Of a stretch of DNA of 64,000 nucleotides, positions 1-64,000 are shown piece by piece; within the stretch, counting starts at the first letter, position 1; each line of letters starts with the position of its first letter. The notes under the pieces are model-generated. The model saw only the letters and a program-made list of their open reading frames with translations. It was not told the DNA's origin and did no database searches. Source of the DNA: Actinotalea lenta (GTDB taxonomy: Bacteria; Actinomycetota; Actinomycetes; Actinomycetales; Cellulomonadaceae); the NCBI RefSeq assembly GCF_030586465.1, contig NZ_JAUQYP010000001.1:847400-911399 (forward strand). Direction: 5' to 3'. Made by a program: the position numbers and the translations under genes.

Positions 1-399
1 CTCGGCGGCCCCGGCCCGGACGGCGAGGGATGGCTCGTCGGGGTCGAGGATCCGCGCCCGGACGCCACCGACCCCGTCCTGGTGCTGGCGCTGACCGACC
101 TGGGCGTCGCGACGTCGTCCGTGCGACGGCGGCGCTGGCGCGCCGGTGCGACCGCCGTGCACCACCTGGTCGACCCCCGGACGGGCCTGCCCGGCGGCCA
201 GGGGCTGGCCCAGGTCACCGTCGTGCACCAAGACCCGGCGTGGGCCGAGGTGTGGAGCAAGGCGCTCTTCCTCGCCGGAGCCGACTCGGTGGCCGCGCAG
301 GCCGAGGCCCGCGACCTGGCTGCCGCGTGGGTCGACGCGGACGGGGTCACCCACACCTCGCCGGCCATGGATCCCCGTGTCGTCTGGAGGGCCGCATGA
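1..399 (+). CDS. apbE: FAD:protein FMN transferase (ApbE), C-terminal part, cut by window edge
   Basis: The reading frame is open from base 1, so the 5' end lies outside the window; 132 codons remain. The segment HHLVDPRTGLP matches the conserved ApbE motif around the Asp-Pro-x-Thr-Gly turn, followed by a helix rich in Ala with KALFLAGAD, which corresponds to the usual metal/FAD-site end of the family. ApbE proteins attach FMN covalently to a Thr of partner flavoproteins, normally outside the cytoplasm. The stop codon overlaps the ATG of the next gene by 4 bp (ATGA), placing it in an operon with a heme membrane protein, a NuoF-like flavoprotein and a ferredoxin. An FMN-carrying substrate protein is expected just upstream but cannot be seen. 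Confidence 0.9.
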   Translation, partial: LGGPGPDGEGWLVGVEDPRPDATDPVLVLALTDLGVATSSVRRRRWRAGATAVHHLVDPRTGLPGGQGLAQVTVVHQDPAWAEVWSKALFLAGADSVAAQAEARDLAAAWVDADGVTHTSPAMDPRVVWRAA

Positions 400-1145
400 G
401 GACCCACGAACGCCCCTCCCTCGCCCTGTCGCTGGCGACCGTCGCGCTCGCACTCGCCACGGTCGCGACGCTCGTCGCCGTCGGGTGGCTGGTGGCGGGC
501 GCCATGAGCGCGGCCGGCAGCTCCGTCACCTGGATGCTCGGGCGTGCCGGAGGAGTCGCGTCCTACGTGCTGCTGGTGGCGCTGGTCGTCACGGGCCTGC
601 TCCAGGCGCACCCGTGGTCACGGCACTGGCACCGGCCCTCGCCCCGGACGCGGCTGACGGTGCACGTCTCCCTGGCGACCTTCACGCTCGTGTTCACGGC
701 GCTGCACGTGGTGGTCCTGGTGCTCGACCCGTGGGCGCACGTCGGGTGGCGCGGTGCGCTGGTTCCCCTGGCGTCCGGCTACCGACCGGTCGCGGTGACC
801 CTCGGTGTGATCGCCGTGTGGGCGGGGCTCGTCACCGGGCTGACCGCGGTGCTCGCGGGTCGGGTCGCGGCGCGCGTGTGGTGGCCGATCCACAAGGTGG
901 CGGTCGTGACGCTCGGGCTGGTGTGGGTGCACAGCGTGCTGGCGGGCTCCGACGCGGTCGCGCTGCGCGGGTTCTACCTCGCCACCGGGGCAGCCGTCAT
1001 CGCCCTCGCGGTGACCCGCTACGCGGCGCGGACCCCGGCCGACCGGGTGGCCGAGCTGACCGAGGACCTCGCCGAGAGCCGCCGGGGTCTGCGGCCGACG
1101 TCCCTGCGCACCGACGCCTACACCCGCCTGGGAGGGCACCGATGA
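396..1145 (+). CDS. Ferric reductase-like transmembrane (heme b) protein
   Basis: 249 residues with about six hydrophobic helices. Two helices each carry a pair of histidines 13-14 residues apart (TVHVSLA...ALHVVVL and PIHKVAV...WVHSVL), the bis-heme pattern of the ferric-reductase-like membrane domain. There is no FAD/NAD-binding reductase domain, so electrons must come from another subunit, probably the downstream NuoF-like protein and ferredoxin, and pass across the membrane to the flavin that ApbE attaches to a partner protein. It starts at ATG 396 overlapping the apbE stop; a longer open frame reaching back to base 30 is only antisense-like overlap with apbE and is rejected. The acceptor is unknown. 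Confidence 0.88.
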   Translation: MRTHERPSLALSLATVALALATVATLVAVGWLVAGAMSAAGSSVTWMLGRAGGVASYVLLVALVVTGLLQAHPWSRHWHRPSPRTRLTVHVSLATFTLVFTALHVVVLVLDPWAHVGWRGALVPLASGYRPVAVTLGVIAVWAGLVTGLTAVLAGRVAARVWWPIHKVAVVTLGLVWVHSVLAGSDAVALRGFYLATGAAVIALAVTRYAARTPADRVAELTEDLAESRRGLRPTSLRTDAYTRLGGHR

Positions 1146-2380
1146 GCGAGACCGCGGTGGCCGGGACGGGCGTGCGCGCCGCACGCCTGCTGCTGACCGA
1201 CGCGGTGCTCCCGGCGCACGGTCCGGCCGAACCCACCGATCCGACGCCGGCCGAGGGCTGGCGAAGCCACCTCGCGGCGTTCGGCCCGCGACCGGGTGGG
1301 ACGCCTGCCCTGGTCGCCGCGCTGGAGCGCAGTCGACTGACCGGACAGGGCGGTGCTCACGTCCCGGTAGCGGCGAAGTGGCGGCGCACTCTCGCGGGCC
1401 ACGGGCCGCTCACCCTGGTCGCCAACGGGGCGGAGAGCGAGCCCGTCGCTGCCAAGGACGGCACCCTGCTGCGTCAGCGTCCGCACCTGGTCATCGACGG
1501 CCTGCTCCTCGCCGCCGAGGCGCTCGGCGCCCAGCGCGCGGTGATCTGGTTGCACGGCGACGACCTCGGGGCGCGGCGTGCGCTACGCATCGCCCTCGCG
1601 GAGCGGCCGTGGGAGGGCACCGCCCCGAGCGTGGAGCTCCTGGACGGCCCGGTGCACTACCTGGCCGGGGAGGCGAGCGCCATCGCCCAGGCGGCCGCGG
1701 GCGGTCCTGCGCTGCCCACAGTGCGCAGGCGGGAGGTCCCCGGCCGGCCCAGGACCCTGGTGCACAACGTGGAGACGCTCGCCCGGATCGCGCTGCTCGC
1801 CCGGGACGTCGAGGAGACCGGGACGCGGCTGGTGACGGTGCTCGGCAACGGGCGGGCCGTCGTCGAGGTCGAGTCCGCCACCACGTTCACGGAGCTGCTG
1901 GCGGACCTGGGCTGGACGGAGGCACCCCAGGCGGTCCTGCTCGGTGGCTACGGCGGGCTGTGGGCTTCGTGGTCCCGCGTGGCGCACCTGTCGGTGGACG
2001 AGGCGGCGTTGCGCCGCGAGGGTCTGAGCCTGGGCGCCGGCGTCGTCGCGCCACTGGGCGCGTGGGCGTGCGGGATCCACCAGACCGCGCGGCTCGTGGA
2101 CTACCTCGCCTCGATGAGCGCCCGCCAGTGCGGTCCGTGCGTGTTCGGCCTGCCGGCTCTGGGGGAGCGGTTGGGCGCGCTTGCGGTCGGCTCGGCGGAC
2201 GTCGGCCGCCTGCTGGACGACGCGGCGAGCATCGAGGGCCGGGGCGCCTGCCACCACCCGGACGGGGCGACCAGGCTGGTCGCGTCCGCGGTGTCCACCT
2301 TCGCCGACGACGTCGCCGCGCACTCCGCCGGACGGCCGTGCGGGTCGGGCGCCCTCGCCTGGCCGGAGCTGGCGCTGTGA
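1142..2380 (+). CDS. NuoF-like NADH dehydrogenase subunit (FMN, SLBB and Fe-S region)
   Basis: 412 residues. LTGQGGAHVP is a degenerate form of the RGRGGAGFP nucleotide-binding loop of NuoF, NGAESEPVAAKD matches the NGDESEPxxxKD segment, and HNVETLARI the conserved NVET motif. An SLBB-like stretch follows, and the C-terminal end has QCGPCVFG and a further Cys in GRGACHHP, resembling the cluster-binding end of the 51-kDa subunit. It likely accepts electrons from NAD(P)H and passes them to the ferredoxin encoded next and to the membrane heme protein upstream. It overlaps both neighbours by 4 bp, so translation is coupled. It is not part of a complex I operon. The altered glycine loop leaves the nucleotide specificity open. 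Confidence 0.85.
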   Translation: MSETAVAGTGVRAARLLLTDAVLPAHGPAEPTDPTPAEGWRSHLAAFGPRPGGTPALVAALERSRLTGQGGAHVPVAAKWRRTLAGHGPLTLVANGAESEPVAAKDGTLLRQRPHLVIDGLLLAAEALGAQRAVIWLHGDDLGARRALRIALAERPWEGTAPSVELLDGPVHYLAGEASAIAQAAAGGPALPTVRRREVPGRPRTLVHNVETLARIALLARDVEETGTRLVTVLGNGRAVVEVESATTFTELLADLGWTEAPQAVLLGGYGGLWASWSRVAHLSVDEAALRREGLSLGAGVVAPLGAWACGIHQTARLVDYLASMSARQCGPCVFGLPALGERLGALAVGSADVGRLLDDAASIEGRGACHHPDGATRLVASAVSTFADDVAAHSAGRPCGSGALAWPELAL

Positions 2381-2604
2381 ACCGCGCGCCGAGCGCAGGA
2401 CTGGTGCTGCGCGTGGATCCCGTCGCCTGTGAGGGTGTGGGGCTGTGCGCCCAGGTCGGCGACCGCGTGGTGGATCTGGACCGCTGGGGCTACCCCGTGC
2501 TGGAGCCGCTGGGGAGTCCGGCCGACGTCCGGGCCGCGCGCCGGGCCGTGCGGGCCTGCCCCCGCCGGGCGCTGTGGGTCGAGGAGGTCGACCCCGGCCT
2601 CTGA
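2377..2604 (+). CDS. Small ferredoxin, three-cysteine type (probably [3Fe-4S])
   Basis: 75 residues starting at GTG 2377, overlapping the preceding stop as GTGA. Cysteines occur as ACEGVGLC (C-x5-C) and a later ACPRRAL (CP). Three Cys with the middle ligand missing is the pattern of small actinobacterial [3Fe-4S] ferredoxins that often serve P450s, though here the partner is clearly the NuoF-like protein. As the last gene of the operon it probably shuttles electrons between the NADH-oxidising subunit and the heme membrane protein. Confidence 0.88.
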   Translation: MNRAPSAGLVLRVDPVACEGVGLCAQVGDRVVDLDRWGYPVLEPLGSPADVRAARRAVRACPRRALWVEEVDPGL

Positions 2605-2734
2605 CCGCCGTCGCGCCCGACACCGTGCCACCCCTGAGAGTGGTGCGGCTTCCGGGGGATGCACAGGAGGCGTTCAGCGGCGGTTCAGGAGCGGCTGGCA
2701 GCCTGGCGCCGGTGCTCCGGCGGGAGGTGGGCGT

Positions 2735-3250
2735 GTGCGTGTGCGTGTGCCACAGCTTCGCCGCGCGGCCGTGTGGCCTGCCGTGCTCGTGAGCGCCGTG
2801 GTGGTCGTGGTCTCCGGCGGCGCGGTGGCGGCGATCGAGACCGACACGGTGGAGTCGTTCTGGCGGGGTCTGTGGTGGTCGATCAGCCTCGTCACGACGG
2901 TCGGCTTCCTCGGCTCTCCGCCGCGCACGGGTGCCGGTGCGGCGCTGTCGGTGGTGCTCATGGTGGTGGGATTCGTCCTGCTGGCGATGGTGTCCGCCGC
3001 GCTGGCCTCGCTGTTCGTGCGGCAGGACGAGCAGCCGCGCCAGGCTGCCGAGCGCGAGGTCGACCGCGCCGTGCTCGAGGCCCTCGCGTCCGTCGAGGCG
3101 CGACTGTCGGTCATCGAGGCCCGGCTGGACGACGCGGGGGGTCTCGACGGCGAGAACCTGGAGGCCCGGTCCGGCACTCTGGACGCTCGGCTCGAGGCGG
3201 GTGCCGGCGCGGACGGTGCAGCAGACCAGGTGGGTGCCGGCCCGGACTGA
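2735..3250 (+). CDS. Two-helix ion channel protein with altered selectivity filter and C-terminal coiled coil
   Basis: About 171 residues. A first hydrophobic helix (AVLVSAVVVVVSGG), a short aromatic pore helix (FWRGLWWSISLVT), and a second helix (SVVLMVVGFVLLAMVSAALA) give the layout of the bacterial two-TM potassium channel family. The filter position reads TTVGFLG rather than TTVGYGD, so both the Gly and the Asp after the aromatic residue are changed. After the second helix a heptad-like segment (residues about 95-130, VLEALASVEARLSVIEARL) predicts a coiled coil, then a low-complexity acidic tail. Alternating GTG codons at 2735, 2741 and 2747 make the exact start uncertain. K+ selectivity cannot be assumed. 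Confidence 0.75.
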   Translation: MRVRVPQLRRAAVWPAVLVSAVVVVVSGGAVAAIETDTVESFWRGLWWSISLVTTVGFLGSPPRTGAGAALSVVLMVVGFVLLAMVSAALASLFVRQDEQPRQAAEREVDRAVLEALASVEARLSVIEARLDDAGGLDGENLEARSGTLDARLEAGAGADGAADQVGAGPD

Positions 3251-3270
3251 CGCCCGGTGAGCGCGCGACG

Positions 3271-3292
3271 GGCTGCGGTCATGACCGCAGCC
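3271..3292. terminator. Perfect 22-bp palindrome between convergent genes
   Basis: GGCTGCGGTC followed by ATGACCGCAGCC is perfectly self-complementary (11-bp arms). It lies between the channel gene and the convergent regulator gene, 21 bp past the former's stop and 34 bp before the end of the latter. It lacks a T-run, as usual in such GC-rich genomes. Bidirectional terminator is the best reading; a protein-binding dyad is possible. Confidence 0.55.
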
Positions 3293-3325
3293 GCGCCCGG
3301 CCCCGCGACCGGCAGCAGGTCGTGC

Positions 3326-3895
3326 TCATGGAGCGCGGTGCGGTCCCGGACCGCCCGGAGGCGGTGACGTCGTCCGGTCCGGCATGAGGACGGTGGACAG
3401 CAGACGACGCGTGCGTCCCTCACCCGGTCCTCGGTTTAGCAGCCGGAGCACCGGCGCGGACATCTCGGCGGCGAGCGCGGCCATCTCCTCGTCGGTGACC
3501 CACAGGGCGACCGTGCGGTAGCCGAGCTGGTCGGTCGCCGGGTCGGATGTGCTGGAAGCCAGGTAGGCGTCCAGCTGGGCGAGCAGGCCCGCGACGAACG
3601 CGGTGAACCCCTGGCGGTGCTGCTCGGGGGTGAGCGCCGCGATGTCCTGTGCGGAGACCTGCGCGGCGGCGACGTCGAGCGCGTAGGTGCGCTGCACCGC
3701 CCCGCGCACCCGCTGCTCGTCCACGACCAGCAGGATGCCGGCGTCGGCGAGGGTCGAGACCTGCCGGTAGACGGTCGCCGGGGAGACCTCCGGGAGCTGG
3801 GCCACGAGGTCCGCGGTGGTCAGCTCGCGGCCCCCCAGCATCGCCTGGACGATGCGCAGCCGGACGGGGTGCAGGAGCAGCGCGGCGGTGTCCAT
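3326..3895 (-). CDS. Winged-helix (ArsR-like) transcriptional regulator
   Basis: 189 residues. The N-terminal 75 residues form a winged helix: ALLLHPVRLRIVQAML, then ELTTADLVAQLPEVSPATVYRQVSTLADAGIL as the helix-turn-helix, and a basic wing. The C-terminal half is an alpha-helical region without metal-binding Cys or His clusters, so metal sensing is unlikely. It is divergent from an alpha/beta hydrolase gene with a 54-bp gap, so it probably controls that gene and itself. The start at 3895 gives the typical short N-terminus before the first helix. Confidence 0.8.
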   Translation of the reverse strand: MDTAALLLHPVRLRIVQAMLGGRELTTADLVAQLPEVSPATVYRQVSTLADAGILLVVDEQRVRGAVQRTYALDVAAAQVSAQDIAALTPEQHRQGFTAFVAGLLAQLDAYLASSTSDPATDQLGYRTVALWVTDEEMAALAAEMSAPVLRLLNRGPGEGRTRRLLSTVLMPDRTTSPPPGGPGPHRAP

Positions 3896-3914
3896 GGCGC
3901 TAACAATCGCATGC

Positions 3915-3943
3915 TTGACAACATTCGCACAAGTGAGAACAAT
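3915..3943 (+). promoter_or_regulatory. Promoter of the hydrolase gene, leaderless type
   Basis: TTGACA (3915-3920) is a perfect -35 box; after 17 bp comes AACAAT (3938-3943), matching 4 of 6 bases of a -10 box. Six bases lie between this and the ATG at 3950, so transcription would begin at or beside the A of the start codon, with no ribosome-binding site. Short TTGT/ACAA repeats around it could be the target of the divergent regulator. Confidence 0.6.
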
Positions 3944-3949
3944 GGAGCC

Positions 3950-4888
3950 ATGACAACGAGTGCAACCCACCCCGTCCCTGTCGTCACCGAGGTCCGCATC
4001 CCCGGGCCGGCCGGTGACCTCGCCGCCACCCTGCAGCTGCCCGCCGGCCCAGGGCCGCACCCCGCTGCGCTGCTGATCACCGGTTCGGGTCCCATCGACC
4101 GGAACTCCGACCACCGCCGCATGGCGATGGGTGCGACCCGCCAGGTCGCACAGGCGCTCGCTGACGTCGGCGTCGCCTCGCTGCGCTACGACAAGCGCGG
4201 CATCGGTGGTTCGGACGGCGACTACCTCTCGACCGGGTTCGGTGACGCGACCGCGGACGCCCGTGCCGCGCTCGCTTGGCTGTCCGCGCTGCCCGAGGTG
4301 GGCCCCGTCGTGGTGATCGGCCACAGCGAGGGGGCGCTGCACGCCCAGTCGCTCGCCGCCGACGGCGACGTGGTCGGCGCCGTCCTGCTCGCCGGCCAGG
4401 CACGTCCCGGCCGGGACCTGCTCGAGTGGCAGGGAGCGCAGGTGGCCGCGAGCCTGACCGGCCTGACCGCGCGCCTCGTGCGCCTGCTGCGGATCGACCT
4501 GCTCGCCAAGCAGCGTGCCGCGCTCGACAAGGCCGCAGCGACCACCAGCGACGTCGCGCGGGTCGGCGGTCGCCGGAGCAACGCCCGCTGGCTGCGCGAG
4601 TACCTGAGCTACGACCCGAGGCCCACGCTCGCCCGGATCGACGTACCGGTGCTGGCGATCACGGGCGAGAAGGACCTCCAGGTCCCGGCCGAGGACCTCG
4701 ACGCCATCGCAGCCACTGTGCCGGGGCCGGTCGAGACCCTCCGGCCCGCCGACCTGACCCACATCCTGCGCCGCGACGTCGGCCGGCCCAGCCTGCAGGC
4801 GTACAAGAAGCTCGTCGCGCAGCCGGTGGACGCCGAGGTGCTCGCCGCAGTGACGGAGTGGGTGGCGCGCGTGGTCGGCGAGCACTGA
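3950..4888 (+). CDS. Alpha/beta hydrolase
   Basis: 312 residues. The nucleophile elbow is GHSEG (in VVVIGHSEGALHA); LLITGSGPIDRN supplies the oxyanion loop; the likely acid is the Asp of ITGEKDLQVP and the catalytic His sits in DLTHILRRD. The HGG-like loop reading TGSGPxDRN is common in the dienelactone hydrolase/BAAT-like esterases of actinobacteria. There is no signal peptide, so it acts in the cytoplasm. Substrate unknown. It is divergently paired with the winged-helix regulator and seems to be transcribed as a leaderless mRNA. Confidence 0.85.
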   Translation: MTTSATHPVPVVTEVRIPGPAGDLAATLQLPAGPGPHPAALLITGSGPIDRNSDHRRMAMGATRQVAQALADVGVASLRYDKRGIGGSDGDYLSTGFGDATADARAALAWLSALPEVGPVVVIGHSEGALHAQSLAADGDVVGAVLLAGQARPGRDLLEWQGAQVAASLTGLTARLVRLLRIDLLAKQRAALDKAAATTSDVARVGGRRSNARWLREYLSYDPRPTLARIDVPVLAITGEKDLQVPAEDLDAIAATVPGPVETLRPADLTHILRRDVGRPSLQAYKKLVAQPVDAEVLAAVTEWVARVVGEH

Positions 4889-4922
4889 GCCCGGTCGCCG
4901 AACCCGCGCCGGCGTGTCCCGG

Positions 4923-5543
4923 TCAGGGCGCCGCAGGACAGGAGCTGTACTGCGCGAGGTCGTCGGCGGTCCACATCGACGCAAGGAGGGGGACGTCGGC
5001 CCGGGTGCCGAGCGCCGTTCGGAGGTGGGCCACGGCCGCGTGCGGGTCCGGTGCGGGGTCGACGACCCAGCCCTGACCCTCTCCGGAGACCGCGTACGCG
5101 GCGCAGTCGGTGATCTCGAGCAGGGTGACCAGCTGGTAGTGCTGCCCTGGCGCGAGGCGCACCGGCAGCGAGTCCGGCAGGCCGGACGCCTCCGCGACAC
5201 CGATGACACTGCGCTGGCCCAGGTCGCCGGACGGCACCTCGGACGCCGGCACCGCCCACACGTGCACCAGCCGGGCGCCGGCGGGCGGGGTGAGCTCCGC
5301 CAGGGTGAGCCCCGGCCAGCCGCTGGCCACCACGTCCGTGGTCAGCTCGACCCGCCGGTCCGGCAGCAGGCTCGAGCTGCCCCCGCCCGTGGCCAGCGAC
5401 ACCCGGCTGCCCGCGCCGACGACGCCGGCGAGCACCAGGACGCCCACGGCCACCACGGCCACGGCGGTGGCGCGCCATGTGGTGCGTGGGACGAGGATGT
5501 CCAGCGTCGGGTCTGGGCTTGACGGCTCGGTCTCAGCAGGCAT
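4923..5543 (-). CDS. Single-pass membrane-anchored protein of unknown function
   Basis: 206 residues: a short polar N-terminus, one transmembrane helix at about residues 23-43 (ATAVAVVAVGVLVLAGVV), and an external domain of about 160 residues. Two Cys in that domain (ITDCAAYAV and the near-terminal YSSCPAAP) could form a disulfide. No family recognised. The start at 5543 abuts a perfect 9-bp inverted repeat shared with the divergent gene, so both are likely co-regulated by the GntR protein encoded downstream of that gene. Confidence 0.7.
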   Translation of the reverse strand: MPAETEPSSPDPTLDILVPRTTWRATAVAVVAVGVLVLAGVVGAGSRVSLATGGGSSSLLPDRRVELTTDVVASGWPGLTLAELTPPAGARLVHVWAVPASEVPSGDLGQRSVIGVAEASGLPDSLPVRLAPGQHYQLVTLLEITDCAAYAVSGEGQGWVVDPAPDPHAAVAHLRTALGTRADVPLLASMWTADDLAQYSSCPAAP

Positions 5544-5544
5544 G

Positions 5545-5568
5545 ATTGGCACAGCATAGTGTGCCAAT
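5545..5568. promoter_or_regulatory. Probable operator: 9-bp perfect inverted repeat
   Basis: ATTGGCACA (5545-5553), a 6-base spacer, then TGTGCCAAT (5560-5568). It fills the space between the divergent genes at 5543 and 5592; read leftward, TATGCT (5558-5553) inside it looks like a -10 box. The nearest regulator gene is the YtrA-type GntR gene two positions downstream, a family that usually autoregulates its own operon. Confidence 0.65.
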
Positions 5569-5591
5569 GTTGCTCGGCGGAAGGGATCGGG

Positions 5592-6422
5592 ATGGCGGTC
5601 GCGGTGCTGACGCTCGCCGCGCTGGCGGTGCTCGTGCCCGTCGGGCTCGGGCTGGCGGTGCGCGTCCCCGCGACGGACCGGGACACCGCGTGGCTGGCCG
5701 GGGGCACCCTGCCGGCCGCCGAGCAGGTGCGCGACGTCTACCGGCGCTACCTCGTGCGGCACCGGTCCTACCGGCTGGCCGCCGCGTGGTTCGGGGCCCT
5801 GCTGGCCGTCGTGGTCGGTGTCACGGCGGAGGGCGGGGTGCATGCGGGGATCGGCCGCGGCAGCCCACTGGCCGATGTGTGGTTCTGCGCGGTCGCGGGC
5901 ATCCTGCTGGGTGCCCTGCTGGCCGAGTCGTACCGGCTCAGCCAGCCGCGGGGGACCGTCGCGACGGCGTCCCTCGCACCACGGCCCGCGCCCGGCGAGA
6001 CGGGGCGGGTGGTCGCCGCGCGGGTGCTGGCTGCCGCCTCCCTCGCGACCGGCGCCGGGGTGCTGGCGGCAGCGGGCGACGCGACGAGTCTGGCCGTCGC
6101 GGTCGGTGGCAGCGCGCTCGTCGGTGTCGCGGAGCTCACCCGGTCCGCCATCCGCAGCAGGCGCCGGCCCGTGATGTCCGAGCAGGCGGGCGAGGTCGAC
6201 GTCCGGCTCCGCAGCTACGCGTGGCGTGCCGTCGCTCACCTCGAGCTCGCCGCGGCGGCGCTCGCGCTCGGCTGGGCGGTGTCCAAGACCCCGTCGCCCG
6301 GCGGCCCGCTGACGACGGTGGTGGTGCTGGTCCTGCTCGTGCTCGCCGTGGTCGAGCTGCACCGGGCGCGGCCCCGGCCCCCGCGGTCGTTCGTGCCCGT
6401 CCAGGAGCCCGCGGTCCCGTGA
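5592..6422 (+). CDS. Polytopic membrane protein of unknown function
   Basis: 276 residues with six or seven hydrophobic helices (for example AVLTLAALAVLVPVGLGLAV, AAWFGALLAVVVG, and a final VVVLVLLVLAVVEL). An arginine-rich loop near residue 190 separates the halves. No signature of a known transporter was recognised. ATG 5592 follows a GGCGGAAGGG ribosome-binding site. Its TGA overlaps the GTG of the GntR regulator (GTGA), so the two are one transcript, a common arrangement for YtrA-type regulators and the membrane proteins they control. Confidence 0.75.
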   Translation: MAVAVLTLAALAVLVPVGLGLAVRVPATDRDTAWLAGGTLPAAEQVRDVYRRYLVRHRSYRLAAAWFGALLAVVVGVTAEGGVHAGIGRGSPLADVWFCAVAGILLGALLAESYRLSQPRGTVATASLAPRPAPGETGRVVAARVLAAASLATGAGVLAAAGDATSLAVAVGGSALVGVAELTRSAIRSRRRPVMSEQAGEVDVRLRSYAWRAVAHLELAAAALALGWAVSKTPSPGGPLTTVVVLVLLVLAVVELHRARPRPPRSFVPVQEPAVP

Positions 6423-6790
6423 TCGTCCAGGTCGACCCCGGCTCGCCGGTCCCCGTCTTCGAGCAGCTGCGTGCCCAGATCGAACGGCTGATCGTCTCCG
6501 GCCAGCTCGCCGTGGGCAGCACGCTCCCGCCCATCCGGCACCTGGCCACGGACCTGGGCCTCGCCCGCGGCACGGTCAACAAGGTGTACGAGGCCTTGGC
6601 GCGTGACGGGCTGGTCCAGACGGCCGGTCGCCACGGCACCGTCGTGCGTGGCGGGAGCGGGCGCGTCCGGCCCCCCGCACGGACGGACCTGGACGCGGCG
6701 GCGGACACCCTGGCTCTCGTCGCCCGGCAGCTCGGCACCCCGGCGGCCGAGGTCCACGAGGCGGTGGAGCGTGCGCTGGGACGCTGGTAG
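6419..6790 (+). CDS. GntR-family regulator, YtrA type
   Basis: 123 residues: a single winged-helix DNA-binding domain (PVFEQLRAQIERLIVSGQLAVGSTLPP, then HLATDLGLARGTVNKVYEAL) and only a short helical tail. This small size and absence of an effector domain define the YtrA subfamily, which controls membrane-protein and ABC operons. It likely represses its own operon and the divergent 4923-5543 gene through the inverted repeat at 5545-5568. Confidence 0.88.
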   Translation: MIVQVDPGSPVPVFEQLRAQIERLIVSGQLAVGSTLPPIRHLATDLGLARGTVNKVYEALARDGLVQTAGRHGTVVRGGSGRVRPPARTDLDAAADTLALVARQLGTPAAEVHEAVERALGRW

Positions 6791-6865
6791 GTCCCGGAGC
6801 TCTCAGGCTTCGCCCAGGTAAGTTCGGCACCCTGCGACGCTGACGACCGATCGCGGAGGAACGCC

Positions 6866-7819
6866 GTGCCCACCCAGCTCACCAAGGCCCAGCTGCGCGC
6901 GCTGCCCAAGAAGCAGCGGCGCGAGGTCGCTCGCCAGGTCGCGCGCGAGCAGCGGATCGCCGAGCAGCGCCGCCGGCGTCGACGTCGCAACGTCGTGCAG
7001 GTGGTCGCCGTGGTCGTCGCGGTGGGCGTGCTGACCGGCGCCGTGCTGGGGGTGCGCACATGGGTGGCGGAGCGCAACCGCGGACCGCTGAACATGGCCT
7101 CCGACGGCATCCTGCTCAGCGGCTACCAGGGCAACGTCTACGGCGTTCCCACCGGGTCCGTCGCGCAGGGCGGCACCCCGACGGCGAACACCCCCAACCG
7201 CAACCTCGGTGTGCTCGACGCCGTGCTCTACGTCGACTACTCCAGCCCCACGGCCTCGACGCTGTGGTCCACCGCCGGCCCCGAGCTCGTCGCGGGGCTG
7301 AAGGCCGAGACGACGTCGCTGGAGATCCACCCGATCGCACCTGACGGGTCCGCCTCCGCGGTCCGTTCGGCAGCGGCCCTGGCGTGCGTCGCCGAGCTCG
7401 ACCCCAACCAGGCGCTCCCTGCGCACCAGGCGCTCGTCTCGGGCGGCGCGGACTGGACCCCCGCGTCGGTGATGAAGGCGTTGACCGACGCGGGCGTCAA
7501 GGCCCCGGGGCTGGACGGCTGCATCACCTCGGGCAGGTTCACCGGCTGGGTGCGCGAGTCGACCGCCCGCGCCGCGCGCTCGGTGCCCTTCGACGTCGGC
7601 TCGGTCACCTCGACCACGCTCCTGCTCGCGGGGACCGCCTACACCGGGGCGCCGGACGACGCCAAGGCGTTCGCATCCGCGTACGCGGATGCGCAGGCGG
7701 TCGTGGCCAAGGCGTCGGCGAGCTCGTCGCCGAGCCCGACGGCCGGCGCCACGAGCAGCCCGACGAGCGGTGCCACGCAGGCGCCATCGCCTTCCACCAG
7801 CCCGACCTCGGGAGGCTGA
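6866..7819 (+). CDS. Membrane-anchored DsbA/thioredoxin-like protein without a CXXC motif
   Basis: 317 residues. A basic, charged cytoplasmic N-terminus (residues 1-48) is followed by one membrane helix (VVQVVAVVVAVGVLTGAVLGV), a thioredoxin-fold domain (from about residue 110), and a Ser/Thr/Pro-rich tail. Where DsbA would have FxCxxC, this protein reads LYVDYSSPTAST, so it cannot do thiol exchange at that site; two other Cys (ALACVAEL, LDGCITSG) could form a structural disulfide as in related actinobacterial proteins. The GTG start at 6866 follows GCGGAGGA. Probably a surface-exposed binding or chaperone protein. Confidence 0.75.
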   Translation: MPTQLTKAQLRALPKKQRREVARQVAREQRIAEQRRRRRRRNVVQVVAVVVAVGVLTGAVLGVRTWVAERNRGPLNMASDGILLSGYQGNVYGVPTGSVAQGGTPTANTPNRNLGVLDAVLYVDYSSPTASTLWSTAGPELVAGLKAETTSLEIHPIAPDGSASAVRSAAALACVAELDPNQALPAHQALVSGGADWTPASVMKALTDAGVKAPGLDGCITSGRFTGWVRESTARAARSVPFDVGSVTSTTLLLAGTAYTGAPDDAKAFASAYADAQAVVAKASASSSPSPTAGATSSPTSGATQAPSPSTSPTSGG

Positions 7820-7860
7820 GCCGTCCGGCGACCTGCGACGTGCTGGTTCGACCGGAACGG

Positions 7861-8625
7861 TCACTGGGCGGTCCAGCCGCCGTCCACCGGGAGCACCGTG
7901 CCGGTCACCATGCCGGACGACGGCGAGGCCAGGTAGAGGACGGCGGCGGCCACGTCGGCGGTGCTGGCGAACCGGCCGGTCGGGATGCGGGCGAGGATGT
8001 CGGCCGCGACGGCCGGGTCGTCAAGCCGGTCGGCGGTGCCCGGGGTGTAGGCGTACGTCGGCGCGACGGTGTTGACCGTCACACCGTGCGGCGCCCACTC
8101 CAGGGCGAGCACCTTGGTCAGCAGGTCGACCCCGCCCTTGCTCGCCGAGTAGACCGCGTGCCGCCGGATGCCGACCTCGCCCGCCTGAGACCCCAGGTTG
8201 ACCACCCGCCCGTAGCCTCGCGCGACCATCCCGCGCGCCACGGCCTGCGTCACGAAGAACAGGCCCTTGAGGTTGACGTCCATGATCTGGTCCCAGTCGG
8301 CCTCGGTGACGTCCAGGGCGTCGTGGTTGAACCCGAGGCCGGCGTTGTTGACCAGCACGTCGATCCGGCCGTGGTCCGCCTCGACAGCGGCGACGGCAGC
8401 CTCGATCGAGGCATGGTCGGTGACGTCGAGCGCGACCGCCGACGCCGAGCCACCCGCGGCCCGTACCTGCGCGAGCAGCCTCGCCGCGTCGTCGGTACGC
8501 CGGACGCCCGCGATCGTGTGCGCCCCGGCGCCGGCGAGGGCGAGCACGAGGTCGTGCCCGATCCCGCGTGACGCGCCCGTGACGAGCGCGACCTGACCCT
8601 CCAGGGAGAACGACACCGTGTCCAT
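7861..8625 (-). CDS. SDR family NAD(P)-dependent oxidoreductase
   Basis: 254 residues, classical short-chain dehydrogenase: TGASRGIG cofactor loop near residue 17, VNNAG, the catalytic Ser in NLGSQAG, and YSASK as the Tyr-x-x-x-Lys pair. The absence of an acidic residue directly after the second beta strand with GVRRTDD suggests NADPH preference. C-terminal SGMVTGTVLPVDGG is the usual family ending. It stands alone between two forward units. Substrate not predictable. Confidence 0.9.
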   Translation of the reverse strand: MDTVSFSLEGQVALVTGASRGIGHDLVLALAGAGAHTIAGVRRTDDAARLLAQVRAAGGSASAVALDVTDHASIEAAVAAVEADHGRIDVLVNNAGLGFNHDALDVTEADWDQIMDVNLKGLFFVTQAVARGMVARGYGRVVNLGSQAGEVGIRRHAVYSASKGGVDLLTKVLALEWAPHGVTVNTVAPTYAYTPGTADRLDDPAVAADILARIPTGRFASTADVAAAVLYLASPSSGMVTGTVLPVDGGWTAQ

Positions 8626-8891
8626 GCCCCGACCCTAGGGCTCGGTGCGGCGCCACGTCTCGGACGGCCACGCCCGCGGGCGCCACGCCCCGAGTGGCGC
8701 ACTCCCAGCCCAGAGGCGCACCCCCAGGCACACCCCTCGACTGGGAGCACACCGCTCGCGAGGAGGGGGTGCTTCCGCGGAACCCGGCTCCCGTGGGACC
8801 GGTGTCCCTGGTTTGCGGGCATCGCGTGCGGTACCCATGGCTGGCCGGTGCGCGCCGACGAGCGCCGGCCAGCCAGCACCCGGGAGGACAC

Positions 8892-9833
8892 ATGGCAGCG
8901 GTCGAGGTCGAGGGGCTGCGCAAGACCTACGGCGACGTGGTCGCCGTCGACCGGATCGACCTGGAGATCGCCGAGGGTGAGGTGCTTGCGATCCTCGGGC
9001 CGAACGGGGCCGGGAAGACCACCACGGTGGAGATCCTCGAGGGCTACCGCACGCCGGACGCCGGCAGGGTCCGGGTCCTGGGTGCCGACCCGCAGACCGG
9101 TGGCCGGGCGTGGCGCGAACGTATCGGCATCGTGCTCCAGGAGGCCGGGTTCGAGGAGCTGTTCACCCCGCGCGAGCTGATCCGGCTGCACGCCGGGTGG
9201 TACCCGCACCCGCGCGCCGTCGACGAGGTCATCGAGATGGTGGGCCTGGAGGACAAGGCCGACGCACGGGTGCGCACGTTGTCCGGCGGCCAGCGCCGAC
9301 GGCTGGACCTGGCGCTGGGCATCGTCGGCTCGCCCGAGCTGTTGTTCCTGGACGAGCCGACCACCGGCTTCGACCCGTCGGCGCGGCGGCGGGCCTGGGA
9401 GCTGGTGGACCGGCTCCGGGACACCGGCGCGACGATCCTGCTGACCACGCACTACCTGGACGAGGCCCAGCACCTGGCCGACCGGCTCGTGGTCGTCGAC
9501 CACGGGCGCGTCGTGGCGCAGGGCACCGCGGAGCAGCTCGCCGCGACGGCGGGCATGGGCGCGGTGATCTCGTTCCGGCTCCCGGACGGCATCGAGGTCG
9601 CTGACCTGCCGGACCTGGGCGACCCGGTGCGCGCCGTCGGCGCGGTGGCCGAGGTCCGCACCGTGCACGCCACCGCCGACGTCGCCAGGCTGGCGGGCTG
9701 GGCCGTGGAACGCGGCGTCGAGCTCGCCGACCTCACCCTCACCAGGCCCAGCCTCGAGCAGGTCTACCTCGACCTCGTCGGGGCGGAAGGGCTGGCCGAG
9801 GAGCCCGTCGCCGCCGAGCCGGGCGTCATGTGA
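8892..9833 (+). CDS. ABC transporter ATP-binding protein (DrrA-type exporter)
   Basis: 313 residues. Walker A GPNGAGKTTT, a Q-loop at VLQEAGFEE, signature LSGGQRRRLDLAL, Walker B LLFLDEPTTGFDP, and the H-loop TTHYLDEA. A C-terminal domain after residue 215 (ISFRLPDGIEV) is typical of drug/lipid exporter ATPases of the DrrA/CcmA group. GGGAGGA precedes the ATG. The stop touches the start of the permease gene (TGATG), so the two form one exporter. Confidence 0.92.
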   Translation: MAAVEVEGLRKTYGDVVAVDRIDLEIAEGEVLAILGPNGAGKTTTVEILEGYRTPDAGRVRVLGADPQTGGRAWRERIGIVLQEAGFEELFTPRELIRLHAGWYPHPRAVDEVIEMVGLEDKADARVRTLSGGQRRRLDLALGIVGSPELLFLDEPTTGFDPSARRRAWELVDRLRDTGATILLTTHYLDEAQHLADRLVVVDHGRVVAQGTAEQLAATAGMGAVISFRLPDGIEVADLPDLGDPVRAVGAVAEVRTVHATADVARLAGWAVERGVELADLTLTRPSLEQVYLDLVGAEGLAEEPVAAEPGVM

Positions 9834-11464
9834 TGTCAGCGCTGCGGATGCTCGCCGCCCAGGTGTGGCACGAGCTGACCCGGCTTCGCCGCACCCCCGT
9901 GGTGATGGTCATGGGGATCGGCTTCCCTGTCGCGTTCTTCATCCTGCTGTCCTCGCTGCTGGGCAACGAGACGCTGGACACCCACCAGGGCATCCGTCTG
10001 GCGCAGTTCCTCGCGCCGGGCATGGCCTCGTTCGGGGTCGTGATGTCCACGTTCTCGTTCCTTGCGGTCGGGTTCGCCGAGGCGCGTGCCACCGGCGTGC
10101 TCAAGCGCACCGTCGGCACCCCGCTGCCGACGTGGGTCCTGCTCGGCGGCCGGATCGGTGCGGCGACAGTGCTCGGCCTGACCGCGGCCGCGCTCGTGCT
10201 GGGCATCGGCGTCGGGTTCTACGACGTCCAGCTGTTCGGCCGCGCGGCTGCGGCCGTCGTGGTCACGCTGCTGCTCGGCTCGCTGTGCTTCGCGGCGCTC
10301 GGCCTGCTGCTGGCCGCGCTCGCCCCGTCGCAGCAGGCCACGCTGGCGATCGCGAACGGCCTGGTCATCCCGCTGTCGTTCATCTCCGACGTGTTCATGT
10401 CCGGGTCCGGGATGCCGGACTGGATGGTCCGGCTGGGGTGGTTCTTCCCGCTCAAGCACATGGCGGTGCTGGTGGGCGACGCCCTGAACCCCTACCTGGC
10501 CGGCAACGGCTTCCAGGTCGACCACCTGCTCGCACTGGCCGGCTTCACGGTCGCCGGGGCGCTGGCGGCGGGACTGGCCCTGCGCCGCGGTCGCGATGCC
10601 GTGCGGCGTGCCAGGCGCACCCGGTCCCACCCCGCGGACCGGGTCGCTCGGAGCGGCGCGCCGTCGCCGGTGTCGCTGGTGCTCGGCCAGGTCAACCACA
10701 CCCAGCTGGCGCTGCGTCGCGAGCCGTCCTCGCTGTTCTTCGCCGTGGTGTTCCCGGTCCTGCTGGTCGCGGTGATCCCCGTGGTCAACGGCGGGGGTGA
10801 CCAGCTCATGTCGGACGGCCGTACGCTCGGCAGCCTCTTCGCCGCGACGATGGCGGCCTACGGCGCTGCGGTGACTGCCTACGTGTTCATGCCCACGGGT
10901 CTGGCCGAGGCACGCGAACGGTTGGTGCTCAAACGGCTGCACGGCACGCCGCTACCGGCCTGGCCGCTGCTGGCGGGCCGGGTGGTCGGTGCCGCGGTCA
11001 TCGCACTGGCGACGCTGGTCCTCGCCTACGCGCTGGCGGCCGCCCTCTACGGGGTGGGCGTGCCGCCCCGCTGGCCGCTGGCGCTCGGGGTCCTGGTGCT
11101 GGGGACGAGCTGCCTGGCGGTGGTCGGGATGGCGGTCGCGTCGATGGTGCGCAGCGCGCAGTCCGGAGTCGGCCTGGCGCTCGGGACGCTGCTGCCGGCG
11201 GCGTTCATCTCGGACATCTTCGTGATCGGGGTGACGTTGCCACCGGTCCTCGACGCGATCGCCGGTGCCCTGCCGCTACGGCCGATGGTTCGCCTCATGG
11301 TCGCGGCCACTGCGCCGACACCGCAGCCACTGGACCCCGCGGAGCTGCTCGTGGTGCTCGCGTGGCTGGTGGTCGGTGCCGCGGTCGTCGCACGGCTGTT
11401 CGACTGGGCTCCCCGGGACGTGGGCGCCCGCACGCGCCGGGAGCCGGCGGACCAGGCATCATGA
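9833..11464 (+). CDS. ABC-2 type permease, two fused membrane halves
   Basis: 543 residues, about twice the usual ABC-2 subunit. Two homologous six-helix halves each contain the ABC-2 signature: GVLKRTVGTPLPTWVLLGGR then LAALAPSQQA...ISDVFM in the first, and LVLKRLHGTPLPAWPLLAGR then VGMAVASMVRSAQSG...ISDIFV in the second. The repeat of R-x-x-GTPLP-x-W shows internal duplication, so one polypeptide can replace the usual dimer. ATG 9833 overlaps the ATPase stop by one base; a GTG three bases earlier is an alternative start. Substrate unknown (drug or lipid export by family analogy). Confidence 0.88.
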   Translation: MSALRMLAAQVWHELTRLRRTPVVMVMGIGFPVAFFILLSSLLGNETLDTHQGIRLAQFLAPGMASFGVVMSTFSFLAVGFAEARATGVLKRTVGTPLPTWVLLGGRIGAATVLGLTAAALVLGIGVGFYDVQLFGRAAAAVVVTLLLGSLCFAALGLLLAALAPSQQATLAIANGLVIPLSFISDVFMSGSGMPDWMVRLGWFFPLKHMAVLVGDALNPYLAGNGFQVDHLLALAGFTVAGALAAGLALRRGRDAVRRARRTRSHPADRVARSGAPSPVSLVLGQVNHTQLALRREPSSLFFAVVFPVLLVAVIPVVNGGGDQLMSDGRTLGSLFAATMAAYGAAVTAYVFMPTGLAEARERLVLKRLHGTPLPAWPLLAGRVVGAAVIALATLVLAYALAAALYGVGVPPRWPLALGVLVLGTSCLAVVGMAVASMVRSAQSGVGLALGTLLPAAFISDIFVIGVTLPPVLDAIAGALPLRPMVRLMVAATAPTPQPLDPAELLVVLAWLVVGAAVVARLFDWAPRDVGARTRREPADQAS

Positions 11465-11468
11465 CCGG

Positions 11469-12047
11469 GTGAGTGGCGCGGCGGGCTCGGACGGCGAGAC
11501 ACCCGCAGGCGCGGACGGTTCGGCGCCCCGCGCCCCGGACGGCTGGGCGCCCGCGGAGGCGGTCCCGGACGTCTGGGTGGTCTCCGCGGGCGAGGTGCGC
11601 ACCGCGCGCCTGCTCGTGGCCGCGCAGTTCGTGCTGCTCGGCCTGATCGCGGTGCTCCCGGGCGGGTGGGGGTGGCCGGTGCCGGCGTGGCTGCGGTGGT
11701 CGGCGCTGGCCGGAGTGGTCGCGGGGCTGGTGGTCATGCTGCTGGCCGGGACGGCGCTGGGCCGCGGCCTGACAGCAGTGCCGATCCCCAACCGGCACGC
11801 CGTGCTGCGCACCGGAGGGCTGTACCGGGTGGTGCGCCACCCGATCTACACCGGGCTGCTGCTCGCCGCCGGCTCGTGGACCGTGGGCTCGGGTTCCGGG
11901 TGGCGGGCACTGGCGTTCGTCGCCCTGGTGGTGCTGCTCAGCGTCAAGGCGCGCTGGGAGGAGGAGCGGCTGGCCAGGCGGTTCGCCGCGTATCCCGACT
12001 ACGCGTCGCGCACGCCCCGGTTCGTGCCGGGCTGGCGGGTGCGCTGA
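11469..12047 (+). CDS. Isoprenylcysteine carboxyl methyltransferase-like membrane protein
   Basis: 192 residues. An Ala/Pro/Gly-rich disordered N-terminus of about 45 residues precedes three or four membrane helices. The C-terminal GGLYRVVRHPIYTGLLL and EERLARRFAAYPDYASRTPRFVPG motifs are those of the ICMT/PEMT group of membrane methyltransferases (His-Pro-x-Tyr and Glu-Glu for SAM binding). GTG 11469 starts 4 bp after the permease stop, so it may be cotranscribed with the exporter. Substrate unknown. Confidence 0.85.
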   Translation: MSGAAGSDGETPAGADGSAPRAPDGWAPAEAVPDVWVVSAGEVRTARLLVAAQFVLLGLIAVLPGGWGWPVPAWLRWSALAGVVAGLVVMLLAGTALGRGLTAVPIPNRHAVLRTGGLYRVVRHPIYTGLLLAAGSWTVGSGSGWRALAFVALVVLLSVKARWEEERLARRFAAYPDYASRTPRFVPGWRVR

Positions 12048-12137
12048 CGGGCGGTCCTACCCCGGCAAGCACCCGTGGCACGACGTGGGACGCTCGGCCC
12101 GCTAGCCTCCGTCCATCCCCGACGACGAGGAACGACG

Positions 12138-13481
12138 ATGGCCGAGAGCCCCGTGGCCGATCCGTACTCCGCGCCGGTCGCCGACCGGCCGCTCCCCCGA
12201 GCGCGGGTCGTGGTGGCCAGCACGGCCGGGATCTTCGTGGAGTCCCTGGACTGGGCGATCTACGGCCTGGTCGCCCCGTACTTCGCCGAGCAGGTGTTCC
12301 CGGGGGCGGACCAGACGGCGGCGCGGCTCGGGGCGTACGCGGTGTTCGCCGCGGGGTTCGTCGCGCGCCCGCTCGGCTCGTTCGTGATGGGCCGCATCAC
12401 CGACGTGCGTGGTCGGCGCGCCGGCCTGACCGCGAGCGTGGCGCTGATCGCCGTTGGCTCGCTGCTCATCGCCGCCGCCCCGACGCACGCCGTCGCCGGC
12501 CTCGCGGCTGCGGGCGTCGTCCTGGTCGCACGACTGCTCCAGGGGATCGCGATGGGCGGCGAGGTCGCTACGGCCGCCACGTACGTGGTCGAGGTCGCAC
12601 CGCCGAACCGCCGGCACCGCTACGGGGCCTTCGCCTACTCCGGCGACGCGCTGGGCACCCTGGTGGGCAACGTCCTGCTCGCCGTCCTGCTGGCCGTGCT
12701 GGGGACCGCGGGCGTCGAGAGCGGGGGGTGGCGGATCGCGTTCGCGGCCGCCGGGCTGTGCGGCGCGCTCGCGTTCTGGATTCGGCGCGGTGTGCCGGAG
12801 TCGGACGTCTTCGCGACGGCGCGCGAGGCCGGCTACCTGCCGGCCTGGCCGCAGATCGCCGCTCACCTGCCCCGCATGCTCCTGGCGTTCGGCCTGACGA
12901 TCGGCTCGACGATGGGGATCTACTTCGGCTCGATCTACCTGCCCACCTGGGCCGCGCACACCGGCCGGCTCACCGAGGCGGCAGCGACCGGGCAGCACAA
13001 CGTTGCGCTGATCACCCTGCTGATCGCGATGATCACCGCCGGGTTCCTGTCCGACCGGTTCGGACCCCTGGCGCTCATCCGCGCCGGGTTCACCGGGGCC
13101 GCGGTCCTCGTGCTGCCGCTGATGATCGGGTTCCAGACCGGCCACGTGCCATACCTGGTCGCGGCGCCCGTGTTCACCGCGTGCATCGGGCTCCAGCTCG
13201 GCGTCACCCCGGTGGCCGGCGCGCGCCTGTTCCCGGTGCCGATCCGGGCCGTGGCGCTGGGCATCCCGGCCGCTGTCGCGATCGCGGGCTTCGGTGGGAC
13301 GTTCCTGTTCATCGCGGAGTGGCTGGTCGACCACGGTCACCTGCTGCTCGTACCCGGCTACGCGGCGGCGGGGCTGACCATCTCCGCCGTCGGGTCCTGG
13401 CTCGTGCGCTACTCGTTGCTGTATCCCGTCGACACGATGGTCGGCACCGGTGCCGACACCGACACTCGAACGGAAGGCTGA
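12138..13481 (+). CDS. MFS transporter, metabolite:H+ symporter (MHS) family
   Basis: 447 residues, 12 predicted helices. The opening ESLDWAIYGLVAPYFAEQVF resembles the FEWYDFxIYGxxA start of MHS carriers, and GSFVMGRITDVRGRRAGL is the MFS motif A loop between helices 2 and 3; LLQGIAMGGEVATAATYVVE matches the family's helix-5 segment. It lies 2 bp upstream of an M20 amidohydrolase, suggesting uptake of an N-acyl amino acid or conjugate that the enzyme then splits. Family members carry organic acids, betaine or proline. Confidence 0.87.
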   Translation: MAESPVADPYSAPVADRPLPRARVVVASTAGIFVESLDWAIYGLVAPYFAEQVFPGADQTAARLGAYAVFAAGFVARPLGSFVMGRITDVRGRRAGLTASVALIAVGSLLIAAAPTHAVAGLAAAGVVLVARLLQGIAMGGEVATAATYVVEVAPPNRRHRYGAFAYSGDALGTLVGNVLLAVLLAVLGTAGVESGGWRIAFAAAGLCGALAFWIRRGVPESDVFATAREAGYLPAWPQIAAHLPRMLLAFGLTIGSTMGIYFGSIYLPTWAAHTGRLTEAAATGQHNVALITLLIAMITAGFLSDRFGPLALIRAGFTGAAVLVLPLMIGFQTGHVPYLVAAPVFTACIGLQLGVTPVAGARLFPVPIRAVALGIPAAVAIAGFGGTFLFIAEWLVDHGHLLLVPGYAAAGLTISAVGSWLVRYSLLYPVDTMVGTGADTDTRTEG

Positions 13482-13483
13482 CC

Positions 13484-14680
13484 GTGACCACGCTGCTCGA
13501 CGACGCCCGCGCTCTCGCCCCGGACCTCGTGGCCCTGCGCCGCGACCTGCACCGCATCCCGGAGCTGGGTCTTCAGCTGCCCAAGACCCAGGCGCGGGTG
13601 CTCGAGGCGCTGCGAGGGCTCGGCCTGGAGATCAGCACCGGGGAGTCGCTCAGCTCCGTCACCGCCGTCCTGCGCGGCGCGCACCCCGGACCCGCGGTGC
13701 TGCTCCGCGCGGACATGGACGCGCTCCCGGTGACCGAGCAGTCCACCGAGCCAGTGCGCTCGGAGCACGAGGGTGTCATGCACGCGTGCGGGCACGACCT
13801 GCACACCGCTGGTCTGGTGGGCGCCGCGCGGTTGCTGGCCGCCCGGCGCGAGGAGATCGCCGGGTCGGTCGTCCTCATGTTCCAGCCCGGTGAGGAGGGC
13901 GACGGCGGGGCCCGGCTGATGATCGGCGAGGGCGTGCTGGACGCCGCGGGGGAGCGGGTCGTCGCTGCCTACGGGCTGCACGTCGCCTCCGCCCTGCTCC
14001 CGGCCGGGCTGCTCACCTGCCGTGCCGGGACGATGCTCGCGGCCGCCGACGAGATGTTCGTCACCATCCGCGGCCGGGGTGGCCACGGCTCGATGCCGCA
14101 CCTGGCCGCCGACCCGGTCACCGTGATGGCGGAGACGATCCTCGCGCTGCAGTCGGCGGTGACCCGGCAGTTCGACGCGCTCGACCCGGTGGTGGTCTCG
14201 GTGGGCAAGGTGGCAGCCGGGACCGTCAACAACGTCATCCCGGACACCGCGCGGATCGAGGCGACCGTGCGCACGTTCTCCGAGGAGGCGCACGCAGCGG
14301 TCGAACCGAGGCTCCTGCGCGTCGTCGAACGCGTGGCGGACGCGCACGGCCTGACCGCGGAGATCGAGTACGCGCGCGGCTACCCGACCACCGACAACGA
14401 CCCGGTCGAGGTCGAGCGCGTCGAGCGGGTGATCGGCGCGCTGACAGGTGGCCGGGGGTACCTCCCGCTGCCCCGCCCGCTGCCCGGAGCCGAGGACTTC
14501 TCCTACGTGCTCCAGCAGGTGCCCGGCGCCTACCTCGGTCTCGGCGCCACCCCCGCCGGCGCCGACCCGGCTACGGCTCCGTACAACCACTCGCCGCAGG
14601 CGACCTTCGACGAGTCCGCCCTGCCGGTGGGGGCCGCCGCGCTCGCGGCCCTAGCCCTGGACCGGCTCGCGCAGGGCTGA
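13484..14680 (+). CDS. M20 family amidohydrolase (N-acyl amino acid hydrolase type)
   Basis: 398 residues. RRDLHRIPELGLQLPKTQ is the family start; metal ligands lie in MHACGHDLHTA, GEEGDGGA and the His of GLHVASA, with RADMDALPV nearby; the dimerisation domain begins near residue 185 (IRGRGGHGSMPHLAADP). This is the M20D pattern of hippurate, IAA-conjugate and N-acyl-aminoacyl hydrolases. Two metal ions are expected. It is coupled to the MHS transporter upstream. No signal peptide, so intracellular. Confidence 0.9.
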   Translation: MTTLLDDARALAPDLVALRRDLHRIPELGLQLPKTQARVLEALRGLGLEISTGESLSSVTAVLRGAHPGPAVLLRADMDALPVTEQSTEPVRSEHEGVMHACGHDLHTAGLVGAARLLAARREEIAGSVVLMFQPGEEGDGGARLMIGEGVLDAAGERVVAAYGLHVASALLPAGLLTCRAGTMLAAADEMFVTIRGRGGHGSMPHLAADPVTVMAETILALQSAVTRQFDALDPVVVSVGKVAAGTVNNVIPDTARIEATVRTFSEEAHAAVEPRLLRVVERVADAHGLTAEIEYARGYPTTDNDPVEVERVERVIGALTGGRGYLPLPRPLPGAEDFSYVLQQVPGAYLGLGATPAGADPATAPYNHSPQATFDESALPVGAAALAALALDRLAQG

Positions 14681-14724
14681 GCTCGGCAGCCAGGCGCGAT
14701 CGGCTGAGTCGACGCGACGAAGCA

Positions 14725-16956
14725 TCAGCGGGCCTCCACCTGGTGCGGGACCTCGACGGCACGGCGCCGCGCGGCGAGCCAGGGGCCGAGCTGCTCGGCC
14801 GGCAGCGGGGGGGACAGGTAGTACCCCTGCGCCTGGTCGCAGCCGATGCGTGCGAGCGTGCGGTAGGCGTGCCCGTTCTCGACTCCCTCGGCGACCATTC
14901 GCAGCCCGAGGCTGTGCGCGAGCCCGATGGTCGAGGAGACCAGCGCGACCGCGCGGGGGTCGTCGGACATGGGGAAGACGAAGGAGCGGTCCAGCTTGAG
15001 CTCGTCGATCGGGAGGTCGCGAAGGTAGGCCAGCGACGAGTACCCGGTGCCGAAGTCGTCCACCGCGATCCGTACCCCGTTGTCACGCAGCTCGGACAGG
15101 ATCGTCCGGGCCCGCGCGCGGTCCGACATCAAGGACTCCTCGGTGATCTCCAGCTCGAGCGCGGTGGCGGGGAGCCTGCGTTCGGCGAGCATGACCTGGA
15201 CCTGCGTGGGCAGGTCGACGTCGACGAGGATGCTCGCCGGGAGGTTCACGGCCACCGAGACGGCGGCGCCGGCCAGCCGCCAGGTCGCGACCTGGTCCAG
15301 CGCGGTGCGCAGCACCTCGTCGGTCAGCGCGCGCATCAGGCCCGTCTCCTCGACCACGTCGAGGAACGCGTCGGGATAGAGCAGACCGCGTGTCGGGTGC
15401 TGCCAGCGCACCAAGGCCTCCACCCCGACGACGACGCCGGTGCTCAGCGCGACCTTGGGCTGGTAGTGCAGCACCAGCTGGCCAGTGGCGAGTGCTGCGC
15501 GGAGCTCGGTCGCCGTCCGCTCCCGGTCCTCGCGCTCCGACCCGTGGGGGTCGCCGTGCAGGCACACGGGGCCGACCCGCTTGGCCCGGTGGGTCGCGGC
15601 GTCGGCCAGGCGCACCAGGGTCTCGACGTCCGAGGCGTGGTCGGGGTGCAGCGCCACACCGATGCTGACGTCGATGCCCACGGCGACGTCGCCCAGCCGG
15701 AACGGTGCGGTCAGCTGCTCGGCGAGCCCATCGGCGACCAGTTCGGCACGTTCCCGGTCGGCGTCGCGCAGCAGGACCGCGAACTCGTCGCTTCCCAGCC
15801 GCGCGAGCACGTCGTCGGGGGACAGGCCCTCCCGGAGCCGGCGGGCGACCTGCACCAGCAGCTGGTCGCCCGCGCTGTGCCCGAGGGAGTCGTTGACCTC
15901 GGTGAACCGGTCGAGGTCCAGCAGGAGCAGCGCGCCGCGTGAGCCCGGCGCCGCGAGTCGTTCGCCTGCCACGGTGAGCAGCGCGCGACGGTTCGACAGC
16001 CCGGTGACGTCGTCGGTGGTCGCCTGGCGGTTGATCTGGCGCACCATGGCGACCATCCGCACGGCCACCAGCACGACGATGACCGCGGAGAACACGGTCA
16101 CGGATGCGGCGCTGATCGGTCGTCCGGTGCTCAGCTCCCAGCCGAGCAGCGCTGGGCCGGTCAGCATGGCCGCCAGCAGCCAAACCACGGCGCGCTCGCT
16201 GGCGGGTTCCCGGCTCGCGCGGGGCGCCGACAGCAGCCGCATCGACGGGTGTAGAGCGGCGGTGCCCGCGATCACGAACCCGATCAGCCAGCGGCCGTCG
16301 AACGGCACCGGGTGCAGGGACGGCAGGGCGACCCCCGAGACCGCCTCGACCGGCCCCAGGGCCACCATCGCGCCGACGAACGCCACCGCGGTCACGAGCG
16401 TGCTGCGGTACGCACCGGCCCGCGTGGACAGCCGCGCGAGGCCGCCAAGGATCGCGACGTCGCCCAGGGGCCACACGAGGTTGTACACGGCGGCGAGGTC
16501 GTACCCCGCGCGCGTCGTCCACACGGGCTCGACGATCAGCACCCAGATCGTGAGCCCCGCCGCCGTGGTACGGACCCAGGCGTCCAGCTGTGCGGTGCGA
16601 TCCTCCGGCTCGTGGTGACCGACCGCGAGGACGAGGGCGACGAGCTCGAGCGGGTACATCGCCAGGAAGAAGGCGTCGCCCATCAGGGCACGGGCCCACA
16701 CGTCGCCCGGCCCGATCACGGTGGGGACCACAGAGCCCGCGATCCAGCAGGCCATGCCTGCGGCGATCAGGCGCCAGATCGCAGGACGGTGGGGCCGGTT
16801 CCGCCGGACGCCCTCGACGACGGCGAGGACGCCGCTGGCCGCTGTGAGCGTGTACAGCGCGTCGTGGGCGGCGCCGGCCGGCGCGGCGACGACCGTGCCG
16901 GTCAGAGCGGTGCCCAGGATCAGGTACACCGCCCACGGTCGACTCACCCGGCTCAC
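14725..16956 (-). CDS. Membrane-bound GGDEF-EAL protein (c-di-GMP turnover)
   Basis: 743 residues. The first 300 or so form eight to ten membrane helices (VYLILGTALTGTVV onward). A GGDEF domain follows (TGLSNRRALL, DLDRFTEVNDSLGHSAGDQLL, active loop GSDEF), then a complete EAL domain: EALVRW, VAVNLPASIL, ELEITEESLM, DDFGTGYSSLAYL, KLDRSFV, and EGVEN. The EAL catalytic residues appear intact, and GSDEF is a variant that is often active, so it could both make and degrade c-di-GMP. The GTG start at 16956 precedes the first helix. Longer upstream open frame overlaps the sigma gene and is rejected. Confidence 0.9.
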   Translation of the reverse strand: MSRVSRPWAVYLILGTALTGTVVAAPAGAAHDALYTLTAASGVLAVVEGVRRNRPHRPAIWRLIAAGMACWIAGSVVPTVIGPGDVWARALMGDAFFLAMYPLELVALVLAVGHHEPEDRTAQLDAWVRTTAAGLTIWVLIVEPVWTTRAGYDLAAVYNLVWPLGDVAILGGLARLSTRAGAYRSTLVTAVAFVGAMVALGPVEAVSGVALPSLHPVPFDGRWLIGFVIAGTAALHPSMRLLSAPRASREPASERAVVWLLAAMLTGPALLGWELSTGRPISAASVTVFSAVIVVLVAVRMVAMVRQINRQATTDDVTGLSNRRALLTVAGERLAAPGSRGALLLLDLDRFTEVNDSLGHSAGDQLLVQVARRLREGLSPDDVLARLGSDEFAVLLRDADRERAELVADGLAEQLTAPFRLGDVAVGIDVSIGVALHPDHASDVETLVRLADAATHRAKRVGPVCLHGDPHGSEREDRERTATELRAALATGQLVLHYQPKVALSTGVVVGVEALVRWQHPTRGLLYPDAFLDVVEETGLMRALTDEVLRTALDQVATWRLAGAAVSVAVNLPASILVDVDLPTQVQVMLAERRLPATALELEITEESLMSDRARARTILSELRDNGVRIAVDDFGTGYSSLAYLRDLPIDELKLDRSFVFPMSDDPRAVALVSSTIGLAHSLGLRMVAEGVENGHAYRTLARIGCDQAQGYYLSPPLPAEQLGPWLAARRRAVEVPHQVEAR

Positions 16957-17043
16957 GTCAGCCCATCGGCTGGGTGCCGAGGTTGGTGAGGGACGCTGGC
17001 GGATCGGGACTGCTCGCTGCGCGGCGTGAGGCATCCTGGGCGC

Positions 17044-17583
17044 GTGGAGGACGACGTGCTGGACCGGGCCCGGTCGGGTTCCGCCGACGCCTTCACCGCG
17101 CTGTACCGCGAGCTCGCGGGGCCGGTCGCCGCCTACCTGCGGGCGAAGGGCGTGCCGGACGTCGAGGACGTGACGAGCGACGTCTTCGTCGCGGTGTTCA
17201 CCGGGATCGCACGGTTCGAGGGGGACGCCGCGGGGTTCCGGGCGTGGGTGTTCACGATCGCGCACCGCCGCGTGGTCGACACGTGGCGGCGTGCGGGGCG
17301 ACGTCCGGTCTCCGAGCCGTTCGAGGCGCACGAGGATCCGCGTGTGGTCCCCAGCGCTGAGCAGGAGGCGCTCGAGCGGGTCGGCCAGACGCGCGTGCTC
17401 GAGCTGTTGGGCCTCCTCACGGAGTCCCAGCGGGAGGTGCTCCTGCTGCGCATCCTCGCCGACCTCAGCCTTGAGGAGGTCGCGGCGGTCGTCGGGCGGC
17501 CGGTCGGCGCCGTCAAGTCGCTGCAGCACCGCGGCCTGGCCGCATTGCGCAGGATCCTGGCGAAGGAGGGCGTATCCCCGTGA
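17044..17583 (+). CDS. ECF-type RNA polymerase sigma factor
   Basis: 179 residues from GTG 17044 (GTG 17026 is an alternative). Region 2: AFTALYRELAGPVAAYL, VEDVTSDVFVAVF and FRAWVFTIAHRRVVDTWRR. Region 4: LTESQREVLLLRILADLSLEEVAAVVG and VGAVKSLQHRGLAALRRIL, the helix-turn-helix contacting -35 elements. The stop overlaps the GTG of a membrane protein that is probably its anti-sigma factor. Divergent from the GGDEF-EAL gene. Confidence 0.93.
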   Translation: MEDDVLDRARSGSADAFTALYRELAGPVAAYLRAKGVPDVEDVTSDVFVAVFTGIARFEGDAAGFRAWVFTIAHRRVVDTWRRAGRRPVSEPFEAHEDPRVVPSAEQEALERVGQTRVLELLGLLTESQREVLLLRILADLSLEEVAAVVGRPVGAVKSLQHRGLAALRRILAKEGVSP

Positions 17584-18467
17584 ACCCCCTCGACGATGAT
17601 CCTGGTGTGAGCGACGCCCGGGACGAGGGTGTCATCGCCGGACGGGCGGTGGCACCGCAGGACGCTGCGCTGGCAGCGTTCGTCGCCGAGCTGCGGGAGA
17701 GCACATCGGCTCCGGCGCCGCAGCCGACCCCGGCGTTGGCGGCCCTGCTGTCCGATGGGCTCGCGGGTGGCACCGCCGAGGTCGCGGCGGACGCCGCCGG
17801 CTCGACGGCGGAGGTCGTCCCCCTGCGTCGTCGGCGTCGTGCGCTGCGCTACGTGGTCGGCGGCTCCGTGGCAGCCGCGCTGGCCCTGGGTGGGACGGCC
17901 GCGGCCGCGGCCGTCCGCGATGGCGTCCCGTTCTCTGAGCTGCCCGGTGCGATCGGCGAGCGCGTCGCCGCCACGGTGGGCGGCGCCTTGGAGGGGGTCG
18001 GGCTCCGGCACCGTGCGCCCTCCGACGACCACGGACCCGCCGACGACCGCGCGCCCGGGCCCGAGCATGTCGGCCCGGCCACGACCCCCTCCGACGACCG
18101 CGAGGGCGACGTCGCGCCCCTAGCGCCCAGCCCCTCCGGCGAGGTCCCGGGACGGCCCAGCGAGGTCCCGGGCCACGCGACGGACACGCCCGGTGACGGC
18201 ACCGAGGCACCGGGCCGCTCGCAGGACGCGCCCGGGCGCGACCAGAGCCCGGCGGACGGGGGCTCGCACCCGACGGATCCCGGCACCTCCCCTGAGCCAG
18301 GCCGGGACGTCGGGGACGGGCAGGGAGAGGGCACGGGCCGTGACTCCGGCGCTACTCGCGGCATCGAGCCCGGCGACGGGGCGTCGGAGGGGAACGGTGC
18401 CGGAGGATCCGTCGGCGACGACGCGACCGCGCAGCCGTCCAGCGCCCCGACGAGCCCGCGCGCCTGA
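17580..18467 (+). CDS. Putative anti-sigma/regulatory membrane protein with long disordered tail
   Basis: 295 residues. The cytoplasmic N-terminus has DAALAAFVAELRESTS, similar to the helix that starts many actinobacterial anti-sigma proteins, but there is no HxxxCxxC zinc motif. A basic stretch (LRRRRRALRYVVG) precedes one membrane helix ([17 protein letters not shown]). Beyond residue 140 the sequence is low-complexity Pro/Gly/Asp/Ser with repeats such as PGRPSEVPGH. GTGA overlap with the sigma gene supports a sigma/anti-sigma pair; function is by position only. Confidence 0.65.
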   Translation: MNPLDDDPGVSDARDEGVIAGRAVAPQDAALAAFVAELRESTSAPAPQPTPALAALLSDGLAGGTAEVAADAAGSTAEVVPLRRRRRALRYVVGGSVAAALALGGTAAAAAVRDGVPFSELPGAIGERVAATVGGALEGVGLRHRAPSDDHGPADDRAPGPEHVGPATTPSDDREGDVAPLAPSPSGEVPGRPSEVPGHATDTPGDGTEAPGRSQDAPGRDQSPADGGSHPTDPGTSPEPGRDVGDGQGEGTGRDSGATRGIEPGDGASEGNGAGGSVGDDATAQPSSAPTSPRA

Positions 18468-18606
18468 GGCCCGGCCCACCTGAGGTCCGGCCGGACGTTC
18501 TGGCGCGAGGCCGTATCCCGCGCGGCACGTCGGGCGATGACCAGGTCGGAAGCGGCTCACGCCGCTCGTGCATCAGCGGGCCACGTGCCCGGCCGAAGGA
18601 GGACAG

Positions 18607-19248
18607 ATGAGCACCACCGCATTCGCCGCAGTGCTGGCGAAGTTCGCAGGCCTGAGCGCGGCCGCCAAGACCGCCGTGGGTGTCGCGGTCGCCGCAGGGG
18701 CGATCGGGGCGGCGACCGGGGTCCCGGCCGTCGTGGCCGACCTGCAGGGGCCCTCCAGCGAGCAGGTCTCGGTGGACGACGCCACGGCGACGCCGACCGC
18801 GGAGCCGACGTCGTCCGCGACGGACCAGCCGACCGCGACGCCGACCGACGAGCCGACCACGGACGCGACGCAGGAGCCGACGGCCGAGCCGACCGGCTGG
18901 CAGGACTACAGCACGTTCGGTGCCTGGGTGCGCACCCAGGCGCGCGAGGGGGGCGTCGACGGGCAGCAGATCGCGACCGCCGCGCACGAGCGCAACCAGG
19001 TCCGTGCCCAGAACCGGGTCGGTGACGACGCCACCGCCGAGCCGACCGAGGCGGCCACGTCCGAGAGTGACCAGGACCAGGTCAAGGACCAGACCAGGGA
19101 CCAGCTCAAGGACGGGTCCTGCGACAGCACCTGCGACGGCGACCAGGCCGAGGACCAGGACCAGGTCCGCGACCAGGACCAGGTCCGCGACCAGGACATG
19201 AGCCACGACGGGACCGGTTCGGGTGAGGCCCACGGTCAGGGCCACTGA
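18607..19248 (+). CDS. Low-complexity membrane protein with Asp/Gln/Arg repeats
   Basis: 213 residues; ATG after GAAGGAGGACAG. A glycine/alanine-rich helix (residues about 20-45, AKTAVGVAVAAGAIGAATG) is followed by a Thr/Pro/Glu/Asp linker of repeated TPTxEPT units, a short ordered segment (YSTFGAWVRTQAREGG), then a tail of repeated DQDQVRDQ units. An internal Cys pair occurs in GSCDSTCDG. Similar proteins follow the sigma/anti-sigma pair in related actinobacteria and are likely targets or partners of that regulon, but I recognise no function. Confidence 0.7.
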   Translation: MSTTAFAAVLAKFAGLSAAAKTAVGVAVAAGAIGAATGVPAVVADLQGPSSEQVSVDDATATPTAEPTSSATDQPTATPTDEPTTDATQEPTAEPTGWQDYSTFGAWVRTQAREGGVDGQQIATAAHERNQVRAQNRVGDDATAEPTEAATSESDQDQVKDQTRDQLKDGSCDSTCDGDQAEDQDQVRDQDQVRDQDMSHDGTGSGEAHGQGH

Positions 19249-19260
19249 GCGACCCAACCG

Positions 19261-19301
19261 ACGGCGCGGCCGTCCGGGACCATCCCGGGCGGCCGCGCCG
19301 T
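19261..19301 (+). terminator. Strong intrinsic-type hairpin
   Basis: ACGGCGCGGCCGtCCGGGA (19261-19279) pairs with TCCCGGgCGGCCGCGCCGT (19283-19301) across a 3-base loop, with one symmetrical T-G mismatch position. It begins 13 bp after the preceding stop; there is no T-run. Confidence 0.7.
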
Positions 19302-19384
19302 CGTCTGCCCGGCCGACGCGACGCGGTGAGCTCCCCTCACGGGGGTGGGCGGCGGTCCGCTGAGGGGCGGTCCTTGGGACGTTC

Positions 19385-19415
19385 TTGAGGCAATTGCGGA
19401 CGTTGTGTGTAGGGT
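19385..19415 (+). promoter_or_regulatory. Possible promoter of the compatible-solute transporter operon
   Basis: TTGAGG (19385-19390) and TAGGGT (19410-19415) are separated by 19 bp, about 57 bp before the first permease start. TAGGGT is a common actinobacterial -10, but the spacing is long and the assignment is tentative. Nothing else was recognised in the 223-bp gap apart from the upstream terminator. Confidence 0.35.
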
Positions 19416-19471
19416 CGATGACAGCGGTGTCGGGCTGCCGCGGTCCGACCGACCGGGAGGAAGGCCTACGC

Positions 19472-20131
19472 GTGGACGGATTTTCGAGCTGGTTCGCCTA
19501 TGTCGGGGACCACTGGTCCGACGTTCTGACGGGCACCCTCGAGCACGCCCGGATCGTCGCCATCGTCGTCGTGACGGCGACCGTGTTCTCCGTCATCCTC
19601 GGCATCCTCGTCGAGCGGCACCCCGCCGCCCGAGCGGCCTCGCTGAGCATCGCGGGGATCTTCCTGACCATCCCTTCGCTGGCCATGTTCGCGCTGTTCA
19701 TCCCGCTGGTCGGGATCGGGAACCCCCCGGCGGAGATCGCCCTCTTCCTCTACGCGATCCTGCCCATCCTGCGCAACACCGTCACCGGGCTCGACTCGGT
19801 GAGCCCTGCGGTGGTCGAGTCGGCCAAGGGCATGGGCATGGGTAACACCCAGCAGCTGCTGCAGATCCGGCTCCCGCTCGCCTGGCCGATCATCATGGCC
19901 GGGATCCGGATCTCTACCCTCATCACCGTCGGTATCGCGGCCATCGCGGTCCTCGTCGGTGGGGACGGCCTCGGCGGGTTCATCCAGGGTGGGCTGACGC
20001 GGCTCGGCCTGCCCAACAGCTACGAGTCGGTCTGGGTCGGCACGATCTTCACGGTCGCGCTCGGACTTGTCCTCGACATCCTTTTGTCCCTGGCACAACG
20101 CCTGACCACATCCCGAGGCCTGCGTATCTGA
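19472..20131 (+). CDS. Compatible-solute ABC transporter permease (OpuCB/ProW type)
   Basis: 219 residues, about six helices. The EAA loop is SAKGMGMGNTQQLLQIRLPLAWPIIMAGIR, and NPPAEIALFLYAILPILRNT is characteristic of glycine betaine/carnitine/choline permeases. GTG 19472 follows GGGAGGAAGG; the open frame extends 29 codons upstream without any ribosome-binding site. First gene of a three-gene operon (permease, ATPase, permease). It imports osmoprotectants such as glycine betaine or choline. Confidence 0.9.
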   Translation: MDGFSSWFAYVGDHWSDVLTGTLEHARIVAIVVVTATVFSVILGILVERHPAARAASLSIAGIFLTIPSLAMFALFIPLVGIGNPPAEIALFLYAILPILRNTVTGLDSVSPAVVESAKGMGMGNTQQLLQIRLPLAWPIIMAGIRISTLITVGIAAIAVLVGGDGLGGFIQGGLTRLGLPNSYESVWVGTIFTVALGLVLDILLSLAQRLTTSRGLRI

Positions 20132-20155
20132 CCGGCCGACGTCCCGAGAGGCATC

Positions 20156-21319
20156 ATGAGCTCCGAAGCCAAGATTCGACTCGATCGTGTTGAGAAGAAG
20201 TACCACGGCACGTCGGTACCTGCCGTCGAGGAGCTGTCGCTCGACGTGCACGAGGGCGAGATCCTCGTCCTGGTCGGCCCGTCCGGTTGCGGCAAGTCCA
20301 CCACGCTGCGGCTGATCAACCGGATGATCGAGCCCACCGGCGGCAAGATCTACCTCGACGACGAAGACGTGACGACGGTGGACCCGGACAAGCTCCGGCG
20401 CCGCATCGGTTACGTCATCCAGCAGATCGGGCTGTTCCCCCACCAGACGATCGCCCAGAACATCGCCACCGTCCCCCGGATGCTCAAGTGGGACAAGGCC
20501 AGGATCGCCGCCCGCGCCGACGAGCTGCTCCACCTCGCGGGCCTCGACCCGGAGATCTACCGGGACCGTTACCCCAAGGAGCTCTCCGGCGGGCAGGCCC
20601 AACGCGTGGGCGTGGCCCGGGCGCTCGGTGCCGACCCGGAGATCATGCTGATGGACGAGCCCTTCGGGGCCATCGACCCGATCACGCGCGAGCGGCTGCA
20701 GAACGAGTTCCTCCGCCTGCAGGCCGAGCTGAAGAAGACGATCGTCTTCGTCACGCACGACATCGACGAGGCGATCAAGATGGGTGACCGCATCGCGATC
20801 CTCGGGGAGCGCAGCGTCATCCGCCAGCTCGACACTCCGGAGCGCATCCTCGCCTTCCCCGTCGACCAGTTCGTCGACGACTTCATCGGCGCCGGATCCA
20901 CGATCAAGGGACTGAACTTCGAGCAGCTCAGCGGCCTCAGGCTCGGCGGTTACCCCACCATCCGGTCGGACCAGTCGCCGCAGGCCGGGCTCGAGGCGCT
21001 GAACGAGAGCAACAAGACGTGGCTCCTGGTCGTGGACGAGCAGAACCGTCCGATGCGCTGGATGCGCGAAGGCGACCTCCAGCAGTCGACCGGGTCCTAC
21101 CAGGACGAGGGGTCGGAGGTCCGCATCCGACTCAACGCAGAGGACACGCTGTTCGACAGCCTCGAGCAGATGTTGCAGAGCGAGTCCGGGTCCTGCTGCG
21201 TGGTCGACCGGCACGGTGCTCTCACGGGCGTCGTCGAGATGGCCCACCTGAGGCGGGCGATCCGCCGCGCCCAGGTGGAGGCCCGGCGCCACTATGAAGA
21301 TCTCGAGGACAACGCATGA
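20156..21319 (+). CDS. Compatible-solute ABC transporter ATPase with CBS region (OpuCA/ProV type)
   Basis: 387 residues. Walker A GPSGCGKSTT, IQQIGLFPHQT, signature LSGGQAQRVGVARAL, Walker B IMLMDEPFGAIDP, H-loop FVTHDIDEAI. The C-terminal part from about residue 255 holds a tandem CBS-like region (PTIRSDQSPQAGLEAL...; GSCCVVDRHGALTGVV), the ionic-strength sensing unit of osmoregulated importers. GLFPHQTIAQNI is typical of quaternary-amine transporters. The stop overlaps the second permease gene (ATGA). Confidence 0.92.
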   Translation: MSSEAKIRLDRVEKKYHGTSVPAVEELSLDVHEGEILVLVGPSGCGKSTTLRLINRMIEPTGGKIYLDDEDVTTVDPDKLRRRIGYVIQQIGLFPHQTIAQNIATVPRMLKWDKARIAARADELLHLAGLDPEIYRDRYPKELSGGQAQRVGVARALGADPEIMLMDEPFGAIDPITRERLQNEFLRLQAELKKTIVFVTHDIDEAIKMGDRIAILGERSVIRQLDTPERILAFPVDQFVDDFIGAGSTIKGLNFEQLSGLRLGGYPTIRSDQSPQAGLEALNESNKTWLLVVDEQNRPMRWMREGDLQQSTGSYQDEGSEVRIRLNAEDTLFDSLEQMLQSESGSCCVVDRHGALTGVVEMAHLRRAIRRAQVEARRHYEDLEDNA

Positions 21320-22149
21320 CCGACCAGATCACGCACCGGGAGATGCCGACGGGCACCGAGGGCTCGGAGGCCGGCCCTCCTGTGGTCCCGCGCGAGGGCT
21401 TCTTCGCCATGTGGCGCCGGTTGCAGCTGGGGCTGTGGCTTGCTCCGCTCGGCATCCTCGCGCTCGTCGGCGTGCTGTACATGTACTACCAGAACCTCGA
21501 CCTGGCCAATGCCGTGCGCCAGACGCGGTCAGCGCTGCAGTGGGAGACGAAGCTCTGGCCGCAGATGCTCCAGCACGTCCAGATCGCGTTCGTGGCCACC
21601 GTGGTCGTGGTGATCGTCGCGGTGCCGCTCGGCATCATCTTGACCCGACCGGCGTTCCGGCGGGTCGGCCCCTACGTCGTCGCGGTGGCCAACTCCGGGC
21701 AGGCGCTGCCGGCCTACGGTCTGCTCGTGCTCTTCGGGGCTGCCATGGGGATGAACCGCACGGCGGCGATGTGGGCCTTCGTCGTGTACGCGCTGCTGCC
21801 CGTGCTGCGCAACACGATGGTGGGTCTGGACCAGGTGGACAGGTCGGTGATCGAGGCCGGCCGTGGGATGGGCATGACGAGGATGCTGGTCCTGACCCGG
21901 ATCGAGCTACCGCTCGCCGTCCCCGTGATCCTCGCCGGCGTGCGCGTCGCGATGGTCCTCAACATCGGCATGGCCACCCTGGCCTTCCTGATCGGCGGTG
22001 GCGCGCTCGGCGTGACCATCTACTCGGGCATCGAGCTCAACCAGAACTCGGTCCTGATCGTCGGTGCCGTGCTCGTGGCGATCGTCGCGCTGACGTTCGA
22101 CTGGCTGGGCGCGGTCGCCGAGCGGTACCTGCGCCCGCGCGGCATCTGA
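21316..22149 (+). CDS. Compatible-solute ABC transporter permease, second subunit (OpuCD type)
   Basis: 277 residues. A 45-residue cytoplasmic N-terminus precedes the first helix (LGIWL-like, GLWLAPLGILALVGVLYMYYQN), then a large loop and five more helices; the coupling loop is EAGRGMGMTRMLVLTRIELPLAVPVILAGVR. It pairs with the permease at 19472 as a heterodimer. Translationally coupled to the ATPase by a 4-bp overlap. The operon ends here without the binding protein, which lies downstream in the opposite direction. Confidence 0.9.
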   Translation: MTDQITHREMPTGTEGSEAGPPVVPREGFFAMWRRLQLGLWLAPLGILALVGVLYMYYQNLDLANAVRQTRSALQWETKLWPQMLQHVQIAFVATVVVVIVAVPLGIILTRPAFRRVGPYVVAVANSGQALPAYGLLVLFGAAMGMNRTAAMWAFVVYALLPVLRNTMVGLDQVDRSVIEAGRGMGMTRMLVLTRIELPLAVPVILAGVRVAMVLNIGMATLAFLIGGGALGVTIYSGIELNQNSVLIVGAVLVAIVALTFDWLGAVAERYLRPRGI

Positions 22150-22453
22150 CACGACGGCGCCGACCGGCGCTCCTGACGCGCGGTGTGGCGCCGCACTGCC
22201 ACACCGTGCGTCTGGCGGTGCAGGGTGTGGCAGGCGGGGTGCGCGGTTGGTCCGGCACCCTGCGCTGCCTCTGGCGCCACGGCAGTGCCGCGGCGACCCA
22301 CGGCGGGGTCGCCGCCGAGGCGACCCCTCTGCCCTGGGGGCGCCGTCCTGAGCGTCGGGCCCCTGCACCCCGCACTCGGTTCGCGCGCACCCGACTCCGC
22401 CTCGCGCCCTGTTGCGACCGGCCCCCGGCGCGGTCGACATGCCGGAGACGAGC
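22150..22453. other. Non-coding stretch between convergent genes with a stem-loop
   Basis: No convincing gene. CGGTGTGG (22181-22188) and CCACACCG (22199-22206) form an 8-bp stem with a 10-base loop, 32 bp past the permease stop, a possible first terminator; GGTGTGGC recurs at about 22224. The remaining sequence is GC-rich without recognised structure until the long terminator at 22454. Confidence 0.5.
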
Positions 22454-22487
22454 GACGCCCCCGGCCGCAGGTGCGGCCGGGGGCGTC
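22454..22487. terminator. 15-bp perfect hairpin, bidirectional terminator
   Basis: GACGCCCCCGGCCGC (22454-22468), loop AGGT, GCGGCCGGGGGCGTC (22473-22487). It is 39 bp beyond the end of the leftward-reading binding-protein gene and lies downstream of the rightward operon, so it can stop both. Confidence 0.8.
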
Positions 22488-22525
22488 GGCGTTCACGGAG
22501 CGCTCCGCGCTCCGGACCCGTGCGG

Positions 22526-23524
22526 TCAGAGACCGATGGAGTCCAGGTAGGACGCTGCCACGTCCTTCGCATCCTTGCCTTCGACATCGACCTTCGCGTT
22601 GAGCTCGGCCATCTTGGTGTTGTCCAGCGAGTCGAGGATCGTGTTGGCAATCTTGTCGTACGTGTCGGCGTGCGCCTCGTAGACCTTGTCGCGGAAGGTG
22701 TAGGAGGCGTTGTACAGGATCATGACGCCCGGGTCGTTGACCAGGCTCAGGTTCAGGGCGCTGATGCGCCCGTCGGTCGTGAAGACCTCACCGAACTGGC
22801 ACTCGCCCTGCGACGTCTGGGTGTAGATCAGACCCGTGTCCAGGATCTTGATCTGGCTCTGCGGCACCGAGTACCCGGTGGCGTTCTCGAACAGGATGAG
22901 CCCGTCCGGACGGTCCGGGAACTCGCTCTCCAGGCACAGCGTGGCGTCCGGGTTCGCCTTCAGGTAGTCGGCCATCGACTGGAAGTCGAAGCTGCCGTCG
23001 GGCTGCTTCTTGGCCAGGTCGCCGTTCGCCGCGAAGCCGTAGGTGTCGTTGAACTTCGACATCCCGACCCACTTGATCTGGTTCTTCTCAAGGTCCATCT
23101 TGGCGGTCTTGTCGAACAACGTCTGGGGGTCGTTGCTCGGGTCCTCCTGGCCAAGGTGCACGGTCCAGCCGGTGCCGTTGTAGTCCGGGTAGACGTCGAT
23201 GTCCCCACTCATCAGTGCCTGGCGGTTGACGGACGTACCGCCGAGGTTGGTCTGGTCCGTGACGTTGGCGCCCTGGTGCTCGAGGGCCTGGACGAGCATC
23301 TCGCCGAGAAGGATGTTCTCGGTGAAGTTCTTCGAGCCGACGGTGATGCTCACGCCATCGAGCTCGTTGCCACCGGCCGAGCTGGACGTGCTCGAGTCGC
23401 CCCCCGCGGCGCTTGACGTGTCGGAGCTGCTGCTGCCGCTGGAGCACGCCGCGAGGCTGAGACTCGCGACGATGCCGAGACAGGAGATAAGTACGGACTT
23501 CTTACGGTTTCGCATCCTGTTCAC
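22526..23524 (-). CDS. Glycine betaine/choline-type substrate-binding lipoprotein (OpuCC/OsmX type)
   Basis: About 332 residues. Basic start, hydrophobic helix and lipobox SLAAC at about residues 23-27, then a Ser/Gly/Asp-rich linker before the mature domain. VGSKNFTENILLGEMLVQALE is the hallmark start of the OpuAC/OsmX fold; SGDIDVYPDYNGTGW and YKANPD-type segments fit the ligand pocket. It feeds the importer encoded at 19472-22149 but is convergent to it, so it has its own promoter and level. Start codons GTG 23524 or ATG 23515 are both possible. Confidence 0.9.
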   Translation of the reverse strand: MNRMRNRKKSVLISCLGIVASLSLAACSSGSSSSDTSSAAGGDSSTSSSAGGNELDGVSITVGSKNFTENILLGEMLVQALEHQGANVTDQTNLGGTSVNRQALMSGDIDVYPDYNGTGWTVHLGQEDPSNDPQTLFDKTAKMDLEKNQIKWVGMSKFNDTYGFAANGDLAKKQPDGSFDFQSMADYLKANPDATLCLESEFPDRPDGLILFENATGYSVPQSQIKILDTGLIYTQTSQGECQFGEVFTTDGRISALNLSLVNDPGVMILYNASYTFRDKVYEAHADTYDKIANTILDSLDNTKMAELNAKVDVEGKDAKDVAASYLDSIGL

Positions 23525-23854
23525 CTTTGGTCGGGTTCAGAGCAATCCCGCGCAACGGGCCACACAGGGCCCCGGGCCTCACGTTGCCGGCCAACTCACA
23601 GGTGCACCTCTTGCGGCATCTCCCGCGAACACGAACGACAGCCAGACCCGGCTGCGGGGGTCTTCCAGCATACCGAGGGCTGTGGACGGGCCCCCGGGCA
23701 GGGAGGGCGATCAGGGAACCTGCGACCGGGTCGACACCTAACCGGTACCACATCGATATGCGCCAGCCCTGGACAAACGAGGCCTGATGTGCACAGGGGT
23801 ACCTGCTCCGGCGCCTCGCCGGGGTCTCAAGTGTTCTGCGCCCTCTGTCCCGAG
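23525..23854. other. Non-coding region upstream of the binding-protein gene
   Basis: 330 bp between two leftward genes. Short open frames here have no ribosome-binding sites. Read leftward, TATGCT (complement of 23667-23672) could be a -10 box, but no good -35 was seen. The region presumably holds the promoter of the binding-protein gene. Confidence 0.4.
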
Positions 23855-24571
23855 TCAATCCCCGCGGGAGGGCTTCGTCGTCGCGGACGCGTCACTCCGA
23901 CCGCCCCCGACGCGGCCGGGTGGGCTGTCATCGCGGGCTCGTGACGACAGGCCGGCAAGGATCAGGTCGAGCCCCACGTCGAACGAGTCTGCGAACCGGT
24001 AACCCGGCTGCAGGACGTGCTCGACGGTGAACGCCACGAAGTGTGGGTAGCGATCCGTCGGCAGCGCCTCGGTGAGCTCGGAGGCGAGGTCGCCGAGCTC
24101 CTCTCCTCCGCCGAAGGGCAGCGCGGCCTCCTGGAGCGCGAAGCCGTAGACGAACGCGTCGAGCGTGGCGTACGCGTGGGCGGTCCACTGCCACGAGAGC
24201 CCTCCCTCGCGCAGGCAACGGATCACGGCGTCGTGGTGGGCCAGCGACAGCGGACCTGGTGACGTCCGGGACTCCATCAGCGGTGGTGCCCAGGGGTGGC
24301 GGCGAAGCACCTCCCGGGCGGAGCGGCACCGGCGGCGCATCGCCTCGGTCCAGGGCAGAGACGTCGGCGGGGCCTCGATCTCGCCGAACACCAGGTCGAC
24401 GATGCCGTCGAGGATCTCCTCCTTGCCTGGCACGTGGTAGTAGATCGACATCGGCTTCGTGCCCAGCGCAGCGGCCAGGCGCCGCATCGTGAACGCCTCG
24501 ACGCCGATCTCGTCGGCCAGCGCCAAGGCGCCCGCGAGCACGCGGTCCCGGGTCAGCGTGCGGTCGGCCAT
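23855..24571 (-). CDS. TetR-family regulator
   Basis: 238 residues. N-terminal helix-turn-helix: RDRVLAGALALADEIGVEAFTMRRLAAALG then KPMSIYYHVPGKEEILDGIVDLV, the form seen in the true TetR/TetR_C_1 group (YYHVxxKxxLLD). The C-terminal ligand domain spans residues 80-210, and the last 25 residues are a Ser/Gly/Arg-rich tail. Divergent from a DUF4386 membrane protein; two identical palindromes in the gap are its likely operators. Confidence 0.9.
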   Translation of the reverse strand: MADRTLTRDRVLAGALALADEIGVEAFTMRRLAAALGTKPMSIYYHVPGKEEILDGIVDLVFGEIEAPPTSLPWTEAMRRRCRSAREVLRRHPWAPPLMESRTSPGPLSLAHHDAVIRCLREGGLSWQWTAHAYATLDAFVYGFALQEAALPFGGGEELGDLASELTEALPTDRYPHFVAFTVEHVLQPGYRFADSFDVGLDLILAGLSSRARDDSPPGRVGGGRSDASATTKPSRGD

Positions 24572-24600
24572 CGGTTCTCCTCCTCGTCACCGGCAGAGCC

Positions 24601-24652
24601 TTGACCATCGTACTAAGTACGGCTACCGTCAAGACGTTCTCGTACTAAGTAC
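24601..24652. promoter_or_regulatory. Two identical TetR operators overlapping a promoter
   Basis: GTACT-A-AGTAC occurs at 24610-24620 and again at 24642-24652, 32 bp apart (about three helical turns). A forward promoter TTGACC (24601-24606), 17-bp spacer, TACCGT (24624-24629) has the first copy in its spacer. Read leftward, TTGACG (24632-24627) is a possible -35 for the regulator, also overlapped. Binding by the divergent TetR protein would repress both genes. Confidence 0.75.
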
Positions 24653-24678
24653 TACACGTCTATCGCCCAGGAGTGATC

Positions 24679-25440
24679 ATGTCCACCACTACGGAGTCCG
24701 ACACCGCGGTCCGATTCCCCCAGCCGGCCCCGCCGGCTGCGGCGGACCGGGCCGCCGGCGTCTTGCCTCGCCGCGCCGCCCGGGTCGCGGGGGTCGGCTA
24801 CCTCGTCATCTACGTGCTGGCCGTGCTCGCGAACTTCGGCGTGCGCAACCGGCTCGTCGTCGACGGGGACGCGAGCGCGACCGCGGCGAACATCGCCGAG
24901 AACCTCGGGCTCTTCCGCCTCGGCCTGGTGGCGTTCCTGGCGGTCTTCCTCGTGGATCTCGTCATCGCCTGGGCGCTGCACGTGGCCCTGCGCCGGGTGC
25001 ACCACGACCTGTCGATGCTCGCAGCGTGGTCCCGGCTGGCCTACAGCGTGATGCTGGGCGCGGGCCTGGTGTTCTTCGCCCAGGTGCCGGTCATGCTCGG
25101 CGGTGCGTACCCCGACGCGCTCGGGGCCGCGACCGATGCGCAGGTCATGCTCGCGGTGCGGTCGTTCGACGCCGCGTGGCTGATCGGGCTGGCCGTGTTC
25201 GGGCTGCATCTCGTGCTCGTGGCGGCGCTGCTGCTGCGCTCGGGGTACGCCCCGCGCGTCCTGGCTGCGCTGCTTGCGCTGGCGGGTGTCGCCTACCTCG
25301 CGGACACGGTCGCACACCTCGTGCTGCCCGACTACGGCGCCGTCGCGTCGGTGATGCTCGCGGTGGTCGCGCTGCCGTCCATGGTCGGCGAGGGCTGGTT
25401 CGGACTGTGGCTGCTGCGCACCCGGCGCCTGCCGGCCTGA
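24679..25440 (+). CDS. DUF4386-type membrane protein
   Basis: 253 residues from ATG 24679 (CCAGGAG upstream; GTG 24673 is less well spaced). Six or seven helices, starting RAARVAGVGYLVIYVLAVLANFGVRNRLV. The phrases LFRLGLVAFLAVFLVDLVIAWALHVALR and GLHLVLVAALLLRSGYAPRVLA match the DUF4386 pattern. No enzymatic motif. It is the likely target of the TetR protein, as often found for this family, whose function is not established. Confidence 0.85.
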   Translation: MSTTTESDTAVRFPQPAPPAAADRAAGVLPRRAARVAGVGYLVIYVLAVLANFGVRNRLVVDGDASATAANIAENLGLFRLGLVAFLAVFLVDLVIAWALHVALRRVHHDLSMLAAWSRLAYSVMLGAGLVFFAQVPVMLGGAYPDALGAATDAQVMLAVRSFDAAWLIGLAVFGLHLVLVAALLLRSGYAPRVLAALLALAGVAYLADTVAHLVLPDYGAVASVMLAVVALPSMVGEGWFGLWLLRTRRLPA

Positions 25441-25447
25441 GTCGCTG

Positions 25448-25810
25448 CTAGGTCAGGCTGATGCTGGTCGCCCCACCCGCGACCTCCTCGACGATGGTCG
25501 CGGCGCCGACGATGCTGGCCCCCTCGAGCAGGTGCTCGTCGGTGATCCCGCGCGGTCCGGTGCACGCGCTGCACAGCCAGATGGAGCCGCCCGAGGCCAG
25601 GAGGGTGTCGACCAGCTCCGCGACGGGCGTCATCCCCGGGGCGGTGACGTCGGTGGCGCCGCCCCGGGTGCCCAGCGGCACCGCGTCGCTCGTGCAGACC
25701 ACGGTGACCGTGTGGCCCGAGACCGCAGCCGCACACGCCGCGTTGAACGGCACCGTGGCACGTTCCGGGTCGTCCGCACCGTGGCTGCAGGTGAACAGGA
25801 GTCGTGCCAT
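25448..25810 (-). CDS. DsrE-family sulfur-transfer-like protein
   Basis: 120 residues. MARLLFTCSHGADDPERATVPF is the DsrE/DsrF start with a nucleotide-like beta-alpha unit; two Cys at residues 80 and 83 (LCSACTGPRG) sit at the position of the sulfur-binding Cys in TusD/DsrE relatives, with further Cys at 8, 26 and 39. Likely cytoplasmic persulfide carrier or related; no Dsr/Tus partner genes are near. It ends 8 bp from the convergent DUF4386 gene. Confidence 0.82.
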   Translation of the reverse strand: MARLLFTCSHGADDPERATVPFNAACAAAVSGHTVTVVCTSDAVPLGTRGGATDVTAPGMTPVAELVDTLLASGGSIWLCSACTGPRGITDEHLLEGASIVGAATIVEEVAGGATSISLT

Positions 25811-25897
25811 GGGGTCCTCCGCCGTCGGGTGGCGCCAGTGTGGAGGACCCCGGGTGTCCGGTGCACGTCGGACCGGCGACCAGGGTCGGTGCCGTGG

Positions 25898-26701
25898 TCA
25901 GGTGGGCGGCCCGGCGCTGACGCGTTCGAGGAGCTCGGTGGGGCTGCCCCGTAGCCCGAACAGCGACTCGAACCACCACGTGGCGCCAGCCTCCTCGTAC
26001 TGCGCAGGGAGGCGGTCGCCCGGCTCGGTCGTGCCGTTGACGGCGACATCCACCGGGGACGCGCCGTACCCGCGCAGCTCGTCGACGCGTTCGGCGATCC
26101 GTTCGGGTCCGACCAGGACTCGCCTGGCCTCGTCGATGCAGCCGGCGAACCAGCCGTCCCAGCGGGCCGCGCGCCGGAGTGCCGCACCGCTGCTCCCGCC
26201 GACCCACACCGGCACGTGGTCCTGGACGGGACCTGGGCACACCTGCACGGCCTCGGCGCGGTAGTGCGCGCCGGCATGGGTGACCGTCTCGCCGGCGAGC
26301 CATCTCGTGATCAGGGGGAGTGCCTCGTCGGTCATCGAGGCTCGGACTCGGGCGGCGGCACCGTCGCCCACCGGGTCCAGGTCCTCGTCCACCCCCAGGC
26401 CTGCGCCGAGCGTGACCCGCCCCTCGCTCAGCGCGTCGAGGGCGTGCAGCGTGCGGGCCAGCAGGTGCGGGCGGTACCGGGGCACGGGGGTCACGCCGGT
26501 CAGGAGTCTCAGCCGCGCCGTCCGCACCGCCACGGCCGCCAGCGTGACCCAGGGGTCGCCCACGCCTCCCCAGAAGTGCGCGTGGTCCCACACGGAGATG
26601 GCGTCCCACCCCGCGTCCTCGGCCGCGTGGGCGAGCTCCACCACCCGTCGTGGGTCGGTGTACTCGCCGAACGGCACGACCTCGATCCCGTACCGCATCA
26701 T
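25898..26701 (-). CDS. LLM-class (luciferase-like) flavin/F420-dependent oxidoreductase
   Basis: 267 residues. AHAAEDAGWDAISVWDHAHFW, TARLRLLTGVTPVPRYRPHLLARTLHALDALSEGRVTLGAGLG is the conserved bacterial-luciferase-like barrel core, and VPVWVGGSSGAALRRAARWDGW is the C-terminal phosphate-binding part. The short length and missing insertion region suit the F420-using group common in actinobacteria. Substrate unknown; transcribed alone. ATG 26701 or 26698 may start it. Confidence 0.87.
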   Translation of the reverse strand: MMRYGIEVVPFGEYTDPRRVVELAHAAEDAGWDAISVWDHAHFWGGVGDPWVTLAAVAVRTARLRLLTGVTPVPRYRPHLLARTLHALDALSEGRVTLGAGLGVDEDLDPVGDGAAARVRASMTDEALPLITRWLAGETVTHAGAHYRAEAVQVCPGPVQDHVPVWVGGSSGAALRRAARWDGWFAGCIDEARRVLVGPERIAERVDELRGYGASPVDVAVNGTTEPGDRLPAQYEEAGATWWFESLFGLRGSPTELLERVSAGPPT

Positions 26702-26857
26702 GCCTCCCAGGCGCCGCCCCCAGCGCCGACGACCCTAGGCCCGCCCACCGACACCCAAGCGGCACGCCCCGCCACCGCCCCGCCCGTCGAGATCGGGGGT
26801 GGGAATCCCCGGGCTCGGCGTAGCCCCGCGGGCTCGGCGCAGACCCGTAGGGGCGGA

Positions 26858-27439
26858 TCAGGCGCTGATCGCGCCGTGCACCACCGCGAGGGTGCGGCTC
26901 GTCACCGCGTCGAGCGGCCGGCCGGCCAGCACGGCGTGCACCGCAGCCTGCACCACACCCATCAGGAGGTCCGTCGTGAGCTCCGGTTCGGCGACGTCGA
27001 GGTCGACGAGCGCCGCGCGCAGCGGTGCGGCCTGGTCGCGGTGCAGCTCCGCGAGCCGCGCGGTGCACTCCTCGGGTACGGCGTCCGCCGGTCCGGAGGT
27101 GAGCTCCGCCAGGGCCCGGTGGGTCGGGTCCGTGGCGGTCCGCAGCGCGGCCCGGACGAAGGCCTCGACACGGTCGGCCGGTTCGCCCGGGGTGGCGGCC
27201 GACGCGAGGTGCTCGGCGGAACGGGGCATGAGGTCTTCGACCAGGGCGGCGATCAGGGCGGCGGGGGAGTCGAAGTACTGGTAGACGCTCGACCGTGCCA
27301 GCCCGGCCGCACGTCCCACCGCGGTCAGCGTCAGCGACTCCAGACCGCCGGTGGCCACGAGCTCCTGGGCGGCACGCAGCAGGGCGGCCCGGCGCAGGCG
27401 GTGGTGCTCGGCCACCGTGGGGGCGTCGATCTTCGGCAC
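26858..27439 (-). CDS. TetR-family regulator of the adjacent MFS exporter
   Basis: 193 residues from GTG 27439, chosen because AGGAGGTCC lies just upstream. N-terminal HTH: RRAALLRAAQELVATGGLESLTLTAVGRAAGLARSSVYQYFDSPAALIAALV. The C-terminal domain (residues 70-190) is of the TetR ligand-binding type. Divergent from an MFS drug exporter; a 22-bp near-perfect palindrome overlapping the exporter promoter is the probable operator. Confidence 0.9.
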   Translation of the reverse strand: MPKIDAPTVAEHHRLRRAALLRAAQELVATGGLESLTLTAVGRAAGLARSSVYQYFDSPAALIAALVEDLMPRSAEHLASAATPGEPADRVEAFVRAALRTATDPTHRALAELTSGPADAVPEECTARLAELHRDQAAPLRAALVDLDVAEPELTTDLLMGVVQAAVHAVLAGRPLDAVTSRTLAVVHGAISA

Positions 27440-27474
27440 GGGACCTCCTGTCCTGACGGGTCCGCCCGCTCGAC

Positions 27475-27502
27475 TTGTTACCGACGCGCGCGTCGATAAG
27501 AT
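27475..27502 (+). promoter_or_regulatory. MFS promoter overlapped by TetR operator
   Basis: TTGTTA (27475-27480) and TAAGAT (27497-27502) with 16-bp spacing form a promoter; the GTG start lies six bases later, so the mRNA is probably leaderless. A 22-bp palindrome (27478-27499; half-sites TTACCGACGCG and CGCGTCGATAA, one mismatched pair) covers the -35 end and the spacer, ideally placed for repression by the divergent TetR protein. Confidence 0.7.
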
Positions 27503-27508
27503 GCCGAC

Positions 27509-29149
27509 GTGAACGTCGACAAAACTACCGCACCCGCTCGACCCGCCCCTGCTCACCGCTGGTGGGCGCTCGCGGCGGTCGCGCTCGGAGTCTCGCTGAT
27601 CATCATGGACGCCACGGTGGTGAACGTCGCACTGCCCGTCGTGATCGAGGACATCGGCCTCAGCGCCACCGAGGCCGAGTGGATGAACGCCGTCTACTCG
27701 CTCCTGTTCGCCGCCCTGCTGCTCACCCTGGGGAGGGTCGGCGACCTCTACGGGCGCCGTCGGCTCTTCGCGCTCGGGATGACGATCTTCGTGCTGGCCA
27801 GCCTCGCGGCCGGGGCCGCCGGTTCAGGTGCCCTGCTGATCGCCGCGCGGCTCGTGCAGGGCATCGGGGCGGCGATGATCCTGCCCGCGACGTTGTCCAC
27901 CCTCAACGCGATCTTCGTCGGCCGGGAGCGGGCCATCGCCTTCGCGGTGTGGGGGTCCACGATCGGCGGCATGGCTGCCGTCGGCCCGCTGGTGGGTGGC
28001 TGGCTGACCACCGACGTCTCGTGGCGCTGGGCGTTCTGGCTGAGCGTCCCGGTGGGCATCGCGGTGCTGGCCGGCATCCTCACCGTGGTGCCGGAGACGA
28101 GGGACGAGAGCACCGAGCGGGGGCTCGACTGGGCGGGTGTGCTGCTGTCGGCCGTGGGCATGGGGGCGATCGTGTTCGCGCTCATCGAGAGCCGCACCTA
28201 CGGGTGGTGGCGCCAGGGGTCCGGCACGCTGTCCCCCGTCCCGGTCGCGCTGACCGCTGGGGTCGCCCTCATGGTCGGGTTCGTGCTGGTGCAGCGCCGA
28301 CGCCGCAGGACGGGGAAGGTCGTGCTCGTCGACCTGTCGCTGCTGGGCGTGCGGTCCTTCCGGTTCGGGTCCATCGCCGCGCTGATCGTCGCGCTGGGCG
28401 AGTTCGGGCTGATCTTCACCCTGCCGCTGCTGCTGCAGAACGCCCTCGGCTACTCCGCCCTGGGAACCGGATGGCTGATCGTCAGTCTCGCGATCGGCAC
28501 GTTCCTGGTCTCCGGGGCGACCCCCGAGCTCACCGCCCGGCTGGGCGGCCGAGCAGTGGTCCGGATCGGCCTGGCGCTGGAGGCCGTCGCGGTCGGCGGC
28601 CTCGCCCTCACCCTGAGCCAGGGGCTCAGCGGCTGGGTGATCGCCGCGTGGCTGTTCGGGTACGGTGCCGGCGTCGGCATGGCCACGGCCCAGCTGACCA
28701 GCGTGATCCTCGCGGAGATCCCGGTCGCCGAGTCCGGGCAGGCCTCGGGCCTGCAGAGCACCTTCCGGCAGCTCGGGTCCGCCCTGGGGGTCGCCGTGCT
28801 CGGCACCCTCCTGCTCACCTCGCTCGGCACCACCACCAGCAGCCGGTTGGCCGACGCGGGCGTGCCCGCAGCCCAGCGCGAACCGGTGGTGCACGCGGTG
28901 ACGAGCTCCGCCGGCTCGGCCATCCCCGGGCTGCAGGCCGACCCGGCCACCGCGACCGCCGGTGACACCGCCGCCGCCGCCCTGGTGCACGCGAGCAAGG
29001 TGACCACGGGCGGGGCAGCCATCGTCATCGCGGTCGGGCTCGCCGCCACCTGGGCGCTTCCGTACGTGCCCCCGACCCCGCGCGGCGCGGCCGCCGAGGC
29101 GGCGCGGGAGCCGCGCCGCCGTCGCCGCGCTCAGCCCATGTCGCGGTAG
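27509..29149 (+). CDS. MFS drug exporter, DHA2 (14-helix) family
   Basis: 546 residues, 14 predicted helices. LIIMDATVVNVALPVV is the DHA2 motif in helix 1, GRVGDLYGRRRLFALG the motif A loop, and ARLVQGIGAAMILPATLS the motif C-like helix. The C-terminus ends in a basic tail (REPRRRRRAQ). It likely pumps drugs or cationic compounds outward using proton motive force and is induced via the divergent TetR repressor. Its 3' end overlaps the convergent gene by 19 bp. Confidence 0.9.
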   Translation: MNVDKTTAPARPAPAHRWWALAAVALGVSLIIMDATVVNVALPVVIEDIGLSATEAEWMNAVYSLLFAALLLTLGRVGDLYGRRRLFALGMTIFVLASLAAGAAGSGALLIAARLVQGIGAAMILPATLSTLNAIFVGRERAIAFAVWGSTIGGMAAVGPLVGGWLTTDVSWRWAFWLSVPVGIAVLAGILTVVPETRDESTERGLDWAGVLLSAVGMGAIVFALIESRTYGWWRQGSGTLSPVPVALTAGVALMVGFVLVQRRRRRTGKVVLVDLSLLGVRSFRFGSIAALIVALGEFGLIFTLPLLLQNALGYSALGTGWLIVSLAIGTFLVSGATPELTARLGGRAVVRIGLALEAVAVGGLALTLSQGLSGWVIAAWLFGYGAGVGMATAQLTSVILAEIPVAESGQASGLQSTFRQLGSALGVAVLGTLLLTSLGTTTSSRLADAGVPAAQREPVVHAVTSSAGSAIPGLQADPATATAGDTAAAALVHASKVTTGGAAIVIAVGLAATWALPYVPPTPRGAAAEAAREPRRRRRAQPMSR

Positions 29150-29826
29150 CGCTGCGCGCGGCCGGCGGCCTCGGCCAGGTCGCCGGCCGTGACCTGCCTC
29201 GGCGGCGCCGAGAACCAGTTGGCCGGGTCGGAGGCGTAGATCAGCCCGTACGCCGACGTGTCGCGCTGGGTGCGCCAGCCCTCGGCCAGCGGCCCCAGGT
29301 CGTACGCGTCGTACCCGATCTCGTCGAGCAGCCGCGTGACGGCCGCCTTGGCCTGAGCGTCGTCACCCGCGATCGCCAGGGCGCTGCGCTCCGGGCTCCC
29401 GGAGGGTCGCGCCAGCCCCGCGAGGTGCGGGTAGGCGATGTTGTTGAACACCTTCACCACGTGGCTGCCCGGCAGGTGCTCCTGGAGCAGCTCGGAGGTG
29501 GTGGTCGACTCCTCGTCGAGCTCCGGGATCTGCCCGTCGCGCTGCGGGTAGTAGTTCATGGTGTCCATGACCACCTTGCCGTCGAGCTCCGCCACCGGGA
29601 CGTCGCGGTAGGCCTTGAGCGGGATGGTCACGACGGCGACGTCGCCCTCGGCGGCCGCGGTGCGTGCGTCCGCGGCGCGCGCGTGCGGTCCGAGCTCCGC
29701 GACCAGGTCCGCGAGGGTCTCCGGCCCTCGGCTGTTGCTCATCACGACGTCGTGCCCGGCGTCGACCGCCAGCCTGGCGACGGTGCTGCCGATGTTTCCG
29801 CTACCGATGAATCCCCATGTGGTCAT
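29131..29826 (-). CDS. NAD(P)-binding F420 reductase-like protein
   Basis: 231 residues starting at ATG 29826. MTTWGFIGSGNIGSTVARLAVDAGHDVVMSNS is a GxGxxG Rossmann start with the SNSR segment typical of F420:NADP+ oxidoreductase-like (FNO/ProC-like) proteins; VVTIPLKAYRDVP, VVMDTMNYYPQRDG and VVKVFNNIAYPHL are conserved. It may reduce F420 with NADPH or act on another substrate. A distant paralog occurs in the mobile element at 53790-54461. Confidence 0.82.
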   Translation of the reverse strand: MTTWGFIGSGNIGSTVARLAVDAGHDVVMSNSRGPETLADLVAELGPHARAADARTAAAEGDVAVVTIPLKAYRDVPVAELDGKVVMDTMNYYPQRDGQIPELDEESTTTSELLQEHLPGSHVVKVFNNIAYPHLAGLARPSGSPERSALAIAGDDAQAKAAVTRLLDEIGYDAYDLGPLAEGWRTQRDTSAYGLIYASDPANWFSAPPRQVTAGDLAEAAGRAQRYRDMG

Positions 29827-29968
29827 ACCTGCGGCAAGCGACGACGGGGTCGCGGAATTCCCGCCCTCGGCGCTCGGGATCGGCGGAGTGGGGTGCGAGG
29901 CGCGTCGCACGAGTGATCAACGGGCGGGAGCCTGGCGGCGCGATGCGCGAGCACGGCATGATCGACGG

Positions 29969-30469
29969 GTGCGACGACGCCGCGGGACGGCCTGGGTGGC
30001 CATGCTCGTGCTGTGTGCCGGCGTCCTCGGCGTCGCGGCCCCGACGGTCGCGGTCGCGTCCTGCGTCGCACCGCTGGTCTGGGTGGCTGCCGGGGAGGCC
30101 GAGCCGGTGGCCGCCGACGGCACGGTGGTGCTGCACGTCGAGGAACCGATGACCGTCTCGGGCGAGTGGTTCCGCAACGGTTGTGACGACACCGGGTCCG
30201 TCCAGATCGGCGGGCCGGGCTGCGGCGGACCCGTCGTCAGCCGGGGTGATACGGAGTCGCCGATGCGCGACGTCGCCGTGGTGCTCACCCAGGGGAGCCA
30301 CCGCTGGGAGCTCGGCTCCGCGGACGCCGCCGGTGCCGCGGACCGCTACGCGCTGCGCTTCCACACGACGGTGCCGACGGACGCGGAGCCGGGTCCCGCG
30401 ACGCTGGAGGTGGGCCCCGTGACCGTGAGCGTCCTGATCGAGCCGTGGCCTCAGGACGGCGGTTCCTAG
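29969..30469 (+). CDS. Secreted protein of unknown function
   Basis: 166 residues from GTG 29969, choosing the start that gives a basic n-region (VRRRRG) and a hydrophobic core (AWVAMLVLCAGVLGVAAPTVAVAS) with likely signal cleavage just before a Cys (ASC). The mature part is beta-rich, with Cys in ASCVAP, GCDD and GGPGCGG, which could form disulfides. No family recognised. No strong ribosome-binding site was found. Confidence 0.6.
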   Translation: MRRRRGTAWVAMLVLCAGVLGVAAPTVAVASCVAPLVWVAAGEAEPVAADGTVVLHVEEPMTVSGEWFRNGCDDTGSVQIGGPGCGGPVVSRGDTESPMRDVAVVLTQGSHRWELGSADAAGAADRYALRFHTTVPTDAEPGPATLEVGPVTVSVLIEPWPQDGGS

Positions 30470-30538
30470 CGCGGAGCGGTGACGCGGCTGCCCGGTCGGC
30501 GCGGTCGGGCGGGCCCCGGCGGGTGGCAGAGTTGCGCC

Positions 30539-31365
30539 GTGACGACTCCCGCGCTGGTCCAGGTGGAGGAGCTGCGGGCCGAGCTCGCATCGGGTGGTCG
30601 GCCCCTGCTGGTCGACGTCCGATGGGTGCTGGCCGGCTCCGACCACGAGAGCTACCTCCTCGGACACCTCCCCGGTGCGGTCTTCTGCGACCTGGACGCC
30701 GAGCTCGCGGCCCCTCCGGGCGACGGGGGTCGCCACCCGCTGCCCTCCTCGGCGCAGCTCACCGCGATGATGCAGCGGCTGGGGATCTCGCCGGACCGCG
30801 ACGTCGTCGTCTACGACGGGGGTGCCGGTGGGCCGGCGGCGCGCGCCTGGTGGTGCCTGCGGTGGGTCGGTCACGAGGCCGTGCGGGTGCTGGACGGTGG
30901 CTATCAGGCCTGGGTCGGCGCCGGGGGCTGACCGAGACCTGCGAGGTCGTGCCCGAACCCACCGAGGACGTCGTCGTGCGCCCGGGCGCGATGCCCGTCG
31001 TGGACGCGGACCAGGTCCTGGCCGGTGGTCTGGGTCGGTTGCTGGACGCGCGGGCCGCGGAGCGGTTCCGTGGTGACGTCGAGCCGGTCGACCCGGTGGC
31101 CGGTCATATCCCGGGCGCGGTCAGCTGCCCCACCACGGCGGTGCAGCGTCCCGACGGCCGCTACCTGCCGCCCGACGAGGCCCGTGCGGCGCTGCTGCCC
31201 GACGGCGACCTCACGGGTGTGGTCGCCGCCTACTGCGGCTCCGGTGTCACCGCGTCCCAGCTGGTCCTGGCCGGGCGCGACGCCAACGTCGAGATCGCCC
31301 TGTACCCGGGCTCCTGGTCGCACTGGGTGCGGGATCCCCGCCGCCCGATCGCCACCGGCGACTGA
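30539..31365 (+). pseudogene. Thiosulfate sulfurtransferase (rhodanese), frameshifted
   Basis: The first half (from GTG 30539; VEELRAELASGGRPLLVDVRW, SYLLGHLPGAVFCDLDAEL, DVVVYDGG) ends at a TGA at 30929-30931; the second half (PVVDADQVLAGG, HIPGAVSCPTT, active-site loop AYCGSGVTAS) continues in the next frame to 31365. The break coincides with a run of five G at 30923-30927; one extra G would rejoin ...WVGAG to GLTETCEV and give a normal two-domain sulfurtransferase of about 275 residues. The catalytic Cys is in the detached second half. A real inactivation or a sequencing error are equally possible; conservation of both halves favours an error or a recent event. Confidence 0.8.
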
Positions 31366-31368
31366 CGG

Positions 31369-31773
31369 TCAGCGGCGGGCGGCGCGGGCCTTGGCCGCGG
31401 CACGCAGCAGCGCGGCCGCTCGCGCCGACCGGCTGGGACCGACGTTGGCCGACCGTACGATCCGGCCGATCGCGACGAGCATCCCGACGCTCGTGAGCCC
31501 GGCCACCGCCATGATGCGGACGGGGTCGACCGCCGGGATCCACCGCACCTGGCTGCCGGTCACGACGTACACGCCGACAGGGCGGGCGTGCACCGCGAAG
31601 CCACCGCCCTCACCGTCGTCGCCGCGCGCGTTCTTGCCGCCGCCGCCCCCGGCGCTGCCGTAGACCTTGGCCACGGGCACGACGGTCCGGTCGCCCCGCT
31701 CGATCGGTTCGCCGAACACGCGGCGCACCGTGAGGGCATCGCGGACGCCCTGCATCATCTCGTCGACGTTCAC
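31369..31773 (-). CDS. GerW (YtfJ)-family protein
   Basis: 134 residues, GTG start after GGAGGAGACTCAC. VRDALTVRRVFGEPIERGDRTVVPVAKV followed by a Gly-rich loop (GSAGGGGGK) and GGGFAVHARPVGVYVV is the GerW/YtfJ core. The C-terminus adds a hydrophobic helix (VRIMAVAGLTSVGMLVAIGRIV) and a basic tail. The family was named from spore proteins but is widespread in non-sporulating actinobacteria; role here unknown. It overlaps nothing and ends 3 bp from the convergent rhodanese. Confidence 0.85.
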   Translation of the reverse strand: MNVDEMMQGVRDALTVRRVFGEPIERGDRTVVPVAKVYGSAGGGGGKNARGDDGEGGGFAVHARPVGVYVVTGSQVRWIPAVDPVRIMAVAGLTSVGMLVAIGRIVRSANVGPSRSARAAALLRAAAKARAARR

Positions 31774-31863
31774 GTGAGTCTCCTCCGCTCGGCGCGGGTG
31801 CGCCGTGGCGGTCCAGTCTGGCGTGCGGCAGCCGTGCAGGCGAGGGCCGTGCGACCCGGGACC

Positions 31864-32592
31864 TCACTCGGCGGGCGTCAGGCGGAGCGTCTGGAGGCGC
31901 CGGACGCCCAGCACCACTGCGCCCACCGTGACGACGCCGAGCAGCACGAGCGCGGCGGGCAGTGCGACGTCCGAGGTCACCCCCCACGGACCGGCGTCGC
32001 CCCCCAGCGTCCGTTCTCCCGCCGCGAGGGCCCACTGCCGGACGCTGACGTCCCGGACCCCGGGCACGTAACCGCCGAGCACCGACTCCCACAGCAGCGC
32101 GTACAGCAGCCCGAGGATGACCGCGTTGCGGGTCACCACCGACAGTGCGACGAAGATCGCCACGTAGGCCAGCGCCGCGAGCGCGGCGGTGACCCCCACC
32201 CCCAGCGCGAGTCGCGCACCCTCGTCGCCCGCGACCTCCACGGCGAGCACGGTGGGCAGCACCGCGAACACCAGCGCCGCGCCCCACGCGACCACGAGCT
32301 TCGACAGCAGGATCGTGCGCCGGGCAACGGGCTTGGCCAGCAGGTACACGATGGAGCCGTCGTCGATCTCGGAGCCGATCACCCCGGTGCCGATCAGCAG
32401 GCAGGTCAGCGGCAGCAGCGTGCCCAGGCCCAGCCCGTCGACCAGCGGCACGGTCTGGGCCGGGTCCGCGCCCGAGGCCCAGCGCACCAGGCCCGCCAGA
32501 CCCACCAGCAGCAGCGGCAGCAGTACCAGAAGCACGGACCGGCGCCGGCCGAGCAGGCCGCGCAGGGTCAGGGACATCACGACGGGGTTCAT
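31864..32592 (-). CDS. ABC-2 type permease
   Basis: 242 residues with six hydrophobic helices (RSVLLVLLPLLLVGLAGLV first). GSEIDDGSIVYLLAKPVARRTILLSKLVVAW is the ABC-2 elbow/coupling segment. It overlaps the preceding ATPase gene by 4 bp (ATGA) and ends a four-gene operon containing two ATPase-permease pairs (35363 down to 31864). Substrate unknown. Confidence 0.88.
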   Translation of the reverse strand: MNPVVMSLTLRGLLGRRRSVLLVLLPLLLVGLAGLVRWASGADPAQTVPLVDGLGLGTLLPLTCLLIGTGVIGSEIDDGSIVYLLAKPVARRTILLSKLVVAWGAALVFAVLPTVLAVEVAGDEGARLALGVGVTAALAALAYVAIFVALSVVTRNAVILGLLYALLWESVLGGYVPGVRDVSVRQWALAAGERTLGGDAGPWGVTSDVALPAALVLLGVVTVGAVVLGVRRLQTLRLTPAE

Positions 32593-33500
32593 CGGGCCAC
32601 CAGGTAGGCGAAGACGCTCTCCAGCGACTCGTCGGCGGGAGAGACCTCGAGCAGTCGGACGCCGTGCTCGCGCGCGAGTCGAGGCAGGGCGTGCACGAAC
32701 GCCCCCAGGTCCGGAGCCTGCACCGCGAGCGTGCCGGCGGTCAGGTCGACGGTGTCCGCGCAGCCGTCGGCGATGATCGCAGCCGCGAGGCGACGGTCGT
32801 CGCTCGAGGAGATCGTGTACTGGTGCGGCCGTTCCGTCATCAGACGGCGGATCCGCCGGAAGTCGCCCGACGCGGCGTGCCGGCCGGCCACCAGCACCTC
32901 GATGGTCCCGGCGATCTCCTCGACCTCCTCGAGGATGTGGCTGGAGAACAGCACCGTGCGGCCCTGGTCGCCGAGCCTGTGCAGCAGGTCCATCAGGTGC
33001 AGGCGCTGGCGCGGGTCCATCCCCGTGAAGGGCTCGTCCAGCAGCAGGACCGACGGGTCGTGCACCAGGGCCGTGGCCATCTTGACGCGCTGCTTCATGC
33101 CCTTGGAGTAGGTGGCCACCTCCCGGTCCTTGGCGTCCGTCATGCCCACGGTCTCCAGCGCGGCGCGGGCGGCAGCGGTGGGGTCCGCCAGGCGGTGCAG
33201 CCGGGCGTTCGCCAGCACCAGCTGCCAGCCGGTGACCATGTCGTACATCGCCTCGGTCTCCGGCACGAGGCCGATCTGGCGGTAGATGCCGGGGTGGCGC
33301 CACACCGGGGCGCCGTCCAGGGTGACCGTGCCCGTCGACGGCGCGAGGAAGCCGCCCATCATCGCGATCAGGGTGGACTTCCCGGCGCCGTTGGGGCCGA
33401 GCAGCCCGGTCACCCCGGGGCCGACGGTCATCGTCACGTCGTTGACCGCCACCACGTTGCCGTACCAGCGCGATACACGGTCCAGGACGAGCGTGCTCAC
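32589..33500 (-). CDS. ABC transporter ATP-binding protein
   Basis: 303 residues from GTG 33500. Walker [27 protein letters not shown] as the signature (Ser-Lys-Gly instead of Ser-Gly-Gly), Walker [13 protein letters not shown], and H-loop [10 protein letters not shown]. The [13 protein letters not shown] segment replaces the usual Q-loop context. The C-terminal 80 residues resemble regulatory tails of exporter ATPases. Coupled by 4-bp overlaps to the permeases on both sides. Confidence 0.9.
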
Positions 33501-34426
33501 AGCCCACCGCCCTTCCGGTAGCGCCGGACCAGGAGCGCGAGACCGCCCGCGACCACGGCCGCGAGGATCGCGGCCAGGACGAGCGCGCCACCCACACCGG
33601 CCGGGTAGGTCATGCCATCGGCCGCGCCCACGCCCAGCACACGCACCGCCAGGGCGTCGACCAACCGGTACGGGTCGAGCACGGGCAGGTAGGACGCCAG
33701 CGCGTCGTACCCGCGCTCCGACGCGATCGCGGTGAGCAGCTGGGCCACGCCGGTGATCACCACCAGGCCGGTGATGATCGCGGCGACCCCCAGGCCGCGC
33801 CGCGGGGTGACCGCGGCGACCACCAGGCCGATCACCGCGAGGAGCACGGACAGCACCGCCGCGGTGACCAGCCCCCCGGCCCAGCCACCGAGCTGGTCGC
33901 CCACCGGCAGCTTCGCCAGCAGCGCACCCACCAGCAGCAGCGTCTCGGCCGACGCGAGCACCGCGAACAGCGCCAGGCTCAGCCCCGCGACCTTGGCCAG
34001 CACGTAGTCCGCGCGGGTCATCGGGCGGGACAGGTACAGCGGCATCACGCCGTGCCGCAGGTCCCGCGACACGCAGTACGGCGCCGCGCCGGCCACGAAG
34101 AGCGTCACGACCAGCTGCATCGCCACGGGGTAGGCCGTGTAGGACAACGGCAGCTCCCGGCTGCGGGTCAGGAGCACGGACAGCGCGAGCACCAGCGGTG
34201 GTGCGAGCAGGATGCCGATCAGCACCCACGGCATGATCTTGGACCGGGCGGGTCTGCCGAGCCCGAACACCCCGCGCACGGTCTCCACCAGCAGCGAGCG
34301 CACCACCCACCCGCGGCCGAGCCGCGGCCCGTCGTAGTGCCGGAAACCGAGGTCGTGGATGACGTCTCCCGCTGGGCCGGGGTCACCGGGCGGCACGGGT
34401 GCACCGATGGGTTCAACGCCGGACAT
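33497..34426 (-). CDS. ABC transporter permease
   Basis: 309 residues. A 60-residue cytoplasmic N-terminus with DLGFRHYDGPRLGRGWV precedes six helices. SRDLRHGVMPLYLSRPMTRADYVLAKVAGL is the ABC-2-like coupling loop. Its gene overlaps the preceding ATPase gene by 14 bp and the next one by 4 bp, so the operon is tightly coupled. The N-terminal xYDGPR motif is typical of permeases encoded in such double-exporter operons in actinobacteria. Confidence 0.86.
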   Translation of the reverse strand: MSGVEPIGAPVPPGDPGPAGDVIHDLGFRHYDGPRLGRGWVVRSLLVETVRGVFGLGRPARSKIMPWVLIGILLAPPLVLALSVLLTRSRELPLSYTAYPVAMQLVVTLFVAGAAPYCVSRDLRHGVMPLYLSRPMTRADYVLAKVAGLSLALFAVLASAETLLLVGALLAKLPVGDQLGGWAGGLVTAAVLSVLLAVIGLVVAAVTPRRGLGVAAIITGLVVITGVAQLLTAIASERGYDALASYLPVLDPYRLVDALAVRVLGVGAADGMTYPAGVGGALVLAAILAAVVAGGLALLVRRYRKGGGL

Positions 34427-35363
34427 CGGTGACCTCCTGCTCCCGGAACATCTCGGTCAGGTGGTGGCGCCGCCGCTGCATGCGCACCAGGCCCACGCCC
34501 AGGTCGGCAGCGCCGCCCTGCACGGCGTCCAGGACCGCGTCGTCGGTGGGTTCGACGGTGAACGACTGCCCGCCGCCCTCGGCCACCCGGGCGCCGATCG
34601 CCCTGAGCCGCGCGACCAGCTCGTCGGCGCGGTCGGTCACCTCCACCAGGATCACCCCGCTGAGCCGCGTCGCGTCCGCGGTGGACGTCGAGCGCTGCAG
34701 CACGCCGCCATCGATCACCACGAGGTGGTCGGCGATGCGCTCCAGCTCGCCCAGCAGGTGCGAGGTCACCAGCACGGAGATCCCGAAGTCCGTGCTGATC
34801 CGCTGGATCAGGCCGAGCATCTCGTCCCGGCCCGCCGGGTCCAGGCCGTTCGTCGGCTCGTCGAGGAGCACCAGACGCGGGTCGTGCACGAGCGCCTGGG
34901 CGAGCTTCACGCGCTGCTTCATGCCGGTGGAGTACCCGCCGATCGGCCGGTAGCGCTCCTCGTGCAGCCCGACGTGGCGCAGGGTGTCCGCGGTGCGCTC
35001 GCGGGCGACCTCGGCCGGCAGCCCGGACATCCGGGCCAGGTGCACCACGAGCTCGGTGGCCGAGACGTCCGGGGGCAGGCACTCGCTCTCCGGCATGTAG
35101 CCGACGAGGCGCCGGATCGCCGGGCCGTCGGTGCCGCAGTCCAGGCCGAGCACCTCGGCCCGCCCGGAGGTGGGTCGCAGCAGCCCGAGCAGGATCTTGA
35201 TGAGGGTGGACTTGCCGGCGCCGTTCGCGCCGACCAGGCCGACCACGCCGCGCGGCATCGTCACGTCGAGCCGGGAGAGAGCGGTCACCGGCCCGAACGT
35301 CCGGGTCAGCTCGTGGGTGGCGACAGCCTGAGCGGCGGCGGGTTCGCGGCCGGTGGTCTGCAT
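34413..35363 (-). CDS. ABC transporter ATP-binding protein, first gene of the double-exporter operon
   Basis: 316 residues. Walker [29 protein letters not shown], signature YSTGMKQRVKLAQAL, Walker B LVLLDEPTNGLDP, H-loop TSHLLGELE. The signature again has Ser-x-Gly-Met-Lys-Gln, so the two ATPases in this operon are related and probably arose by duplication (about the same layout, both with a C-terminal tail of 80-90 residues). They may act as a heterodimer on two permeases or as two exporters. Confidence 0.9.
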   Translation of the reverse strand: MQTTGREPAAAQAVATHELTRTFGPVTALSRLDVTMPRGVVGLVGANGAGKSTLIKILLGLLRPTSGRAEVLGLDCGTDGPAIRRLVGYMPESECLPPDVSATELVVHLARMSGLPAEVARERTADTLRHVGLHEERYRPIGGYSTGMKQRVKLAQALVHDPRLVLLDEPTNGLDPAGRDEMLGLIQRISTDFGISVLVTSHLLGELERIADHLVVIDGGVLQRSTSTADATRLSGVILVEVTDRADELVARLRAIGARVAEGGGQSFTVEPTDDAVLDAVQGGAADLGVGLVRMQRRRHHLTEMFREQEVTDVRR

Positions 35364-35481
35364 GGAAGTGATCGTGGCGCACGCGTGCCCCCGACCACTA
35401 TGAGGGAGGTCCCTGACCCGACCCTGAGCGACGCCCGGTCATGCCCTCGCGGGACGGCCCGCGCTCCGCGATCCTCGAGGC

Positions 35482-36255
35482 GTGAGGCTCGTGCTGCGTC
35501 CCGAGGAGCGACGCGACCACCGCGCGGTGGAGGTCCTGACCCGCGACGCGTTCTGGGGCACCAGCGGCCCGCGCTGCGACGAGCACCTGCTGGTGCGCCG
35601 GCTGCGGTCCGCGCCGTCGTTCGTGCGCGAGCTCGACGTGGTCGCGGAGGAGGACGGTGAGCTCGTCGGCCACGTGGTCTACTCGCGAGCCTGGGTGCAG
35701 GGCCCGCGGGCCCGGCACGAGGTCCTGACGTTCGGGCCGCTCAGCGTGCTCCCGTCCCATCAGGGACAGGGCGTGGGTTCCGCGCTGATGCGGCACACCT
35801 TGGCGCGAGCCGCCCGGCTGGGGCACCGCGCGGTCGTCGTGTACGGGCACCCGGACTACTACCCCCGCTTCGGGTTCGTCCGGGCCGCGAGCGTGGGGAT
35901 CACCGCGCCGGGCGGCGCGACGTTCGATGCGCTGATGGCGCTCGCCCTCACGGCCGGGGGCCTGGACGGCGTGCACGGGGAGTTCCACGAGGACCCGGTG
36001 TTCCGTCTCGACCCGTCCGAGGTCGCCGCGTTCGACGCCACGTTCCCTGCCCGGGCCGACGCCCCGGCGCAGCCGCTCGCCGGCCTCGCCGGGCAGGTGC
36101 CGGACCGCCTCCTGGTGGCGTTGCGCGCACGCGGGATCGACGACCTGCGCGGCTTGCGGCGGTTCAGCCGCGCGGAGCTGTCGGCCTGGCCCGGCGTCGG
36201 GTCCGACGGTGCCGACCTGCTCAGGGACCTTGTGCTCACGCCACGCGCCCGCTGA
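35482..36255 (+). CDS. GNAT-family N-acetyltransferase with C-terminal helix-hairpin-helix-like extension
   Basis: 257 residues. GNAT core in residues 1-165: VVAEEDGELVGHVVYSRAWV, LSVLPSHQGQGVGSALMRHTL (acetyl-CoA loop Q-x-G-x-G), and YYPRFGFVRA. Residues after 200 (VPDRLLVALRARGIDDLRGLRRFSRAELSAWPGVG) look like a helix-hairpin-helix repeat as in the RNA polymerase alpha C-terminal domain. The core belongs to the YhbS-like group. GTG start at 35482 without clear RBS. Confidence 0.82.
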   Translation: MRLVLRPEERRDHRAVEVLTRDAFWGTSGPRCDEHLLVRRLRSAPSFVRELDVVAEEDGELVGHVVYSRAWVQGPRARHEVLTFGPLSVLPSHQGQGVGSALMRHTLARAARLGHRAVVVYGHPDYYPRFGFVRAASVGITAPGGATFDALMALALTAGGLDGVHGEFHEDPVFRLDPSEVAAFDATFPARADAPAQPLAGLAGQVPDRLLVALRARGIDDLRGLRRFSRAELSAWPGVGSDGADLLRDLVLTPRAR

Positions 36256-36293
36256 CGGCGTACCTCGGAAGAGGAACGTCGAGAGGAGGGGTC

Positions 36294-36767
36294 ATGGACG
36301 TCTCGGTGCGCGAGATCGACGAGCAGCCGATGCTCGGGATGCACGGTGTCGTCGCGGTGCAGGACCTACCGGAGTTCTTCGGGCGGGCGTTCACCGCGGT
36401 GGCCGCGGCGCTGGAGGGACAGGGGCTCGAACCCGCCGGGCCGCCCGTCGCGGTCTACGACGCGGCCGTGGGGGCGACCGCCACGGTGACCGCGGGGTTC
36501 CCCACGACGGTGCCGGCCGACGCCCCGGAGGGACTGGTCGCCGAGGTGCTGCCCGGGGGCCGGGTCGCCGAGCTGGTGCACTGCGGCCGCTACGACGCGA
36601 TGGAGACCACCTACGCCGCGCTGATGGCCTGGTTCGCGCAGCACGGCGTGCACGGCGGCCCGGTCATGTGGGAGCAGTACCTGGTGGGTCCGGACGCGTC
36701 GCCCGACCCGTGCGACTGGCGCACCCGGGTGGTCTGGCCGGTGGTCGGCGCCCTGGTGTCCGGGTGA
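36294..36767 (+). CDS. GyrI-like / effector-binding (SOUL-type) domain protein
   Basis: 157 residues, strong RBS GAGAGGAGGGG. MDVSVREIDEQPMLGMHGVV is the first strand-helix of the GyrI-like/AraC effector-binding domain, and AELVHCGRYDAMETTYAALMAWFAQHG is its conserved second repeat. Stand-alone ligand-binding protein of the Rob/BmrR effector type, without DNA-binding part. It follows the GNAT gene by 38 bp. Confidence 0.85.
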   Translation: MDVSVREIDEQPMLGMHGVVAVQDLPEFFGRAFTAVAAALEGQGLEPAGPPVAVYDAAVGATATVTAGFPTTVPADAPEGLVAEVLPGGRVAELVHCGRYDAMETTYAALMAWFAQHGVHGGPVMWEQYLVGPDASPDPCDWRTRVVWPVVGALVSG

Positions 36768-36770
36768 GGG

Positions 36771-38216
36771 TCAGCTCGGTCGGCTGAGCCGGTCGAGCAC
36801 GCCCAGCAGCAGGGCCTCGCGGACCGGTGCGGGGGCGGCGTCCAGCACGGCGTTCACGGCGGCCATCCGGTCCGGCAGCGCCAGGTCCCCGTCCTCGTCG
36901 GCCAACCCGGCCATCCGCAGCAGGCCTGCGAAGGCCGACTCGTCCAGGGACGCCGGGTCCAGGGTGGCGACGGCGTCGGCGAGCTGTGCCGGGACCCTCA
37001 CGGGTCCGGCGTCCTGCGCGGCGGCGACCGACGCGCGCAGGGCGTCGACGAACTCCGGGACGCTCGGGGCCGTCGCCGCGCTGAGCGTGAGATGCAGCGT
37101 GGCGGGCATGTCCCGGAACGTCATCTGCGGCTGCACGAACCATCCGCGGGTGAGCATCTCGTCGGCGAGCGTGAACACGTCGCAGGACCCGTCCGTGACG
37201 AGCGTGAGCAGCGTCGCGTCGGGCGGGACCACCACGGACAGCGCCGGGATCTGCGCCACCGCGTCGGCGAGCTCCAGGGTCGCGCGGCGCGCGGCGCCCA
37301 CCAGCCGCCGGTAGCCCTCGTCGCCGATGTGGTGCACCACGGCCCAGGCCGCAGCGAGCGGCCCGCCTGACTTGGTGGACTGCACCGTCGAGTTGAGCAT
37401 CGTGTAGCCCGGCCAGCTGGCCGAGGCGAACAGCTGGGTGCGGCGCAGAGCCGCGTCACGGTGCAGCAGCAAGGAGACGCCCTTGGGGGTGTAGGCGTAC
37501 TTGTGCAGGTCGACGCTCATGCTGGTGACGCCGGGGACGGCGAAGGTCCAGGGCTCGACGTGGTCCAGGTACGGCAGCACCCACCCGCCGATGCACGCGT
37601 CGACGTGGCACCGGACCCCGCGCTCCGCCGCTGCGGCCGCGATCTGCGGCACGGGGTCGATCACGCCGTGCGCGTAGGACGGCGCCGACGCCACCACCAG
37701 CACCGTCGTGTCGTCGATCGCCGCCGCCATGGCCGCGGGGTCCGCGCGATAGGTGACGGGGTCGACGTCCACCAGGACCGGCCGCACGCCGAAGTAGTGG
37801 GCTGCCTTGTGGAAGGCGGCGTGCGCGGTGGTGGGCAGGACCATCGACGGCCGCGCGATGTCCGGCCGGGCGTCCCGGGCCGCCAGCACGGCGAGCAGCA
37901 GCGACTCGGTACCACCGGACGTCGCCGAGCCGACGAACCCGTCGGGTGCGTCGAGCAGCCGGCCCGCCCAGGCGACCAGGTCGTTCTCCATGCGCAGCAG
38001 GGACGGGAACGCGGTGGGGTCCAGCCCGTTGGAGGCGGCGAACAGCTGGAGGGCCTCCAGGCCGATCGCGTCCGCCTGTGCCAGCCCCGAGTCGTAGACG
38101 TAGGCCAGTGTCCGACCGCCGTGCGCGGGCAGGTCGTGCGCGCGCAGAGCCTGAAGTCGCTGCAGGATCTCCGCACGCCCCCAGCCACCTGCCGGCGTCC
38201 CGACGTCACCGCTCAT
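36771..38216 (-). CDS. PLP-dependent decarboxylase/lyase (sphingosine-phosphate lyase-like)
   Basis: 481 residues. SGGTES at 100-105, His/Asp of VDAC with Asp206, and the Schiff-base Lys239 in VDLHKYAYTPKG give the fold I group II decarboxylase pattern; YTMLNSTVQSTKSGGPLAAAW supports the sphingosine-1-phosphate lyase/glutamate decarboxylase branch. The C-terminal 80 residues are an Ala-rich helical extension beyond the usual end. Coupled by ATGA overlap to an MFS transporter, perhaps importing its substrate or exporting the amine. Confidence 0.88.
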   Translation of the reverse strand: MSGDVGTPAGGWGRAEILQRLQALRAHDLPAHGGRTLAYVYDSGLAQADAIGLEALQLFAASNGLDPTAFPSLLRMENDLVAWAGRLLDAPDGFVGSATSGGTESLLLAVLAARDARPDIARPSMVLPTTAHAAFHKAAHYFGVRPVLVDVDPVTYRADPAAMAAAIDDTTVLVVASAPSYAHGVIDPVPQIAAAAAERGVRCHVDACIGGWVLPYLDHVEPWTFAVPGVTSMSVDLHKYAYTPKGVSLLLHRDAALRRTQLFASASWPGYTMLNSTVQSTKSGGPLAAAWAVVHHIGDEGYRRLVGAARRATLELADAVAQIPALSVVVPPDATLLTLVTDGSCDVFTLADEMLTRGWFVQPQMTFRDMPATLHLTLSAATAPSVPEFVDALRASVAAAQDAGPVRVPAQLADAVATLDPASLDESAFAGLLRMAGLADEDGDLALPDRMAAVNAVLDAAPAPVREALLLGVLDRLSRPS

Positions 38217-39544
38217 GTCGCCACCTCCCGTGCTCGTCGCACCTCGTCCTCGTCCAAGCCGTACCGGGTCACGACGATCAGCGACAGCGCGACCAGCACG
38301 GCGGGGACCACGGTGAACCCCCAGCCGATCGCGGTCAGCGCGGACGCAGGCTGCGTGACGTCACCCGTGGTCGAGGACACGTAGCCGCCCACGCCCAGGA
38401 CCGCCGCGTATACGAACGGCCCGAACGCCAGGCCCAGCGTCTCGCCCGCGGTCCATACCCCGGTGTACACGCCGACCCGGTTGTGACCGGTGCGCAGTGC
38501 ATCCACGGCCGCGGCGTCCGCGAGCATCGACAGCGGGAACATCTGGCAGCCTGCGTAGCCGACGCCCGCCGCCGCCAACGTGACCGGGACGAGCGCGTCG
38601 GCCAGGTGCAGTGCGCCCAGCGTCGACAGCGCGCCGCCCCCCAGCAGGACCGAAGCCACGACGAACCCGGTGCGCTTGTCCCGGGACGCCGCGTACCGCT
38701 GCCACAGCGGGGTGACCAGCAGCGCCGGTCCTACGAAGCAGACGAACAGCACGGTGGACATCCCGGAGCCGCCCAACAGCTCGCGGGACACGTAGTCCAC
38801 CCCGGCGAGCATCGCCCCGGTGGCCAGGGCCTGGATGACGAACCCGGTCAGCAGGATCCGGAAGTCCCTCGCGGCGGCGACCACGCGCAGCTGCTCGCGC
38901 AGGCTGGTGCCCGCGGTGCCGTAGGAGTCCACCGGCGCGCGGCGGGTCCCCCACCACGCTCCCAGCGTTCCGGTGGCGATGAGCACGCCGACGAAGATGC
39001 CGACGCCCCGGTAGCCCCAGTCCGGGCCGAGCTGGTTGCGGATCATCGGGGACAGGCCTCCACTGACCAGGATCGCCAGCGCGAGGATCGCCACCCGCCA
39101 GCTCATCAGGCGCGTGCGCTCGGCGTAGTCGTCGGTCAGCTCGGCGGGCATCGCCACGTAGGGCACCTGGAAGAACGCGTAGGCCGTCGCGCACGCCAGG
39201 AACAGCACCACGACCCAGCCGGCCGCGATGCCGCGCGGGGACGTCGGCCCGGAGAACAGCAGCACGAAGAGCACCGCAAGGGTCAGGCCCGCGCGCAGCA
39301 GGAACGGGCGGCGACGCCCGGCGGGGCTCGTCGAGCGGTCGCTCACGCCACCGGCCACCGGGTTCATCAGCACGTCCCAGGCCTTGGGCAGGAGCACGAT
39401 CACCCCGGCGAGGCCGGCCGCCACCCCCAGCCGGTCGGTGAGGTAGGGCAGCAGGAGCAGCCCGGGGACGGTCCCGAACGCGCCCGTCGCGACGGAGCCC
39501 AGCCCGTATCCCCGCCGCGCTGCGGGGTCCAGCGTCCGCGCCAT
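38213..39544 (-). CDS. MFS transporter, GPH (glycoside-pentoside-hexuronide) type
   Basis: 443 residues, 12 helices. LPKAWDVLMNPVAGGVSDRSTSPAGRRRPFLL is the GPH-family loop between helices 2 and 3, and AFFQVPYVAMPAELTDDYAERTRLMSWR is its second motif. Despite the sugar-named family, some members carry other cations-linked substrates; its coupling to a PLP decarboxylase gene leaves the substrate open. Start at ATG 39544 gives the standard short N-terminus; a longer frame upstream contains only non-coding sequence. Confidence 0.85.
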   Translation of the reverse strand: MARTLDPAARRGYGLGSVATGAFGTVPGLLLLPYLTDRLGVAAGLAGVIVLLPKAWDVLMNPVAGGVSDRSTSPAGRRRPFLLRAGLTLAVLFVLLFSGPTSPRGIAAGWVVVLFLACATAYAFFQVPYVAMPAELTDDYAERTRLMSWRVAILALAILVSGGLSPMIRNQLGPDWGYRGVGIFVGVLIATGTLGAWWGTRRAPVDSYGTAGTSLREQLRVVAAARDFRILLTGFVIQALATGAMLAGVDYVSRELLGGSGMSTVLFVCFVGPALLVTPLWQRYAASRDKRTGFVVASVLLGGGALSTLGALHLADALVPVTLAAAGVGYAGCQMFPLSMLADAAAVDALRTGHNRVGVYTGVWTAGETLGLAFGPFVYAAVLGVGGYVSSTTGDVTQPASALTAIGWGFTVVPAVLVALSLIVVTRYGLDEDEVRRAREVAT

Positions 39545-39758
39545 GGGCCAGGACCCTAGCGGACGGGCCGTCCGGTACCCCGGTATGCAGTGCTCCGGGC
39601 AGGTCCCCGAGGGCCCGGGGCACCGGTCACGGCTGTGGTCGCATCCGCCCGGCGGCGCGTGACGTCCTCGCCTACGCTCGCAGTGCGGGGGCGCACTCAG
39701 TCGGTATCCAGGAACTGTCACTAGCGTCGCGTCGTCCCATGTCCAGGAAGGCGGCTCG

Positions 39759-41075
39759 GTGCGCGAGGCGATCAGGGAGCACACGGCCCGGCGCGGGCTG
39801 CTCTGGGCCTCCTTCCTGGCCGTGCACGCGTGGAACGCGCTGGTGGGCATCGCGATGCTCGCCCGGGCCTTCGGTGACCTGGAGCTGTACCGCTACTGGA
39901 TGTGGCTGGGAGTCGACCACGGCTGGTGGCCGGTGCTCGACACCACCTCCGTCTACCCGGCCGGGGCCGTCCTGCCCCAGCTGGTCGCTGCCGTCGGGGG
40001 GCTGCAGTCCGGCGTCGGCTACGCGGTCGCGTGGTGCCTCATGGTCACCGCGCTGGACGCCGCCGCACTCCTCGTGCTGCTGCGTCGCCCGCACGGCATG
40101 GCCGGCGCGTGGTGGTGGACGGCGTTCCTGCTGCTGCTCGGGCCGGTGGGGATGGGTCGCCTGGACGCCGTCGTCGTGCCGATCATGCTCGCGGCGCTGC
40201 TGTGGGCCCTGGACCGCCCCGCCGTCGCGGCGGTCCTGCTCACCGCCGGGGCGTGGATCAAGGTCGCGCCGGGCGCCCTGCTCTGGCCGCTCTTCGCCGT
40301 GGCGCGCCGGCCGTGGCGCGAGGTGCTCGCCCCGGCGGTCGGCCTCAGCGCGCTCGTGGTGGGCACGGTCATGGTCGTCGGGGACGGACGCCACATCCTG
40401 TCCTTCCTCACCGACCAGGGCGGTCGCGGGATGCAGCTCGAGGCCGTCGGGGCGACGCCCTGGCTGCTCGCGTCCGTGGCCACCCCGGCCATCACCAGGG
40501 TGGACAACCGGGCGCTCAACGACTGGGAGCTGCACGGGTGGGGGACCCAGGCCGCGACCGTCGCGCTCGGCGGGCTCTTCGCGGTGGGCATGGTCCTGGT
40601 CGCCGGGCTCGTGTGGTGGCGACGCGAACGAAGGGGCGACTGCTGGTCGTCGGACCGGGCGGGAGCCGCCGAGCTGGTGGTCCGCGGCGCGCTGCTGGTG
40701 ACCGTGGCCATGATCGTCCTCGACAAGGTCGGTTCCCCGCAGTACATGACGTGGCTCGCCCCTCCGGTGGTGGCCGCGCTCGGCCTCGGCCTGCCGGGCT
40801 GGCGGCGGACGGCCCGCTGGGTGCTGGTGGTCGCCGGGGTGACGCAGGCGGTGTTCCCGTGGCTCTACCCGGGCATCACCGCGGGGCTGGGGATTCCCGC
40901 GACCGTGCTTGCGGCGCGCAACGTGATCCTGGTCGTGCTCCTCGCGTGGACGGCCCGGGCGATCGTGACCGGCGCCGCGGTCGCGGACCACGTGCACCGG
41001 CGGACGGACCCCTCGTCGTCGGGCACCGACGGGCATGGCGCGCCCGTGCGGGCGCCGCTCACGAAGCGTGCCTAG
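39759..41075 (+). CDS. Glycosyltransferase 87-like (DUF2029) membrane protein
   Basis: 438 residues, about 11 helices. YRYWMWLGVDHGWWPVLDTTSVYPAGAV contains the DUF2029/GT87 loop (Tyr-Arg in YRYW and YP), and GVGYAVAWCLM follows; the aspartate in the first extracytoplasmic loop would serve as catalytic base in polyprenyl-phosphate-mannose-using enzymes. GTG 39759 follows AGGAAGGCGG. It probably adds mannose or arabinose to envelope glycans. Confidence 0.82.
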   Translation: MREAIREHTARRGLLWASFLAVHAWNALVGIAMLARAFGDLELYRYWMWLGVDHGWWPVLDTTSVYPAGAVLPQLVAAVGGLQSGVGYAVAWCLMVTALDAAALLVLLRRPHGMAGAWWWTAFLLLLGPVGMGRLDAVVVPIMLAALLWALDRPAVAAVLLTAGAWIKVAPGALLWPLFAVARRPWREVLAPAVGLSALVVGTVMVVGDGRHILSFLTDQGGRGMQLEAVGATPWLLASVATPAITRVDNRALNDWELHGWGTQAATVALGGLFAVGMVLVAGLVWWRRERRGDCWSSDRAGAAELVVRGALLVTVAMIVLDKVGSPQYMTWLAPPVVAALGLGLPGWRRTARWVLVVAGVTQAVFPWLYPGITAGLGIPATVLAARNVILVVLLAWTARAIVTGAAVADHVHRRTDPSSSGTDGHGAPVRAPLTKRA

Positions 41076-41084
41076 GCTCGATCC

Positions 41085-41726
41085 ATGACCTCCGATGCTG
41101 CCGCGTTGCGCTCCGTCGCCGCGATCACCTGGGTGCCGCTCGTCGCGGTCGGCGTCCTGGTCGCCGCCGCGGGTGGTCTGCTGCTCGCCGCGCCCGAGGC
41201 GACGGTGACACTCCTCACCGTCGCGGTCGCGCTGTGGTTGCTCATCACCGGGCTGGGCCGGATCGCGCTCGGCATGGCGGTGGCGAGCTGGTCGGGCCCG
41301 CGCCGCGGGGTCACTGTGCTGACCGGCGTGGTGCTGGCGGTGGCGGGCGTGGCCGCGTTGCTGAACATCTCCGGGTCCACCGACGTGCTCGGCTGGGCGA
41401 TCGGGATCGGGCTCCTGCTGGGCGCCGCCGGGGATGTCGCGGTGCTGGTCTCCGGTCGCGCTCGCCGCAGCCGGACCACTCTTGTCGTGCTCGCCGTCGC
41501 GCAGCTCGCGCTCGGGGTGGTCTTCCTGCTGGAGCCCGGGGTCGGCCTGGTGGGGATCGCCGTGGCGCTCGGCGGGACGCTGGTCGCGGTGGGCGTCGTC
41601 GGCGTGGTCGCGGGCGTGGTGGTGCGCAGGCGGGTGAACAGGTTCGTCGACCGGTGGGCGGCCGGGAGCGCCGGGCCGGACCAGGACCAGCAGGGCCCCG
41701 AGGTGATCGAGGGCACGGTCCTGTAG
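41085..41726 (+). CDS. HdeD/DUF308-like membrane protein
   Basis: 213 residues, six helices in three pairs. TWVPLVAVGVLVAAAGGLLLAAPEATVTLLTVAVALWLLITGLGRI and EPGVGLVGIAVALGGTLVAVGVVGVVAG are characteristic of the three-repeat DUF308 fold of HdeD. Gly-rich helices with few charges, a soluble C-terminus of about 45 residues. Function unclear; 9 bp after the GT87 gene, so possibly cotranscribed. Confidence 0.8.
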   Translation: MTSDAAALRSVAAITWVPLVAVGVLVAAAGGLLLAAPEATVTLLTVAVALWLLITGLGRIALGMAVASWSGPRRGVTVLTGVVLAVAGVAALLNISGSTDVLGWAIGIGLLLGAAGDVAVLVSGRARRSRTTLVVLAVAQLALGVVFLLEPGVGLVGIAVALGGTLVAVGVVGVVAGVVVRRRVNRFVDRWAAGSAGPDQDQQGPEVIEGTVL

Positions 41727-41802
41727 GGATCGCCGGCGCGCGCTCCGCTCCGATCGCGGGCCGCGCAGCGCGTGCCCCGCCGGGTGGCGTAGCGTCGCGG
41801 TC

Positions 41803-42627
41803 ATGCCTGCTCTGAACGACGGAACGACCATCCCGGACATCGGTTTCGGCACCTACCCGTTGCGTGGCGAGGAGGGTACCGACGCGATCCTCAGCGCCCT
41901 GGACGTCGGCTACCGGTTGATCGACAGCGCCGTGAACTACCGCAACGAGGACGCCGTCGGCCGTGCGGTGGCCCGCACCGGGGTGCCGCGCGACGAGATC
42001 GTGGTCACGACCAAGATCCCGGGCCGGGACCACGGATACGACGAGACGCTCGCCTCCTTCGAGCGCTCCGCGGCCGCGCTCGGGCTCGACACGATCGACC
42101 TCTACCTCATCCACTGGCCGAACCCGAGCGTCGACAGGTTCGTCGACACGTTCCGGGCGATGGTGCGGTTGAAGGAGGAGGGCCGGGTCCGCTCGATCGG
42201 CGTCTCCAACTTCACGCCCGAGTTCCTCACCCGGGTCGCCGACGCCACGGGCGTGATGCCCGCCGTGAACCAGGTGGAGCTGCACCCGTTCTTCCCGCAG
42301 GTCGAGCTGCGCGCGTTCCACGCCGAGCACGACATCGTGACCGAGTCGTGGAGCCCGCTGGGCAAGGGTGCACCGGTCAAGGAGTCGGCACCGGTGGTGG
42401 CCGCCGCTGAAGCGCACGGGGTGACCCCGGCGCGGGTGATCCTGCGCTGGCACCAGCAGATCGGTGCGGTCCCCATCCCGAAGTCCGGCAACCCCGCGCG
42501 CCAGCGCGAGAACCTCGACCTCGGGGGCTTCACGCTCGCGGACGACGAGGTCGAGGCGATCACGGCACTCGGCCGACCGGACGGGCGGCTGTTCGGAGCG
42601 GACCCGAACACCCACGAGGAGATGTAG
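41803..42627 (+). CDS. Aldo/keto reductase
   Basis: 274 residues. GFGTYPLRGEEGTDAILSALDVGYRLIDSAVNYRNED carries the catalytic Asp and Tyr; VVTTKIPG the Lys; LIHWPN the His; GVSNF and VNQVELHPF are further AKR motifs, and PIPKSGNPARQRENLD binds NADPH. This is the AKR5/2,5-diketo-D-gluconate reductase group by sequence layout. Substrate specificity not predictable. Confidence 0.92.
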   Translation: MPALNDGTTIPDIGFGTYPLRGEEGTDAILSALDVGYRLIDSAVNYRNEDAVGRAVARTGVPRDEIVVTTKIPGRDHGYDETLASFERSAAALGLDTIDLYLIHWPNPSVDRFVDTFRAMVRLKEEGRVRSIGVSNFTPEFLTRVADATGVMPAVNQVELHPFFPQVELRAFHAEHDIVTESWSPLGKGAPVKESAPVVAAAEAHGVTPARVILRWHQQIGAVPIPKSGNPARQRENLDLGGFTLADDEVEAITALGRPDGRLFGADPNTHEEM

Positions 42628-42656
42628 CGGCCGGTGGCTCCGCGGCACGACCGCCG

Positions 42657-44288
42657 CTAGGCCACCACGCCCGCGTCCCGGTGGCGGAACGCCAGCATCC
42701 CCACGGCCGTGAGCCCCCCTGCGACCCCGAGGAGCACCAGCACGGGCGTGAGCTCGAACGCGTCGGCCGGGATCGCCGGGACGTGCGTGAACGGGGAGAG
42801 GTTGAGCACGGCCTGCGGCAGCTCGAGCAGCGCCCCGAGCTGGCCCACCACGAGGCTGCCCGCGAGGGCGCTCCACGCGAGCGCACCCGCCCAGCGGGGG
42901 ATCAGCCCGAAGGTGGCCACCACGAAGCCGCCCAGCGCGAGCGCGGCGGCCGCGTTCGCCAGGGCCGCTGCGACCAGCCCCCCGACCCCGACCGCCCAGC
43001 GACCTGTCATCGCGCCGTAGACCACGCCACCGGCCAGGCCCGAGAGCGCGAGGATGACCGCCGTGCCCCCGAAGGCGATCGTCACGTGCCGGGTCATCCA
43101 GGCGTAGCGGTCGACCGCGGTGGCGAGCACGGGCTCCAGCCGGCCGGTGGTCTCCTCGGCACGCATCCTCAGCAGCACCTGGACGGTGTACCCGGCGGCC
43201 GCGATGCCGATGATCGCCATGGTCAGCGTGAAGTACAGGTCGACCACGGTGCCCTGCGGTGCGAGTCGCCCGAGGATCTCGGCGAGCTGGTCGTTCTCGG
43301 CCACGAGGTCCTCGGCGCTGTCGGCGACCGAGGCGAACACGGCGGTGAGCGCCACGAGGCCGCCGAGCCAGGTGAGCAGCGTGCCGCGCTGGAGCCGCCA
43401 GGCCAGCCCGAGGTCGGTGCCCAGCCCGGGTGCGGCGTGCGCCGGCCCTGGGCGGGGGGTGACCATGCCGGCGCCGACGTCGCGGTGGTCGGCCAGCACG
43501 TAGGCGACCGAGGCCAGCACCAGCGTCAGGCCGCCGAAGAGCCCGGCGATCCACCAGTTGTCCTCCTGGAACGGGCGCAGCTGCTGTCCCCACCCGATGG
43601 GTGACAGCCAGGACGGCCAGGCGCTGATCACCTGCACCCCGCTGTCCGCGACGTGTCCGAGCAGGTCGCCGACCGCGCGCAGCAGGAACGCCACGCCCAG
43701 GGCCGCGCCGACGGCCGCGTTGGCCGCGCGGGCCGTCCCGAAGACCTGGGACGCCACGGCCGCGACCCCCGCGAACACCCAGCCGAGGCCGGCCACGGAG
43801 AGCCCGGCCGCGAGCGCGCCGGTCGTCCCCAGGTCGCTCGCGACCAGGGCGGCGGCGACGGCGAGCCCCAGCACGACGTTCGCCCCCAGGGTGATGAGCA
43901 GCGCGGCCGACAACCGCGCGTGCCGGCCGACCACGGCCGAGCCGATGAGCTCCGCGCGGCCGGTCTCCTCGTCCTGGCGCGTGTGGCGCACGACGGCCTG
44001 GCCGCTCATCAGGGCGGTGAGGATCGCGAGCACCTGGTAGGACTCGACCATCGACATCGCGCCGAGGTCGGTACCCGCGGCGGGGCCGTCCATGAGCCGC
44101 GCGATCGGGTTCCCAGCGGCGTACGTCGCGGTGGCCAGGCGCTGCGCGGCGTCGCTCATCATCGCGGTGTAGCTCTCCACGGTGGCCCAGGCGATGCCGC
44201 TGATCGCGACGATCCACGTGGGCAGCAGGATCCGGTCCCGGCGCAGGGCGAGGCGGAGGAGCCGGGCCGTCCGCGTGAGCGTGGTCAT
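42657..44288 (-). CDS. ABC exporter permease (polyketide-antibiotic exporter type), 12 helices
   Basis: 543 residues, two six-helix halves. [26 protein letters not shown] and [24 protein letters not shown] are the paired E-E-T-G-R motifs of this family, one in each half. The family is often annotated as exporter of polyketide antibiotics. The start overlaps the ATPase gene by ATGA. Expression is controlled by the TetR protein encoded divergently. Confidence 0.9.
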
Positions 44289-45238
44289 GGCTCCTCCGAC
44301 CCGGCGCGGGAGTGTGCTGCGACGAGGGCGTCGTGCTCGTGCGCGGCGGTCAGCTCCTGGCCGTAGTGCCGCAGGAAGAGCTCCTCGAGGGTGGGTGGCG
44401 AGCACGTGAGGCTGAGGACCCCGCGCGGGCCCAGGCGCTCGATGACGGCGCCGAGCCGGTCGGTGTCGACCTCGAGCTGGGCCGACCGCGCGTCCTGGGT
44501 CGACACGACCGTGACACCGGGCAGCGCCGCGAGGTCCGTGATCGGGTGCTGGGCCGTGACCTGCACCGACGTGCGGGTCAGGTGTCGTAGCTCGGCGAGC
44601 GTGCCGGACTCCACGACCCGGCCCTCGCGGATGATCGAGATCCGGTCGCACAGCGCCTCGGCCTCCGCGAGGATGTGGCTGGACAGCAGGACGGTCGCGC
44701 CGGCGTCGCGCATGTGGCGCACGACGTCCTGGAAGATCGTCTCCATGAGCGGGTCCAGGCCGCTCGTGGGCTCGTCGAGCAGGAACAGCTCGACGTCGGC
44801 CGCCAGCCCGGCGACCATCGCGACCTTCTGCCGGTTGCCCTTGGAGTAGGTCCCGCACTTCTTCGTGGGGTCGAGCTGGAAGCGTTCGACGAGCTCGTCC
44901 CGGCGCCGCCGGTCCGAGCGGCCGCGCAGCTCGCCGAGCAGGTCGATGGCCTCGCCCCCGGTGAGGGTGGGCCACAGGTGCACGTCGCCGGGGACGTAGG
45001 CGAGGCGGCGGTGCAGGGCCACGGCGTCGTGCCACGGGTCACCGCCGAGCAGCGTGGCCTCGCCGGCGTCCTTGCGCAGCAGGCCGAGCAGTACGCGGAT
45101 GGTGGTGGACTTGCCGGCTCCGTTGGGCCCGAGGAAGCCGTGGACCTCACCGCGCGCGACCGTGAGGTCGACGCCGTCGAGGGCTCGCGTGCGCCCGAAG
45201 GTCTTGACCAGTCCTCGGGTGCGGATGACGTCGTCCAT
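44285..45238 (-). CDS. ABC exporter ATP-binding protein
   Basis: 317 residues from ATG 45238 (AGCGAGGTC upstream). Walker [11 protein letters not shown], signature [15 protein letters not shown], Walker [15 protein letters not shown]-loop [10 protein letters not shown]. The C-terminal part from residue 215 ([17 protein letters not shown]) is the usual extension. Transcribed from a near-consensus promoter (TTGACA-17-GATACT) whose elements are overlapped by two TetR operators. Confidence 0.92.
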
Positions 45239-45254
45239 CTCGACCTCGCTCAAG

Positions 45255-45304
45255 TGACAGTCGCTGTCAAAAGCGAGTATCAGCGGGTTGATAGTAACTG
45301 TCAA
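45255..45304. promoter_or_regulatory. Exporter promoter with two TetR operators
   Basis: Two related dyads: TGACAG-TCG-CTGTCA (45255-45269) and TTGATAG-TAA-CTGTCAA (45288-45304), centres 34 bp apart. Read leftward, TTGACA (45304-45299), 17-bp spacer, GATACT (45281-45276) is a near-consensus promoter for the ABC exporter; the second dyad covers its -35, the first lies just past its -10. The divergent TetR gene also has a TACCCT box (45327-45332) seven bases before its GTG, consistent with a leaderless mRNA. Confidence 0.78.
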
Positions 45305-45339
45305 GAGAAAGCCGCTGCCAGTGTCGTACCCTGGGGGGT

Positions 45340-45966
45340 GTGACAGACCTGGGGCAGGAGATCGGCCTGCGGCACCGCAAGCGCGCGGCCGCCATGGCGC
45401 GCATCCAGGACGTGGCGCTGGACCTGTTCGACGAGCATGGCTACGAGCGCGTGACGGTCGAGCAGATCGCGGACGCCTCGGACGTCTCACCGAGCAGCGT
45501 CTACCGCTACTTCGGGTCCAAGGAGCAGATCGTCCTGCTGGGTGAGTTCGAGTTCGACACCTCCGCGGCGCGCCTCGAGGACGACGCCGACGGCTCACCC
45601 CTCGACGTGACGCGCCGGATGCTGCGCGCGGTGATGGACCACCTCGTCGGGGACGAGGAGCGCACCCGTCGGCAGATGCGGCACGTCATGTCCGACCCCG
45701 CGCTCGAGGCCGCGCTGGCCCGGCAGGTCTACGCCGCCTCGGAGACCCTCGGGGAGGTGTTCGCCGAACGCCTGTCCCGGTCCGCGAACGACCTCGAGGT
45801 CCAGGTGCTCGCGCACGTCGTCGTGGGCGCGCTGCTCGGTGGGCTGCACCACTGGCAGGGCACCGCGTTCGCCGAGCCGCTGCGCGACGTCCTGGACCGG
45901 TGCCTGGACCTGCTCGAGCGCGGTCTGCAGATCGACGGCGCGGTCAGCCGCGCCGCGTCGCCCTGA
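45340..45966 (+). CDS. TetR-family regulator of the ABC exporter
   Basis: 208 residues from GTG 45340. [53 protein letters not shown] is the HTH domain; the C-terminal part (residues 75-195) is a TetR ligand domain. Likely represses the divergent exporter operon through the paired dyads and is released by the exported compound. Confidence 0.92.
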
Positions 45967-46012
45967 TCAGGTGAGCCCCGGGTTCCGCACCCAGCCGGCG
46001 ACGCCCCGGTGA

Positions 46013-47014
46013 TCACGCCGCGGACAACACCTGCAGCGCCCGGAGCGTCACCCACCGGCTTGGCTCGCCCTTGGTCTCGATCGGCACGACGAACCGGTCG
46101 TTGAACGTGCTCGCCAGGCTCCATCGGCCGTCCGCGTCCGCCGCGTCGGCGACGAGGTCCAGCGCCTCGACCATGCGTTCGTCGCGGTACCCGAGCGACG
46201 TGAGGATCCCCAGGACCTCGAGCACATCGGTCTGGTACATCAGCGGGAAGCCGAACCGCCGCCAGCCGGGCTTGGCGACCTTCGTCAGGTCGTGGCTGCG
46301 CTTGTGGACGTGGTGGCGCAACATGAACTCCGCGCCGTCCGCCAGGCTCTGCGCCACCGCGGGGGAACGCCGGTCCGGAGGGATCGCAGCGAGCGCCTTG
46401 AGCGCCTTGACCACGCCCATGTGGCAGGTGTGCCGGCCCCAGCAGATCTCATAGGGCTGATAGGGCCAACCCGTGGGGGCCTCGTCGTCGCCGTCGTCGA
46501 AGCGCTGGTACGTGGTGATCCAGTCGAGCGCACGCCGCACGCGCGGGTCGTCCGCCATGCCGAGCCGGATGAGGCTCCAGACCATGTTCCCGGTCAGGCA
46601 CGGGATGACCTGGCGGTGCAGGCCACCGCCGGCGCGCTTGTCGCGGGCCATCGAGAAGGCGCCGGACTCGCGGTCCTGCGAGTCGCGCAGGATCGCCTCA
46701 CAGGCTGCGCGCACCCGGGGCTCGGCCCCGTCGGCCACGAGCTCCGCGAGGATGACCAGCTGCCAGACCGTCCCCCGGTACTTGTCGGTGTAGAAGCGGT
46801 CGCGTGCCTGCCAGTGCCCGTCGTCCAGCTGCGCGGCGAGGATGCGCGGCACCGTGCCCTCGGTCATGATCGCGGCCCGTGCCGCCTCGACCTCGGGGGT
46901 CTCGGGCGGCATGCCGAGCAGGCTCGTCAGCGTGAGATACCGCACCGAAGCGTCGTCGCCGTCGAGCAGCCACGCGACGGTGCGCCGGTCGAGCTGCGCG
47001 GTCCGGCCGCCCAT
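46013..47014 (-). CDS. Alpha/alpha-toroid (terpene cyclase/prenyltransferase-like) protein of unknown function
   Basis: 333 residues. Repeated short helices with aromatic/Gly-containing turns such as DDGHWQARD, RALDWITTYQRFDDGDD, DADGRWSLAS and CLTGNMVWSLIRLG suggest an alpha/alpha toroid as in squalene-hopene cyclase or prenyltransferase beta subunits, but the cyclase DXDD motif is not evident. Cys and His cluster in EICWGRHTCHMGVVKAL, a possible metal or ligand site. RefSeq-type annotation sometimes mislabels this family as a nitrogen-fixation protein; nothing here supports that. Confidence 0.65.
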   Translation of the reverse strand: MGGRTAQLDRRTVAWLLDGDDASVRYLTLTSLLGMPPETPEVEAARAAIMTEGTVPRILAAQLDDGHWQARDRFYTDKYRGTVWQLVILAELVADGAEPRVRAACEAILRDSQDRESGAFSMARDKRAGGGLHRQVIPCLTGNMVWSLIRLGMADDPRVRRALDWITTYQRFDDGDDEAPTGWPYQPYEICWGRHTCHMGVVKALKALAAIPPDRRSPAVAQSLADGAEFMLRHHVHKRSHDLTKVAKPGWRRFGFPLMYQTDVLEVLGILTSLGYRDERMVEALDLVADAADADGRWSLASTFNDRFVVPIETKGEPSRWVTLRALQVLSAA

Positions 47015-47061
47015 GCGACCACGCTACGCCGGCGCGCGAGCTGCTGGAGCCGGCCCGGCAG

Positions 47062-47610
47062 TCAGGCCTCTCGCCCGTAGCCGAAGACGTGCAGGCTGAC
47101 GACGTCGATCTCGCGGCGCGGGTCGCCGAAGAACGAGCCGAGGCGGGTCAGGACGCGCGTGTAGGGGTGCTCGCGCGCCACGCCTGCCTCGTTCCAGTTG
47201 GCGTTGGGCACGATGAGGAACAGGTGTTGGGCGTCGCTGGCGATGTGGGTCTTCCACAGGTCCTTGAGGTCGTGGTTGTTCGTCGTGGTCCCGCCGCGCT
47301 CGACCTCGGCGATGATCCCGCGGCCGGGCCCGAGGCTGTAGACGAAGTCGGGCCTGGCGTGCGTGACGAACCCGTCCTGCGGCGTGAGCACGACCTCGTC
47401 GCGGAACCCGAGCTGTTCGCGCAGGAGGTCGGCAACGATCGACTGCACGGCGCTGGACTGGGCCCGGTGGACGTGGACCACGTCGATGCGCGCGGCCTGG
47501 GACACCAGGTGGTCGGCCAGCTCCTCGGCGAGGGCGTCGACCAGCTCGAGCTCGGCGACCCCTGCTGCATCCAGCCCGCTGCGCACGAAGCGCGCGTGCC
47601 GGACGTCCAT
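47062..47610 (-). CDS. Putative PD-(D/E)XK nuclease-fold protein, function unknown
   Basis: 182 residues. RPDFVYSLGPGRGIIAEVERGG has the spacing of a PD-(D/E)XK active site (PD, then E-x-E/R after a glycine turn); a preceding helix (SAVQSIVADLLREQLGF) and following NNHDLKDLWKTHIA fit a restriction-endonuclease-like core. The Lys of the motif is replaced by Glu-Arg, so activity is uncertain. It is the last host gene before the tRNA-Ser insertion site and its promoter region contains the orphan tRNA terminator. Confidence 0.45.
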   Translation of the reverse strand: MDVRHARFVRSGLDAAGVAELELVDALAEELADHLVSQAARIDVVHVHRAQSSAVQSIVADLLREQLGFRDEVVLTPQDGFVTHARPDFVYSLGPGRGIIAEVERGGTTTNNHDLKDLWKTHIASDAQHLFLIVPNANWNEAGVAREHPYTRVLTRLGSFFGDPRREIDVVSLHVFGYGREA

Positions 47611-47731
47611 GGCCGCGAGCTTCGCAGCTGCATCATGGGGAAGCTAGGGCCGAACAGGGCATCGTGATCGAGCGTGACGCGCCGCCGTCCGCGGCCCGGA
47701 CCGGCGGGCGGCCGAGGGCTCCGCGACGAAC

Positions 47732-47770
47732 GATGACGCGGGACACCCATGAACGATGTCCCGCGTCATC
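47732..47770 (-). terminator. Original tRNA-Ser terminator, now separated from its gene
   Basis: GATGACGCGGGACA (47732-47745) pairs perfectly with TGTCCCGCGTCATC (47757-47770). It lies 3 bp from the displaced tRNA-Ser 3' half and has the correct position and direction for the terminator of a leftward tRNA gene, supporting this end as the original downstream flank. Confidence 0.75.
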
Positions 47771-47773
47771 AGA

Positions 47774-47829
47774 GCGGAGGATGGGGGATTCGAACCCCCG
47801 AGGGCTGTTAACCCAACACGCTTTCCAAG
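47774..47829 (-). repeat. Displaced tRNA-Ser 3' half (attachment site, left end of the element)
   Basis: 33 bp (47774-47806) are identical to 61656-61688 and 19 bp (47811-47829) to 61692-61710; the spacer is GTTA here and TGC in the intact gene. Read leftward it carries the anticodon loop CTTGGAAA, variable arm, T arm and acceptor 3' strand but no 5' half. Identity ends within the anticodon stem. It is the duplicated core left by site-specific integration into tRNA-Ser. Confidence 0.9.
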
Positions 47830-48027
47830 TGGCCTGGAGGGGGTGCAGGCGGACCTGCGCGGGTACGTCAGTGCAGGTCATGCCCAGTGCAGCATCCGGC
47901 GGGGACGTCCCGAGATCGGCCTGTACCCAGAGAAACTGCTACCAGAACTGCTACCGACCTGGGGGCCGGAGTGGGCAGTGGCGACGGCCCCACATCGCCA
48001 CGGCGCACCGACCTGTGAGGCGGACGT
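47830..48027. other. Element left end, non-coding, with a tandem arm-type repeat
   Basis: Together with the tRNA fragment and its flank the 417 bp after 47610 hold no credible gene. AACTGCTACC occurs at 47934-47943 and 47946-47955 (period 12), the same double repeat as at 61553-61574 near the other end and in the same orientation. This fits integrase arm-binding sites in an attachment region. Confidence 0.75.
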
Positions 48028-48843
48028 CTACGGTCCGGGGAATGCCTGCCTGAGCTTCTGCAGCGCCGCGTCCGCGTCCACGCCGGTCGGTGTGTGCGCT
48101 GCATCCAGTCGGCCGTAGACGAGGCGGGCGAAGGCCTCCCCGGGAAGCGTGAGGTCATGCGCCTCCGTTCCCGCCGCTTGGGGCGTGAGCACCGCGCTGG
48201 TCGGTGTCAGCTCGACGACGAAGGCGCGTGCTGGGTCGGTCGTGAGGACCGCGAAGGTCGCTGTGTCTCCGGTCGGTTGCCCTGTGAACCTGGCCACGAG
48301 CTCGAGGTTGTCGACGAGCAGCTCGGCGGCCGACCCGGGGATGGTGGCGGCCGGGTTCTGGACGACCTCGATGTCCCAGGTGTGGAAGGCGTGCTCGTTC
48401 AGCCGCATCCCGACGAACTGGGCGAAGTCGAGCGTCATGGGGCCCATGCTTGACGCGAAGGCCGCCCTCTCCTGGGCGGCCACGGCCTCGAGGCGCTCGA
48501 GCAGCTCCGCGTCGGCCGCCAGGGCGTCGTCGCGCTGCGCCTCCGGGCCCTTGGCGTTCCAGAGATCCCAGACGCCGGGCGCGAACTCGGCGGGGGTGTC
48601 CTGACCGGCGAGGGCGTCCTCGAGCCGGCGCTGGGTGATGACGGCTCCGGACCCCAGGTGTGACAGCACGTCCGAGACCGTCCACTCCGCGGGGTACGCC
48701 CGCGTCGTGAGCTGGTGGTCAGGCACGGCTGCGACCACGTCCTTCAGGCGGCGGACCGAGGCCTGGAGCGCGTCGACCTGCGCCTGGCCAACGGTCGCGT
48801 CGGGGGTCTGGCCGGGCGTGGCGTCATCGTGGAGCTGCGTCAT
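48028..48843 (-). CDS. DinB/mycothiol-dependent maleylpyruvate isomerase-like protein
   Basis: 271 residues from ATG 48843. VDALQASVRRLKDVVAAVPDHQLTTRAYPAEWTVSDVLSHLGSGAVITQRRLEDAL is the MDMPI/DinB-like N-terminal metal-binding domain with a conserved His in LSHL and later NEHAFHTWDIEVV supplying further His. The C-terminal domain from residue 180 (ARFTGQPTGDTATFAVLTTD) is the SCP2-like extension of this family. Mycothiol-linked isomerases or transferases of actinobacteria are the closest functional group. Divergent from a TetR gene with a palindrome in the gap. Confidence 0.85.
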   Translation of the reverse strand: MTQLHDDATPGQTPDATVGQAQVDALQASVRRLKDVVAAVPDHQLTTRAYPAEWTVSDVLSHLGSGAVITQRRLEDALAGQDTPAEFAPGVWDLWNAKGPEAQRDDALAADAELLERLEAVAAQERAAFASSMGPMTLDFAQFVGMRLNEHAFHTWDIEVVQNPAATIPGSAAELLVDNLELVARFTGQPTGDTATFAVLTTDPARAFVVELTPTSAVLTPQAAGTEAHDLTLPGEAFARLVYGRLDAAHTPTGVDADAALQKLRQAFPGP

Positions 48844-48862
48844 GCTGCAGACTCTACGACAG

Positions 48863-48880
48863 GTGGGGAATACTCCCCAC
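48863..48880. promoter_or_regulatory. Likely TetR operator
   Basis: GTGGGGA (48863-48869), ATAC, TCCCCAC (48874-48880): a 7-bp perfect dyad midway in the 58-bp gap between the MDMPI-like gene and the divergent TetR gene. Flanking CGACA (48857-48861) and TGTCG (48885-48889) extend the symmetry. Probably bound by the TetR protein at 48902. Confidence 0.65.
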
Positions 48881-48901
48881 TTCTTGTCGGTTGGAGAGGT
48901 C

Positions 48902-49615
48902 ATGACGCTGAGAGCAGACGCCGCCCGGAACCGGGAGGCCATCGTCGAGGCCGCCCGCGCGGTGTTCGCCGAGCAGGGCCTCGAGGCCCCGCTGGACGAC
49001 ATCGCCAAGCGGGCCGGCACGGGGAACGCCACCCTGTACCGCCGCTTCCCGACCCGCGCCGACCTCGTGGCTGCCGTGTTCGCCGAGCGGATGGCCGAGC
49101 ACGTCGACGCGGTCGAGGCGGGCCTCGCGGACGTCGACCCGTGGGACGGTTTCGCGTCCTACATCCGGGCAGTGGGCGCGATGCAGGCCCGCGACCGCGG
49201 CATCGCGGACCTGGTCACCATGAACGTCGAGGCACCCGAGATCGAGGAGCTCCGAACCCGCGCGTACGAGGGACTGGTCCGGCTCGTCGCACGAGCCCAC
49301 GACGCCGGCGTGCTGCGCGCTGACTTCACCGACCAGGACGTCGTACTGCTGCTGATGGCGAACGCCGGGCTGGTGGAGCGGGCGCACGGCATCACGGCCG
49401 AGGCCTCCGCCCGCCTGTTGGCCCTCGTCCTCGACGGCTTGCGCGCCGGCGCCGCGACCGCTGGCCCGCCGGCGCCGCCCGCGGGCCGGGTCGTCGCAGC
49501 GATGCGGCGCAACGGCGAACGCCGGCTCGGCTGCGGCAGCCGCCCAAAGCCAGGACCGGGATCCGCCCCCACCACCCAGACCCCCCACCACTTCCGCGAA
49601 GGACGCTTGACATGA
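48902..49615 (+). CDS. TetR-family regulator of the redox gene block
   Basis: 237 residues. RNREAIVEAARAVFAEQGLEAPLDDIAKRAGTGNATLYRRFPTRADLVAAVFAERM is the HTH domain; the ligand domain follows and the last 45 residues are a basic low-complexity tail. The stop overlaps the ATG of the LLM oxidoreductase gene (ATGA), so it is cotranscribed with at least that gene and autoregulates both it and the divergent MDMPI-like gene. Confidence 0.9.
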   Translation: MTLRADAARNREAIVEAARAVFAEQGLEAPLDDIAKRAGTGNATLYRRFPTRADLVAAVFAERMAEHVDAVEAGLADVDPWDGFASYIRAVGAMQARDRGIADLVTMNVEAPEIEELRTRAYEGLVRLVARAHDAGVLRADFTDQDVVLLLMANAGLVERAHGITAEASARLLALVLDGLRAGAATAGPPAPPAGRVVAAMRRNGERRLGCGSRPKPGPGSAPTTQTPHHFREGRLT

Positions 49616-50649
49616 CGCTCGAGCTCGGTGTGTACAGCTTCGGCAACACCCCCCGCACCCTGGACGGCGGCTACGGCCCCACAGCCCAGGCCGTCCGCGA
49701 CGTCCTGGAGGCCGTCAAACTCGCCGAGGAGGTGGGACTCGACTTCTTCGGCATCGGCGAGCACCACACGCCCTCGATGCCGCTGTCCTCCCCGACGTCC
49801 ATGGTGACCGCGGCTGCGGCGTCGACGGAGCGGATCCGGCTCGGCACGACGGTCACCGTCCTGTCCACGGATGAGCCGCTGCGGGTGTTCCAGCAGCTGG
49901 CGACCGCTGCGGCGATCGCGCCGGGTCGCGTGGAGGCTGTCGCCGGTCGCGGTTCCTCGGCGATCACGTTCTCGCTGTTCGACGAGGACGAGGACCGCTA
50001 CGACGAGCTCTTCTCCAGCAAGTTCGAGCTCCTACTCGCCGCGAACCGCCAGGAGCGGCTGACCTGGAACGGCCCGCACCGCGGCCGCCCGCTGCTTGAC
50101 GCCGTGATCGTGCCGCGGCCCGAGGTGCCGCTGAAGATCTGGCTCGGCTCCGGCGGCAGTCCCGGGTCGGTCAGCCGTGCCGTCGAGCTCGGCGTGCCGC
50201 TGTTCCTCGGCATCCTCGGCGGCACCCCGCAGCACTGGGCGCAGTACGGCCACGCCTACCGCGAGGCGTGGACGCAGGTCGGGCACCCGGCGGACGGAGC
50301 GGACATCGCCGTCGCGGTGCACGGCTTCGTCGGAGCTGACAACGCCGCTGCGAAGGCGACCTACCTCGAGCACGAGCTGCGGATGTTCGCGACCGGCGCC
50401 GCCGAGGTCGGCCGACCCCCGATGTCCCCTCCCGGGCGCGACCGGCAGATGGAACCCGGCGGCATGGTCTTCGCCGGCAGCGCGGACGAGGTCGCCGACC
50501 GGATCCTGCACCTGCACGGCCTGCTCGGCCACACCCGCCAGATCCTGCAGATGGACGTCGGCGGCATGCCGCACGCGACCTACCTCAAGGCGATCGAGCT
50601 CCTCGGCACCCAGGTCCTGCCCCAGGTCCGCGCCGAGCTCGGGGCCTGA
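49612..50649 (+). CDS. LLM-class flavin-dependent oxidoreductase
   Basis: 345 residues. ELGVYSFGNTPRTL, VKLAEEVGLDFFGIGEHHTPSMPLSSPTSM (the H-H of the FMN site), RIRLGTTVTVLSTDEPLRVFQQLATAAAIAPGRVEAVAGRGSS are the bacterial-luciferase alkanal-monooxygenase-like group. SAGFPEIPYGEH-type regions are replaced by LSRS-free loops, so substrate is unclear. First structural gene after the TetR regulator in the element. Confidence 0.9.
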   Translation: MTLELGVYSFGNTPRTLDGGYGPTAQAVRDVLEAVKLAEEVGLDFFGIGEHHTPSMPLSSPTSMVTAAAASTERIRLGTTVTVLSTDEPLRVFQQLATAAAIAPGRVEAVAGRGSSAITFSLFDEDEDRYDELFSSKFELLLAANRQERLTWNGPHRGRPLLDAVIVPRPEVPLKIWLGSGGSPGSVSRAVELGVPLFLGILGGTPQHWAQYGHAYREAWTQVGHPADGADIAVAVHGFVGADNAAAKATYLEHELRMFATGAAEVGRPPMSPPGRDRQMEPGGMVFAGSADEVADRILHLHGLLGHTRQILQMDVGGMPHATYLKAIELLGTQVLPQVRAELGA

Positions 50650-50713
50650 CTCCCACCTACCCGACCGGCCTCGTCGGACGTCGACGCGCGCCACTCATCC
50701 AAGAAGGACACCC

Positions 50714-51067
50714 ATGTTCATCGCACTCGTCGTCGTCACGGTGCTGCTCGCCGCGATCTGCCTCAACAGCGCCGTCATGAAGCTGCGCCAGGCCGAGGCC
50801 GTCGTCGCCGTGATCCACGGCACGGTCGGCGTCCCGAAGAAGTACCTGCCCGTCCTGGCCGCCCTGGAGATCGCGGGCGCGGTCGGCATCGTCGTCGGCC
50901 TGTGGCTCGAGCCCCTCGGCGTGATCGCCGCAGCGGGCCTGGTCGCCTACTTCCTTGGCGCGGTGATCGGCCACCTGCGCGTGCGGGACACCAAGAACCT
51001 CGCCATGCCGCTGCCGCCGCTCGTCCTGGCGATCGCCGTCCTCGTCCTGCGGCTCCTCACCGCCTGA
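50714..51067 (+). CDS. DoxX-family membrane protein
   Basis: 117 residues, four helices: MFIALVVVTVLLAAICLNSAVMKL, VLAALEIAGAVGIVVGLWL, GVIAAAGLVAYFLGAVIGHL and a C-terminal PPLVLAIAVLVLRLL. The Asn-Ser-x-x-Lys in helix 1 and AALEIAGAVGI are DoxX/SURF4-like features. DoxX proteins are linked to quinone-dependent or redox membrane systems; here it travels with an LLM enzyme and quinone oxidoreductase. Confidence 0.85.
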   Translation: MFIALVVVTVLLAAICLNSAVMKLRQAEAVVAVIHGTVGVPKKYLPVLAALEIAGAVGIVVGLWLEPLGVIAAAGLVAYFLGAVIGHLRVRDTKNLAMPLPPLVLAIAVLVLRLLTA

Positions 51068-51134
51068 CCCCTCGGGGCACCCTGCTCAGCCACCACCTCA
51101 CCAACATCACCATCACCGAAGAGAGAGAACCACC

Positions 51135-52067
51135 ATGAAGGCTTTCGCCATCATCGATCGCGACATCCAGCCCGACGTCCAGGACCTCCCCCAGCCCGAG
51201 CCGGGCGCCGGTGAGGTGCTCGTCGAGGTCGAGGCGACCTCGGTCAACGGCTTCGACCTGTCCATCGCGGCCGGATACGTCTGGGACATGCTTCCGCACG
51301 AGTTCCCCGTGGTCCTGGGCCGTGACCTGGTCGGCGCCGTCACCGCCGTCGGTGACGGCGTCGAGACCATCGCGGTCGGTGACCGCGTCGCCGGCGTCAT
51401 CCCCGGCATGGCGCTGGGCGCCCGCACCGGCTCCATCGCCGAGTACGTCGCCCTCGCGGCGACCGCAGTCACCCGGGTCCCGGCCGGTGTGGACGCGCAG
51501 CAGGCGGCGGTCATCGGTCTGGCCGGCGTCGCGGCCCACGACGCGGTCGAGGCCCTCGACATCCAGCCCGGGGAGACGGTCCTGGTCTCCGGGGCGACCG
51601 GTGGCGTCGGCTCGATCGCCGTCCAGCTCGCGGCGGCCGCCGGCGCGACTGTCATCGCTACCGCCCAGCCGGGCCAGGAAGAGGAGTACGTCCGCAGCCT
51701 CGGCGCCGCGCACACCGTCGACTACACCGGCGACGTCTCCGCAGCGGTCAGCGCCATCGCTGCAGACGGCGTTGACAAGGTCGTCCACGCAGCCGGCGAC
51801 GGGGCAGCCCTTGCCGCCACCCTCCGCGCTGGTGGCATCCTCGCGTCCACCCTGGGCGCGACCGCCGAGGCGGTCGGCCGACAGGACGTGACCGTCGCCC
51901 CGATCATGGCCGAGGCCACAGCCGGGAAGCTCGCGGCGCTGCTCGGGCGCGTCGCCACCGGTGACCTGCGGGTCAACGTCTCGACCGCCATCCCGATCGA
52001 TCGGGCACCGGAGGCCTTCGCCGCCTTCACCGGCGGAAAGCTCGGCAAGGTCCTCATCATCCGCTGA
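51135..52067 (+). CDS. NADP-dependent quinone oxidoreductase-like (zinc-independent MDR)
   Basis: 310 residues. GAGEVLVEVEATSVNGFDLSIAAGY opens the MDR fold; VVLGRDLVGAVTAVGDGV is the substrate loop; VLVSGATGGVGSIAVQLAAAAGATVIATAQPGQEE is the NADPH Rossmann motif. Catalytic and structural zinc Cys are absent, so this is a quinone-oxidoreductase (QOR)-type member. It is followed by the poly-G/poly-C tract. Confidence 0.9.
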   Translation: MKAFAIIDRDIQPDVQDLPQPEPGAGEVLVEVEATSVNGFDLSIAAGYVWDMLPHEFPVVLGRDLVGAVTAVGDGVETIAVGDRVAGVIPGMALGARTGSIAEYVALAATAVTRVPAGVDAQQAAVIGLAGVAAHDAVEALDIQPGETVLVSGATGGVGSIAVQLAAAAGATVIATAQPGQEEEYVRSLGAAHTVDYTGDVSAAVSAIAADGVDKVVHAAGDGAALAATLRAGGILASTLGATAEAVGRQDVTVAPIMAEATAGKLAALLGRVATGDLRVNVSTAIPIDRAPEAFAAFTGGKLGKVLIIR

Positions 52068-52078
52068 GCCACCGGCGC

Positions 52079-52202
52079 GGGGGGGGGGGGGGGGGGGGGG
52101 GGCGCGCCCCCCCCCCCCCCCCCCCCCCCCCCAGCGCGCCCCCCGAGCACGGCCCAACACCGCCCGGCCCCCCGCGGGGGGGCCCCCCCCCCCCCCCCCC
52201 CC
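52079..52202. repeat. Extreme poly-G / poly-C palindrome
   Basis: 24 G (52079-52102), CGCG, 26 C (52107-52132), then a 43-bp GC-only stretch, 7 G (52176-52182) and 20 C (52183-52202). The G-run, CGCG and C-run form a perfect inverted repeat of over 50 bp. No such tract occurs elsewhere in the window. It lies between two cargo genes and includes no reading frame worth keeping. Poly-G read artefacts followed by false joining can create exactly this pattern; alternatively it is a real hairpin/G-quadruplex-forming sequence. Confidence 0.9.
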
Positions 52203-52243
52203 GCGCCACCCCTCGCACGCCAAGCCAACCTTCTGGAGCACCC

Positions 52244-52882
52244 ATGAACGTCACCGTCTTCGGCGCGACCGGAGCCATCGGCTCCCTGACCGTCACCGAG
52301 CTGCTCGAGCGCGGGCACACCGTCACCGCCTACGCCCGTAACCCCGCGAAGGTCCCGGCGCTGTGGCGGGACCTGGTCCGCCTGGTCGTCGGTGAGATGT
52401 CCGCCGCCGACGCGATCGACAGCGCCGTCGCCGGCGCTGACGTCGTGGTCAGCGCGCTCGGCCCGAGCATGGACCGCAGGGCCACCGGCGTGCCGCTGGT
52501 CGAGGGCACCGAGCACATCCTGGCCGCGATGCGCCGTCACGGCGTGACGCGCTACATCGGCCAGGCGACCCCAGCCGTGCTGGACCCCCAGGAGAAGCCG
52601 ACACCGGTGACCCGGCTCATCGGGTTCATGCCCCGCACCTTCATGCCGCGCGCCTACGAGGAGATCCGCGGTATGACCGGGCCGGTGATGCGCTCGGACC
52701 TGGACTGGACGATCGTGCGGTTCATCGCCCCCAAGGACACCCCCAAGGGCAACGTCCGCACCGGGTTCTTCGGCACCGACAAGCTCGGCTTCGCCGTCAG
52801 CCGCGCCGACATCGCCGCCTTCACCGCCGCCCAGGTCGACGACGCTACCTACGTGCGCCGCGCCCCCGCCATCAGCAACTGA
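52244..52882 (+). CDS. NmrA-like NAD(P)H-binding protein
   Basis: 212 residues. MNVTVFGATGAIGSLTVTELLERGHTVTAYARNP is a GxxGxxG Rossmann start of the atypical SDR/NmrA type; GADVVVSALGPSMDR and DWTIVRFIAPKDTPKG follow. No SDR YxxxK pair is evident, so it may sense or reduce small molecules. Placed after the homopolymer tract and 22 bp before another NmrA-like gene. Confidence 0.85.
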   Translation: MNVTVFGATGAIGSLTVTELLERGHTVTAYARNPAKVPALWRDLVRLVVGEMSAADAIDSAVAGADVVVSALGPSMDRRATGVPLVEGTEHILAAMRRHGVTRYIGQATPAVLDPQEKPTPVTRLIGFMPRTFMPRAYEEIRGMTGPVMRSDLDWTIVRFIAPKDTPKGNVRTGFFGTDKLGFAVSRADIAAFTAAQVDDATYVRRAPAISN

Positions 52883-52903
52883 CCTCGAGGAAGAACGACA
52901 GCC

Positions 52904-53758
52904 ATGACCATCGCCATCATCGGTGCCACCGGACAGCTCGGTGCCCTGACCATCGACGCCCTGCTCGCCCGCGACGTCGCACCCGCCGACATCCTCGCCC
53001 TCGGCCGCAACCCCGAGCGCCTGGCCGCCCTCGCCCAGCGCGGCGTCCGCACCGCGGCCCTGGACCTCGACGACATCGAGGGCACCGCAGCAACCCTGAG
53101 TGGTGCCGAGAAGCTGCTGCTCATCTCCGTCGGTGCGCCCGGGCAGGCCCTGGCCCCGCGCGGCAACGCCATCGAGGCCGCGCGTCGCGCCGGCGTCGGG
53201 CACCTGGTCTACACGTCGGCCCTGCAGGCGCCCACGACCATCCTCGGCCTGGCGGCGGAGCACAAGGCCACCGAGGAGCTCGTGACCGCCTCAGGCCTGC
53301 CCGCGACGTTCCTGCGCAACGGCTGGTACACCGACAACCACCAGCAGGACTTCGCCACCGCCCGCGAGCACGGCGTCGTCGCCAACAGCGTCGGTGACGG
53401 GCGCCTGGCCACCGCCCCGCGCAAGGACTACGCCGAGGCGGCGGCGGTCGTCCTGACGGCCTCCGGGCACGAGGGCGCCGCCTACGAGCTGTCCGGGGAC
53501 ACCGCCTGGAGCTACGGAGAGTTCGCCGCCACCGCGGAGGACGTGCTCGGCACCCCTGTGCGCTACCAGCCCCTCACCTCCCAGCAGGAGCACGCCCAGC
53601 TCATCGGGTTCGGGCTGGACGAGGCCACCGCCGGGTTCCTCGTGGCCCTGAACGCCAACATGCGCGACGGCGCCCTCGCCCCCACAACCGGTGACCTCGC
53701 CCGCCTCATCGGCCACCCCACCGAGCCGCTCGCCACGACCCTGCGCCGCTGGGCCTGA
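52904..53758 (+). CDS. Atypical SDR, QOR2/NmrA-like quinone oxidoreductase
   Basis: 284 residues. MTIAIIGATGQLGALTIDALLARDV opens the Rossmann fold; SAEHKATEELV-type segment LAAEHKATEELVTASGLPATFLRNGWYTDNH is the hallmark of QOR2/YtfG-like proteins (NAD(P)H:quinone oxidoreductase 2 group); GAAYELSGDTAWSYGEFA follows. Its combination with the MDR quinone oxidoreductase, LLM and DoxX suggests a quinone or electrophile detoxification set. Confidence 0.87.
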   Translation: MTIAIIGATGQLGALTIDALLARDVAPADILALGRNPERLAALAQRGVRTAALDLDDIEGTAATLSGAEKLLLISVGAPGQALAPRGNAIEAARRAGVGHLVYTSALQAPTTILGLAAEHKATEELVTASGLPATFLRNGWYTDNHQQDFATAREHGVVANSVGDGRLATAPRKDYAEAAAVVLTASGHEGAAYELSGDTAWSYGEFAATAEDVLGTPVRYQPLTSQQEHAQLIGFGLDEATAGFLVALNANMRDGALAPTTGDLARLIGHPTEPLATTLRRWA

Positions 53759-53789
53759 ACCCGCGCGTCTCACGGCCGAGGAGAACTGC

Positions 53790-54461
53790 ATGATGCACGA
53801 CGACCAAGCCCAGACCATCGGTGTCCTCGGGGCCGGCAAGGCAGGCAGCGCGATCGCTCGCCTGGCGCTGCGCGCCGGGCTGGATGTCCTGATGGCCTCC
53901 TCGAGGCCGACGGCTGACCTCACCGAGCGCCTACTCTGCGTCGCGCCGGGCGCCCGGGCGACGAGCACCGAGCAGCTCCTCGCAGAGGCGGAACTCGCGA
54001 TCTTGGCCGTTCCCCTGCGCCGGTTTCGCGAGCTGCCCCTAGCGCTGCTCGCGGACCACGTCGTCGTCGACCTGATGAACGACTGGCCGTCCCACGATGG
54101 CATGCTGCCTGACTTCGCCGGCGCCGACCGGCCCTCGTCGGTGATCGTGCAGGACGCGCTCCCGACCACCGCGCGTCTGGTCAAGACCCTCAACCACCTC
54201 GGCTACCACCAGATCGAAGAGCTCGCCCGACCCGCCGGCTCGACCGACAGAGCCGCTCTCGCCGTCGCCGGCGACGACCCCAACGCTGTCGCGACCGTCG
54301 CCCGCCTCATCGACCGCCTCGGGTTCGACGCCGTCCGTGCCGGCACCCTGCACGACAGCGCCACTATGCAGCCCGGATCCGTCATCTTCGGGATGCACCT
54401 CGGCGCCGACTCGATGCGGCGCGCTCTGGTCGCGGCGACTGGCGACACCCGCGCTGCGTGA
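53790..54461 (+). CDS. F420 reductase-like NAD(P)-binding protein (element copy)
   Basis: 223 residues. MMHDDQAQTIGVLGAGKAGSAIARLALRAGLDVLMASS is a GxGxxG start; AILAVPLRRFRELPLALLADHVVVDLMNDWPSHDG, VKTLNHLGYHQIEE and DRAALAVAGDD align with the layout of the host protein at 29131-29826 (FNO/ProC-like), but the sequences have clearly diverged. Last gene of the redox block; a hairpin follows 7 bp after its stop. Confidence 0.82.
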   Translation: MMHDDQAQTIGVLGAGKAGSAIARLALRAGLDVLMASSRPTADLTERLLCVAPGARATSTEQLLAEAELAILAVPLRRFRELPLALLADHVVVDLMNDWPSHDGMLPDFAGADRPSSVIVQDALPTTARLVKTLNHLGYHQIEELARPAGSTDRAALAVAGDDPNAVATVARLIDRLGFDAVRAGTLHDSATMQPGSVIFGMHLGADSMRRALVAATGDTRAA

Positions 54462-54800
54462 CCCCTACGAGTCAGTCGGCACCCACGACGGCTGACTCCT
54501 CTTGCACGTCGTGCCGATGACGGCCGCGGTGGTCCCCGTCGTCGGCACGCCCGTTGTGGTGCGTGACACCACCGGCGGCGCGGCAGGCCCGCCCGATAGC
54601 GCCTCAACTGCGCCGCACGAGCCCGCACGGCACCACAGCCGGCACGTCCCATCCGTGCGGTTGCGCTCGGGCTCGCCTACCTGCCTGTAGACGCCGGCGT
54701 ACGACCACCAAGCATCTTCTTTCCTCCTTCCGCACACCTGCGGGTAAGGGGCAGGTGGCTTCGTGCCTCTCGGGGTCCGCCGAGGAGGTGGTGCGAGGTG
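54462..54800. other. Non-coding region before the relaxase gene, possible oriT
   Basis: No credible gene. GAGTCAG (54469-54475) and CTGACTC (54492-54498) form a 7-bp hairpin directly after the preceding gene, either a terminator or part of a transfer origin. The region then shows short repeats (GTCGTGCCGATGAC) and ends with a purine-rich RBS. MobF elements usually have oriT just upstream of the relaxase, but no known nic motif was recognised. Confidence 0.4.
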
Positions 54801-57710
54801 ATGTCGATGCACAAGCTGACGGCTGGCGACGGGTACGCGTACCTGACCCGGCACGTGGCCGCGGGCGACGCAGGCCTCCGCGCGGGCGACTCGCTGACCG
54901 CCTACTACGAGCAGACCGGCGATCCGGCGGGGCGCTGGTACGGCGGCGGGCTCGCGGGGCTCGGTGGCGACGGGGGCAAACGGCTCCGCCCGGGTGATGC
55001 CGTCACCGAGCAGGCGATGACGGCTGTCTTCCGCGACGGAGTCGACCCGCTCACCGATGACGCGCTCGGCCGCCCCTATGGCCGGTTCGATGACGGGAAG
55101 CGGCACGCCGTCGTCGGCTACGACCTGACCTTCACCGCCCCGAAGTCCGCCTCCGTCCTGTGGGCGCTGGCCGATGACGCGACCAGGGCCACCGTCTATG
55201 GCGCGCACCGCGCGGCGCTCGCGTCGTCGTTGGAGTTCGTCGAGCAGCGCGTCATCCGCACCCGCGTGGGTGAGGCCGGCTGCCGGCAGGTTCGAACGCG
55301 CGGGATGGTGGCGGCAGCCTTCGACCACTGGGACACCCGGGCCGGCGACCCCAACCTGCACACCCATGTCGTCATCGCGAACAAGGTCCAGGGTCCCGAC
55401 GGCGCCTGGCGCAGCGTCGACGGGCGCACGGTGCATGCCGCGGTCGTCACGGTCTCCGAGCTCTACGACGTCTTCCTGGCCGACGAGCTCGCCCGACGGC
55501 TCCCGGTCGACTGGTCGATGCGGGACCGCGGACCCCGGCGCAACCCTGCGTTCGAGCTGAGCGGCATCGGCGACGACGTCCTCGCTCACTTCTCCGCCCG
55601 GGCCGAGCAGATCCACTGCGCAGAGCAGCAGTGGCTCGCCGAGTTCGAGGCCGCTCACGGCCGCGCGCCGACGCGCGTCGAGACCACCAAGGCTCGGCAG
55701 CACCTCACCCGAGCGACTCGCCCGCCGAAGGTCGTGCGTCGCCTCGCCGACCTCCTGGCCGACTGGGGCAACCGCGCGCGCGCCCTGACCGGCGTCGAGC
55801 CGCGCGACCTCGCCTCCCGCGCGCTGACCGGCACGTACGGACGGCCGTTGCGGGCGCATGACGTCGGACCCGAGGTCCGGGCCGCGATGGTCGCCGGTGT
55901 CATCGATGTGGTTTCCACACGGCGCTCGGTCTGGACCACCTGGAACCTCGGCGCCGAAGCCGTGCGCGCCTCGAAGCTCCTCCGGATGGCCTCACCCACC
56001 GAGCGACGACACCTCCTGAACACCATCACGGCCGGCGCCGCGGCCGCCTGCGTCCACCTCGACGACAACCGGGACCCTGCCACCCGCCGGGCTGGAGAGT
56101 CCCTGTTCACGACCACCGAGCTCCTCGGCGCCGAACGCGTACTCCTTGACGCGTCCGAGGCCGGCGGCTTCCCGCACCGCCCACCTGAGGCGCTCGGCCA
56201 CCCGACGATGCGCACCGAGCACCTCCTGGGCGCGCTCGCCGCAGACCAGCGAGCTGCTGCCGAAGCCGTCATCACTTCCGGGCACCTCCTCGACGTGCTT
56301 GTCGGTCCGGCTGGCTCCGGCAAGACGACGACGCTCGCCGCCCTCACCTCGTTCTGGCGTCAGAGCGTCGGACCGGTCGTCGGGCTGGCCCCGTCCGCCT
56401 CGGCCGCGCACACCCTGTCCGCCTCCCTCGGCGTCACCTGCGAGACGACCGCGAAATGGCTTCACGAGTCCACCGGCGACGGTGCCGCCGCACGCGCCGG
56501 TCGCTACGCGGAGACCCTCGAGCGGAGAGACACCGCCGGGGTGATCGAGGCGCGCGAACTCCACCAGGAGCACTGGCGGATCCGCATCGAGCAGGACACC
56601 TGGCGGTTCAGCCCCGGCCAGCTCGTCATCGTCGACGAAGCCTCACTCGCAGACACCCGCACCCTCGCGACGATCGTCGAGCAGGCACGCGCTGCCACGG
56701 CGAAGGTGCTGCTCGTCGGCGACCACCTCCAGCGCGGCTCCGTCGACGCCGGCGGGGCGTTCGCCATGCTCGCCCGCCGCGGACCCACCGCCGAGCTCAC
56801 CAGCCTGTGGCGTTTCGCTCACCCGTGGGAGGCCCGCGCGAGCCTCGAGCTGCGCCGCGCCCACCGCGAAGCCCTCGACGCTTACGAGAACCACGGTGCG
56901 TTCAGCGCCGGCAGCCACGACGACGTGCTCGATGCCGCCCTGGCCGCTGCCAGCACCGCCCAGGGGCACGGCCGGGTCGCCATCGTCCAAGCCGTCGACA
57001 ATCGCACCGTGCGCGACCTCAACGCCCGCGCCCGCTCCGACGGCATCCTGTCCGGCACGGTCGCCCGCGACGGCGTCGCGCTCCATGACGGTCTGACCGC
57101 CGGTGTCGGCGACCGCGTCGTCACCCGTCGCAACCACCGGCGCCTGCGGACCTCTGACGGCTACGTCCGCAACGGCGCACTGTGGGACGTCACCGAGGTC
57201 ATGCGCGACGGCGCCCTGCGCGTCCGCCCCGTCCAGCGCGACGGCCGCTCGGACGTCAGCTCGCCAGAAGTTCGTCTACCGGCGTCCTACGTGACCGAGC
57301 AGGTCGAGCTCGGCTATGCCACCACCGTCGCCCGCACCCAAGGCATGACCGTCGATGAGACGCACACCATCGCCGCGCCCGGGATGGGCCGCGAAGACCT
57401 GTACGTCGCGATGAGCCGCGGCCGACACGCGAACCGCACGTACGTCGTCGTCGAGGAAGCCGACCCGGACTGCCTGCCGGGCCAGGCGCCTGCGTCGAGC
57501 CGCGAGGTGCTCGAGCAGATCCTGGCGACCAGCCACGCCGAGCCGACCGCGACCGAGACGTGGGAGACCTACCACCCGCACGAACACGCGCCGCTCTTGC
57601 CACCAGTCCATCCACATCAGCCCTGGGGCGCGCCCTCTCCACAGCCGGCGCCGAACCGCTTGACCACTACCCCGCCGCCAGTACCCGATGGTCGGGTGCT
57701 GGGCCTCTGA
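54801..57710 (+). CDS. MobF (TrwC/TraA-type) relaxase-helicase
   Basis: 969 residues. MSMHKLTAGDGYAYLTR is the relaxase start with the candidate catalytic Tyr (12/14). The three-His metal site is DHWDTRAGDPNLHTHVV (H176, H187, H189). A helicase part follows: Walker A near residue 500 (VGPAGSGKTTT), Walker B VIVDEASLAD, and a C-terminal UvrD_C-like YVAMSRGRHANRTYVV. This is the MobF family that nicks oriT and unwinds DNA during conjugation. GTG 54798 is an alternative start. At 969 residues it is shorter than many TraA proteins. No coupling protein or T4SS lies nearby, so it likely depends on a helper element. Confidence 0.92.
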   Translation: MSMHKLTAGDGYAYLTRHVAAGDAGLRAGDSLTAYYEQTGDPAGRWYGGGLAGLGGDGGKRLRPGDAVTEQAMTAVFRDGVDPLTDDALGRPYGRFDDGKRHAVVGYDLTFTAPKSASVLWALADDATRATVYGAHRAALASSLEFVEQRVIRTRVGEAGCRQVRTRGMVAAAFDHWDTRAGDPNLHTHVVIANKVQGPDGAWRSVDGRTVHAAVVTVSELYDVFLADELARRLPVDWSMRDRGPRRNPAFELSGIGDDVLAHFSARAEQIHCAEQQWLAEFEAAHGRAPTRVETTKARQHLTRATRPPKVVRRLADLLADWGNRARALTGVEPRDLASRALTGTYGRPLRAHDVGPEVRAAMVAGVIDVVSTRRSVWTTWNLGAEAVRASKLLRMASPTERRHLLNTITAGAAAACVHLDDNRDPATRRAGESLFTTTELLGAERVLLDASEAGGFPHRPPEALGHPTMRTEHLLGALAADQRAAAEAVITSGHLLDVLVGPAGSGKTTTLAALTSFWRQSVGPVVGLAPSASAAHTLSASLGVTCETTAKWLHESTGDGAAARAGRYAETLERRDTAGVIEARELHQEHWRIRIEQDTWRFSPGQLVIVDEASLADTRTLATIVEQARAATAKVLLVGDHLQRGSVDAGGAFAMLARRGPTAELTSLWRFAHPWEARASLELRRAHREALDAYENHGAFSAGSHDDVLDAALAAASTAQGHGRVAIVQAVDNRTVRDLNARARSDGILSGTVARDGVALHDGLTAGVGDRVVTRRNHRRLRTSDGYVRNGALWDVTEVMRDGALRVRPVQRDGRSDVSSPEVRLPASYVTEQVELGYATTVARTQGMTVDETHTIAAPGMGREDLYVAMSRGRHANRTYVVVEEADPDCLPGQAPASSREVLEQILATSHAEPTATETWETYHPHEHAPLLPPVHPHQPWGAPSPQPAPNRLTTTPPPVPDGRVLGL

Positions 57711-57747
57711 TCGGCATCACCCAACCCAACCCAAGAGGAGAACAGCC

Positions 57748-57963
57748 ATGAGTGACATCGAGATCATCGAGACCCCGCGCGTCATGCTCAGCGTCACCGA
57801 CGCCGCCGCGTGCCTGTCGATCGGCCGCACCACGATGTACGAGCTGATCCACAGCGGCGCGATCGAGACCGTGCACATCGGCCGGCTCCGGCGCGTGCCC
57901 GCCGACGCGCTCACCCAGTTCGTCGAGCGGTGCCGCCGCGAACAGCACCCCAAGGTGCCGTGA
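57748..57963 (+). CDS. Excisionase-like helix-turn-helix protein
   Basis: 71 residues, RBS AAGAGGAG. MLSVTDAAACLSIGRTTMYELIHSGAIETVHIGRLRRVPADALTQFVE is the MerR-like winged-helix excisionase (Xis/HTH_17) fold. Placed 5 bp before the integrase gene, so probably the recombination directionality factor for the element. Confidence 0.88.
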   Translation: MSDIEIIETPRVMLSVTDAAACLSIGRTTMYELIHSGAIETVHIGRLRRVPADALTQFVERCRREQHPKVP

Positions 57964-57967
57964 CCTG

Positions 57968-59191
57968 ATGGGCACTCGGGCCGGCAACCAGCGCTCGTCG
58001 ATCTTCCAGGGCAACGACGGGCGCTGGTACGGCTTCGTGACGATGGGCATCCAGCCCGACGGCTCGGTCGACCGCCGCAAGCGTTCGGGCGCATCACGGG
58101 CCGACGTGGTCCGCAAGGTCCGCGCGCTCGAACGCGAGCGGTCCGACCAGTCCGCCCTCCCAGCGGGCCCGTCACCGCGGCTGGAGACCTGGCTGACCGA
58201 GTGGCTGTCGGCCACAGCGCTGCGCGTCCGGCCGAGCACCCTCTCGGGCTACACCGTCGACGTCCACCGCCACATCAACCCCGCCATCGGCAAGCACCGC
58301 CTCGATGCGCTCCAGCCCGAGCACATCGAGCACCTCTACACCGCGCTGCTCGCCAACGGCCTGAACGCCGGCACCGTCCACCACGTACGCCGGACGCTGA
58401 ACAAGGCACTGAACGACGCGTTCCGACGACGGCGCCTCCCGGGCAACCCCGTCGCGCTCGCCCACACGCCGCGATACAACCCGCCCGAGATCGAACCGCT
58501 CACGGTCGACGAGGCCCGCCGCATCCTCGCCGCTGCCGAGAACGAGCCCAACGGGGTGGCGTTCATGCTCGCCATCTCGCTCGGGCTGCGGCGCGGCGAG
58601 GTGCTGGGTCTGTCATGGGCCGACGTCGACCTCGACGCTGGCCGGCTGCAGGTGCGCCGTCAGCTTGAGCGACGGAACTGGCGGCACGGGTGCGCTGATC
58701 TAGACCGCTGCCACGAGCGGCCATCACGCTGCCCGCACCGCAAGGAGGGCGGGCTGGTCCTTACCGAGCTGAAGACGAAGCAGTCGCGCCGCACGCTGCC
58801 ATTGCCAGAGCCGTTGCTGATCGCCCTGCGGCAGCACAGGCGTCGGCAGCGCGAGGCTCGCATCCACGCGGGGACGCTGTGGCGAGACTCCGGGCTCGTC
58901 TTCACGAACCTCGTAGGGCGACCGGTCGCCCCGCACGACCACTCGCTGCACTGGACGGCGTTCCTCGAACGGCTCGGGATCCGGCCGGCGCGGCTGCACG
59001 ACGCCCGGCACACGGCCGCGACGCTGCTCCTGGTCCAGGGCGTCGACCAGCGCGTCGTCATGAGCATGTTCGGCTGGACGTCGCCGGCGATGACGACCCG
59101 CTACCAACACGTCGTGCCGGAGCTCGTGGAGGAGGCCAACCGTCGAATGGGGGTGCTCCTCTGGGGAGCGAGCGACCACGGGACCGGTTAA
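57968..59191 (+). CDS. Tyrosine-type site-specific integrase
   Basis: 407 residues. N-terminal arm-binding domain in residues 1-70 (SSIFQGNDGRWYGFVTMG), core-binding SAM-like domain (70-165), catalytic domain with R208 (GLRRGEVLGL), K271 (TELKTKQSRR), H344-x-x-R347 (HDARHTAAT), W370 and nucleophile Tyr379 (TTRYQHV). A Cys/His insertion (CADLDRCHERPSRCPHRK, residues 242-258) is typical of actinobacterial integrases. It acts on the duplicated tRNA-Ser core and, presumably, the tandem AACTGCTACC arm sites at both ends. Confidence 0.95.
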   Translation: MGTRAGNQRSSIFQGNDGRWYGFVTMGIQPDGSVDRRKRSGASRADVVRKVRALERERSDQSALPAGPSPRLETWLTEWLSATALRVRPSTLSGYTVDVHRHINPAIGKHRLDALQPEHIEHLYTALLANGLNAGTVHHVRRTLNKALNDAFRRRRLPGNPVALAHTPRYNPPEIEPLTVDEARRILAAAENEPNGVAFMLAISLGLRRGEVLGLSWADVDLDAGRLQVRRQLERRNWRHGCADLDRCHERPSRCPHRKEGGLVLTELKTKQSRRTLPLPEPLLIALRQHRRRQREARIHAGTLWRDSGLVFTNLVGRPVAPHDHSLHWTAFLERLGIRPARLHDARHTAATLLLVQGVDQRVVMSMFGWTSPAMTTRYQHVVPELVEEANRRMGVLLWGASDHGTG

Positions 59192-59287
59192 AGGAATTTG
59201 GCAGCCGTACCAGGTGCTCGCCACCCGGATCTGCAGAGGATGCCCGTCGCAGTGCCAATGACGCCCCACGTCGGGGACCGGTGAGTT

Positions 59288-59698
59288 TCAGGTGTCCTGC
59301 GACGGTCTCGTGAGTACGTGGCAGATGTCGTCGTCTGCGCAGTCGGCGGGGTCGAGCAGGTGGCTGTCCTCGAGGAGTGCTTCCAGCTCGCCTTGCATCG
59401 CCGCAAGGTGCCGGATCCGCGCCCGTACGTCGGTGAGCTTGGCGTCGATGAGCGCGACGACGTGCGCGCAGGGCACGGTCCCGTCATCACGGAGGTCGAT
59501 GATGCTGCGGATCTCGGACAAGGTGAGACCGGCGGCCTGCGCCACGGTGATGAAGCGCAACCGGGTGAGCATGGACTCGTCGTAGACGCGGTAGCCGTTG
59601 GCGCCCCGATCGGCCACGGGCAGCAGGCCCTTGCGCTCATAGAACCGGATGGCCTGGCTGGTCATCCCGGCAACGTCGGCAAGCTCACCGATCAGCAT
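59288..59698 (-). CDS. MerR-family metal-responsive regulator
   Basis: 136 residues. IGELADVAGMTSQAIRFYERKGLLPVADRGANGYRVYDES is the MerR HTH; a dimerisation helix follows. Cys at 77 (GTVPCAH), 120 and 126 (PADCADDDICHVL) match the three-Cys Hg(II)-binding pattern of MerR in number and order. It lies divergent from the thioredoxin-like gene with a long-spacer promoter between them, so it activates that operon on metal binding. Hg(II) is plausible; other metals are not excluded. Confidence 0.9.
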   Translation of the reverse strand: MLIGELADVAGMTSQAIRFYERKGLLPVADRGANGYRVYDESMLTRLRFITVAQAAGLTLSEIRSIIDLRDDGTVPCAHVVALIDAKLTDVRARIRHLAAMQGELEALLEDSHLLDPADCADDDICHVLTRPSQDT

Positions 59699-59716
59699 CT
59701 CGTCCGTCCTTCACCC

Positions 59717-59748
59717 TTGACCTTCTACCACGGTACAAGGTCTAGCGT
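59717..59748 (+). promoter_or_regulatory. MerR-type promoter and operator
   Basis: TTGACC (59717-59722) and TAGCGT (59743-59748) are separated by 20 bp, the long spacer expected for MerR-activated promoters. Inside is a dyad ACCTT-n-TACC-AC-GGTA-n-AAGGT (59720-59741). The ATG of the next gene is 7 bp past the -10, suggesting a leaderless transcript. Confidence 0.85.
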
Positions 59749-59755
59749 CGCAGGC

Positions 59756-60070
59756 ATGGAGATCTCGCTGCTGTACTTCGATGGCTGCCCGAACTGGAAG
59801 GTCGCCGACCAGCGGCTCGCCTCGATCGCCTCCGAGCGCCCCGACGTCGTGGTGACGCGTCACCGCGTGGAGACCATGGAGGAGTCCGAGCGGCTGGGGT
59901 TCCACGGCTCGCCGAGCATCGTGGTGGACGGCGTCGACGTCTTCGCCGAGCCGGGCGCCGGCGTGGGGTTGTCGTGCCGGGTCTATCGCACGCCCGACGG
60001 CTTGGCCGGGGCGCCCACGATGGACCAGCTCAGGACGGCCCTTGGCGTGAAAGACGTGGCGGCGAGATGA
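59756..60070 (+). CDS. Thioredoxin-like protein of the YFDGCPNW type
   Basis: 104 residues. MEISLLYFDGCPNW has a single Cys at 11/12 where thioredoxins have CxxC; GSPSIVVDGVDVFAEP resembles the cis-Pro strand of a thioredoxin fold, and a second Cys lies in GLSCRVYRT. Such proteins are found in actinobacterial mercury and metalloid operons and are sometimes annotated DF-family (seleno)proteins. First gene under the MerR-type promoter; its stop overlaps the reductase start (ATGA). It likely passes metal or thiols to the reductase. Confidence 0.82.
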   Translation: MEISLLYFDGCPNWKVADQRLASIASERPDVVVTRHRVETMEESERLGFHGSPSIVVDGVDVFAEPGAGVGLSCRVYRTPDGLAGAPTMDQLRTALGVKDVAAR

Positions 60071-61419
60071 TGAACGCCTACGACCTGATCGTGATCGGCG
60101 CGGGGATGGCCGGCGTCTCGGCGGCGAACAAGTGCGCCGCTGCGGGTTGGAGCGTCGCCATCGTCGACGCGCTGCCCTACGGCGGCACCTGCGCCCTGCG
60201 CGGGTGCGACCCGAAGAAGATCCTGCGTCGCGGTGCCGAGATCATCGACAGCGCCCGGCTCATGCGGGGCAAAGGCATCGACGACGCCGGCCTGTCGATC
60301 GACTGGCCCGACCTGATCAAGCACAAGCACGCCTTCACCGACCCGGTCCCGGCCAATATGGAGCAGGGCCTGTCGAGCAACGGCGTCGACACCCTGCACG
60401 GCTCTGCGCGGTTCACCGGTGCGAACACCCTCGCGATCGACGGCACCACGTACGAGGCAGCACACTTCCTTATCGCCACCGGCGCACGCCCCCGTCCACT
60501 GGACGTCCCCGGTCACGAGCACCTGGTCGACAGCACCGAGTTCATGGACCTTCCCGAGCTGCCGAAGCGGATCCTATTCGTCGGTGGCGGCTTCGTCTCC
60601 TTCGAGTTCGCCCACATCGCGGCCCGCGCGGGCAGCACGCCGGTCATCCTCGACCGCGGTCCCCGGCCGCTCAAGGCGTTTGACCCCGATCTCGTCGAGC
60701 TCCTCATCAGCCGCGGCGCCGACGCCGGGATCGAGCTGTGGCGCTCCACCACGGTCACCGCGATTCAGAAGTCCGGGACCTCCTACCTGGTCCGCGTGGA
60801 ACGCTCCGGCCAACCCGAGACGGTGGAGTTCGACCTCGTGGTGCACGGCGCGGGCCGGGTACCGGACCTATCCGGCCTGCACCTCGACGCCGCCGGCGTG
60901 GAGTGGGATGAGAGTGGCGTGCGGGTGGCTGATCACCTGCAGAGCACGAGCAACCCGTCGGTCTACGCGGCCGGCGACGCTGCCAACAGCCCAGGGATGC
61001 CGCTGACCCCGGTCGCGGTCTTCGAGGGCAAGGTCGCCGCGTCGAACATGCTCAAAGGCACCACGACCGTCCCGGACTACGCGGGCGTCCCGACGGCGGT
61101 CTTCACGATCCCCGAACTGACCCGGGTCGGGATGCTCGAACAAGAGGCCCGGGACCAGGGCATCGACGTCGACGTCCGTTACCGCGACACCAGCGGCTGG
61201 TACTCCAACTACCGGATCGGCGAGACCACTGCGGCCACCAAGGTCCTCGTGGACCGATCCAGCGACCGGATCGTCGGCGGACACCTCCTCGGCCCGGGGT
61301 ACGGCGAACTCATCAACGTCCTTGGCCTGGCCATGAAGCTCGGACTGACCACCCGCCAGCTGAAGTCGATGACCGCTGCTTACCCGACCGTCGGATCAGA
61401 CCTCGGCTCGATCCTCTGA
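60067..61419 (+). CDS. FAD-dependent NAD(P)-disulfide oxidoreductase (MerA-related)
   Basis: 450 residues. IGAGMAGVSAANKC FAD loop, redox pair C42/C47 in GGTCALRGCDPKK (CxxxxC), second Rossmann VGGGFVSFEFAHIA, AAGDAANSPGMPLTPVA, and a C-terminal dimerisation domain from about residue 330 (VFTIPELTRVGM, VGGHLLGPGYGELINVLGLAM). MerA would end with a vicinal Cys pair and often has an N-terminal heavy-metal domain; both are missing, so it is not a standard mercuric reductase. With its MerR and thioredoxin-like partners it probably reduces a disulfide/metal-adduct or a metalloid. Confidence 0.9.
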   Translation: MMNAYDLIVIGAGMAGVSAANKCAAAGWSVAIVDALPYGGTCALRGCDPKKILRRGAEIIDSARLMRGKGIDDAGLSIDWPDLIKHKHAFTDPVPANMEQGLSSNGVDTLHGSARFTGANTLAIDGTTYEAAHFLIATGARPRPLDVPGHEHLVDSTEFMDLPELPKRILFVGGGFVSFEFAHIAARAGSTPVILDRGPRPLKAFDPDLVELLISRGADAGIELWRSTTVTAIQKSGTSYLVRVERSGQPETVEFDLVVHGAGRVPDLSGLHLDAAGVEWDESGVRVADHLQSTSNPSVYAAGDAANSPGMPLTPVAVFEGKVAASNMLKGTTTVPDYAGVPTAVFTIPELTRVGMLEQEARDQGIDVDVRYRDTSGWYSNYRIGETTAATKVLVDRSSDRIVGGHLLGPGYGELINVLGLAMKLGLTTRQLKSMTAAYPTVGSDLGSIL

Positions 61420-61608
61420 CGTGCCGTGGCGAGCCGGCTGGCGCACCTCGCCCGCACGTAGCGTCCAGGGGCAGATCCGCTCATGCCGCTGCAGCCACCA
61501 CAGGCGCGACGACGGCATGCGCGCTCCAGCATCAGCTGGACACTCGCGCACAAACTGCTACCAAAACTGCTACCGCCGCCCCGCCGGCCGCCCGCACCCG
61601 CACACGAC
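61420..61608. other. Right-end attachment region with tandem arm-type repeats
   Basis: No credible gene. AACTGCTACC occurs at 61553-61562 and 61565-61574, matching the pair at 47934-47955 in sequence, period and orientation. In the excised circle these two pairs would flank the tRNA core on both sides, as arm-type integrase sites do. Confidence 0.7.
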
Positions 61609-61650
61609 GAAGGGCCCGCAACCCACATCTCTGCAGGTCACGGGCCCTTC
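61609..61650 (-). terminator. Terminator-like hairpin behind the restored tRNA-Ser
   Basis: GAAGGGCCCG (61609-61618) pairs with CGGGCCCTTC (61641-61650), 6 bp from the tRNA 3' end. It would act as the tRNA terminator after integration, replacing the original at 47732-47770. Confidence 0.65.
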
Positions 61651-61656
61651 ATGCGG

Positions 61657-61741
61657 CGGAGGATGGGGGATTCGAACCCCCGAGGGCTTGCACCCAACAC
61701 GCTTTCCAAGCGTGCGCCATAGGCCACTAGGCGAATCCTCC
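61657..61741 (-). tRNA. tRNA-Ser (anticodon GGA), restored integration target
   Basis: 85 nt. Acceptor stem GGAGGAT/ATCCTCC, D arm GCC...GGC, anticodon stem CACGC/GCGTG with loop TTGGAAA (anticodon GGA), long variable arm TTGGGTGCAAGCCC typical of tRNA-Ser, and T arm GGGGG-TTCGAAT-CCCCC. CCA is not encoded. The 3' half (61656-61710) is duplicated at the far end of the element at 47774-47829; the variable-arm loop differs (TGC here, GTTA there), so this 3' half probably came with the element. Confidence 0.97.
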
Positions 61742-61872
61742 CGGGCTGCGCAGTGCACCGATCCTCGATGCTCATGGCAGGCGCACACGGCCGGTGCGCG
61801 CACGGCAGTGTACGCGAGGATCGGGTCCGACCGCGAAGCCGCCCTGCGTCCCGCACGACCGGCCGGAGCCTT

Positions 61873-61947
61873 CGAGCACGGACACCGAGCCCCGGGTGTG
61901 AACGCCGAACCCCTTCGTGCGTGCCGGGGTGCCGGTGTCCGTGCTCG
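61873..61947. repeat. 15-bp inverted repeat upstream of tRNA-Ser
   Basis: CGAGCACGGACACCG (61873-61887) and CGGTGTCCGTGCTCG (61933-61947) with a 45-bp interval, in the non-coding region between the tRNA and the HAD gene. A second 8-bp repeat, GATCCTCG (61760-61767)/CGAGGATC (61815-61822), lies closer to the tRNA. Role unknown; could be a terminator of an upstream unit or a regulatory hairpin. Confidence 0.6.
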
Positions 61948-62031
61948 CGGGCCTCATCGGCACCGGCGACCCGGCGATGAGGGGAACCGACCGGGGATCG
62001 GCCCACGGGGCGTGTCGCGGCCCCGCAGCTG

Positions 62032-62694
62032 CTAGCGGGATCCGTCGCCGAGAGCCCGCAGCACGTCGACCAGGTCGGCCGGCGAGTCCGCGAGCGCCAC
62101 CGCTCCGGCGTCGAGGAGCTCACCGGGCTCTCCGTACCCCCACGCGGCGCCGACGCACGCAATCCCGTGCTCGGCGGCGCCGCGCACGTCGTGCGCCCGG
62201 TCGCCCACCATGACGACTCCCGGACCCGCGGCGACGTCCACGGCGGACAGCGCCCGCGCGATGACGTCAGCCTTCGTCGCAACGGTCCCGTCCAGCGTCG
62301 CCCCGGCGACGTGCTCGAGGTACGGCGCGACGCCGAAGTGCTCGACGATGCGCCGCGCGTACGGCTCCGGCTTGGACGTCGCCAGGACCAGGCGGACCCC
62401 GACGTCGCGCAGTGCGGCCAGGGCGTCCAGCACGCCGTCGTAGAGCCGGTTCTCCAGGTACCCGGTCTCGCCGTAGAACGCACGGTAGGCGTGGATCCCC
62501 TCCTCGACCCGGTCCTGCGGCACCCCGAGGTCCGCCAGCACGTCCGCGAGCGGAGGGCCGATGCCGGCGCGGTGCTGGGCCTGGGTCAGCGGCCCCACCC
62601 CCACGGCCTGCGCCGCGCGGTCCAGGGCGTGCGAGATGCCCTCGATGGGGTCGGTCAGCGTGCCGTCGAGGTCGAGCAGGGCGGTGGAGATCAC
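62032..62694 (-). CDS. HAD-family phosphatase (phosphoglycolate phosphatase-like)
   Basis: 220 residues. Motif I LDLDGTLTDP, motif II VLATSKPEPYARRI, motif III/IV VMVGDRAHDVRGAAEHG, with a helical cap of the Gph type (YRAFYGETGYLENRLYDGV). Substrate not certain; possibly phosphoglycolate or a nucleotide. Host gene just beyond the element. Confidence 0.88.
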   Translation of the reverse strand: MISTALLDLDGTLTDPIEGISHALDRAAQAVGVGPLTQAQHRAGIGPPLADVLADLGVPQDRVEEGIHAYRAFYGETGYLENRLYDGVLDALAALRDVGVRLVLATSKPEPYARRIVEHFGVAPYLEHVAGATLDGTVATKADVIARALSAVDVAAGPGVVMVGDRAHDVRGAAEHGIACVGAAWGYGEPGELLDAGAVALADSPADLVDVLRALGDGSR

Positions 62695-62735
62695 GGGCCC
62701 AGTCTGCCGTGGTCGGCCGACGGTAGCCTGGCCGG

Positions 62736-63257
62736 GTGACCAGCCTCCCCTTCGCCGACCGCACGCCCGAGGTCCATCCGACCGCCTGGATCGCCCCGAA
62801 CGCCTCGATGATCGGCAAGGTCAAGGTCGATGAGCAGGCCAGCGTCTGGTTCGGCGCCGTGCTGCGCGGCGACATCGACGAGATCGTGCTCGGTCCTCGC
62901 TCCAACCTCCAGGACAACGTCGTGGTGCACACCGAGCAGGGGTCGCCGGCGATCGTGGGTGCGGACGTCAGCGTCGGGCACGGGGCTGTCGTGCACGGCT
63001 GCACCATCGAGGACGGCTGCCTGATCGGCATGAACGCCACCGTGCTCACCGATGCGGTGGTGGGCGCCCAGTCCCTGGTCGCCGCGGGCGCCGTCGTGCT
63101 GGAGGGCACGGTCGTCCCGCCGCGGTCGCTGGTCGCCGGCGTGCCCGGCAAGGTGCGCCGCGAGCTGACGGACGACGAGGTCGCCGCGATGCACGGCAAC
63201 TCCGCCCGCTACGTCACGCGCGCCCGGGCGTACGCGGACCAGGGACGCGCGGAGTAG
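62736..63257 (+). CDS. Gamma-class carbonic anhydrase-like hexapeptide protein
   Basis: 173 residues, GTG start. Left-handed beta-helix repeats such as VWFGAVLRGDIDEIVLGPRSNLQDNVVVHTEQG, VSVGHGAVVHGCTIEDGCLIGMNATV, and AAGAVVLEGTVVPPRSLVAGVPGKV. Three His (VVVHTEQ, GHGAVVHG) are placed as zinc ligands of the gamma-CA/PaaY/YrdA group. Catalytic activity of such short proteins varies; often just a zinc protein with a modest hydratase activity. Confidence 0.88.
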   Translation: MTSLPFADRTPEVHPTAWIAPNASMIGKVKVDEQASVWFGAVLRGDIDEIVLGPRSNLQDNVVVHTEQGSPAIVGADVSVGHGAVVHGCTIEDGCLIGMNATVLTDAVVGAQSLVAAGAVVLEGTVVPPRSLVAGVPGKVRRELTDDEVAAMHGNSARYVTRARAYADQGRAE

Positions 63258-63267
63258 CCGCCGGGGC

Positions 63268-64000
63268 TCAGCCCGCCCCGGCCAGAGCCGCGGTCAGCGC
63301 CGGCTCCACGACGGGCCGCAGCGTCCGGGCGAACGTCGCGGTCATGTGCCCGTGGTCGAAGTAGACGATCGCCGATCCGATCACGCCGTGGCACACCTGT
63401 CCGTCGCACAGCAGGTCCGTGACGTCCAGGACGCTCACCTTGCCCGACGTGTCGGCCCGGGCCGCGGCCGCCAGCGGGTCCGGCTCGAGCCCGACGTCGC
63501 GCGGGGTGGTGCAGTCCTGCGCCGGTGAGGCGGCGACGCAGTCCGGGACGCTGCTGGGGAAGTTCGGGGTGTCGCGCAGCACGAGCACCTGCGAGCCCGC
63601 GGACGTGAACGCGCCGATGGTGCGGGCGTACGCCTGCTGCGCGACGTCGTCCTGCGCGCCCCGGGCGACCCCTGCCAGCAGCTGGTCCGTGCGCGAGGAC
63701 ATCACGACGAGGTCGTAGCCACCCGCCGTGACCTGCTTGCGCACCCACGCGTTCCAGTCCTCGCAGCCCGTCGTGGCCGCGGGATCGGCGAACGACAACG
63801 GGCGGTCGACGGGGTAGCACACCGAGGACACGTAGGTGGTGATCCGCCACCCCTTGGCCCGGGCGACCTGCTCCAGCGGTGGGAACCAGTGCCCGGCGTG
63901 CGAGTTGCCCACCAGGGCGACGGTCACGGTCGCGTCGGCGGGCCCGTACGTGCAGGTCCTGCGGGTGGTGTACGGCTCGTTGTTCCAGCAGTGGTCCTGG
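63268..64000 (-). CDS. SGNH domain of a membrane acyltransferase, cut by right window edge
   Basis: The frame is open to base 64000, so this is the C-terminal part of a longer protein. VALVGNSHAGHWFPPLEQVARAKGW is the SGNH block I/II, DLVVMSSR and FDHGHMTATFARTLRPVVEP give the D-x-x-H block V. Cys pairs (SSVCYP, TTGCEDW, PDCVAAS, QDCTTP, LLCDGQVCHG) suggest an extracytoplasmic disulfide-stabilised domain. This matches the C-terminal domain of OafA-type acyltransferases that O-acylate envelope glycans. Confidence 0.85.
   Translation of the reverse strand, partial: QDHCWNNEPYTTRRTCTYGPADATVTVALVGNSHAGHWFPPLEQVARAKGWRITTYVSSVCYPVDRPLSFADPAATTGCEDWNAWVRKQVTAGGYDLVVMSSRTDQLLAGVARGAQDDVAQQAYARTIGAFTSAGSQVLVLRDTPNFPSSVPDCVAASPAQDCTTPRDVGLEPDPLAAAARADTSGKVSVLDVTDLLCDGQVCHGVIGSAIVYFDHGHMTATFARTLRPVVEPALTAALAGAG

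Follow-up and report, generated by a model that had tools for sequence, protein, structure and literature searches.

A probable mercury resistance operon pairing a GbsMerA-type reductase with a thioredoxin-fold protein, carried by an integrated element of Actinotalea lenta

Three genes at positions 59288-61419 of the window, the 64,000-nucleotide stretch of Actinotalea lenta DNA analysed here, probably form a compact Hg(II)-inducible resistance operon that travels as cargo of an integrated mobile element. The reading we favour is a variant of mer in which a GbsMerA-type reductase works beside a thioredoxin-fold protein, the mercury chemistry being argued from relatives. The three are genuine genes, mostly as an earlier sequence-only reading of this DNA had described them, and the set was found again in many genomes, which makes it more than chance. 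The merR gene is divergent from the DF and reductase genes, and the features are as follows.

59288-59698, minus strand: MerR-family regulator of 136 amino acids with C77, C120 and C126, over the cut-offs of Pfam MerR and MerR-DNA-bind
59717-59748, plus strand: MerR-type promoter, with -35 TTGACC at 59717-59722, a 20-bp spacer and -10 TAGCGT at 59743-59748
59719-59724 and 59737-59742: promoter dyad, perfect 6-bp arms GACCTT and AAGGTC
59756-60070, plus strand: DF-family thioredoxin-fold protein of 104 amino acids with C11 and C74
60067-61419, plus strand: GbsMerA-type NAD(P)/FAD disulfide reductase of 450 amino acids with C42, C47, D48 and Y439

The 20-bp spacer and clear dyad that the sequence-only reading had pointed out were confirmed. 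A long-spacer dyad promoter with a MerR regulator is one of the marks of a mer operon, and the trio has it; the spacer of the Tn501/Tn21 mer promoter is reported as 19 bp (PMC11049809). A site of the form TTGACN-(18 to 21 bp)-TANNNT adjoins merR in 49 of 78 merR rows (the window, 4 plasmid and 73 genomic), with a 20-bp spacer in 48 and 19 bp in one, against 0.05 expected for the 20-bp form by letter shuffles; the site is a family trait. The 29 rows lacking it comprise the whole merT-type group of 24, in most of which a different dyad is seen by eye, together with L045, which has TTGAGC where the site was sought, and L055, L064, L089 and L091, which were missed because the script misplaced the merR start. 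The DF start codon lies 7 nt downstream of the -10 in the window, and among the 39 DF rows that have the site the distance is 6 or 7 nt in 36; given so short a distance, the DF mRNA is probably leaderless. The reductase gene starts at 60067, in an ATGA overlap with the DF gene.

The redox-active CxxxxC pair of the reductase is C42/C47, and the enzyme lacks both the vicinal C-terminal Cys pair and the N-terminal metal domain (NmerA), all of which had already been noticed in the sequence. The accompanying proposal of a distinct operon type, in which a regulator and a small thiol protein accompany a MerA-like enzyme without the usual metal-handling parts, holds. Among the 25 best of 101 NCBIfam matches of the reductase none passed its cut-off. 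The glutathione-disulfide reductase model scored 325.8 bits, more than the MerA model TIGR02053 (283.5 bits, cut-off 454.45), and this order counts against a mercury reading. Canonical MerA was rejected as an identity on the absent Cys pair and the score far below the cut-off; RclA (177.5 bits, cut-off 740), mycothione reductase and lipoamide dehydrogenase were rejected as well, all falling below their cut-offs.

By sequence, the top PDB match was 8k40 at 420.6 bits, with the runner-up at 251.4, and the window reductase is 43% identical to this protein. Y439 aligns with its Tyr437, so that the enzyme has the Tyr of canonical MerA, Tyr441 of the Tn501 core, which we take to be Tyr605 in RC607 numbering. 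The remaining residues correspond likewise (C41, C46 and D47 of GbsMerA to C42, C47 and D48), and the His-Glu pair of RclA and the group 1 enzymes is Tyr/Ser in both proteins. Entry 8K40 is GbsMerA with FAD, from Gelidibacter salicanalis PAMC21136 (PDB 8K40/8K41), a published mercuric reductase without NmerA or a Cys-Cys tail, whose Tyr437 is equated with Tyr441 of the Tn501 core (PMC10587081). Its report gives NADPH oxidation of 474.7 umol/min/mg with HgCl2, 236.5 with AgNO3, 97.3 with GSSG and 69.0 with MnCl2, activity being followed, in the available passages, as NADPH oxidation and not as Hg(0); the Y437F mutant was inactive, Y174F had half the activity, and expression in E. coli led to a smaller HgCl2 inhibition zone (PMC10587081). 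The reported oxidation with Ag(I), GSSG and Mn also counts against a mercury reading. The missing Cys pair had been taken as a pointer away from mercury, and this argument finds no support: GbsMerA, reported as Hg(II)-active, is without the same two parts, and the si-face C, C, D and Y are kept. That reading had also allowed that the group might turn out to be proven mercuric reductases, which GbsMerA, at 43% identity, bears out in part.

The same features recur across the 87 reductases compared (the window, 6 plasmid and 80 genomic, the last being the best 80 of at least 572): CC is absent from the final 25 residues of all 87, YP[S/T] is found there in each of them, and 85 carry GTCALRGCDPKK. 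A maximum-likelihood tree was built from 64 selected rows, namely 38 of the 87 reductases, GbsMerA, 15 phylum-scan relatives (5 near, 10 distant), 7 MerAs and 3 paralogs from the window's genome, several long branches being flagged. The operon reductases, GbsMerA and the phylum-scan relatives form one clade (support 100/100) and canonical MerAs a separate one (98/96); GbsMerA with the ten distant relatives (95/68) is the sister branch to the operon reductases (99/97). With the si-face C, C, D and Y, the Tyr-Ser, a tail without the Cys pair and its place in this clade, the window reductase has the marks of the GbsMerA type. The two enzymes are both one-domain FAD disulfide reductases with GTCALRGCDPKK, a Tyr for the catalytic His, neither NmerA nor Cys pair, a mercury-operon context and the 100/100 clade in common; they differ in their 43% identity, in lying on sister branches and in Tyr174 of GbsMerA, which is Phe in the window. 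The GbsMerA operon is given as arsR, merT/P, merA and a hypothetical protein, with no DF or MerR named in the available passages of the report (PMC10587081). With canonical MerA (Tn501 type, TIGR02053) the window reductase shares the family, the redox Cys pair and the Tyr at the C-terminal metal site, but it lacks the vicinal C-terminal Cys and NmerA and falls outside the canonical clade. At E <= 1e-90 the reductase was found in 16 of 396 searched genomes of the window's phylum, taken from the relatives to be Actinomycetota.

Gene neighbourhoods were compared in the best 80 of at least 572 matches of a genome scan for reductase relatives, a sample that for this reason favours near relatives, with neighbours counted within 4.5 kb of the reductase. 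Among these best 80 loci a divergent merR is present in 73 and a DF gene directly upstream of the reductase in 39. The arrangement of the window, merR with DF gene and reductase, recurs in 31 of the 80, joined by a small CC membrane protein in another 7 and by merB in 1. The order merR-merT-merP-merF-merA-reductase accounts for 16, and another 8 loci have merR-merT(+/-P/F)-reductase and lack canonical merA. In 6 loci merR is the lone counted neighbour (by eye, L081 also encodes a CC membrane protein), in 3 it is accompanied by the CC protein, and in 4 merA or merB occurs in other combinations (L049, L083, L111, L121). The last 4 lack all of the counted genes (by eye, L065 encodes a CC protein), which counts against the mercury reading. 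At least one classical mer gene (merT/P/F/B or merA) lies nearby in 29 of the best 80 loci, a further result at odds with the earlier pointer away from mercury, and canonical merA in 19; two BLAST-panel calls of canonical MerA (L050, L055) have tails without CC and were left out of the counts. Ten tested neighbours pass the Pfam cut-off for MerB (5/5), MerT (3/3, one a fragment), MerF (1/1) or, for the MerP row, the heavy-metal-associated domain; two of the five MerB come from the 80-locus sample and three from the phylum-scan loci L023, L028 and L029.

Six plasmids were examined among at least 40 listed matches. The trio form was found in Pimelobacter, Iamia, Cryobacterium and Herbiconiux, and the reductase stands behind merA or merB in Phaeobacter and M. 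abscessus. The mer operon of pMAB23 (M. abscessus ATCC 19977) resembles the window in having a 67%-identical reductase, right after merB; it differs in having arsR for merR, in its canonical merA, merH and merB, and in that no DF gene is annotated. The window itself gave no panel match to merT/P/F/H, merB or canonical merA between 53001 and 64000, so that a mercury transporter, MerP or MerB, expected in a mer operon, was not found in the trio by the panel; this too counts against the mercury reading. In favour of the mercury reading, no canonical MerA over the cut-off was found in the window's genome. A MerB search of that genome returned zero matches, its control being equally silent.

Some of these neighbourhoods fit an accessory role in mercury stress, a thiol-repair module whose reductase leaves Hg(II) itself unreduced. 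The enzyme would instead maintain the DF protein, or else a low-molecular-weight thiol, in the reduced state, and Hg(II) would be bound and passed to other enzymes. This is the main rival, and we consider it unlikely. It has a precedent in the glutathione reductase genes of mer operons "sometimes called MerK" (PMC11227200), to which the window reductase is likened by description only, as a further FAD disulfide reductase within a mer operon. The position after canonical merA in the 16 merR-T-P-F-A loci (best 80 of at least 572) and after merB in the M. abscessus plasmid agrees with it, as do the closest NCBIfam model (glutathione-disulfide reductase, among the 25 best of 101), the reported oxidation of NADPH by GbsMerA with GSSG (PMC10587081), the finding of no mycothione reductase over the cut-off in the window's genome, and DF genes that adjoin FAD disulfide reductases other than canonical MerA (L014, L034, L039; the tail in L019 is unreadable). 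Canonical MerA over the TIGR02053 cut-off was found in 8 of 29 genomes searched; two of the eight (L068, L110) had been picked for their locus merA, and the remaining 6 are among the other 27. With canonical merA co-occurring in 19 of the best 80 loci and 8 of the 29 genomes, the enzyme may have an accessory role. However, of the genomes holding the 8 loci with merT and without merA, 6 have no canonical MerA over the cut-off and 2 have one elsewhere, although a missing MerA is no proof of absence because some genomes are draft or metagenome assemblies. These six genomes, together with the six loci among the best 80 of at least 572 in which merR and the reductase are the sole panel genes (with the CC protein of L081), are hard to explain by a mere helper. 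The Tyr/Ser in place of the His-Glu pair, as in GbsMerA, also argues against such a role.

Small membrane proteins with a CC pair were observed in several loci. The one at L001:5777-6004 lies between the DF gene and the reductase and resembles a mercury transporter, with no Pfam or NCBIfam transporter model matched; similar proteins are found in L053, L055, L058, L060, L063, L067 and L106. In L086, a Cys-rich protein (1498-1941) flanked by the CC membrane protein and the reductase scored 86.7 bits with NF047645, a putative iron-sulfur metallochaperone (cut-off 100).

The regulator is below the NCBIfam cut-offs of CadR/PbrR, ZntR, MerR and CueR and is nearest by score to CadR/PbrR (97.5 bits, cut-off 151.45). 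The sequence-only reading was right about its three Cys (C77, C120, C126) and wrong in seeing the mer-type arrangement. The classical Cys positions of the Hg(II)-responsive MerR (Tn501 type), judged here by the 24 merT-type MerRs of the sample, in which residues 77, 112 and 120 are Cys and residue 126 is Leu, are not all filled: C77 and C120 are in common, residue 112 is Ser in the window and Cys in 24 of 24 merT-type MerRs, and C126 is extra. The absence of one classical position counts against the mercury reading. Among the 54 rows without merT, Cys is found at 77 in 54, at 120 in 54 and at 126 in 52, the MerRs of L092 and L111 being the two exceptions. The nearness to CadR/PbrR and the regulator's own Cys layout would suit an operon of the same parts serving another soft metal or metalloid (Ag(I), Cd(II), Au, As(III)) or an oxidant, and so would the reported use of Ag(I) by GbsMerA at half the Hg rate (PMC10587081). 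We regard this as quite improbable: the recurring neighbours are the mercury genes merT, merP, merF, merB and merA, which would be unexpected for other metals, and the RclA score is far below its cut-off.

The partner had been described as a single-Cys thioredoxin-like protein; it is thioredoxin-like, but a second Cys is present, and C11 and C74 are both conserved in every one of the 44 aligned operon members (the window, 4 plasmid and 39 genomic). Its AlphaFold2 model is confident (mean pLDDT 92), and the nearest PDB folds are mostly thioredoxins with modest scores, 0 of 1161 matches reaching E 0.001 or better. Against NCBIfam NF049942, "DF family (seleno)protein", the window protein scored 67.6 bits (cut-off 70), and all 32 of the 44 operon members that were scanned matched this model; in the family, positions 11 and 74 are occupied by Cys or by a TGA codon. 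DF genes were found in 77 of the 396 searched genomes of the phylum, and an in-frame TGA was marked in 13 DF rows of the phylum scan. It aligns with C11 in eight (L148-L154, L156) and with C74 in one (L157); L155 and L158, also among the 13, are absent from the later alignment to C11/C74, and in L017 and L035 the TGA is merely the gene's own stop codon. At these two positions of distant relatives TGA is probably read as selenocysteine, and both Cys sites therefore point to reactive thiols.

Counting against the mercury reading, the DF family is not specific to mercury, since no panel match to mer genes other than DF was found within about 3 kb either side in 7 of 7 loci L148-L154, and no merR was seen among the frames read around a second DF-family gene of the window's genome (L142:4670-4993). 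By eye, this second copy stands beside response-regulator-like and peptidase-like frames. The DF genes of L014, L019, L034 and L039 adjoin FAD disulfide reductases of other kinds; those of L014, L034 and L039 were rejected as canonical MerA because their tails are without CC, and that of L019 runs off the locus. No paper on DF selenoproteins was found in our literature search, which returned general selenoprotein papers only, and the name "DF family" has 0 occurrences in the available passages of the one review searched for it.

As a hypothesis for its role, the DF protein probably delivers Hg(II) or electrons, and a putative feeding of the reductase by it, as first suggested, is plausible. 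In a bolder version the two would form a two-protein mercuric reductase, with the DF protein replacing NmerA and the C-terminal Cys pair and loading Hg(II) onto the reductase; we hold this as a tentative possibility and lean against it. For the favoured mer variant, the genes, the promoter, the conserved residues, the gene neighbourhoods and the phylogeny are established from sequence. We propose the following course, in which the inducer, the direct use of Hg(II) by the enzyme and the DF role are inferred. MerR would sit on the long-spacer promoter and, on binding Hg(II) through its three Cys, untwist it. A two-gene transcript, probably leaderless and translationally coupled, would give the DF protein and the reductase. 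C11/C74 of the DF protein may take Hg(II) from cellular thiols and hand it on, or supply reduced thiol, so that the protein would be a stand-in for MerP/NmerA. By means of NAD(P)H, FAD and C42/C47 the reductase would convert Hg(II) to Hg(0), its metal site including Y439 and D48. Direct reduction of Hg(II) is suggested by the 43%-identical relative and by operons in which the reductase takes the place of merA.

A large survey of mer genes is described as having screened MerA candidates for the vicinal C-terminal Cys pair (PMC8261052). As this pair occurs in 0 of the 87 reductases, the class would be lost in such a screen, and the mercury-reducing capacity of Actinomycetota and some Pseudomonadota may be undercounted. 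With this operon one could test how a mercuric reductase functions when the metal-handling tail is missing, and the DF thioredoxin family gains a context linked to mercury. Our searches of the open-licence literature turned up no paper about the MerR-DF-reductase set; for Arthrobacter H-02-3, merA and merB are reported, with thioredoxin unmentioned in the available passages (PMC6978705).

An element of about 13.9 kb integrated at tRNA-Ser (window 47767-61747) carries the trio, which lies between the integrase and the attachment site. The parts of the element are listed below.

47774-47829, plus strand: left attachment repeat, 94.6% identical to the tRNA-Ser 3' end
54798-57710, plus strand: TrwC-type relaxase
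57688-57963, plus strand: excisionase-like protein
57968-59191, plus strand: tyrosine integrase
61656-61710, plus strand: right attachment repeat, inside tRNA-Ser (61655-61741, minus strand)

Other genes of the element encode a TetR regulator, a luciferase-like monooxygenase and two NAD(P)-binding proteins. The element was also found in Cellulomonas fimi SB (NZ_JABCJJ010000001.1), where window 47767-52081 is matched at 99.8% and window 52200-61747 at 99.9%; the two blocks are separated by about 120 bp that did not align. In the 1.75 kb on each side, the right flank gave no match to C. fimi SB and the left flank a single one of 29 bp. The left junction in C. fimi SB resembles the right end of the window element (61554-61710, 85.7%), as expected from a tRNA-Ser site there.
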